From the IMG/VR virus record IMGVR_UViG_3300030107_004830, positions 1 through 27,443 of that record: 27,443 nucleotides of DNA; one strand, 5' to 3'. The notes under the pieces are model-generated. The model was given only the letters and a program-made list of their open reading frames with translations, was not told the DNA's origin and searched no databases. Position 1 is the stretch's first letter; each line of letters opens with the position of its first letter. Shown piece by piece: positions 1-27,443 of the stretch. Source of the stretch: a virus. Position numbers and translations under genes: made by a program.

Positions 1-44
1 TTTAAAGCATAAGCAGTACCAGCAGCCCAAGAAGTAAAAGCCAT
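1..44 (-). CDS. Partial gene downstream of minor tail protein
   Basis: The ATG at 44-42 overlaps the stop of the minor tail gene by the shared A region of TAAATG, so the frame is set by a tight junction. Only 14 residues (MAFTSWAAGTAYAL) lie inside the window; the rest runs off the left edge. By position it should be the next tail gene (lambda gpL-like or another tail-tip protein), but nothing in the visible residues identifies it. Confidence 0.55.
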   Translation of the reverse strand, partial: MAFTSWAAGTAYAL

Positions 45-386
45 TTAAGGTTCGAAGACTTGTCTGAAAGTAGCGTTAATTGTCGATCTATTGTTATACG
101 GAATTGATTTTGTCCAAGAAGAACAAACCCACCTATAAGAAGTTGTTGTATCTGGTGGAGTCCAAGTGAAAGATTCTTTTCCTGCTCGTGCTTCAAAAAA
201 AACTTCAAGTGTGTCTGAATCTGTTTCAGATAAATTCTGCCAAGTTAAAGCCCATTGTTTTGGATCTTGATTTTCTCCATAAACGGTCCTTTGTTCGTAA
301 CCATCTCCGAAAGCAACTGTAGTAACAGCGGGTGAACTATTTTTCTGTGCTCCATATGAAGGAGTTAAAGAAGGTAAAGTTGCCAT
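45..386 (-). CDS. Minor tail protein, lambda gpM-like
   Basis: 113 residues, close to the size of lambda gpM. The protein has the family pattern: an N-terminal P-x-Y-G segment, then FGDGYEQR near residue 27, a central W-x-L-x-W stretch and a C-terminal FRQVFEP beta strand. gpM-type proteins act in assembly of the tail tip below the tape measure. The start overlaps the tape measure stop in a TAATG, so the two are translationally coupled, and the order tape measure then gpM is the lambda order. Family assignment is by memory of the pattern; function is inferred from family and position. Confidence 0.85.
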   Translation of the reverse strand: MATLPSLTPSYGAQKNSSPAVTTVAFGDGYEQRTVYGENQDPKQWALTWQNLSETDSDTLEVFFEARAGKESFTWTPPDTTTSYRWVCSSWTKSIPYNNRSTINATFRQVFEP

Positions 387-2671
387 TACGCCAATAATCC
401 TCCGGGACGTTTTTGTTTTGTGATTTCAGTCTGCACTGCAAGCGAGATCACTTTCCCAAGTTGGCGGCCTTCTTCAAGATCACCTTCCTCGGAACTGCCA
501 GACGCATCAACATTTATTGTGATATTAGTGCTTCCACCTCCCATCTTATTATTTGGAATAATTGTTCCTTGAACACCGGGAACAAATAATTCTGGACCAC
601 GTTCTCCAACGAGTGAAGCTTTGCCGACAGGTGGTCTCCCTCCATTGGCAAATATTCCTCCAAACCCGGGCATTAACATATTTAAACCTTGACTAATTGC
701 TGCGTTTAAAAGTTTGTCTGCAATGTTATTAAGCACGTTATTCAACGATTCTGCTAATGACATTGTTCCTGTAATTACACCTTTAATAGCTCCATGAATC
801 CCTGTGGCTATCGTTTGTTTTACATCTCCCCACAATTGTTTTTGTTGTTGGATTTGTTCGATTATTTGTTTATTTAAATTAATTGTTTCTTTTTTTTCTC
901 TGTTTGTTTTTTGAACTTCGTCGGACGTACTTTTCTCAGAAGAACCTTCTCCTACCCCAGCTCCAGAAACATCTTTATTGAAGGCTGTTGAGATCTGACT
1001 AATTTGATCTGATGTAAATCCAACGAGTTGTTTTATTCCGGGAAGATTCATCAACAGTTGAAGCTTGCTTACTATCTCGCCAATAATTCTTCGCCACAAA
1101 GCTTGGATGCCTTTTAAGATTTTCATTAATGCACCGCCAACTGCTTGAGCTAACTGTTCTCCAACTTCTCTTAAAGGTTCAATACTTTGAGCAAATCCGC
1201 TAGTAATTTCATTCCATTTTGTTTGAATTGCAGCAAAGTTTCTTGTTACTTTTTCTCTGAGGAGATTAAAAACATTTGCAAGTCTTTGGCCTGTTTCTTG
1301 TCCCTGCTTAATAGCACGTTTTTGAGCATCAACAAATCCAGCAATATTTTTAAACCACCATTGAGTTAATCGTTGGATAGGACCAGCAGCTCCTTCTGCT
1401 TGTTCTTTCATCAATCCAATTGCTTTCGCAAAACTTGTAGCAATAGCCCAAGCTCCTCGTAAAGCCATTCCTAAAGCTTTTACTCCAGCAGCAAAGGCTT
1501 CAATGGTTCCAGCAATTCCTGTAATTGTTAACTTTAAAAGTTCACCTAATTCAGAATTGTCTGCAAATAAATTAGTAAAGGCGGTTGCTAATCGTGTTAC
1601 TTGTCCGTTAAGAGTGTCGCTTGCTTTAAAAGCTGCTTTTGCTGCAACTCCTTGGGATTCTTTTTGCTTTTGTATTAGAGCTTCAAACTTCTCCATGTCA
1701 TTCAATATTGGAGCCATTACCTGAATAGCTTCATTTCCAAAGATATCTCCAAGTTCTTTAGTTCCTAATCCTTCTAGCTTTTTCAGGTTGGCAGCTAATC
1801 CTTCTGCTTCAATTGTTGCCGCATTGATATTGATGCCTAGTTTTTCTAATTTCTTTTGACCTTCCGATGTACTTAGTTTTAAAAGAGCTGTTTTTAAACC
1901 TGTAAAGGCGACTTCACTCTTGACACCTGAAGCCGTTGACTGAGCAATAATCGCATTAACTTCCGATAATGGAACTTTTAACATGGCCGCTACAGATGCG
2001 ACCTTACCTATATTCGCTGCATATTCAGCAACAACAATTTTACCGTCATTTTGAGTTTGAATAAATTGATCGACGATTGAATTAGCTTTTCCTGCCTCTA
2101 GTCCATAAGCATTTAAAACACTTGTCAATGCGTTGCCTGTTGTATTTAGATCAGCAAAACCACCAGTAGCACCTAAGCTTGCCGCTTTTAAAACATTTGT
2201 AGTATCTGCCGCTTTGATAAATCCAGCGGAAGCAACATCGTAAGAAGCCGCCGTTAATTCGGTAATACTTCTCATCCCGTGTAATTCAGAACTTAACTTG
2301 GTAAGTCGTTCAACTAATACTTCAGAATTTCCGCCAAGAGATTCAAATTTCTTTTCTGAAAAATCTTGCTTACTAAGTGTTTGAAAAGCCGCAGTTACGG
2401 ATGCCATCGCAGCAATAGGAGCTGCCAGTGTCATTAACTGTGCCTTCATTGTTGCGCCAAAACCAGCAACCCCAACTGCTGCGGCTTTAGCCCCTTTTCC
2501 TACTCCAAAAAATGAGGCGGCCATTCCTCTTAGGCCTTTGTTTGTCTTGCCTAAATTTTGCTGAGTCTGACCAACCGAATCTTTTAATCTGCGTACCTTG
2601 TCGTCAACCTTCTTCAAGGTTGGGGTTGCATTATCTACAAACCGAACATCAATTAAGGTTGCACCAGCCAT
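386..2671 (-). CDS. Tail tape measure protein, TP901 family
   Basis: 761 residues; sets tail length and is threaded through the tube with the DNA. Residues 1-55 are basic and coiled-coil prone. About 100-330 match the TP901-type core, with repeated helix motifs such as ITELTAASYDVASAGF and GVKSEVAFTGLKTALLKLS. Hydrophobic Ala/Gly helices lie near 60-100 and 380-410. The C-terminus ends with GERGPELFVPG, a segment I know from many tape measures. At roughly 0.15 nm per residue the tail would be about 110 nm, typical of a siphovirus. It lies on the minus strand, while the tube and chaperone genes that usually precede it are on the plus strand some 20 kb away in this window. Confidence 0.95.
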   Translation of the reverse strand: MAGATLIDVRFVDNATPTLKKVDDKVRRLKDSVGQTQQNLGKTNKGLRGMAASFFGVGKGAKAAAVGVAGFGATMKAQLMTLAAPIAAMASVTAAFQTLSKQDFSEKKFESLGGNSEVLVERLTKLSSELHGMRSITELTAASYDVASAGFIKAADTTNVLKAASLGATGGFADLNTTGNALTSVLNAYGLEAGKANSIVDQFIQTQNDGKIVVAEYAANIGKVASVAAMLKVPLSEVNAIIAQSTASGVKSEVAFTGLKTALLKLSTSEGQKKLEKLGININAATIEAEGLAANLKKLEGLGTKELGDIFGNEAIQVMAPILNDMEKFEALIQKQKESQGVAAKAAFKASDTLNGQVTRLATAFTNLFADNSELGELLKLTITGIAGTIEAFAAGVKALGMALRGAWAIATSFAKAIGLMKEQAEGAAGPIQRLTQWWFKNIAGFVDAQKRAIKQGQETGQRLANVFNLLREKVTRNFAAIQTKWNEITSGFAQSIEPLREVGEQLAQAVGGALMKILKGIQALWRRIIGEIVSKLQLLMNLPGIKQLVGFTSDQISQISTAFNKDVSGAGVGEGSSEKSTSDEVQKTNREKKETINLNKQIIEQIQQQKQLWGDVKQTIATGIHGAIKGVITGTMSLAESLNNVLNNIADKLLNAAISQGLNMLMPGFGGIFANGGRPPVGKASLVGERGPELFVPGVQGTIIPNNKMGGGSTNITINVDASGSSEEGDLEEGRQLGKVISLAVQTEITKQKRPGGLLA

Positions 2672-2695
2672 TTGATTAGCTCACGTAACTTCAGT

Positions 2696-2881
2696 TTAAC
2701 GTTCCTTTGCCAAAATCATATCTACAAGCTTTCGCTTGGAATGATGGCTGGTTGTTGGAACTAATTCTCTTAGGACTCTATTCGATTTACCCATTAAAAC
2801 AAACCTTTTTAACCTTTCGCCCGACATGGGTTCAGGCGATTTGTAAACGAAAAATGCACCGATAGAATTAAGAAGGTTCAT
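2696..2881 (-). CDS. Hypothetical protein, 61 aa
   Basis: Small basic protein with no signal peptide and no family I recognise. Its start overlaps the end of the zinc-ribbon gene by 14 nt, and it ends 24 nt before the tape measure start, so it is probably read with both. The C-terminal half is rich in Lys, Arg, Leu and Ser, which would fit a nucleic-acid-associated or tail-assembly accessory protein, but this is only a compositional remark. Confidence 0.6.
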   Translation of the reverse strand: MNLLNSIGAFFVYKSPEPMSGERLKRFVLMGKSNRVLRELVPTTSHHSKRKLVDMILAKER

Positions 2882-3095
2882 CGAGAAGCTTGACTTTTTG
2901 TTCTCCCGTTCTCTTGTTCATTATGTATTGAATACGATTGTCTGACAGATATTCCTCCTTAGACTGAAGTGTGTACCAACGGGCCTTACAAACAATACAG
3001 TTCCGCCTCCTAACAGTTCGACCATCAGTTGTTTGAACTGTCATTACTACTCTGACCGTATGGTTCAGACAATATGGACACGTTTTTAATCGCAT
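2868..3095 (-). CDS. Zinc-ribbon protein resembling the NrdR N-terminus
   Basis: 75 residues with CPYC (C6, C9) and CIVC (C33, C36), a four-cysteine zinc ribbon. The spacing and the DGRTVRRR stretch between the cysteine pairs look like the zinc ribbon of NrdR, the bacterial repressor of ribonucleotide reductase genes. The ATP-cone domain that completes NrdR is absent, so this would be a ribbon alone, able at most to bind DNA or a protein partner. The start codon overlaps that of a divergent plus-strand gene (CATG at 3093-3096). Function is unknown; a transcription-factor mimic is one possibility, and a structural zinc knuckle another. Confidence 0.75.
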   Translation of the reverse strand: MRLKTCPYCLNHTVRVVMTVQTTDGRTVRRRNCIVCKARWYTLQSKEEYLSDNRIQYIMNKRTGEQKVKLLDEPS

Positions 3096-3363
3096 GAATA
3101 AAGAACAACCCTTCTTGGACTTTTTGGTAATTGAACGAAGTCCAGAGCAAGAGTTTATGATCGAATGGGATACTCGACAGATATTGAGCTGCGAAGACCG
3201 TCAAGAATTAGCCTCGATGTGCGCTAATCTTTACCAACAAAATTGGGCCAAGGATCAGATCATAAAGAACTGTCTTGGCCGTATTGGAGAATTAGAAGGA
3301 CAAGTAATTAAGATTGAACTTAATAACGAACGTCCTTGGTGGAGGAAAATTTTAAAAAGGTAG
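3094..3363 (+). CDS. Conserved cyanophage-type hypothetical protein
   Basis: 89 residues, largely helical and acidic at the N-terminus, with a motif NLYQQNW near residue 46 and a basic tail ending WWRKILKR. From memory, proteins with this EFMIEWDTRQI / LYQQNW pattern recur in marine cyanophages, without known function. It is a lone plus-strand gene between two minus-strand blocks. Its start overlaps the divergent zinc-ribbon start by 2 nt, and its end overlaps the SSB-like gene by 12 nt. Any promoter must lie inside the zinc-ribbon gene. Confidence 0.75.
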   Translation: MNKEQPFLDFLVIERSPEQEFMIEWDTRQILSCEDRQELASMCANLYQQNWAKDQIIKNCLGRIGELEGQVIKIELNNERPWWRKILKR

Positions 3364-3675
3364 TTCTTCTTTAGGTTGATTCGGATTTATATTTCCAAAG
3401 TCTCCATATTGTCCTGACTTACCTTTCGCATTGATATAAACAACATCAACTTCGACTTCTTCATTGTTTTCAAAATCCCAGACTTTGCCTTCTTTATGCT
3501 TTGAAGTGTCACCTTCAAGAGACATTAGATAATTACAAAGGCCGGGAATTGATTCAATTGGAATTGCTAAAGAAAGCTGTCTTGGGTTTTTGCCGTCTTC
3601 ATCGAAGCGGTTTTCTGAAACCTGCCATTTGATTGGGTGCTTGAGGGCAGGGTTGAACTCGAACTTGTTTGGCAT
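3352..3675 (-). CDS. Single-stranded DNA-binding-like protein with SSB-type C-terminal tip
   Basis: 107 residues. The body is a beta-rich domain (ALKHPIKWQVSENRF..., then WDFENNEEVEVDVVYINAKG), followed by a Gly/Asn/Pro-rich linker and the C-terminus EELPF. Acidic residues followed by Pro-Phe at the very end are the hallmark of bacterial SSB tails, which recruit recombination and repair proteins. It lies directly downstream of the ERF-type annealing protein, where phages often place an SSB. I cannot prove an OB fold from sequence alone, so the SSB assignment rests on the tip, the size and the neighbourhood. Confidence 0.6.
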   Translation of the reverse strand: MPNKFEFNPALKHPIKWQVSENRFDEDGKNPRQLSLAIPIESIPGLCNYLMSLEGDTSKHKEGKVWDFENNEEVEVDVVYINAKGKSGQYGDFGNINPNQPKEELPF

Positions 3676-3745
3676 TGGATTGAATCCTGTTTTTTAGTTG
3701 GTTGATAACGAGTTGACCTGATTGGGTCGCTTGATCTTCAGACAT
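3599..3745 (-). CDS. Possible small ORF between ERF and SSB-like gene
   Basis: A 48-codon frame starts in a TAATG overlap with the ERF stop (ATG 3745-3743) and ends at 3599, overlapping the first 77 nt of the SSB-like gene in another frame. The TAATG junction is the overlap style used elsewhere here, which argues for translation. The C-terminal half (rich in Gln and Pro) may only reflect the other frame. It could work as a coupling peptide that delivers ribosomes to the SSB-like start, which has only a weak AGGA. Confidence 0.3.
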   Translation of the reverse strand: MSEDQATQSGQLVINQLKNRIQSNAKQVRVQPCPQAPNQMAGFRKPLR

Positions 3746-4410
3746 TACTTTTTAATTTCGGCGGCTAAATAATCACCGTGTTCCTTGAGAGTAATGTTGT
3801 TTTCTGTGATTTGCTCGGCTTTGATACCAAATTTTTCTTTAAAACTTTTGATGATTTCCTCTTTCCTCGGATGCTTCCTTAGATCAGATGAAATCTGAGC
3901 ACGATATGCAGGTGTAATGAATCCAGGTGAGTTTGTAGCAGGCCTTGAAACAGGTTGATTGGGTTTTGTAGGTGTCCTGCTAATACCCTTTTTAGACTCA
4001 GTTTTTGGAGTCAAAGTATCAGCGTCATCGTCATCACCAGCTAGACCATAAATTGCTAAAAGCGCATAACGTCTTGCGTAGGTAATAGCTGAGCCAAGAG
4101 CTTGCATGATGTTCCCTCTGTTAGGAACAAGATCAGGGAAAGGAAGTCGGCTGACTATTTCTTCTCCTGAAACATGCTTCAGAGTCGTCACTAAAATTGT
4201 GATGACTTGACCTGATTCTGTAACCGTTGAATCGAAGGTTTGCGTATGACACAGACCCAGATGAGTCGCTGGTTGAACAGCATTTAAGCCACCTGCAAGA
4301 GTTGTATAAAAACCATAATTGGCTTTACCGTCCTTCCCTGCTGCGTGGTGTTCTTGTTGAAATTGGACTAATGCTTCAGCTAAAGAAGCTGAAGCTTTGG
4401 ATGCGGGCAT
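3745..4410 (-). CDS. erf: ERF-family single-strand annealing protein
   Basis: 221 residues. The N-terminal 140 residues carry the ERF pattern: an ALVQFQ helix, a Y-G-F-Y-T-T segment, GLCHTQTFD, a beta strand with ITILVTTLKH, then QALGSAITYARRYALLAIYGLAGDDDDAD, the most conserved part. ERF proteins (P22 Erf is the founder) anneal complementary single strands in phage recombination and in circularising or concatemerising DNA. The C-terminal 80 residues are a polar linker and a small helical tail. The exonuclease, RusA and SSB-like neighbours support the role. There is no Shine-Dalgarno; the ATG directly follows AAAAACCAC, with a palindrome 31 nt beyond that leader. Confidence 0.92.
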   Translation of the reverse strand: MPASKASASLAEALVQFQQEHHAAGKDGKANYGFYTTLAGGLNAVQPATHLGLCHTQTFDSTVTESGQVITILVTTLKHVSGEEIVSRLPFPDLVPNRGNIMQALGSAITYARRYALLAIYGLAGDDDDADTLTPKTESKKGISRTPTKPNQPVSRPATNSPGFITPAYRAQISSDLRKHPRKEEIIKSFKEKFGIKAEQITENNITLKEHGDYLAAEIKK

Positions 4411-4457
4411 GTGGTTTTTGAGGGGGTCTCTTTTACTTTTTAATTTTAATAAGATTA
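4411..4457 (-). promoter_or_regulatory. Palindrome plus AAAAACCAC leader for the ERF gene
   Basis: TAATTTTAATAAGATTA at 4441-4457 matches the window consensus at 15 of 17 positions. Read toward the gene it contains TAAAAT, which could act as a -10 element. AAAAACCAC at 4419-4411 abuts the start codon with no spacer. It separates the ERF-SSB unit from the RusA-exonuclease genes upstream. Confidence 0.6.
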
Positions 4458-4493
4458 TTTCAGCTTGTACACCCTTAAAATTAAATCGTTGTG

Positions 4494-4952
4494 TTAAGTT
4501 GTTATGAAAACAGGTAAAATAGAAATAATCGCCCCGGGCAATTCTTCACCTTTTGAATATCTTTTATGAGCCGATAATGAAACAACTAAGCTATCATCTT
4601 TTAATACCGTCCCGCCTGATGTGACCGATAATCCATCAAGTGTGCTGCGACATAACTTATCAATGTCTCCGCTAGCATGACTAGTTAGAAATTGCGGTGC
4701 GGAAGGTTTTAATTTATCCTTATTTCTTCCTGTCCCAAAATGTCCTTTAGGTCGAGGGAAAATAAATTCTATTGACACAGAAACTGCGCAATCAATGGGA
4801 TCTTTTTGATAAGCATCCAAGGCAGCGTGTCGGATATCTTGTCGCCAAGGTTGTACTTTTTTAGAGGATTCAATTAATGATCCGTAACGAGTTAAGGTCT
4901 TGGAACCTTGCGCTCCAGGAAGTCCTATAACTCGGATAACAAGTTCGCTCAA
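4494..4952 (-). CDS. rusA: RusA-family Holliday junction resolvase
   Basis: 152 residues if started at the TTG at 4952-4950, which overlaps the exonuclease stop (TTGA) and follows a GAGGGAGAG ribosome site. A longer frame to 5009 is open but would overlap the exonuclease by 61 nt without a comparable site. Key RusA features are present: IGLPGAQGSK near residue 9, a basic IFPRPKGHF segment, the GDIDKLCRSTLDGL signature (D96, D98, D106) and a DDSLVV segment (D119, D120). These aspartates bind metal at the active site. RusA enzymes cut four-way junctions made during replication and recombination, here probably to trim DNA before packaging. Confidence 0.88.
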   Translation of the reverse strand: MSELVIRVIGLPGAQGSKTLTRYGSLIESSKKVQPWRQDIRHAALDAYQKDPIDCAVSVSIEFIFPRPKGHFGTGRNKDKLKPSAPQFLTSHASGDIDKLCRSTLDGLSVTSGGTVLKDDSLVVSLSAHKRYSKGEELPGAIISILPVFITT

Positions 4953-5569
4953 AAGCTCTCCCTCTCGGAGCTGAATTTCTCCCATGCTTCCTTCCATGCC
5001 AATCTGCACGTTAGAGGATCTTGTTCATCTCCAATAAGACATGTATTAGGTCTTGACCAAATAGTCCTGCAACTATCAACCACAATTTTGTGTTGGTTAG
5101 CCAAGGCCTCAACATAACTTCCTAATTGAGCATCCGTGTTATAAGTTTTTTTATTTGATTTGCTTTGAGTTTTTAGGTCAATTAGAACTAATTTGTCTTC
5201 ATTGTGGTCATAACCAAGAACATCAAATTGTCCTCCGACTGATTTCTCTAAATCGGGGATCATATATTCAACTGCCCATGTTTCAAAATTTTCCCAAAAT
5301 GGATCTGAAAGAAGTGGACGAACCCACTCTTCATAGTCTCCTGCATTGGGTTGTTTATCACCTAATAGAAATTGCTCCAGACAATAATGAACCTGAACTC
5401 CTCGAGGTTCCCAGATATGACGATACCGTTCAATATTGGCCATCGCCTCTGGAGTTTTATTTGAGCCTGTTACTTGAGTTGTCGAGTAGGCAAGCCATTC
5501 GCCTGTCGGTTCCCAACAATACTGATGACGTTCTTCGTCACGAAAAATAGGGAGCGGTTTAAGCTTCAT
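4949..5569 (-). CDS. PD-(D/E)XK exonuclease, Cas4/RecB-like
   Basis: 206 residues from the ATG at 5569, chosen because it overlaps the upstream stop in an ATGA and is preceded by TTGGAG at proper spacing. The open frame extends to 5686 but would overlap the winged-helix gene by 121 nt. Catalytic motifs read in order: H61 in VHYCLEQFL, E101, D116 in GGQFDVLGYD, D131-L-K133 in LIDLKTQ, and Q148-x-x-x-Y152. This is the RecB/Cas4-type nuclease pattern. In phages such enzymes resect double-strand ends to give substrate to an annealing protein, which fits the ERF gene two genes downstream. Confidence 0.85.
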   Translation of the reverse strand: MKLKPLPIFRDEERHQYCWEPTGEWLAYSTTQVTGSNKTPEAMANIERYRHIWEPRGVQVHYCLEQFLLGDKQPNAGDYEEWVRPLLSDPFWENFETWAVEYMIPDLEKSVGGQFDVLGYDHNEDKLVLIDLKTQSKSNKKTYNTDAQLGSYVEALANQHKIVVDSCRTIWSRPNTCLIGDEQDPLTCRLAWKEAWEKFSSERESF

Positions 5570-5907
5570 TGAACTCCAAGGTGGGTTGCGAAATAGACTC
5601 GGGCAGTTCGTCCACTCCTTGTAGGTCTTCTTAGAGGTTTTTTTGTCTGTGGGTCGTTCTTGAATTTTACGTAAGGGGGCTGGCATGTTATCAAATCTCG
5701 TAAGCGGGCAGATGCTGTTTGGTGTTTCATTCCGAGGATTGCTTCTATCTCGTCACAAGTAAGACCATGAGGACTCGATTTGACGGCATGTAAAACATCG
5801 AGACACATTCCATTAAGTTGATTTACGATGCTTTCAGCTGCATCGATTGACGGCTCAGTGTGATTATGGGGAGCTGTCAGATAATTAAAAAGGTCTGTTT
5901 GGGTCAT
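5566..5907 (-). CDS. Winged helix-turn-helix protein
   Basis: 113 residues. Residues 34-73 form three helices of a winged-helix DNA-binding fold, with HGLTCDEIEAILGM as the second helix and HQTASARLRDL as the likely recognition helix. Residues 78-107 (basic, ending RTARVYFAT) look like the wing. It resembles small phage proteins next to nuclease genes that are predicted to bind DNA. The start overlaps the upstream gene in ATGA and the end overlaps the exonuclease start in ATGA, so it is read in an operon with them. It could be a regulator or a replication accessory. Confidence 0.75.
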   Translation of the reverse strand: MTQTDLFNYLTAPHNHTEPSIDAAESIVNQLNGMCLDVLHAVKSSPHGLTCDEIEAILGMKHQTASARLRDLITCQPPYVKFKNDPQTKKPLRRPTRSGRTARVYFATHLGVQ

Positions 5908-6221
5908 GTTGGAAAGTCCTTTGGATCTGGTGAAGCTTGAACTTCTTCAGGTTGAAATTGCGGATTGATCTTTGCGTCTATTTCTTCTTTGGTCATTCCT
6001 CTAAATTCTTCTAAAGGATTTTCGTGTCTTTTCCCCGGATATCCAAGTCCATAAAGAGCGGGTTTTGATTCCCAACATTCTCTGGTGTATTTAGTCCCCG
6101 GACTTTCGTTATCGAAATCTTCAACGGTCCACATTGGGATGTCTGGGTTAGCTGGATTCGGTTTGATTAATCCTTCTCTAAGAGTTTTCAGGATCGAACC
6201 TTTATTAAAAAGTGGTTCCAT
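5904..6221 (-). CDS. Conserved cyanophage-type hypothetical protein
   Basis: 105 residues with a conserved-looking stretch PANPDIPMWTVEDFD near residue 22 and an acidic, Pro-rich C-terminus. From memory, the PNPANPDIPMWTVEDLD-type motif recurs in small proteins of marine cyanophages. No catalytic residues or membrane segments are evident. It is flanked by one-base and ATGA overlaps, so it is a middle gene of the 6847-4949 operon. Function unknown. Confidence 0.7.
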   Translation of the reverse strand: MEPLFNKGSILKTLREGLIKPNPANPDIPMWTVEDFDNESPGTKYTRECWESKPALYGLGYPGKRHENPLEEFRGMTKEEIDAKINPQFQPEEVQASPDPKDFPT

Positions 6222-6847
6222 TAAATAATCCCCTCAACTAATGGATTCCCAGAATCGTCAGCTCTAAAGACTCGACTCGCTGGATGATTGATAGGTTGTT
6301 CAGCTTGAAAGGATCCTTTGGTCTTAGTTCCAAAGGTTTCATAGTTTTTAAGAGTGATACCTGACCAAGGTCCTTTTGGACCACCTACGATGGCCAGCTC
6401 AAGTTGAGTCTTGACAACTTCAGAACCATATTTCTTTTTGATTTGAGAGAGGCCACTAATCAAAAGGTTGAAAGATTCTTCTGTTTTACGTCCTGTTTTA
6501 ACTTTCCAAAAGGACTCGATTAAATCTGAAAAGGAACTGAGTTCAAAAGGAATTAAATCTCGATGAAATTTGAACCTAGTTTTTTTGAAAATTTCTTTCT
6601 CTTTATTTATAGTATTAGGTACTCTATTAGTATTAGATAAAGTACCTTCGCTCTTTTCTTCTTTCTTTTTTACCTTTGTGTCGGTGTCCGTACCGCTCGG
6701 TACTTTAAGGGTATCATGCTCCGCAACCCCCCTTAGACCGTCATAAACCATTTGATTTACAAATGCAGTCGTGGACAACCATGGAAGCTTTTGCTCTTGG
6801 CATTTGGATAGTAAATCCACATCGATTGGAACGTTTCTAGTAGGCAT
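6221..6847 (-). CDS. Possible replication initiation or helicase-loader protein
   Basis: 208 residues. Residues 1-45 could form a small helical DNA-binding or ribbon-helix-helix-like domain. Residues 46-95 are a charged, low-complexity linker rich in Lys, Thr and Glu. Residues 100-175 form a second domain with FWKVKTGRKTEESF and a terminal GPWSGITLKNYETFG. The layout of a DNA-binding N-terminus, a linker and a C-terminal W-x-G-I-T-x-x-N-Y motif resembles phage replication proteins of the DnaT/loader sort, but I cannot name the family with confidence. It is the first gene of the recombination operon, which is a usual place for a replication gene. Confidence 0.6.
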   Translation of the reverse strand: MPTRNVPIDVDLLSKCQEQKLPWLSTTAFVNQMVYDGLRGVAEHDTLKVPSGTDTDTKVKKKEEKSEGTLSNTNRVPNTINKEKEIFKKTRFKFHRDLIPFELSSFSDLIESFWKVKTGRKTEESFNLLISGLSQIKKKYGSEVVKTQLELAIVGGPKGPWSGITLKNYETFGTKTKGSFQAEQPINHPASRVFRADDSGNPLVEGII

Positions 6848-6862
6848 TGATGTGCTAAATGT

Positions 6863-6899
6863 GTGGTTTTAATGCGTGTTTCATGCTTAATCATGCTGT
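6863..6899 (-). promoter_or_regulatory. AAAACCAC leader and period-10 direct repeat
   Basis: AAAACCAC (6870-6863) lies 15 nt before the ATG of the replication-like gene. Beyond it, TCATGCT occurs twice with a 10-bp period (6881-6887 and 6891-6897), one helical turn apart. The usual palindrome is absent here, although ATTAAG within the repeat is a partial match. The divergent plus-strand gene at 6995 may share this control region. Confidence 0.45.
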
Positions 6900-6905
6900 A
6901 TGCAG

Positions 6906-6922
6906 GGGGTAGCTGCCACCCC
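6906..6922. repeat. Short GC-rich hairpin in divergent region
   Basis: GGGGT (6906-6910) and ACCCC (6918-6922) form a five-pair stem with a seven-base loop, between the divergent genes at 6847 and 6995. There is no T-run after it on either strand, so a terminator is unlikely. It may be an operator or chance. Confidence 0.25.
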
Positions 6923-6960
6923 TAGTTGAAACAATTCATAGTACGATTTGCAACAATGTG

Positions 6961-6966
6961 TATAAT
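6961..6966 (+). promoter_or_regulatory. Candidate -10 element TATAAT
   Basis: A perfect TATAAT sits 28 nt before the ATG at 6995 and about 18 nt before its GGAGG. No good -35 box is present at 16-18 nt, which is common for marine picocyanobacterial promoters. It would drive the single plus-strand gene that follows. Confidence 0.4.
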
Positions 6967-6994
6967 GGACTTGACCCTGAAGCTCGGAGGCCTT

Positions 6995-7195
6995 ATGACC
7001 TCGACCACTAGGATCAAGGAAATAAGAAAAGAGTTATTTGAATATGGAGCTGATCCGTATCAAATTGCAGCCGAAGCAATAGATAGAGGAGACCGTCTTT
7101 TAGAGCAAGTCAATCGTCTGCAAAAGGTTCTTTCCCAAGTCCCTGATTTATCAGCTCGCGGACAACATTGCTCTGACTCATACCTGACTCATTAG
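6995..7195 (+). CDS. Hypothetical helical protein, 66 aa
   Basis: The start is set by GGAGG four bases before the ATG at 6995; the frame is open upstream to 6926 but has no comparable site. The first 46 residues form charged amphipathic helices (KEIRKELFEYGADPYQIAAEAIDRGDRLLEQVNRLQ) with coiled-coil character. The last 28 residues are antisense to the ribbon-helix-helix gene on the other strand and may be functionally neutral. No family recognised. Convergent overlap with that gene is 86 nt. Confidence 0.55.
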   Translation: MTSTTRIKEIRKELFEYGADPYQIAAEAIDRGDRLLEQVNRLQKVLSQVPDLSARGQHCSDSYLTH

Positions 7196-7286
7196 CAAGC
7201 TGAGTGATTTGATCTTTTACTTCTTCTGTAACACTGACTTGAATAATACGATTCCATCGGTCAAGTCCTCTTTCTCGATTTGACAT
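7110..7286 (-). CDS. Ribbon-helix-helix DNA-binding protein
   Basis: 58 residues from the ATG at 7286; an open extension to a TTG at 7316 adds ten unrelated residues. After a basic N-terminus comes the strand IIQVSVTEEV, then two helices (KDQITQLANESG and SQSNVVRELINQGL). This is the CopG/Arc-type pattern, where the strand of a dimer enters the major groove of a short palindrome. A consensus palindrome lies 45 nt upstream of the start (7331-7347), so autoregulation is plausible. It is the clearest small repressor candidate in the window. Confidence 0.78.
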   Translation of the reverse strand: MSNRERGLDRWNRIIQVSVTEEVKDQITQLANESGMSQSNVVRELINQGLGKEPFADD

Positions 7287-7325
7287 AAGAGAAGGAAATA
7301 AGCTGAGGGTAAACAAGGTTTAAAT

Positions 7326-7541
7326 CTATTTTATCTTATTAAGATTAACAGTATTGTAAAAAAGTTCAAGTTCTGCATCTGTAATTTTATGAAGAGCGTC
7401 TAAATCCTCTTTACTTATTTTCAAACCTTGCATTGTTTGAGGTTCTTCGGGTTCTGGAGCTTTAGGAGTCCAAGCATCAATTAACAGCTCAAGCTCTTTT
7501 ATTCGAGCTTTTGCTGCTGCGATTCTTGATTCTCTATCCAA
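7326..7541 (-). CDS. Hypothetical protein, TTG start, 71 aa
   Basis: Starts at TTG (7541-7539) behind a strong AAGGAGG and overlaps the preceding small gene by 8 nt. Residues 1-25 form a charged helix, 26-40 are Pro/Glu rich, and 42-71 another helical segment. The last codons overlap the palindrome at 7331-7347, so this coding end doubles as the control site of the ribbon-helix-helix gene. No family recognised. Confidence 0.65.
   Translation of the reverse strand: MDRESRIAAAKARIKELELLIDAWTPKAPEPEEPQTMQGLKISKEDLDALHKITDAELELFYNTVNLNKIK
7331..7347 (-). promoter_or_regulatory. Palindrome upstream of ribbon-helix-helix gene
   Basis: TTATCTTATTAAGATTA matches the consensus at 16 of 17 positions and lies inside the last codons of the preceding gene. 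Read toward the minus-strand gene it gives TAAGAT followed by AAAATAG, a possible -10 region. No clear AAAAACCAC follows; only TTTAAACC is present. Confidence 0.6.
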
Positions 7542-7698
7542 GTCCGTCCTCCTTTTCTGACTCCATTATGTCCTCAATATCGGCAAGGGCATCTTTTTGC
7601 TCCTGGGCGGTTCTTGAATAATCAATCTCATATCCAGCAGCTCTAAGTCGAGCAATTTTCCAGATGGCAATAATTTCACCTGCTGTTAAACGAGTCAT
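7534..7698 (-). CDS. Small hypothetical protein, 54 aa
   Basis: An ATG at 7698 overlaps the upstream stop in ATGA, and the stop at 7534 overlaps the downstream TTG by 8 nt, so both ends are set by coupling. The protein is helical: MTRLTAGEIIAIWKIARLRAAGYEI followed by a long acidic helix ending EDGLG. Its tight fit in the operon and codon use like its neighbours support it as a real gene. No function can be assigned. Confidence 0.65.
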   Translation of the reverse strand: MTRLTAGEIIAIWKIARLRAAGYEIDYSRTAQEQKDALADIEDIMESEKEDGLG

Positions 7699-8216
7699 TG
7701 TTTATCTTCCCTATAGCTAAAGCGATTGGACGCAGTGTCTTCTTCGAGAATAATCCCTATACCCGGATCTTCTCGTCTTAGAAGCAAATGAATAGGAACT
7801 TTATTCATATCCAAGTAACTTCCAAGCTTAAGGAAAACATCGACAGGTAGATCCATTGCATCTTTTTCATAATCAGGAGAATGTTTTTTTGATTCCGTGT
7901 ACCAGAAAACAGAACGAGTTCCAGATGAATCAGTCCACATAAAACGACCTTTAGTCAAGATCTCAGAACTGTATTCTTCAATCCACTTGTCCGCAGGTCT
8001 TCCGCAATCCTCGTCCTCAGATCCCACAATTAAGACAATCGGCCAAGGTTTTGTCCGATGTGATTTCCATACTTGATGCAATTCCCAAGGAAGACCTTCT
8101 TCCTCTCTTTTTGCAATTTGTTTTGAAGCTCGTTTTAGAACTTCTTCTCTAGTGCTTCCAAACATGGTGCTTTTGTCAATATGCACCTCCCAGCCTTCGA
8201 TCATTTTGTTGTTCAT
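7695..8216 (-). CDS. Hypothetical protein, 173 aa
   Basis: Largest gene of the 8894-7110 operon. It is rich in Trp and charged residues, with WELHQVWKSHRTKPWPIVLIVGSEDEDCGRP in the centre and a C-terminal PIHLLLRREDPGIGIILEED. The alternation suggests an alpha/beta fold, but no catalytic motif is recognisable. An internal ATG at residue 5 is an alternative start. The first gene-to-gene junction overlaps the upstream stop by 4 nt and the downstream gene starts in ATGA. Probably an early host-takeover or regulatory protein by position only. Confidence 0.65.
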   Translation of the reverse strand: MNNKMIEGWEVHIDKSTMFGSTREEVLKRASKQIAKREEEGLPWELHQVWKSHRTKPWPIVLIVGSEDEDCGRPADKWIEEYSSEILTKGRFMWTDSSGTRSVFWYTESKKHSPDYEKDAMDLPVDVFLKLGSYLDMNKVPIHLLLRREDPGIGIILEEDTASNRFSYREDKQ

Positions 8217-8479
8217 GGTGCTGTCTCCTCTAGGAATTTTTCGGCTTTTAATTGGTTCATCGTTTTTTCGTAATAACGATCAAACTCTTCTGAACTTTCG
8301 ACAAGTCTGTCGGCTTCAGAAATCAAGAACTGTTGGACTTCAACTAAAAGATTGTCTTTTGAGGTAGCAGCCCATTTTTTTAATTCTTTGAGTTTGTCCT
8401 TTTGGTCTTCTGGGCATGTTCCTGCAAGGACAAGGCTGATGATTGCTTCTTGAGCAAAACGATTTTCTGAGATGTTCAT
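8213..8479 (-). CDS. Hypothetical helical protein, 88 aa
   Basis: The ATG at 8479 is chosen because it overlaps the preceding stop as ATGA; the open frame upstream to 8539 is antisense-free but lies inside the previous gene. The protein (MNISENRFAQEAIISL...) is almost entirely helical, with a Cys at GTCPEDQ and long heptad-like stretches, compatible with a coiled coil. No family recognised. Confidence 0.65.
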   Translation of the reverse strand: MNISENRFAQEAIISLVLAGTCPEDQKDKLKELKKWAATSKDNLLVEVQQFLISEADRLVESSEEFDRYYEKTMNQLKAEKFLEETAP

Positions 8480-8664
8480 TTGTTCCAGTTGAGATAAAGA
8501 GCAGAATTTGGGCCATAGGTCATTTCTAAAACAGGCCAAGTTTTAAAAATCAATGCTTTATTAGCTGGATCGGCACTCAAAGCTGCTTCAGCTAATTTTT
8601 GAATAAAGCCACCTCCATAAGAGATGGCAACTTGAAGAGTTTTAAATTGTTCGTTGGAATCCAT
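8476..8664 (-). CDS. Hypothetical protein, 62 aa
   Basis: Short soluble protein with an N-terminal helix (EQFKTLQVAISYGGGFIQKLAEAAL) and a C-terminal FKTWPVLEMTYGPNSALY. The pattern of a helix followed by WPVLE.YGP is reminiscent of small cyanophage proteins of unknown function. The start overlaps the previous stop by one base. No membrane segment. Confidence 0.65.
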   Translation of the reverse strand: MDSNEQFKTLQVAISYGGGFIQKLAEAALSADPANKALIFKTWPVLEMTYGPNSALYLNWNK

Positions 8665-8894
8665 TAGTACCTTTCTCCTTCGATGTGTTTTGTACAGGAA
8701 TACTTGAGGCCATCTTTTTTGGCATACCCAACTAATTCATTTTTTTCTTCTTCTGAATAGGCATAGTCTTCCCAGTCAGCAGTGACAATGAACCAATAGT
8801 ATTTTGGATTTTGTTCTCTTTCTAGTTCCTCTCGGTAGAGTTGGTCTTGTTCTTCCTCGTATTGCCTGAGGGCAGTCTCATGAAAATCGGACAT
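8664..8894 (-). CDS. Hypothetical acidic protein, 76 aa
   Basis: First gene of a six-gene minus-strand operon running to 7110. The N-terminal half is a Glu/Gln/Tyr-rich helix, and the C-terminal half has PKYYWFIVTADWEDYAYSEEE. The overall charge is strongly acidic, as in several DNA-mimic or host-interaction proteins, but that is only compositional. The start has no Shine-Dalgarno; instead AAAAACCAC ends one base before the ATG. Confidence 0.65.
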   Translation of the reverse strand: MSDFHETALRQYEEEQDQLYREELEREQNPKYYWFIVTADWEDYAYSEEEKNELVGYAKKDGLKYSCTKHIEGERY

Positions 8895-8895
8895 C

Positions 8896-8933
8896 GTGGT
8901 TTTTGTTTAACTGAATTAATCTTATTAAGAATA
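8896..8933 (-). promoter_or_regulatory. Palindrome plus AAAAACCAC leader, minus-strand operon
   Basis: TAATCTTATTAAGAATA (8917-8933) matches the consensus at 16 of 17 positions; read toward the gene it contains TAAGATTAA. AAAAACCAC (8904-8896) follows 12 nt later and ends one base before the ATG at 8894. The site is one half of a divergent pair with 8988-9041. Confidence 0.65.
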
Positions 8934-8987
8934 AAACCATCCGTATACCATTGCATCTTTTTTGTTGCAGAGCACCCTTATAAGAAT

Positions 8988-9041
8988 TATTCCTATTAAG
9001 ATTAGTGCATGAGGAATTTATTCTTCATATCCAAAAACCAC
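8988..9041 (+). promoter_or_regulatory. Palindrome plus AAAAACCAC leader, plus-strand gene
   Basis: TATTCCTATTAAGATTA (8988-9004) matches at 15 of 17 positions, with an additional half-site TTATAAGAAT just upstream (8979-8988). AAAAACCAC at 9033-9041 is followed by GGAG and the ATG at 9054, the one case where the leader and a Shine-Dalgarno coexist. Confidence 0.6.
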
Positions 9042-9053
9042 ACGGAGATTTGA

Positions 9054-9203
9054 ATGGGTCAATTAGCTGATCTGATGCGTGACACTCTCAACGAGATGAA
9101 ACGCCAAGACGACGAGCTTCAAGAGAAACTCAACAAAGTCGTCAAGACCGCAGACAAGTTGGTCAAAGAAACCGATAAACTCCTCGAAATGATCGAAGAG
9201 TAA
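9054..9203 (+). CDS. Small coiled-coil protein, 49 aa
   Basis: Starts after CGGAGATTTGA and ends just before a strong terminator, so it is a one-gene unit between a palindrome promoter and a terminator. The whole protein is one charged amphipathic helix (GQLADLMRDTLNEMKRQDDE then KLNKVVKTADKLVKETDKLL) with heptad spacing of Leu/Val, so a coiled-coil oligomer is expected. Role unknown; such small proteins in early phage regions often bind host proteins. Confidence 0.75.
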   Translation: MGQLADLMRDTLNEMKRQDDELQEKLNKVVKTADKLVKETDKLLEMIEE

Positions 9204-9211
9204 AACACAAG

Positions 9212-9232
9212 CCCCTCGAAAGAGGGGTTTTT
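9212..9232 (+). terminator. Rho-independent terminator
   Basis: CCCCTC (9212-9217), loop GAAA, GAGGGG (9222-9227), then TTTTT: six perfect pairs with a GNRA-like loop and a T-run, nine bases after the stop of the 49-residue gene. Confidence 0.9.
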
Positions 9233-9256
9233 ATTTTTCCTACACGCACCCCCCCT

Positions 9257-9547
9257 ATGGAAGTCTTCGAGAATACCGTTGCTAACAACGCCGGAATTGC
9301 GAAAAGAGCAATCGAAAGAATCTTGGATTTAAATTGCAATGGCAAATGGGAAGAGTTCAAAGCAATGGGATTAGATCAAGCAAACATTGGTCAACTCGAT
9401 GAAGCTCTCGACACGCTTACGCTCCTGCATGCCAAGAATAATGATCCACTAGAGGAAGAACTAAGACCAAAAGGTTGGGAAGCAATTCGAGAAGGGGCTA
9501 ACTCTGATGGATGGCTTTACAACGAATACAACGAATACGAACTTTAG
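9257..9547 (+). CDS. Hypothetical helical protein, 96 aa
   Basis: The ATG at 9257 follows a run of C residues with no Shine-Dalgarno, and no palindrome precedes it, so how it is expressed is unclear. Partial read-through of the terminator 25 nt upstream is possible. The protein has several helices (AGIAKRAIERIL, DQANIGQLDEALDTLTLL) and an acidic C-terminus ending NEYNEYEL. No family recognised. Confidence 0.65.
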   Translation: MEVFENTVANNAGIAKRAIERILDLNCNGKWEEFKAMGLDQANIGQLDEALDTLTLLHAKNNDPLEEELRPKGWEAIREGANSDGWLYNEYNEYEL

Positions 9548-9564
9548 GGGTATACGGATTCACT

Positions 9565-9600
9565 TATTCTTATTAAGATTAAAACATCTTTAAAAACCAC
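9565..9600 (+). promoter_or_regulatory. Palindrome plus AAAAACCAC leader for DUF2958 gene
   Basis: TATTCTTATTAAGATTA (9565-9581) matches the consensus at 16 of 17 positions. AAAAACCAC at 9592-9600 follows 10 nt later and ends three bases before the ATG at 9604. This is the cleanest example of the composite element. Confidence 0.7.
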
Positions 9601-9603
9601 ACC

Positions 9604-9885
9604 ATGAAGCTATTAACAAAAGCTCTCGAGAAGAAACTTCCTCTTCTTAATTCTGCGACCAACAAAGCCTATGTGAAATGGTTTACACCTTGGACATATT
9701 GGACTTGGTACGTTATGGAATACGATCCAGAAACAGGTGATTGTTTCGGATACGTTGAAGGCCACGAAAAAGAGATGGGCTACTTCAACAAGAAAGAGAT
9801 TGAAGAGCTTAATGGGCCATTCGGTTTAAAAGTTGAAAGAGATCTTTCTTTTGAAACAACAGACTTCGAGGAATTAGTTAAATGA
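9604..9885 (+). CDS. DUF2958 domain protein
   Basis: 93 residues covering a whole DUF2958 domain: LTKALEKKLPLL at the start, VKWFTPWTYWTWYVMEYDPETG in the middle, then FGYVEGHEKEMGYFNKKEIEEL and GPFGLKVERDL. The Trp-rich central strand and the GHEKE-GYF motif are the family signature as I recall it. The domain is common on plasmids and phages and has no established function. It is the first gene of a tight five-gene plus-strand unit ending at 10659. Confidence 0.88.
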   Translation: MKLLTKALEKKLPLLNSATNKAYVKWFTPWTYWTWYVMEYDPETGDCFGYVEGHEKEMGYFNKKEIEELNGPFGLKVERDLSFETTDFEELVK

Positions 9886-10013
9886 GATTCCTCCTATTTG
9901 CCGCCTTCGGGGCGGCTCTTTTTTGGGGAGTTAATTCTTCCCTCGAAGACATGACCCGTCACGACTGTGAGGTCAACAAAATCGAACTAGCTTGCGAGGA
10001 TCTAAGAAAATGA
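9882..10013 (+). CDS. Small membrane or exported protein, 43 aa
   Basis: Starts in ATGA overlap with the DUF2958 stop and ends in ATGA overlap with the next gene. Residues 2-17 are hydrophobic (RFLLFAAFGAALFWGV), a membrane anchor or signal peptide. The rest is polar with two Cys (DMTRHDCEVNKIELACEDL), a pattern I recall from tiny cyanophage proteins. The hydrophobic segment is encoded by a sequence that folds as a terminator (9900-9924), so transcription and translation signals conflict here. Confidence 0.6.
   Translation: MRFLLFAAFGAALFWGVNSSLEDMTRHDCEVNKIELACEDLRK
9900..9924 (+). terminator. Terminator-like hairpin inside a coding region
   Basis: GCCGCC (9900-9905), loop of five (TTCGG), GGCGGC (9911-9916), then TCTTTTTT. 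This is a convincing intrinsic terminator, but it lies 18 nt inside the 43-codon ORF and upstream of three further same-strand genes. It may reduce rather than stop transcription, with translation of the ORF disrupting the hairpin. Confidence 0.65.
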
Positions 10014-10279
10014 AACCTTACAACAATCCTATGGACAGTCCTTGGAGGCAATTTAATTGCTTCTACGAAAAGAACATCGAAAATTATTTAAAGAGTCGTC
10101 GAACAATTTTTTTCAATACGAACGAAGGGACATCATGTGTCGAAGGGCACAATGCTTGTGTTGGTCAGGGATCTATTCAAGTAGATAATCCTAACTTTAA
10201 ATGTGAAACGCCAACACCTGAAGAATATTGCGAATGGTATTTCAAAAAATACGGAATACCAAAGGAGTTGAAAAAATGA
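10010..10279 (+). CDS. Hypothetical cysteine-containing protein, 89 aa
   Basis: The start is the ATG at 10010 in ATGA overlap with the previous stop. The protein carries four Cys in the C-terminal half (SCVEGHNACVG, FKCETP, EEYCEWY) plus one near residue 19. The spacing could bind a metal but does not match a known finger. The C-terminus is PEEYCEWYFKKYGIPKELKK. No family recognised. Confidence 0.65.
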   Translation: MKPYNNPMDSPWRQFNCFYEKNIENYLKSRRTIFFNTNEGTSCVEGHNACVGQGSIQVDNPNFKCETPTPEEYCEWYFKKYGIPKELKK

Positions 10280-10518
10280 AATTCGAACTAAACGAAACCG
10301 AACACCAAATGCTTCGGGACATCCTGAATGATGTAATGCGACAAGAAGGAACTGGAGGAGACGAGTATGAAGAAACGCTCAATGCGCTTCACGAAAAGAT
10401 TTGTCTTTACTGGATAGATGAGGCAGACAAGAGTTCATACAAGAGTTCATACGTTGAAAAACTTGAAGAGCAAGTACGATTCTGGGGAGGAGTATTAAAT
10501 CCAGGCTTAACTGATTAA
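10276..10518 (+). CDS. Hypothetical acidic helical protein, 80 aa
   Basis: The ATG at 10276 overlaps the previous stop as ATGA and follows AAAGGAG. The protein begins MKFELNETEHQMLRDILNDV, a helical stretch, and contains the duplicated tetrapeptide KSSY-KSSY, from a 12-bp tandem repeat at about 10429-10452. Such a short in-frame duplication looks recent. No family recognised. Confidence 0.7.
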   Translation: MKFELNETEHQMLRDILNDVMRQEGTGGDEYEETLNALHEKICLYWIDEADKSSYKSSYVEKLEEQVRFWGGVLNPGLTD

Positions 10519-10659
10519 ATGAACAACCTACCTCAAAACGCTCAAGCTGGAGACATGTTCTTCGATCCAGTTACAGAAAAAGCCTTTTACTTCACAGGTG
10601 AAAAATGGGTTGATGTAACCCGCCATCAAGAAAAAGATTTTCCAAAAGAGGGGCATTGA
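10519..10659 (+). CDS. Small hypothetical protein, 46 aa
   Basis: The ATG directly follows the previous stop with no gap. Sequence features: NAQAGDMFFDPVTEKAFYFTGEKWVDV, a pattern like small beta-sheet domains that bind carbohydrate or that appear as tags in phage structural proteins. The polar tail ends KEGH. No function assigned. Confidence 0.6.
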   Translation: MNNLPQNAQAGDMFFDPVTEKAFYFTGEKWVDVTRHQEKDFPKEGH

Positions 10660-10780
10660 CTTTGCTCGTGAATAGGCAAATTTCAATCTTTAACGCTAGG
10701 GGTTGAGATTGGAAACTGGGAAGTTAGTGGTTTTTCTTCCTGTGTCATGTAAGCCCCCTGAAAAATAGGCAAAAAAAAAG
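10660..10780. other. Non-coding stretch with imperfect hairpin
   Basis: No credible ORF lies here. It holds CAATCT/AGATTG (10684-10689 and 10706-10711), an imperfect hairpin. An isolated GTGGTTTTT (reverse of the leader motif, 10727-10735) is not next to any gene start. The 10-mer AATAGGCAAA occurs twice (near 10673 and 10764). With the terminator that follows, it could make a short untranslated RNA, but no promoter is clear. Confidence 0.3.
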
Positions 10781-10802
10781 GCCCCTTTTTGAGGGGCTTT
10801 TT
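10781..10802. terminator. Bidirectional rho-independent terminator
   Basis: GCCCCT (10781-10786), loop TTTTG, AGGGGC (10792-10797), then TTTTTC on the plus strand. An A-run (10771-10779) on the other side gives a T-run for the minus strand. It sits between convergent units, the plus operon ending at 10659 and the minus gene ending at 10808. Confidence 0.88.
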
Positions 10803-10807
10803 CTTTG

Positions 10808-11053
10808 TTAGTTAACTGGGAATAACTCAACAACTTGTTTTTTAGCAGCTCCGAAAACAATAATCATGTCTTTTAAAGCAGCTGCAAATTCCTTGTCGTG
10901 AGTAGCCAAGCGGCGATTAAAGTCATTTCTGTAATCGCTTAAGCTGAGTTCCTTGTTATCCAACTTTGCTTCCAATTCCTCAATTCTTTGAAGACTGGCT
11001 TTGTAAGCGGCAAAGATCTCAGCTTTTTTGTTTGCTTGGGTGACCTTAGTCAT
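10808..11053 (-). CDS. Hypothetical coiled-coil protein, 81 aa
   Basis: A single minus-strand gene between its own palindrome promoter and a bidirectional terminator. Residues 6-45 form a charged helix with heptads (AAYKASLQRIEELEAKLDNKEL). The C-terminal 25 residues are more hydrophobic (AALKDMIIVFGAAKKQVVELF), perhaps a second amphipathic helix. It resembles small phage scaffolding or host-inhibition proteins in form only. Function unknown. Confidence 0.7.
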   Translation of the reverse strand: MTKVTQANKKAEIFAAYKASLQRIEELEAKLDNKELSLSDYRNDFNRRLATHDKEFAAALKDMIIVFGAAKKQVVELFPVN

Positions 11054-11067
11054 TTGGAAAACTCCAT

Positions 11068-11116
11068 GTGGTTTTTAGCGTGAGTGGTGACTCACTTCTT
11101 AATCTTATTGAGATTA
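11068..11116 (-). promoter_or_regulatory. Palindrome, hairpin and AAAAACCAC leader
   Basis: TAATCTTATTGAGATTA (11100-11116) matches the consensus at 16 of 17 positions. Between it and the AAAAACCAC leader (11076-11068) lies a perfect hairpin, GTGAGT/ACTCAC with a four-base loop (11080-11095). The leader ends 14 nt before the ATG at 11053. It is the minus-strand half of a divergent control region. Confidence 0.62.
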
Positions 11117-11161
11117 GATAAGATCGTATGCCCCTTCCTTGAAAATCGATGCGGTTTGTTG

Positions 11162-11178
11162 CAATCTTAGTAAGATAA
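11162..11178 (+). promoter_or_regulatory. Palindrome before the packaging operon
   Basis: CAATCTTAGTAAGATAA matches the consensus at 14 of 17 positions, with a perfect core ATCTTAGTAAGAT. It lies 27 nt before the ParB-like ATG and is followed by no AAAAACCAC leader. It is the only promoter-like element seen for the long plus operon that runs to 18343. Confidence 0.55.
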
Positions 11179-11205
11179 AATCGTTGCACTCCGTTGCTTA
11201 TCCCT

Positions 11206-11709
11206 ATGGCGTCTATAAAAGATTTAAAACCTGATCCTCAAAACGCTCGGAAAAGAACTGACCGATCCGCTTCCCTTATTCAAGAATCTATTAAACGATA
11301 TGGGACTGCTCGATCCATAGTCATTGATGAAGACAACCGCATCCTTGCTGGGAATGGAACTGTTGAAGGTGCAAAAGCTCTTGGTCTTGAAAATATAAAA
11401 GTTATCGAAACCGATGGATCAGAAATAATTGCAGTCAAGAGAACAGGATTAACTGAAGAACAAAAAATTGGTTTAGCTTTAGCTGATAACAGAACAAGTG
11501 ACTTATCAGATTGGGATCGGGAGATGCTCCATAACCTTTCTGAAACCCATGATGTTAGCCCTTGGTTTGACGAAGAAGACTTAGAAAATCTTTTAGGGAA
11601 TGACACCATGAAGGAATATGAAGGATCAACAGAACACTCAGAAGAAGATTTTGATAACTTCCAACACACTTGCCCTAGATGTGGATTTGAATTTGATGGA
11701 AAGAAATAA
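11206..11709 (+). CDS. ParB/sulfiredoxin-like domain protein
   Basis: 167 residues from the ATG at 11206; a TTG four codons upstream is possible. The ParB N-terminal fold is clear: IKDLKPDPQNARK, then LIQESIKRYG, IVIDEDNRILAGNGTVEGAKALG, and GLTEEQKIGLALADNRTSDLSDWD. The C-terminus HTCPRCGFEFDGKK is half of a zinc ribbon often seen on phage ParB-methyltransferase proteins. In phages this domain commonly stands next to or fused with a DNA methyltransferase, as here (14-nt overlap). It may guide modification or have nuclease or regulatory activity; segregation is unlikely since no ParA is present. Confidence 0.88.
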   Translation: MASIKDLKPDPQNARKRTDRSASLIQESIKRYGTARSIVIDEDNRILAGNGTVEGAKALGLENIKVIETDGSEIIAVKRTGLTEEQKIGLALADNRTSDLSDWDREMLHNLSETHDVSPWFDEEDLENLLGNDTMKEYEGSTEHSEEDFDNFQHTCPRCGFEFDGKK

Positions 11710-12742
11710 AGGACCGTGGTATCTGACCGATCTTTCTGGAATAAAAAAGAACGGTTTTAAAGTTTTTAGCTGCTTCCATTGTGGTGGTGGCTCTTCAATG
11801 GGATATAAACTTGCAGGCTTTCATGTCTTAGGTGGTGTCGAAATAGATCCAGAAATGATGGCTTTGTATCGGGCAAACCATAATCCAAAACATAGTTTTT
11901 TAATGGGCGTTCAAGATTTTAATAAAATTCCCTTAGAAGAAATTCCAGAAGAATTAAAAAATTTAGACATCCTTGATGGTTCTCCACCTTGCTCAGTTTT
12001 TAGCATGGCTGGCAAGCGTGAAAAAAAATGGGGTAAGGAGAATTATTTCCGTGAAGGTCAGAAGAAGCAAAAACTAGACGACCTTTTTGGTCATTTTATT
12101 GAAGTAGGAAAAAGACTTCAGCCCAAAATAATTGTGGCTGAAAATGTTAAAGGCTTAATTGCTGGTAATGCCAAAGGATATGTCAAAGAAATTTTCACAG
12201 CATTTCGTGAGGCTGGATATTCAACTCAATTATTCCTTTTTAACTCAGCAAAAATGGGGGTTCCTCAAGCAAGAGAAAGAACTTTTTTCCTTGCTCGACG
12301 TAATGATTTAAACCTTTCACCTTTAAAACCATCTTTTAAAGAATCACCAATTTCAGTAAGAGAAGCCTTTAAAGATATAAAAAAACATGGCAAGCTAAAA
12401 CAAATTAGTCCTAACCTTCAAAAATTCTGGAAAAAAGTTAAACCCGGAGATCCTTTATCTAAAGCCCATCCAAAAGGGCATTATTTTAATATGAGTGTTG
12501 TTAATCCAAATATTCCTGCTCGAACTGTTACAGCAACACAGGGATTAATAAAATGGGATGAACCCAGATATTTAAGTGAAGGAGAAATTCTTCGAATACA
12601 ATCTTTCCCAGAAGACTACAATTTTCTTAAGTCTGATCCCTGTTATGTGATGGGGATGAGTGTTCCACCTTTTATGACTCAGCGAGTGGCTTTAGAAATT
12701 GCTGAGAAATGGCTTATTCCAGAGGCTTCAAATGGCAGCTAA
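11696..12742 (+). CDS. C5-cytosine DNA methyltransferase
   Basis: 348 residues from the ATG at 11696, which overlaps the ParB-like gene by 14 nt; the longer open frame to 11618 would sit mostly inside it. Motifs in order: I (VFSCFHCGGGSSMGYKLAGF, 23-42), II (GVEIDPEMM), IV with catalytic C99 in DGSPPCSVFS, VI AENV (E149), VIII QARER (191-195), IX ARTVTA and X GMSVPPFMTQRVA. The C5-type order is complete, so it should transfer methyl groups from S-adenosylmethionine to cytosine. No restriction enzyme is adjacent, so it probably protects phage DNA from host restriction or marks it. The target site cannot be read from sequence. Confidence 0.93.
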   Translation: MERNKGPWYLTDLSGIKKNGFKVFSCFHCGGGSSMGYKLAGFHVLGGVEIDPEMMALYRANHNPKHSFLMGVQDFNKIPLEEIPEELKNLDILDGSPPCSVFSMAGKREKKWGKENYFREGQKKQKLDDLFGHFIEVGKRLQPKIIVAENVKGLIAGNAKGYVKEIFTAFREAGYSTQLFLFNSAKMGVPQARERTFFLARRNDLNLSPLKPSFKESPISVREAFKDIKKHGKLKQISPNLQKFWKKVKPGDPLSKAHPKGHYFNMSVVNPNIPARTVTATQGLIKWDEPRYLSEGEILRIQSFPEDYNFLKSDPCYVMGMSVPPFMTQRVALEIAEKWLIPEASNGS

Positions 12743-13055
12743 AGGATCTAGTAAAGCTGAAACTTTAATCCGTGTTCAGAGATTTTCACGGATCATTGCT
12801 AATGGTGGAAGAAGATCTGATTGCGTTCGGTATGCTTCAGAAAACTGGGGGGTATCAGAAAGAACCGCAGATAACTATCTGGAGCAAGCTAGAGCAGCTC
12901 TCAAGGCTGATTGGGATATTGAACGACCACAGATGATCGCTGATTTATTGGCTCAATGCAGCACCTTACAAATGGAAGCTAGAAGGGCTGGTCAATATCA
13001 CATTGCGCTCGGTGCAATTAATACAGCAGCAAAATTAGCTGATCTTTGCTCTTGA
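12732..13055 (+). CDS. terS: Putative terminase small subunit
   Basis: 107 residues; the ATG at 12732 overlaps the methyltransferase end by 11 nt. The N-terminal 60 residues hold a helix-turn-helix: RRSDCVRYASENWGVSERTADNYLEQAR, like the DNA-recognition part of small terminases. The C-terminal half is helical with Gln/Ala-rich repeats, suitable for the oligomerisation ring. Position directly before the large subunit is the usual one. The family is inferred from the HTH and location; a general HTH regulator is the alternative. Confidence 0.8.
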   Translation: MAAKGSSKAETLIRVQRFSRIIANGGRRSDCVRYASENWGVSERTADNYLEQARAALKADWDIERPQMIADLLAQCSTLQMEARRAGQYHIALGAINTAAKLADLCS

Positions 13056-14416
13056 CTATTCTCCAAGAATCAAAGACAGGTCATGTTTTACATCCTGAAG
13101 GATTTAAACTTTTTGCTGATTCACCTAAAATAAAAGAACAAGAATCTAAACTTATTCGAGAACGTATTTTTAACGGGTTATTAAATTACCAACAAAAAAT
13201 TTGTAAAGATCACGATCATAGGATTGTTGGATTTTGTGCAGGTTATGGAGCAGGAAAAACAAGAACTTTATGCGCATGGACTACTTTATGTGCTCTTGAT
13301 AACCCCAATACGGTTGGGGCTGTTTTCGCTCCTACTGGGGCTTTGGTTCGTGATGTTTTGCAGCGTTCCCTTGAAGATTTTTGGGAACACCATGAAATCA
13401 GTTATGAATACAGAGCCTCTCCGTTACCCGAATATAAATTAAATCTACCAGCAGGTGAAGTTATAGTTCTTTGTCGATCAATGGAATCTTGGGGTCGCAT
13501 CGTAGGAGTTAACCTTTCTTTTATAGGTTCAGATGAGTTAGACACAACAAAAACGGACGTTGCACAAAAGGCTGTTGAAAAATTTTTAGGAAGACTTAGA
13601 GCGGGTAACCGTAGACAATTAGGTTTATTTTCTACACCAGAGGGTTTTGGAACCTTCTATAATTTATTTGTTCGTGAAGGATATAAGGAAGATCGAGCAC
13701 TCTACAAAGCTCGAACTGCAGATAATCCTTATTTACCTGACGACTTCCTCCAAGCATTACTTGACAATTATCCAGCAGCTTTAGTTAAAGCCTATACAGA
13801 AGGAGAATTTTGTAATCTTCAAACGGGTGCTGTTTACGATCGTTTTGATCGAGAGAAACATGTCACAGAAGACATTCCAGATTATAAAAATGAGATTATT
13901 CGATTCGGTTGCGACTTCAACGTAGGTAATTGCAATGCTGCAATAGGAGTAATTCAAGGAGGACATTTATACATTTTTGATGAGGTAGGAGGTGCACATG
14001 ACACCGACTCGATGGCCGATCAAATCAGAGAAAGATTTCCCCACAACACAATCTATGCGTATCCAGATGCTTCAGGCGGAAACAGATCGACAAACGCTGC
14101 GAAAACCGACATCGAATTATTACAACAAAGAAGAATTACAAACTTATCTGGGGGAAGTAATCCATATATCCGAGACAGAGTAGCTGCTGTTCAGGCTTTA
14201 TTATGTAATGGCAAAGGGGAAGTGCGTCTTCATATTCATCCTCGATGCAAAAAAGTAATTGAGTCTTTAGAACTCCAAGCTTATGCTGAGGATGGTACTC
14301 CAGACAAAACTCAAAATTTAGATCATATGGCCGACAGCCTTGGCTACCTTATCTGGAGAGAGTTCAATCCATTACACATGAACTCAGGAAGAGGTACAGG
14401 CATTAGGCTTTATTGA
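13046..14416 (+). CDS. terL: Terminase large subunit
   Basis: 456 residues. ATPase: Walker A GYGAGKT (66-72), Walker B LSFIGSDELD (156-165, catalytic E163) and coupling motif LGLFSTPEGF (191-200). Nuclease: D289 in RFGCDFNVG, D340 in YAYPDASGG and D425-H-x-x-D429 near the end, an RNase H-like arrangement. Together these package and cut the concatemeric genome into proheads. The first codon is TTG, at 13046 or at 13052; the latter overlaps the small-subunit stop as TTGA, as seen at the RusA gene. I cannot decide headful versus cos packaging from the sequence. Confidence 0.95.
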   Translation: MLLTILQESKTGHVLHPEGFKLFADSPKIKEQESKLIRERIFNGLLNYQQKICKDHDHRIVGFCAGYGAGKTRTLCAWTTLCALDNPNTVGAVFAPTGALVRDVLQRSLEDFWEHHEISYEYRASPLPEYKLNLPAGEVIVLCRSMESWGRIVGVNLSFIGSDELDTTKTDVAQKAVEKFLGRLRAGNRRQLGLFSTPEGFGTFYNLFVREGYKEDRALYKARTADNPYLPDDFLQALLDNYPAALVKAYTEGEFCNLQTGAVYDRFDREKHVTEDIPDYKNEIIRFGCDFNVGNCNAAIGVIQGGHLYIFDEVGGAHDTDSMADQIRERFPHNTIYAYPDASGGNRSTNAAKTDIELLQQRRITNLSGGSNPYIRDRVAAVQALLCNGKGEVRLHIHPRCKKVIESLELQAYAEDGTPDKTQNLDHMADSLGYLIWREFNPLHMNSGRGTGIRLY

Positions 14417-14456
14417 TATAACTGATTAAACTGTTCTTATTGTCGAGGACTTTGCT

Positions 14457-15896
14457 GTGTATAGCGGATTCAATCATTACAACAGAGAGAAAACAGGTGA
14501 TTCAGCCGATGTAAATGATCCTTGTTCTGCGTGGTACAACATGGAACCACACTGGGGTCTAATTGAAGACCTTCTAAGTGGAACTTATGAAATGCGTCGC
14601 CGTCATCGTAGATATCTTCCTCAAGAGCCTAGAGAAATTGACGAATCATATGACAACAGATTATCTCGTTCAGTTTGTCCTCCTTTTTATCAACGATTAG
14701 AAAAAATGTTAGCAGGGATGCTAACAAGAAAGCCAGTCAGATTGAACGATGTAAATGACACTATTCGGGAACAGCTCTTTGATGTCGATTTACAAGGTAA
14801 TGACCTAAACGTCTGGACATACGAAACCGCTCGAACCATGATCCGCTATGGACATGTTGGTGTTCTCGTTGATGCTCCGAGTAATGCATTAGGTCGGCCT
14901 TATTGGGTCACATATAGTCCTAGAGAAATTCTTGGATGGCGAAGTGAGTTAATAGATGGTCAACAGAAATTTACTCAGTTAAGACTCTTAGAAAAAGTCT
15001 TTGAACCTGATGGATTATATGGGGAAAAACAAGTTGAGCAGGTGCGTCTATTGACTCCCGGAGCATTTGAAATTCATCGAAAAGATGAAGACGGTAATTA
15101 TTCAATCTTTGACGAAGGCAAAACATCTTTAACTGAAATTCCTTTCTCTGTTGCTTATGCAAACCGAGTAAATTGGATGGAATCTCGTCCTCCGATGGAA
15201 GACATTGCGGAATTAAATTTAAAGACTTATCAAATTCAGTCAGATTTGGATAATCAATTACATATAAGCGCAGTTCCTATGTTAGCTTTCTATGGATTCC
15301 CTCAAAGTGCTGAAGAAGTTAGTGCTGGACCCGGAGAAGCAATAGCTTTCCCTGCTGAAGGTCGTGCTGAATATATAGAACCAAGTGGTAAAAGTTATGA
15401 CGCACAATTTAAAAGACTTGAGCAAGTTGCTTCGCAGATTAATGAGCTGGGATTGGCAGCAGTCTTAGGTCAAAAGCTATCCGCAGAGACAGCAGAAGCA
15501 AAACGGATAGACCGCTCGCAAGGAGATTCAACAATGCAGGTAGTCGCACAGCAAATGCAAGACATGATTGATAATTCTCTTTTGTATCATGCGAAATTCT
15601 TAGGAACAAACGAATCTGGTAGTTCCTTTGTGAATCGTGACTTCTTATCCTCTCGTCTTGACCCTCAGGAAATCGGAAGTTTGCTTCAACTTTATACTGC
15701 TGGAACGATTTCTCAGGAGACAATGCTTAAGCAACTTGTCGAGGGTGAGGTTCTTGGAGATGATTTTGACGTTGAGGAAGAACTTGAAGCAACTGAACAA
15801 GCTGGCCTAATAGAAATGGAACAACCAGAAGAGGAAGCAGAAGACGATGAACCAGAGGAATCAGCCGAACCAGAGGACGAAAACGAGGCTAGTTAA
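14457..15896 (+). CDS. Portal protein, DUF4055 family
   Basis: 479 residues, the usual length for DUF4055 portal proteins. Recognisable parts are RRHRRYLPQEPREIDESYDNRL near 50, YQRLEKMLAGMLTRKPV, YGHVGVLVDAP, WVTYSPREILGWR and, near 330, EPSGKSYDAQFKRLEQVASQI. The C-terminal 50 residues are extremely acidic (EEE/ED/EPE runs), as in other portals with a flexible internal tail. The start is GTG at 14457 behind GAGG. It forms the twelve-fold ring at the capsid vertex to which TerL docks and DNA enters. The 40-nt gap before it is one of the few in the operon. Confidence 0.93.
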   Translation: MYSGFNHYNREKTGDSADVNDPCSAWYNMEPHWGLIEDLLSGTYEMRRRHRRYLPQEPREIDESYDNRLSRSVCPPFYQRLEKMLAGMLTRKPVRLNDVNDTIREQLFDVDLQGNDLNVWTYETARTMIRYGHVGVLVDAPSNALGRPYWVTYSPREILGWRSELIDGQQKFTQLRLLEKVFEPDGLYGEKQVEQVRLLTPGAFEIHRKDEDGNYSIFDEGKTSLTEIPFSVAYANRVNWMESRPPMEDIAELNLKTYQIQSDLDNQLHISAVPMLAFYGFPQSAEEVSAGPGEAIAFPAEGRAEYIEPSGKSYDAQFKRLEQVASQINELGLAAVLGQKLSAETAEAKRIDRSQGDSTMQVVAQQMQDMIDNSLLYHAKFLGTNESGSSFVNRDFLSSRLDPQEIGSLLQLYTAGTISQETMLKQLVEGEVLGDDFDVEEELEATEQAGLIEMEQPEEEAEDDEPEESAEPEDENEAS

Positions 15897-15898
15897 AA

Positions 15899-18343
15899 AT
15901 GGCTGTTGGTGATATTCCTGAAAGTATTTATAGGAATACTCTTGATTTAAATCGTTTCAGTACAGGAACGGCGAGAAAGCTTGTCAGGGCATATGACCGG
16001 ATTATTAACGATGCGATAGATCAGTTGGCAAAAATTGAACGGATGCCAAGAGCAAAGCAGCCGAAATATAAAGCAGATCGGTTGCGTTCTCTTATTAAAC
16101 AACTTCAACAAAGCTTGAATAGTTGGTCACATAAAAGTGCCGCTTCAATGATTAAGGATCTGGACGGAATTGCGAGATTACAAGGTGAATTTGCGGAGCT
16201 TCAGCTAGCAAAAGCTTTGCCTATTGGAACTGAATCTGTAATTAATCCACTTAATATCACAAAAGGATATGCAGAGTCAGTTGTTAATAGCAATCCGATA
16301 GACCTAAATGCTTCTTTGTTAAGTGATGACTTAAAAGCCAAAGTTAAAGGCTTACCTGAAAAATTCTCTTTAACGTCAAAACAAGGATCTCTTGTTAATC
16401 TTCCGAATGGTCAAAGCTTGAGTCAGTCCTTTCGAGGATTAGCTGCAAAACAAGCAGAGCTTTTTGGGCGGACTGTTCGAGATGGGATGTTAACAGGCGA
16501 ACCTACTCCTCAAATAGCTCGAAGACTTAGAGATCAATTAATTTTTGAGGATGGAAAACCATATAAACCTAATCAGGTCACAAACTTAGTCAGAACAAGC
16601 GTCCAGCAGGTTAGTAATGACGCAGCTCAAGCTGTATATGCAAATAATCAGGACATCACAAAAGAATATCGTTGGGTTGCAACTCTTGATTCTCGGACTG
16701 CCCCTGAATGTCAAATATTAGACCAGCAAAAATTCAAATATGGGCAAGGTCCACAACCTCCACAGCATTTTGGTTGTCGCTGTCGGACTGTTGCTGTTAT
16801 TGATTATGGTGATGATTGGCAACCAAAAATTGGAAAACGGGCTTCTGAATTTGGGTCTGTTCCTCGAGGCACTTCGTATGGAAAGTTCTTGAAGGATCAA
16901 TCGGCGAGTTATAAAGCAAAAGTTTTAGGCAAGAACAAGGTCAAATATTTCAACGCTCTTACGAAGAAGTATGGTCCAGATCAAGCATTAAAGAAAATGG
17001 TTCGGACTGATGGACAATCAAAGACATTGAAGCAATTACAGAAGACTTATGGGAAACAACCAAATAAAACAATTAAAAAATCTGTTCCTAAAAAAACTAA
17101 ATTAGTTACAGATAAAGATAAAAAACTTGCAGCAGAGATTGCTGAATTAGAGAAACAAAATGCTGCTCTTTTGAAAAAGATTGGTGCTGATCCCAAATCT
17201 ATTTCTGCTTTGTCAAAACAAATAGCTAAAGATCAGACAAAAAATATCTCTCAGGCTGGAGTGAATATAAAGAAACTTTCAGAGGAAATCTCTCAAATCG
17301 GGAAAAAGCCAAAGCCAAAAATCAAAAAACCATCAGCAGCGTTAATTAAAAAAGAAGGTCAATATATGACTGCTGCTCAGAAAGCTGGAAAGCAGAAATA
17401 TGTTCCATTAACACCAGCTCAAAAGAAATTAATTGATGATTCTGTTGCGGAAAAATTAGGTATAGAGAAGAAATATGACTTATTAACTAAAAAAGTTGCA
17501 TCTATCAAAAATAGAGAAGAATATATTAAACAATCAAGAGAAAATGAAGCGAAGATAAGAAAATTAAAATCTGAATTTAAGAAAGCAACAGATAAGAAAA
17601 TTTTAAATAATGATTATGCTTATTTTGGAGAAGATTTTGTTGGTGATAAATGGGTCAAAGTTGACAATAAGAGAATTACAGATATGGGATACAAAGTTGA
17701 TAATAAAATGCTTGATGGAACCAAGAAAAAAGGTTGGTCGTCTAAATTTGAACAACTAGAAGAATACATTAGCAGTTGGAAAGGTGGCTCTGCTAGTACA
17801 CAAATGGCTCAATGTTGGCAATTAGAACAATCTGGAGCCAAACTTTCTACTTTTGCGCAATATAAAGCTAAGTCATTTAAGAAAATGAGTTCGGCGACTC
17901 GTAATAGCTTTCTTAATCAAGCTGATGGTTTAGAAGATTTTATAAAACGTTCGCCCGCTTATGATGGACAAATTCAAAGAGGGATGAAAATAAGAAAGGA
18001 TCGTTTTGATGAATTTCTTCAAGATTTAGCAACAGGAAAGCCAACAGCAACATTAGAAAGTTGGTCAAGCAAAACAGATATTGCAGACGAATTTGCAGGA
18101 ATTAAAAGGATAAAAGGAAAGATCGGACCTGATTCTGATTTCGATACTGAACGTATTCATACGATGTTGACTGTTAAAAAGAATAAATATGGATCTTCAA
18201 TAACTAATTTAGCTAGTGATTATCAACATGAAATGGAAGTATTAGTTCCTTCAAAATTACGATATAAAATATCAGATATTGAACAGATTCCTATTGGTGA
18301 TACTGGTGAAATGTTCTGGAATATAATTCTGGAACAAATTTAA
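15899..18343 (+). CDS. MuF head morphogenesis protein fused to ADP-ribosyltransferase-like domain
   Basis: 814 residues, about twice a normal MuF/SPP1 gp7 protein. Residues 1-185 are helical; 190-305 are the MuF core, ending with LDSRTAPECQILD and PPQHFGCRC (H290, C293, C295). Residues 330-600 are a Lys/Gln-rich linker. The C-terminal 600-814 has the R-S-E pattern of arginine-type ADP-ribosyltransferases: R694-G in QIQRGMKI, S-W-S-S at 721-724, and E778-x-E780 in YQHEMEVLVPSKLRYKI. The layout matches reported MuF polymorphic toxins and recalls T4 Alt, an ADP-ribosyltransferase carried in the head and injected with DNA. The family fit of the last domain is by eye; activity and target are unknown. 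Start two bases after the portal stop. Confidence 0.85.
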   Translation: MAVGDIPESIYRNTLDLNRFSTGTARKLVRAYDRIINDAIDQLAKIERMPRAKQPKYKADRLRSLIKQLQQSLNSWSHKSAASMIKDLDGIARLQGEFAELQLAKALPIGTESVINPLNITKGYAESVVNSNPIDLNASLLSDDLKAKVKGLPEKFSLTSKQGSLVNLPNGQSLSQSFRGLAAKQAELFGRTVRDGMLTGEPTPQIARRLRDQLIFEDGKPYKPNQVTNLVRTSVQQVSNDAAQAVYANNQDITKEYRWVATLDSRTAPECQILDQQKFKYGQGPQPPQHFGCRCRTVAVIDYGDDWQPKIGKRASEFGSVPRGTSYGKFLKDQSASYKAKVLGKNKVKYFNALTKKYGPDQALKKMVRTDGQSKTLKQLQKTYGKQPNKTIKKSVPKKTKLVTDKDKKLAAEIAELEKQNAALLKKIGADPKSISALSKQIAKDQTKNISQAGVNIKKLSEEISQIGKKPKPKIKKPSAALIKKEGQYMTAAQKAGKQKYVPLTPAQKKLIDDSVAEKLGIEKKYDLLTKKVASIKNREEYIKQSRENEAKIRKLKSEFKKATDKKILNNDYAYFGEDFVGDKWVKVDNKRITDMGYKVDNKMLDGTKKKGWSSKFEQLEEYISSWKGGSASTQMAQCWQLEQSGAKLSTFAQYKAKSFKKMSSATRNSFLNQADGLEDFIKRSPAYDGQIQRGMKIRKDRFDEFLQDLATGKPTATLESWSSKTDIADEFAGIKRIKGKIGPDSDFDTERIHTMLTVKKNKYGSSITNLASDYQHEMEVLVPSKLRYKISDIEQIPIGDTGEMFWNIILEQI

Positions 18344-18519
18344 ATTTTCTCACCGTTAATAGTTAAGTTAATTCCGAGTTTTCCGCATAAAGCTGCAGCA
18401 AATTCTGTATTGTCTCCATTCTTAGGAAGATCGCTTAGATCGATATCGGCTCCTTCACCAGCAAAGGCTGTTGGCTCTGAAAATCGCTCAGGATCGGATG
18501 GCTTAAATTTTTCAGGCAT
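18340..18519 (-). CDS. Small acidic protein next to MuF toxin-like domain
   Basis: 59 residues from the ATG at 18519 (the open frame reaches 18582). Its stop overlaps the MuF gene stop by four bases, tail to tail. It is acidic and rich in Pro, Phe and Gly at the start (MPEKFKPSDPERF), then SDLPKNGDNTEFAAALCGKLGI. It has its own palindrome and an ACAAACCAC leader. Position and charge allow the guess of an immunity protein or chaperone for the ADP-ribosyltransferase-like domain, but nothing else supports it. No family recognised. Confidence 0.6.
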   Translation of the reverse strand: MPEKFKPSDPERFSEPTAFAGEGADIDLSDLPKNGDNTEFAAALCGKLGINLTINGEKI

Positions 18520-18528
18520 TGACTTTTT

Positions 18529-18556
18529 GTGGTTTGTCTTTATCTTAATAAGAATA
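18529..18556 (-). promoter_or_regulatory. Palindrome with shortened leader, divergent position
   Basis: TTATCTTAATAAGAATA (18540-18556) matches the consensus at 14 of 17 positions. CAAACCAC (18536-18529) lies only 3 nt away from it and 9 nt before the ATG at 18519. The plus-strand gene at 18573 begins 16 nt to the other side, so the site may serve both directions. Confidence 0.58.
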
Positions 18557-18572
18557 ACCCCATTTGTAAAGC

Positions 18573-18836
18573 ATGAGGCCAAAACCTGAAACCATCTATC
18601 GGTACACCGATGGAAAGATGAAGTCAGAATTTGTTCAGACTGAAAAGGACGGAGAACCTATTGAAGCACGTTTTGTTGTTGCAGGGGAGGGCAAGGAATA
18701 CTGGGAGACAAGAACTGGGCTAAAATGGGAGGAGTCGCCTGTTTGTGATGCCTTACGGAAAGAAAAAAAAGGGAAAAAAGGGGGGGAAGAAAAAGTGATA
18801 ACAGGTAATGTTGACTTAAACACGCCTTCTTATTAA
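18573..18836 (+). CDS. Hypothetical protein, 87 aa
   Basis: First gene after the palindrome on the plus strand. The N-terminal 65 residues look like a small beta-rich domain (IYRYTDGKMKSEFVQTEKDG, then ARFVVAGEGKEYWETRTGLKW), followed by a Lys/Gly run (KKGKKGGEEK) from a purine-rich tract. The region lies between head genes, so it may be a virion or maturation accessory, but no family is recognised. The tract of A and G at 18764-18792 is prone to slippage. Confidence 0.65.
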   Translation: MRPKPETIYRYTDGKMKSEFVQTEKDGEPIEARFVVAGEGKEYWETRTGLKWEESPVCDALRKEKKGKKGGEEKVITGNVDLNTPSY

Positions 18837-18845
18837 TTAATTCCC

Positions 18846-18956
18846 ATGCCAAAATCATTTTTCCAAAAACTTGCTGAGTCAAAAGGCAAGACAACAAAAA
18901 AAGTCAAAGCAACTGCTCCTGACGTCAAAAAAAACTCTAAAAAACCTTCCAAGTAA
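18846..18956 (+). CDS. Lysine-rich peptide, 36 aa
   Basis: ATG at 18846, ten nt after the previous stop, ending 22 nt before the scaffold start. A third of the residues are Lys (KGKTTKKVKATAPDVKKNSK), so the peptide is strongly basic and probably disordered. It may neutralise DNA or bind the scaffold or capsid. Because it is short and A-rich it could also be a chance ORF; the clean fit between two genes on the same strand favours it. Confidence 0.5.
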   Translation: MPKSFFQKLAESKGKTTKKVKATAPDVKKNSKKPSK

Positions 18957-18977
18957 AAAACAAACCCTGTGGGTCTT

Positions 18978-19670
18978 ATGGCTGAAGAAACTAATGCTCC
19001 TGTGGAGCAAGAACCCTCTCCTGTGGAGAATAAAGCTCTTATTCAAGAACTTGAAGCGATGCGTAAGAAAAACGCTGAACTTTTAGACGAGTACAAAAAA
19101 GCAAAAGAGCAAGCAAAAGCACTTCCTCCGAATGTAAACATTCAGGAACTTATTGATTTTAAAAACAATGCCGAACAAGCTGAACTCGAGTCAAAAGGGA
19201 AGTACACCGAAGCTCGAACAAAGCTTGAAGATCAATACAGAGAAAAATCCGCTGAAGACAAAAAACGAATCGCCGAACTTGAATCAAAAGTCCGAGAACT
19301 TGAACTCATCTCTCCCGCAGTCTCGGCCTTGGCGGAAGTGGTACATGATCCAACTTTAGTTTTAAATAATTACATTCCAAAAGACAAGATCGAAGTTGAC
19401 AGCGGCGTTCCTGTCGTTGTTGATGGTTATGAACGGACTCCTATTGTTGATTGGACAAAAAAACAATTAAGCGAAAAAGCTAATTATTTATTGAAACAAA
19501 CTGCACCCCAAGGAGGTGGTGCTCCTGCTGGTAGAACGGGCGGATCTGAAGTTCCTGCGGGAATGAAAAATCCATTTGCCTCTGAAAGTTTCAATATTAC
19601 GGAGCAGATGCGGTTATATAGAACAGACAAAGCTTTATACGATAAGTTGCAATCGCAGGCAAAACGCTAA
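18978..19670 (+). CDS. Capsid scaffolding protein
   Basis: 230 residues from the ATG at 18978; a GTG three codons upstream is possible. Residues 20-115 form an almost unbroken charged coiled coil (ALIQELEAMRKKNAELLDEYKKAKEQ...). A short beta-rich insert with DPTLVLNNYIPKDKI follows, then a Gly/Ala-rich linker and the tail ESFNITEQMRLYRTDKALYDKL. That tail resembles the C-terminal helix of gp20-like scaffolds that contacts the capsid protein. Position just before the capsid gene agrees. No protease domain is visible, so the scaffold is probably not cleaved by its own activity. Confidence 0.85.
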   Translation: MAEETNAPVEQEPSPVENKALIQELEAMRKKNAELLDEYKKAKEQAKALPPNVNIQELIDFKNNAEQAELESKGKYTEARTKLEDQYREKSAEDKKRIAELESKVRELELISPAVSALAEVVHDPTLVLNNYIPKDKIEVDSGVPVVVDGYERTPIVDWTKKQLSEKANYLLKQTAPQGGGAPAGRTGGSEVPAGMKNPFASESFNITEQMRLYRTDKALYDKLQSQAKR

Positions 19671-19745
19671 TATATTGTCAAAGACGAAGCTGTGCTGAGT
19701 CGAAGGCCTGTGGCCACATCGTAAAAACTAACTAGGAAACTTTTT
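19671..19745 (+). promoter_or_regulatory. Gap with palindrome before capsid gene
   Basis: A 75-nt gap, large for this operon, holds the perfect 10-bp palindrome TGTGGCCACA (19709-19718) and an AGGA eight bases before the capsid ATG. The hairpin could stabilise or process a strong capsid mRNA, or be a promoter part; no -10/-35 pair is convincing. Confidence 0.35.
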
Positions 19746-20771
19746 ATGGCGACTTTAAGGTCGGACATAATCGTTCCTGAGGTCTTTACGCCTTACGTTA
19801 TTGAGCAAACAACTCAGCGTGATGCCTTTTTGCAGAGCGGTGTGGTTCAGCCTTTGGCGGAGCTTAATGCTACAGAAGGCGGAGATTTCGTGAACGTCCC
19901 TTACTGGAAAGCAAATCTTTCTGGTGATTTTGAAGTTCTATCTGATAGTGCTTCTTTGACTCCCGGCAAAATCCAAGCTGAAAAGCAGATCGGTGTGATT
20001 CTTCACAGAGGTCGTGCTTTTGAAGCCAGAGATTTAGCTGCTCTTGCTGCTGGTGCAGACCCAATGGCTGCCATCGGTGCAAAGATCGGAGCTTACATTG
20101 CAAACCAGAGACAGAAAGACTTAATTTCTACTCTCGCTGGTGTTTTTGGTTCTGTTAACTCAACAGATTCAAATGCTGCTTTGTTTGGACTAACAATTGA
20201 TGGAGGATCAAGCGATACTCCAACAGCCTTAGCCCCTAAGCATGTTGCAAAAGCAAAAGCACTTTTAGGAGATGCTGGAGACAAGTTAACTGCTGTTGCT
20301 ATGCACTCAAAGGTCTACTACGACCTTGTTGAGCGTAAGCTCGTTGATTACGTTTTAGCTGCTGACACAAATGCGAGTGCGACTGCTTCAGGCGGTTCTA
20401 TTGCTGGTGCTTATGCAGGTAATGGTGCTGTTCCTACATACTGCGGGTTACGTGTAATCGTTTCCGATGATGTAGCTACAACTGGATCAGGTGCAAGCAC
20501 AGAGTATTCCACTTACTTCTTCACTCAAGGGGCTGTTGCTTCTGGTGAGCAAGCTGGAATGCAAACTGAAACAGATAGAGACATCCTTGCTAAAAGTGAT
20601 GCAATGTCTATCGACCTTCATTATTGCTATCACCCTGTTGGCACAAAATGGGCGGTGACTACAACGAATCCGACCAGAGCGCAGCTCGAAACCGTAGGCA
20701 ACTGGTCGAAAGTCTACGAGACAAAGAACATTGGAATCGTTAGAGCAACTAACGTATCCAACACAGACTGA
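19746..20771 (+). CDS. Major capsid protein
   Basis: 341 residues, following the scaffold and preceding a decoration-like protein, the standard head order. The N-terminus SDIIVPEVFTPYVIEQTTQR and NVPYWKANLSGDFEVLSD match a group of siphovirus coat proteins with the HK97 fold. Further features are AAIGAKIGAYIANQRQKDL, the long spine helix region, and KAKALLGDAGDKLTAVAMHSKVYYDL, typical of these coats. There is no N-terminal delta domain, consistent with a separate scaffold. Good AGGA site; it is probably the most translated gene here. Confidence 0.93.
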   Translation: MATLRSDIIVPEVFTPYVIEQTTQRDAFLQSGVVQPLAELNATEGGDFVNVPYWKANLSGDFEVLSDSASLTPGKIQAEKQIGVILHRGRAFEARDLAALAAGADPMAAIGAKIGAYIANQRQKDLISTLAGVFGSVNSTDSNAALFGLTIDGGSSDTPTALAPKHVAKAKALLGDAGDKLTAVAMHSKVYYDLVERKLVDYVLAADTNASATASGGSIAGAYAGNGAVPTYCGLRVIVSDDVATTGSGASTEYSTYFFTQGAVASGEQAGMQTETDRDILAKSDAMSIDLHYCYHPVGTKWAVTTTNPTRAQLETVGNWSKVYETKNIGIVRATNVSNTD

Positions 20772-20783
20772 GGTAATTAACTA

Positions 20784-21146
20784 ATGTCTATCTTTGAAAC
20801 ATCGGCTGGCAAACTTGTCGGCCCGACCACAGGTGGAACGGTTACTCAAGCTACTTCCAAAGCAACTGGAGTAACACTTAACAAGGCTTCTGGCCAGATC
20901 ACAATGCACGCTGCTCAACTTGATGCAGGTGTTGAGGTCTCTTTTGCTGTGACAAACAGTGAAATCTCTTCAACAGACGTTGTGATTGTTAATCATGGTT
21001 CTGCTGGAACTGCTGGTTCTTATTTGGCTCAAGCAAATACTATTGCTGATGGTTCTTTTGCAATCACAGTAACTAATGTTTCTGCTGGCAACTTAAGCGA
21101 AGCGATTGTCCTTAACTTCGTTGCACTTAAGGGTGCTTCTAGTTAA
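20784..21146 (+). CDS. Head decoration-like protein
   Basis: 120 residues, beta-rich, Ser/Thr/Ala/Gly-rich and almost free of charged residues after residue 10. The stretch KATGVTLNKASGQITMHAAQ and the ending NLSEAIVLNFVALKGAS recur in small phage proteins found next to capsid genes, as I recall. Immunoglobulin-like or similar beta sandwiches on capsid surfaces have this composition. It starts 12 nt after the capsid stop. Decoration is inferred from position and composition. Confidence 0.7.
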   Translation: MSIFETSAGKLVGPTTGGTVTQATSKATGVTLNKASGQITMHAAQLDAGVEVSFAVTNSEISSTDVVIVNHGSAGTAGSYLAQANTIADGSFAITVTNVSAGNLSEAIVLNFVALKGASS

Positions 21147-21319
21147 TGGGATTAGCCGCATTTAGGCGAGCTAGGGAAAGAGGGGCTGCCATTTTGGTGG
21201 CCTCTGTTCCTGAAAGTAAACCGAAACCAAAACGGAAACGCAAACCAAAAACTAATGGCAATCACGATAGTAGCCACGGTGGGGAGCGCAACAGCGAACA
21301 GTTATCTGACATTATCTGA
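21146..21319 (+). CDS. Small basic protein, 57 aa, overlapping connector gene
   Basis: The ATG at 21146 overlaps the previous stop as TAATG. Residues 1-20 form a helix (MGLAAFRRARERGAAILVAS) and the next 20 are Lys/Pro/Arg-rich (KPKPKRKRKPK). The last 21 residues overlap the next gene by 65 nt in another frame. By position between capsid and connector genes it may be a small head-completion or internal protein. A strict lambda gpW or FI match cannot be claimed. Confidence 0.55.
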   Translation: MGLAAFRRARERGAAILVASVPESKPKPKRKRKPKTNGNHDSSHGGERNSEQLSDII

Positions 21320-21815
21320 CGCTCAAGATCTTATTGATGGACTTGTCGAAGATGATGATGTAACTGCATGGGCTTCTGCCACTACAGACCAAAAAAATAG
21401 AGCTTTATATACGGCTGCTACTCGTATTGATAGAGAAAGATTTTTAGGTGCAAGAGCGGATGATACTCAGGCAATGCAATGGCCTCGAGACGGCGTTAGA
21501 AAACCTGACACTTATATCAATACTTATTCGACTGGTTTTCCTTTCAAAATAACCACTGACTATTACACAACAACTGAAATCCCTGTACAAATAAAACACT
21601 GTCAGGTCATTCTTGCTTGTTATTTAAACAACAATAAAGCGGGTTTAAATCTTTCTGGTTTGGAAGATTACAAACGTGTCGGAGTCGGAGGTGTCGCTGT
21701 AGAACCTGAACACGGTGGAGCTGTTGGTGCTGACAGAGTGCCACCAATGTATGAACGATTCTTAACAGGCCTTAGAATAAGTGGACCTGGCAATGTAGCC
21801 ATCAAACGGAGCTAA
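21255..21815 (+). CDS. Head-tail connector protein, DnaT-like family
   Basis: 186 residues. The start AITIVATVGSATANSYLTLSDAQDLI, then ALYTAATRIDRERFLGARAD, QAMQWPRDGV and the C-terminal VGVGGVAVE with MYERFLTGLR are the pattern of phage proteins usually annotated as putative DnaT-like single-stranded DNA-binding. They map next to capsid genes and are thought to be head-tail connector (gp6/gp15-like) components. The position here fits the connector role and not replication. It overlaps the small gene before it by 65 nt. Confidence 0.82.
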   Translation: MAITIVATVGSATANSYLTLSDAQDLIDGLVEDDDVTAWASATTDQKNRALYTAATRIDRERFLGARADDTQAMQWPRDGVRKPDTYINTYSTGFPFKITTDYYTTTEIPVQIKHCQVILACYLNNNKAGLNLSGLEDYKRVGVGGVAVEPEHGGAVGADRVPPMYERFLTGLRISGPGNVAIKRS

Positions 21816-21818
21816 CCA

Positions 21819-22055
21819 ATGTATTCAGCAGATCCAGATTATGCAGTAGGCGGTGAAGTCATCACTGACACTGCTGCACATACAGGTCGATTTAAGTGTG
21901 TTGATTTCTATGAAGAAACACAGATTGCAGCTATGTCGTCAAACTTGACAGGTAACACTATTGCGGCTGAAACAGTTGCGGCAGGAACAAGAATTTACGG
22001 AGTTATTACCAGCATCACTTTGACTAGCGGTGCTTGCATTGCTTATAGGGTCTAA
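21819..22055 (+). CDS. Hypothetical virion protein, 78 aa
   Basis: Beta-rich small protein with Thr/Ala/Gly and few charges (TGRFKCVDFYEETQIAAMSS, then TRIYGVITSITLTSGACIAYRV). It sits between two connector genes and overlaps the next start as TAATG. The pattern resembles small beta-sandwich or trimer-forming proteins from virions. No family recognised. Confidence 0.65.
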   Translation: MYSADPDYAVGGEVITDTAAHTGRFKCVDFYEETQIAAMSSNLTGNTIAAETVAAGTRIYGVITSITLTSGACIAYRV

Positions 22056-22417
22056 TGGGATTTGCCGACGCCATTCAAAAAGCGACTGCAAAAGTTACGC
22101 AGATTCCGGGCATTGGAGTCAACGTAACTGTTCGTAGAGTGGTCGTCGGTAGCTATAACACGACAACAGGAGTAATAGGCGAAACAACAACAGACACAAC
22201 GGTTAAAGCTGTTTTTACTGATGTTAATCAGAGAGAAGTTAACGACCTGATTCAATCTGATGATCGTAAATGTGTGATTGCATCTGCGGATCTTTCAAAT
22301 ATTCCAACGACTGCTGATCGTATTGTTTATAGCGGAACAAATTATCAAATAATTCGTGTTCAGACTGTTTCTCAAGCGGGAACAGATATTAGTTACACCT
22401 TATATTTAAGAGCATGA
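22055..22417 (+). CDS. Head closure (neck) protein
   Basis: 120 residues, beta-barrel-like: VTVRRVVVGSYNTTTGVIGETTTDTTVKAVF, then NDLIQSDDRKCVIASADL and DRIVYSGTNYQIIRVQTVSQAGTDISYTLYLR. The ending, a strand describing Y-x-I-x-R-V and a final beta hairpin, is typical of lambda FII or SPP1 gp16-type head closure proteins. It comes after the connector and before the gp10-like protein, the standard neck order. Overlaps both neighbours (TAATG and ATGA). Confidence 0.8.
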   Translation: MGFADAIQKATAKVTQIPGIGVNVTVRRVVVGSYNTTTGVIGETTTDTTVKAVFTDVNQREVNDLIQSDDRKCVIASADLSNIPTTADRIVYSGTNYQIIRVQTVSQAGTDISYTLYLRA

Positions 22418-22827
22418 CCGTTAAAGTACCTCTTGCAAATATTACTAAATATGTAGAAGGCAAGTTGGATCAATTTGCCCGAGCATTAGTTATTGAAGTT
22501 GAGGCTGCTGTGAAAATAAATAATCCAGTTGATACGGGACGCATGGCGGCAAGTTGGATGATTGGACAGGATGGGGATACAAGCGGGGAACCAAAACCTG
22601 AAGGCATTTATGAAAATCCCGGGCCACCTGAAGGAACTAATTACAAGGCTGATGGCGGAGAAAAGGTCGGACACACTTACAGCATTCACAATAATCTTCC
22701 TTATGCAGAAGTTATCTGTTACACCGATCATTCAACGAAAGCTGATGCCGGTTGGTTTGAATTAATCGCTAAAGATGCTAGTCGTGAAGCCCCTAAAATC
22801 TACGATCATATTGTGAGGAAGGATTAA
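22414..22827 (+). CDS. HK97 gp10-like neck/tail protein
   Basis: 137 residues with the gp10 pattern: an amphipathic N-terminal helix, NNPVDTGRMAASW at residue 36 (the conserved V-D-T-G-x-x-R/A-x-S-W segment), then SIHNNLPYAEVICYTDHSTKADAGWFEL near the end. In HK97-like phages this protein joins the tail to the head or begins tail assembly (comparable to lambda gpZ). Starts in ATGA overlap with the head closure gene. Confidence 0.87.
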   Translation: MTVKVPLANITKYVEGKLDQFARALVIEVEAAVKINNPVDTGRMAASWMIGQDGDTSGEPKPEGIYENPGPPEGTNYKADGGEKVGHTYSIHNNLPYAEVICYTDHSTKADAGWFELIAKDASREAPKIYDHIVRKD

Positions 22828-23252
22828 TGGCTGCTACTGATTTGAACACCGTAAGAGCGACTATAGAGGGTCGTATTGGGACAGAATTAGCAAGTAGTCC
22901 TGCGATTCCTGTTGTTTATTACAACATGCCTAATACTCCAACCCCTGCGAGTAGTTGGTGTCAATGTTTAGTCAGTTTTGGAGCAAGTGACTTCCTTTCG
23001 ATGGGTGGAACTTCGGGTTCTGATAATTCGGTTACTGGAATCGTTTTGGTAAATATATTTACAGCCAAAGGAGATGGTGCTGGAGCGAATTTAACAATCG
23101 GCAAACGTATCAGAGACTTATATAATCGAATTGTAGTTTCAGGGGTTCATTTTGATCCCCCTATTGGACCCGAGGTGTTAGCGAAAGCTGCTCCCGAGGG
23201 TTATTTCCAAACTCAGGTCAGAATGACCTTTGAAACCTTCGAGGAACTTTAA
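22827..23252 (+). CDS. Tail terminator protein, lambda gpU-like
   Basis: 141 residues beginning MAATDLNTVRATIEGRIGTEL, a helix followed by IPVVYYNMPNTPTP. Later come VTGIVLVNIFTAKGDGAG, a helix TIGKRIRDLYN, and a terminal strand GYFQTQVRMTFETFE. The alpha/beta layout with a central V-x-V-N-I-F strand is that of tail terminators, which form the ring that caps the growing tube. Position directly before the tube genes agrees. Starts in TAATG overlap. Confidence 0.8.
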   Translation: MAATDLNTVRATIEGRIGTELASSPAIPVVYYNMPNTPTPASSWCQCLVSFGASDFLSMGGTSGSDNSVTGIVLVNIFTAKGDGAGANLTIGKRIRDLYNRIVVSGVHFDPPIGPEVLAKAAPEGYFQTQVRMTFETFEEL

Positions 23253-23254
23253 CT

Positions 23255-23671
23255 ATGGCATTTTATCGGGGCCAACAAGGCTCAGTCAAATTTGACGATG
23301 CAGGCAGTTCTGCTGCTGCTATTACTTCAACTCGTTCATGGTCGATGACGGTTGAAAAAGAAGCACTAGAGACAACAGCACTTGGAGCAACATACGCCGC
23401 AAATGTTGGTGGAATTATTAGTGGTTCTGGTTCTGTTGAACTTCTATATACAGCTAGTTCATCTGACGAAACGAATGTTTTTATTGAGGCCGCAAACACA
23501 GCAGCTGATACTGGAGTTGCCTTATTTGAACTTTATTTAGACACAACAGGAACCAAAAAGATTTCCTTTGATGGTGTCATTACTTCGGCTGATTATTCAG
23601 CTACAGTTGGCGAATTAGAGGTTGTTACCTGTAACTTCGTCACTAACGGCGCAATCACTCTGGACATTTAA
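23255..23671 (+). CDS. Tail tube protein, copy 1
   Basis: 138 residues, beta-rich. It starts MAFYRGQQGSVKFDD, contains STRSWSMTVEKEALETTALG and GSGSVELLY, and ends GELEVVTCNFVTNGAITLDI. These are features of phage tail tube proteins: a strand describing the sheet, and the V-x-x-N-F-x-x-x-G-x-I end. It has the same length and start as the next gene, with which it shares the MAFYRGQQG and GEIEVVT-type segments. Both lie between the tail terminator and the chaperone. Confidence 0.88.
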   Translation: MAFYRGQQGSVKFDDAGSSAAAITSTRSWSMTVEKEALETTALGATYAANVGGIISGSGSVELLYTASSSDETNVFIEAANTAADTGVALFELYLDTTGTKKISFDGVITSADYSATVGELEVVTCNFVTNGAITLDI

Positions 23672-23673
23672 TC

Positions 23674-24090
23674 ATGGCTTTTTATAGAGGACAACAAGGA
23701 ACAGTCTTTTTCGATAAAGATTCTTCCGGCGGCAAATCTGAACTTGCTGCTGTTCGATCTTGGTCTGCTTCCCTAGAAAAAGAAGCAATTGCTGTTGATG
23801 CTCATGGGGATACTTCCCATAAGTTTATTGGTGGCATGTATGGCGGCTCTGGTACTTGCGAGCTTTTCTATGATGCTCCCGGCGGTGACAAGCAGGACTT
23901 CATCCATGAAGTTCAAACTACAAACGATCCCGCCAATGCTTTCATTGAGCTTTATCTTGATGAATCAGGCGGCAAAAAGATCACTGGCGAGATATTAGTG
24001 ACAGGTGCAGAGTATGGAGCTAATGTTGGTGAGATTGAAGTCGTTACTGTGAACTTTTCCTTTAACGGCGATATAACACTTGCAGTTTAA
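23674..24090 (+). CDS. Tail tube protein, copy 2
   Basis: 138 residues, a paralogue of the gene before it: the same MAFYRGQQGTV start, RSWSASLEKEAI for RSWSMTVEKEAL, GSGTCELFYD for GSGSVELLYT, and GEIEVVTVNFSFNGDITLAV at the end. Variation is greatest in the central loops. Two tube paralogues could form a mixed tube, serve at different tube positions, or one could carry a surface domain. It overlaps the chaperone start by one base (TAATG). Confidence 0.88.
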   Translation: MAFYRGQQGTVFFDKDSSGGKSELAAVRSWSASLEKEAIAVDAHGDTSHKFIGGMYGGSGTCELFYDAPGGDKQDFIHEVQTTNDPANAFIELYLDESGGKKITGEILVTGAEYGANVGEIEVVTVNFSFNGDITLAV

Positions 24091-24449
24091 TGGCAGCACC
24101 AAAAGATCGACTTGTTGACAAATGGGTCACAGGTTTTGATCTCTCTAAGAGACGTAAATTCACACTACAAGACGAAAGCGGCGATCCTATCGGTGACGTT
24201 TATTTTAAAGCGGTCACTCGAGCGGATCGTTTGCGTGTGCAAGATGCGGCTCAATCTGATGACGCTTTAAAGATGAGCACTGTCATGTTTTGCCAAATGG
24301 CAGAACTTGAAGATGGTTCTAAAGCTTTTGCCTTGGCAGACGTTGCGAAGCTACAAAGAGAATTGCCTGAATCGGAATTAAACAGAGCTGAATTATTCCT
24401 ATTTGATATTTCTGGCGTTCCACTTGTTGACGAAGCAAAAAAAGATTAG
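24090..24449 (+). CDS. Tail assembly chaperone, gpG-like
   Basis: 119 residues. It starts MAAPKDRLVDKWVTGFDLSKRRKFTL, then DPIGDVYFKAVTRADRLRVQDAA and a Gln/Asp/Leu-rich helical part. It lies between tube and tape-measure positions as in lambda-like phages, where a G protein is made alone and as a frameshifted G-T fusion; both bind the tape measure and bring tube subunits. The last codons before the stop contain A-AAA-AAA in the right phase for a -1 slip, and the -1 frame runs on to 24622. Confidence 0.88.
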   Translation: MAAPKDRLVDKWVTGFDLSKRRKFTLQDESGDPIGDVYFKAVTRADRLRVQDAAQSDDALKMSTVMFCQMAELEDGSKAFALADVAKLQRELPESELNRAELFLFDISGVPLVDEAKKD

Positions 24450-24622
24450 AGCAGGACAACTGGCTTAATTATGAGTTCTTTTTGGCCTGCGAGTTAGGGA
24501 TGACAGTCGGACAATTGCGTTCTTCAATGACAGAAGAAGAGTTCGTTTATTTTGCTGCTTACCATTCTTTAAAATCTGATCGAGAAGAGAAAGAAATGGA
24601 TAAAATGAAAAGGCAAAGATAA
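24090..24622 (+). CDS. Frameshifted G-T chaperone (-1 at 24437-24443)
   Basis: Slippage on A-AAA-AAA (24437-24443, followed by G) in the codons GCA AAA AAA GAT would move ribosomes to the -1 frame. This adds 59 residues starting RLEQDNWLNYEFF and ending at the TAA 24620-24622, giving 177 residues. The extension carries LACELGMTVGQLRSSMTEEEF and YFAAYHSLKS, which is what T-type chaperone segments look like. It has no good start of its own, so the frameshift is the natural explanation. The efficiency cannot be judged; A-AAA-AAG is the strongest version in E. coli and this is A-AAA-AAA-G. Confidence 0.85.
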
Positions 24623-24653
24623 AACCCCTTGGCTGGGGAGACCAAGAGGTTTT
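24621..24653. terminator. Terminator after the tail operon
   Basis: AAAACC-C-CTTGG (24621-24632), loop CTGGGGAGA, CCAAG-A-GGTTTT (24642-24653): an eleven-pair stem with one mismatch and T-runs on both strands. It overlaps the last base pairs of the frameshifted chaperone end and can serve the plus tail operon and the minus gene ending at 24717. Confidence 0.82.
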
Positions 24654-24675
24654 GTTTGGTATTCGCTTTGCACCT

Positions 24676-24696
24676 GAGGGTGAGACTTAAACCCTC
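24676..24696. repeat. Hairpin GAGGGT/ACCCTC
   Basis: A perfect six-base stem with a nine-base loop, between the terminator and the small minus gene. No T-run follows in either direction, so it is probably not a second terminator. Function unknown. Confidence 0.45.
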
Positions 24697-24716
24697 AATC
24701 AAAAGATAACGACTTG

Positions 24717-24893
24717 TCAACGATTGCGCCAACTTCCTCGATGATTTGCTAGCCCAGCAACATCCTTTTCAAGTCGGTTTAATCGACTAAAAATTTCTCG
24801 TATATCACGATCTCTTCTGGCTGTTATATTGTTGATTGCAACTAAAAAAATAGAGACGGTTGCTCCAATAATTGCGGCGATCACTTCATTCAT
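24717..24893 (-). CDS. Small membrane-anchored coiled-coil protein, 58 aa
   Basis: Residues 3-22 form a transmembrane helix (EVIAAIIGATVSIFLVAINN). Residues 26-45 form a charged coiled coil (RDRDIREIFSRLNRLEKDV), and the tail ends NHRGSWRNR. From memory this EIFSRLNRLEK/HRG pattern is frequent in cyanophages. Membrane anchor plus coiled coil is also the build of Rz-like spanins, holin partners or attachment proteins. Divergent to the plus-strand membrane gene at 24921, with a degenerate palindrome between. Confidence 0.68.
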   Translation of the reverse strand: MNEVIAAIIGATVSIFLVAINNITARRDRDIREIFSRLNRLEKDVAGLANHRGSWRNR

Positions 24894-24894
24894 T

Positions 24895-24911
24895 TAATCT
24901 TAGGAAGAATA
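24895..24911. promoter_or_regulatory. Degenerate palindrome in divergent gap
   Basis: TAATCTTAGGAAGAATA matches the window consensus at 14 of 17 positions, and the mirror halves are intact except in the centre. The ATG of the minus gene (24893) starts directly beside it and the plus gene begins ten bases beyond, so it would have to act as operator or core promoter with a very short leader. Confidence 0.45.
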
Positions 24912-24920
24912 ATTTTTATT

Positions 24921-25397
24921 ATGGAGGTTATTTTGCCAGAAGAAACAAAGCAACCCAAAAAACCTACGGATGAAAAAAAGAAAGGTGTATTAAATAAACT
25001 TCAGGAGATAACACCTGACAAAGACGAGCAGGTAGCACTCATTGGAGTAGCAGTAAGGCTCGGAATTGTGGTCTGGTCAGGATTCATACTCACATTGGCG
25101 TACGTTGATTTACCCGGATTTCAGAAACAAAACTTTGATCCGACCTTTATTGCCAGCGTGTTTACGGGAGCCCTCAGTACTTTTGGACTGGCTACATCTA
25201 AAGATAAAAGCAAAGGCAACGGCGTAAGCAAAGAAGAATTAGAAGCAATGATGACTAAAAACAATCAATCAGCAACAGAACAAGTCATTCGAGTACAAAC
25301 ACCTTTAACTATTAATGGAGCTGAAGTCGTACAACAAGAAAGAATAGATCCAATTACACAAAGTACTACAGGAGATGACGGTAAATTAAAGCCATGA
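24921..25397 (+). CDS. Membrane protein, cyanophage type; holin possible
   Basis: 158 residues. Residues 10-35 are Lys-rich and polar, 38-61 a transmembrane helix (VALIGVAVRLGIVVWSGFILTLAYV), and 75-91 a second hydrophobic segment (FIASVFTGALSTFGLAT). The C-terminal 65 residues are polar and soluble. I recall proteins with TPDK-x-EQVA and DPTFIASVFT in cyanophages, usually uncharacterised. Two membrane segments and a cytoplasmic tail also fit a holin-like role, which would be natural in a phage without another visible lysis gene here. An alternative start is the TTG at 24933 with GGAGG at ideal spacing. Confidence 0.75.
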   Translation: MEVILPEETKQPKKPTDEKKKGVLNKLQEITPDKDEQVALIGVAVRLGIVVWSGFILTLAYVDLPGFQKQNFDPTFIASVFTGALSTFGLATSKDKSKGNGVSKEELEAMMTKNNQSATEQVIRVQTPLTINGAEVVQQERIDPITQSTTGDDGKLKP

Positions 25398-25909
25398 AAA
25401 AACTACTTCCACTCCTTTTGTTATTGGCCTCCCCTGTTCAAGCTGATGTCCGTCACTCCATAAAATCGAGTGCGACTATTACTCTTGATCCGGCTTATTC
25501 TTCTGCAACAAGAATAGGGTCAACATATTCGGTTTCGGGATCGAATGTCACGCCAAGTAAGACAATTTCAGGAACAACAACTTCTGGAGCAATTGGGGGA
25601 CTAAACATTGGTTCCGTGACTGCAGGCGTACCAGCATTTATTGACACTGACTTTACTGTTACCACAGCCGGAAGTGCATTTTCCGCAGTTGAATCGCTGA
25701 CCCAAGGCGATGCTATTCAATCAGCCACAACGGTCAGTAGTGGTGTGGTCGGATCGCTTCCGTCGCTGGGATCGACAGTTACGGGTTCTGGCGGAGTTAC
25801 TGGAGGCACTATCACTTCTCTTACGTCAGGAGTTCACACCTGTGGCGGAACAATGGGGGCTGGCTCTAGTTGTACTGCGACAAGCATTATCGAAACGCTC
25901 GTTGACTGA
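25394..25909 (+). CDS. Exported Ser/Thr/Gly-rich protein, cyanophage type
   Basis: 171 residues with a classical signal peptide (MKKLLPLLLLLASPVQA, cleavage after A17), then DVRHSIKSSATITLDPAYSS. The rest is a low-charge, beta-rich chain with many Ser, Thr and Gly (TISGTTTSGAIGGLNIGSVT; TGGTITSLTSG). Three Cys occur only near the end. From memory the SVSGSNV/GGLNIGSVTAG pattern occurs in proteins of marine cyanomyoviruses with unknown function. Exported phage proteins are unusual; it might act at the host envelope or in virions. Starts in ATGA overlap. Confidence 0.82.
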   Translation: MKKLLPLLLLLASPVQADVRHSIKSSATITLDPAYSSATRIGSTYSVSGSNVTPSKTISGTTTSGAIGGLNIGSVTAGVPAFIDTDFTVTTAGSAFSAVESLTQGDAIQSATTVSSGVVGSLPSLGSTVTGSGGVTGGTITSLTSGVHTCGGTMGAGSSCTATSIIETLVD

Positions 25910-25989
25910 TGATTATATTCTTCACCCTATTGGCAATATTTTCTATTTTGTTAGTTTTGTGGATAAACTTGTCTAATCCGAATGAATGA
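25909..25989 (+). CDS. 26-residue membrane microprotein
   Basis: ATG at 25909 overlaps the previous stop (TGATG), and its TGA overlaps the next start (ATGA), so both ends are coupled. The sequence is a single membrane helix, IIFFTLLAIFSILLVLWINL, followed by SNPNE. The double overlap in a phage operon makes chance unlikely. It may be a holin-like or export-related peptide for the proteins on either side. Confidence 0.65.
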   Translation: MIIFFTLLAIFSILLVLWINLSNPNE

Positions 25990-26411
25990 AGAAAATACTG
26001 CTGCTATTTATATTATTAATACCAGCTAAAGCTCTAGCTGTACCAGTGGTTCCCAACTTTTCTAGCGGTACTATGTCTGCGGTCACTAGAACTACAAGCG
26101 TAGTAACTGAAACTATAAGTTCTCACGACTATAATACTGGACATACTTATACATTAAACGGCACTGGCTTATCAATTGATGGCAGTATTTCACCCGCCCC
26201 AACTACTACAACCCAAACAATTAACGGGACTAATTACACGTGGACAGGCGCAAATCTAACCAACAAACCATCGGTGACTCTCACAACAAATGGGAATCCA
26301 TTTCAATTCGTAGAGAGTTATACGGGGCCGGGACTATCAAATGTAACAAACATAATTCGGACAACAAATATAGAAAGCGTTACAGAAACTACCTCAGTAT
26401 TCTCACAATAA
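25986..26411 (+). CDS. Exported Thr-rich protein, cyanophage type
   Basis: 141 residues with signal peptide MKKILLLFILLIPAKALA (cleavage after A18), mature start VPVVPNFSSGTMS. The mature part is beta-rich with many Thr/Ser/Asn, and FQFVESYTGPGLSNVTNIIRTTNIESVTETTS at the end. From memory this end, with a Y-x-G-P-G-L motif and an IIRTT strand, recurs in cyanomyovirus proteins that follow the same partner gene as here. Function unknown. Starts in ATGA overlap with the microprotein. Confidence 0.82.
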   Translation: MKKILLLFILLIPAKALAVPVVPNFSSGTMSAVTRTTSVVTETISSHDYNTGHTYTLNGTGLSIDGSISPAPTTTTQTINGTNYTWTGANLTNKPSVTLTTNGNPFQFVESYTGPGLSNVTNIIRTTNIESVTETTSVFSQ

Positions 26412-27055
26412 TAAGCGTAATTTTGTCACCTAAAGTATTAGCAAATACTTCCCAAACTGCTGCTCCTGTCGCTAATTCCAGTGGTTCTGTGACAAACATG
26501 GCCATACAATCTTTGCAAGGTAATTTAATACAGAATCAGTATGGAGGTAATATTTTATGTCAGGGTCCGATGTTAACTTTCAGCCCATTTATTACCGACT
26601 CTCATCAATATTCTTTACCTAGAGAATATTGGTATGAACAACCCCAATACGGGGACGATGGACAGCAGACTCATACGACATCAAGCAGAACAGGACAGAA
26701 GGATAACCACGCTGTAAACCTCGGTTTTTCCATGACCTTTTCCATTCCACTGGATCAGTCTCTTCAAAGAAGATGTAAGCAAGCTGCTGATAATCAAATT
26801 GCTAGGACAAAACAAATGCTAAAAGATAGTCAACTTAACTGGCATATTGCTCGCTTAAAAAATTGTGGGGAACTCAAGCTAGCCGGAATTGAGTTCGCTC
26901 CAGATTCACCTTATGCAGACCTTTGTAAGGACGTTGTTGTAAAACCTAAATTAGGTCAAGTCCTTCCTCATCGACATAACATCCCAGTTACTTCTTCTTC
27001 TTCTCCTTTGCCTTCTTTAGAGGTGGTAAATCCCGCTTCTTCCGATAAGCGTTAG
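26240..27055 (+). CDS. Exported protein with internal signal segment; start uncertain
   Basis: The only canonical start in frame is GTG at 26240, giving 271 residues that overlap the previous gene by 172 nt. A signal-peptide-like stretch appears only at residues 45-68 (RKRYRNYLSILTIISVILSP then KVLA), so translation probably begins near it, at a non-canonical codon, or an upstream start was lost. The mature part starts NTSQTAAPVANSSGSVTN and contains LQGNLIQNQYGGNILCQGP, TGQKDNHAVNLGFSMTFSIP, QRRCKQAADNQI and ARLKNCGELKLAGIEF. I recall this layout from cyanomyoviruses as the third gene of the exported cassette. Confidence 0.72.
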   Translation: MDRRKSNQQTIGDSHNKWESISIRRELYGAGTIKCNKHNSDNKYRKRYRNYLSILTIISVILSPKVLANTSQTAAPVANSSGSVTNMAIQSLQGNLIQNQYGGNILCQGPMLTFSPFITDSHQYSLPREYWYEQPQYGDDGQQTHTTSSRTGQKDNHAVNLGFSMTFSIPLDQSLQRRCKQAADNQIARTKQMLKDSQLNWHIARLKNCGELKLAGIEFAPDSPYADLCKDVVVKPKLGQVLPHRHNIPVTSSSSPLPSLEVVNPASSDKR

Positions 27056-27443
27056 CTCTGATTTCTGATTGAGTTAGTTTTGTTGGATCTTTACCCAATA
27101 ACTTTTGAACTCTAGTCATTATCTGTTTTACGACAGGCTTTATAGCTCGCAAAAGAATTGGCGTAGCGGCTGCACTTGAGGTTGCGATTATGGCAATTCC
27201 TCCGACTTGAACAACCTGCGGAACACTTGGAATAGCATCAACAATCTGCTCAGTAAATGAGACTTCTGAATATTGAGTGACGCATCTATTTCCGATTAGT
27301 TCATATCCTGTTATCTCTTTCGTCCCCTTCCCGTCAGGAACCTTGGTCCCGATTTCTGGAGCGTCAGGAGGCGGGCAATCCTTGCTTTTCTTGGGGGCTG
27401 GCGGTGGCTCGTCTGTTGGGGGCGTTTCTGGTTCTGAGGGTCT
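26988..27443 (-). CDS. Partial Pro/Lys-rich protein, cyanophage type
   Basis: The 5' end is cut by the window edge; 151 residues remain. They begin with a Pro-rich stretch (PETPPTDEPPPAPKKSKDCP), then ITGYELIGNRCVTQYSEVSF and IVDAIPSVPQVVQVGGIAII, a hydrophobic segment IIATSSAAATPILLRAI, and a Lys-rich end KAKEKKKK. From memory the GYELIGNRCVT-YSEVSF pattern belongs to cyanophage proteins neighbouring the exported cassette. It overlaps the end of the plus-strand gene by 68 nt, tail to tail. Virion or envelope role possible. Confidence 0.72.
   Translation of the reverse strand, partial: RPSEPETPPTDEPPPAPKKSKDCPPPDAPEIGTKVPDGKGTKEITGYELIGNRCVTQYSEVSFTEQIVDAIPSVPQVVQVGGIAIIATSSAAATPILLRAIKPVVKQIMTRVQKLLGKDPTKLTQSEIRANAYRKKRDLPPLKKAKEKKKK

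Follow-up and report, generated by a model that had tools for sequence, protein, structure and literature searches.

A predicted ribbon-helix-helix repressor and its candidate palindromic operators on the promoters of an uncultured cyanophage-related virus

The DNA analysed here is the virus record IMGVR_UViG_3300030107_004830, and the whole stretch of 27,443 nt is referred to below as the window. The closest cultured phages by terminase and capsid are Prochlorococcus phage MED4-184/P-HS2, cyanophage MED4-117 and the Synechococcus phages KBS-S-2A and S-H1, with identities of about 54% for the terminase and 67–80% for the capsid. Since both proteins are nearest to those of cyanophages, the host is probably a marine cyanobacterium. 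The locus consists of a short ribbon-helix-helix (RHH) gene, a palindrome in front of it and an open reading frame (ORF) running against it; relatives that possess the RHH gene together with the palindromes are termed carriers.

7110-7286, minus strand: predicted RHH repressor gene, 58 aa, above the Pfam RHH_1 cut-off, with 22 homologous loci in viral contigs
7331-7347, no strand assigned: candidate operator of 17 bp (core 7333-7345) over the -10 element of the RHH gene's own promoter, in the same place in 22 of 22 relatives
6995-7195, plus strand: small ORF of 66 aa, convergent with the RHH gene and overlapping its 3' end, found in 7 of 8 near-complete carriers and 0 of 11 non-carriers

Comparison of the 58-aa protein with Pfam gave a match to RHH_1 with an E-value of 2.3e-7 and 31 bits (cut-off 20.5), extending over model positions 2-38 of 39 and thus covering the strand-helix-helix core of the RHH (MetJ/Arc/CopG) family, and the PHROG annotated as 'Arc-like repressor' was matched with an E-value of 1.9e-5. 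By these profile matches the protein is a member of the RHH superfamily, as the original prediction of a 58-residue CopG/Arc-like protein had proposed. An alternative in-frame TTG at 7316 would yield 68 aa; the ATG start is preferred because it (MSN/MPN) is common to the relatives. In a monomer model, helices at residues 21-34 and 38-50 fit the RHH fold, while residues 3-18 form a low-confidence helix where the ribbon strand is expected, and Foldseek matches to Arc, CopG and AvtR were weak, with E-values above 0.1. The RHH N-terminus, expected to be the DNA-contacting ribbon, is 86–91% identical among the G003, G033 and G005 types, compared with 41–52% for the remaining sequence. The N-termini of the window and G001 are exceptional, with 45–68% identity to the rest, and that of the window is only 50–64% identical to relatives beyond G001. 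A search of cultured phages for the RHH protein gave no match, and among bacterial and archaeal genomes 44 pattern matches were obtained, none of which was confirmed.

At 7333-7345 the palindrome ATCTTATTAAGAT agrees with the consensus at every position, in line with the original prediction of a consensus palindrome 45 nt before the RHH start; the measured gap to the ATG is 46 nt. Allowing at most one mismatch to ATCTTANTAAGAT, the window contains 7 sites, whereas 60 first-order Markov shuffles averaged 0.12 and never exceeded 1; a looser scan at 3 mismatches gave 34 sites against 23.6 expected and is hence uninformative. Orienting the sites toward the next gene extends the consensus to the 17-bp sequence TAATCTTANTAAGATTA. 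When all palindromes with 6-base halves and spacers of 0-5 were ranked, this motif came first in the window, tied with its own shifted register. For the window alone the ranking is not decisive, because shuffled AT-rich sequence occasionally reaches 11 with one palindrome or another; the point that matters is that this motif recurs from record to record. It ranked third or higher in each of the 14 other palindrome-carrying records of at least 9 kb included in the ranking, and outside the top three in all 11 ranked relatives without the RHH gene and site set. The other sites in the window are as follows.

4443-4455, minus strand: candidate operator/promoter, 32 nt from its target, the ERF recombination gene 3745-4410; gene preceded by the palindrome in 9 of 9 carriers and 0 of 2 non-carriers
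8919-8931, minus strand: candidate operator/promoter of gene 8664-8894, gap 24 nt; 8 of 9 carriers
8990-9002, plus strand: candidate operator with 2 mismatches, 51 nt ahead of gene 9054-9203; equally spaced pairs in G019 and G020
9567-9579, plus strand: candidate operator/promoter of gene 9604-9885, gap 24 nt; gene preceded by the palindrome in 6 of 6 carrier orthologues and 0 of 3 non-carriers
11102-11114, minus strand: candidate operator toward gene 10808-11053, gap 48 nt; relatives have paired sites near the ParB-like gene
11164-11176, plus strand: candidate operator, perfect match, 17 nt ahead of the TTG start of the ParB-like gene 11194-11709; from sequence match
18542-18554, plus strand: candidate operator, 18 nt ahead of the structural-region gene 18573-18836; from sequence match
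24897-24909, no strand assigned: two-mismatch candidate, probably a chance match, unconserved in the five readable carrier relatives

Nine sites had originally been proposed. The seven with at most one mismatch stand, and so does the two-mismatch site at 8990, since a pair of sites likewise spaced by 71 bp occurs in both G019 and G020. The ninth, at 24897, is doubtful and was rejected as an operator: five readable carrier relatives have no palindrome in the 90 nt before its gene; the G043 entry for gene 24717 was excluded. Genes found in carriers and non-carriers alike are preceded by the palindrome in carriers only. Within the carriers this rule is imperfect, as seen for the 8664 gene and for the ParB-like gene, for which only 4 of 8 carriers (and 0 of 4 non-carriers) have a site no more than 90 nt away. 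Sites in the region equivalent to 18542 precede other genes in the carriers.

The palindromes are placed on promoters in a regular manner. The right half-site, TAAGAT, corresponds to the -10 element of sigma70-type promoters, and a TTGACA-like -35 element (4 of 6 positions or better) lies exactly 17 bp before it at 47 of 78 sites. The runner-up offset accounts for 14 sites and each of the others for 0-7. The distance from the site end to the start codon is 22-30 nt at 56 of these 78 sites. The RHH gene's own promoter has the -35 element TTTACA and a 16-bp spacer; several -35 boxes in the window match TTGACA poorly, at 2-3 of 6 positions. In the G005, G018 and G033 subgroup the -35 element itself lies within a weaker, degenerate copy of the palindrome 22 bp upstream, a distance of two helical turns. 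The 78 sites of the spacing count remained after 68 of 146 rows had been removed as near-duplicates, and conservation was counted on 41 sites after removal of 35 of 76 rows; G021 and G041 were excluded from both sets. Core conservation in the 41-site set arises partly by construction, because the sites were chosen by core match, while the flanks, the -35 element and the distance to the start are independent of that choice. Gene calls were made by a simple greedy ORF method, and intergenic counts are therefore approximate.

The correspondence of the right half with a -10 element at fixed spacing from the -35 element would also be expected if the palindrome were an unusual promoter element for the host or phage RNA polymerase or for an activator, with no repressor involved, and certain RHH proteins, AmrZ among them, are both activators and repressors. 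However, the left half-site, together with the outer TA/TA, mirrors the right half in its conservation, which is more than a promoter alone would need; sigma factors need no such symmetry, and orthologous genes in non-carriers manage without the element. We therefore consider this explanation very unlikely. It is slightly less likely still that the protein is a partition or DNA-organising RHH protein acting on the palindromes as centromere-like sites: proteins of this type (ParG/Omega) exist and also repress their own promoters, and one site pair adjoins the ParB-like gene, but the sites overlap -10 elements at fixed spacing and are scattered singly over many promoters, and the ParB-like gene precedes a methyltransferase gene, leading toward it and the terminase gene.

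The association of the RHH gene with the palindrome was examined in relatives. A search with the RHH alignment A1 identified 22 loci in viral contigs, and in 22 of 22 the palindrome, with 0-2 mismatches, lies directly before the RHH start; 19 loci have a gap of 15-17 nt and the other 3 one of 42-46 nt. A capsid search, of which the best 80 loci were kept and part were searched whole, contributed 28 of the 30 records searched whole; the other 2 came from the RHH search. The RHH gene was present in 7 of these 30 records, all with 5-11 sites. Among the 23 lacking it, 21 had no site, G021 had one, located inside a gene, and G002, a 13-kb fragment, had five. Restricted to near-complete records, 8 of 8 with the RHH gene have 7-11 sites and 11 of 11 without it have none, three of the latter having been read to 40 kb in one count and searched whole in another. 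The cultured phages KBS-S-2A, MED4-184 and S-H1 were scanned for the palindrome and have no site. Terminase identity to the window is 75–88% for carriers and 49–55% for the others; because the carriers form a single terminase group and have the whole early module in common, the co-occurrence may reflect one event.

Related phages possessing the palindrome set and lacking the RHH protein had been named as the case that would speak against the prediction, and no valid example was found. Viral contigs were also scanned, independently of any protein, for palindrome pairs separated by 20-50 nt. This yielded 17 stretches, 11 of them from new records, of which 3 carry the RHH gene; of the remaining eight, seven are 4-10 kb fragments in which no downstream RHH neighbour was matched, and the eighth is G041. 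With G002, the candidates G031, G032, G034, G036, G037, G039 and G040 were rejected as fragments (4-13 kb) with no downstream RHH neighbour match, which do not cover the RHH locus and the flank beyond it; G037 ends just beyond an RHH-type promoter site, and G040 matches the upstream neighbour only. G041, an unrelated, AT-rich viral contig, was rejected as well, having no matches to window proteins, a GC content of 31.6% and both of its perfect sites, spaced by 58 bp (L146:14321-14391), in a repeat.

Co-occurrence of this kind could also arise if another protein of the early module bound the palindrome and the RHH protein had its targets elsewhere, since the genes in question (5566-5907, 5904-6221, 6221-6847 and ORF 6995-7195) sit in the module common to all carriers. 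The product of 5566-5907 is a MarR-like helix-turn-helix (HTH) protein (Pfam MarR_2, E=2e-6), and MarR-type proteins are dimers that bind palindromes, but a convincing version was found in only 1 of 8 carriers, and it was rejected as the binder. The products of 5904-6221 and 6221-6847 were found in 8 of 8 carriers; the N-terminus of the latter varies while the palindrome stays constant, which makes it an unlikely binder. ORF 6995-7195 was likewise set aside, as it was not found in a search of the carrier G042, which has 9 sites. In the relatives examined, only the RHH gene is consistently preceded by the palindrome, and binding by a different early protein is in our view unlikely. The close identity of the RHH N-termini among the G003, G033 and G005 types, and the shared genes that have the palindrome in carriers alone, also favour the RHH protein.

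The protein family is read from sequence, as are the sites with their conservation and promoter placement and the protein–site match; from these we infer binding, repression, dimer contacts and timing as follows. The protein is very probably a dimeric repressor that recognises TAATCTTANTAAGATTA, regulates its own gene and about seven other promoters by promoter occlusion, and turns down early genes. In this mechanism an RHH dimer would bind the 17-bp palindrome and, because the operator is laid over the -10 element, should exclude the host RNA polymerase; occlusion combined with autoregulation appears the most likely mode of action. On its own promoter the repressor would exert negative autoregulation, a part of the original prediction that is strongly supported by the site just upstream of the gene, conserved in every RHH locus. 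In the G005/G018/G033 subgroup, the weaker copy over the -35 element suggests that neighbouring dimers may bind together, side by side. Beyond its own gene, predicted targets are the ERF gene, small early genes in both arms (8664-8894, 9054-9203, 9604-9885 and 10808-11053), the divergent promoters beside the ParB-like gene, including that of the ParB-like gene itself, and the structural-region gene 18573-18836.

The protein had also been proposed as the master regulator of the phage. Three observations support predicted control of the other sites: the co-occurrence of RHH gene and palindrome, the siteless orthologues in non-carriers and the fixed -10 placement. A regulator of everything is too strong, since at least two conserved promoters have no good site. 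The convergent ORF 6995-7195 and the 6221-6847 gene lie outside the regulon or nearly so. The former has a strong, conserved promoter (TATAAT at 6961-6966) without the palindrome and a conserved leader, and its product had no match in PHROGs.

The rising RHH level during infection would turn early genes down, rather than hold a prophage. A search for tyrosine integrases (PF00589), with positive controls, found none in 13 records, many or most of them fragments, which makes a repressor role in timing likelier than one in lysogeny.

Arc of phage P22 and CopG of plasmid pMV158 are very small RHH repressors of their own genes, with operators at promoters and few operators each. The protein described here resembles them as a tiny RHH protein and, from its sequence context, a predicted repressor of its own gene with promoter operators; it differs in having at least 7 candidate operators per genome, built into -10 elements; the sequence similarity is at family level only. 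SvtR of the archaeal virus SIRV1 is described in PMC5569661 as a small RHH dimer repressing its own promoter, with three further binding sites in the viral genome, a likeness to the own-promoter and additional sites predicted here; virus and promoters are archaeal in that case, and the SvtR consensus given there is different and less symmetric. MrpR of phage SPbeta, according to PMC10516654, binds a short repeat, SPBRE, in about ten phage promoter regions, has a recombinase fold and maintains lysogeny. It likewise represents one phage regulator with many short promoter sites, as predicted for the window, whereas here the protein is of the RHH type and no integrase of the tyrosine type searched was found in the 13 records. 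The antitoxin RelB, according to PMC2812701, is an RHH dimer; it reads the hexad repeats of a palindromic operator, with cooperative binding, and the review PMC5569661 reports both properties for RHH dimers; an RHH dimer on a palindromic hexad operator is also predicted here. RelB works with a toxin, whereas here the sites are genome-wide and the neighbouring genes tested (6221-6847, 7326-7541 and 7695-8216) matched no toxin family in either Pfam or PHROGs. A literature search covering titles, abstract openings and passages found no description of this regulator or palindrome, nor of an early-gene repressor for this phage group. By its sequence the putative repressor is a new and well-supported addition to the Arc/CopG/SvtR kind. 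It would give an uncultured cyanophage-related lineage a concrete regulatory map of one repressor, one operator and a defined list of promoters, and the short operator inside the -10 element, a compact design, could find use in laboratory cyanobacteria as a repressible promoter.

A second element was found in the leaders of the putative palindrome-controlled genes. In the palindrome-carrying records, CCAC occurs within 30 nt before the start of 32 of 50 such genes (deduplicated by removal of 66 of 116 rows; G021 and G041 are absent from this count), compared with 14 of 283 others, and AACCAC alone gives 29 of 50 versus 9 of 283, several of these nine also having a two-mismatch palindrome. The distance of the box to the palindrome or to the start varies, and the box does not resemble a Shine-Dalgarno sequence. 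The window has 8 copies of AAAACCAC (shuffle mean 1.6), 6 of them in gene leaders.

4411-4418, minus strand: AACCAC box, early-gene leader
6863-6870, minus strand: AACCAC box, early-gene leader
8896-8903, minus strand: AACCAC box, early-gene leader
9034-9041, plus strand: AACCAC box, early-gene leader
9593-9600, plus strand: AACCAC box, early-gene leader
11068-11075, minus strand: AACCAC box, early-gene leader

A speculative extension is a two-level early regulon, in which the RHH protein would act on the -10 palindrome and a second factor on the AACCAC box of the 5' leader, with the convergent palindrome-free gene opposing the repressor and setting a switch. If true, this would be a two-level early circuit undescribed for such phages.

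Two further observations concern individual genes. The gene 6221-6847 (minus strand), whose leader contains an AACCAC box, encodes a replication-type protein with an N-terminus that is variable between relatives and somewhat RHH-like by eye. In the structural region, 23255-24090 (plus strand) encodes two adjoining proteins of equal length (138 aa) with the common start MAFYRGQQG, apparently a tandem duplication.
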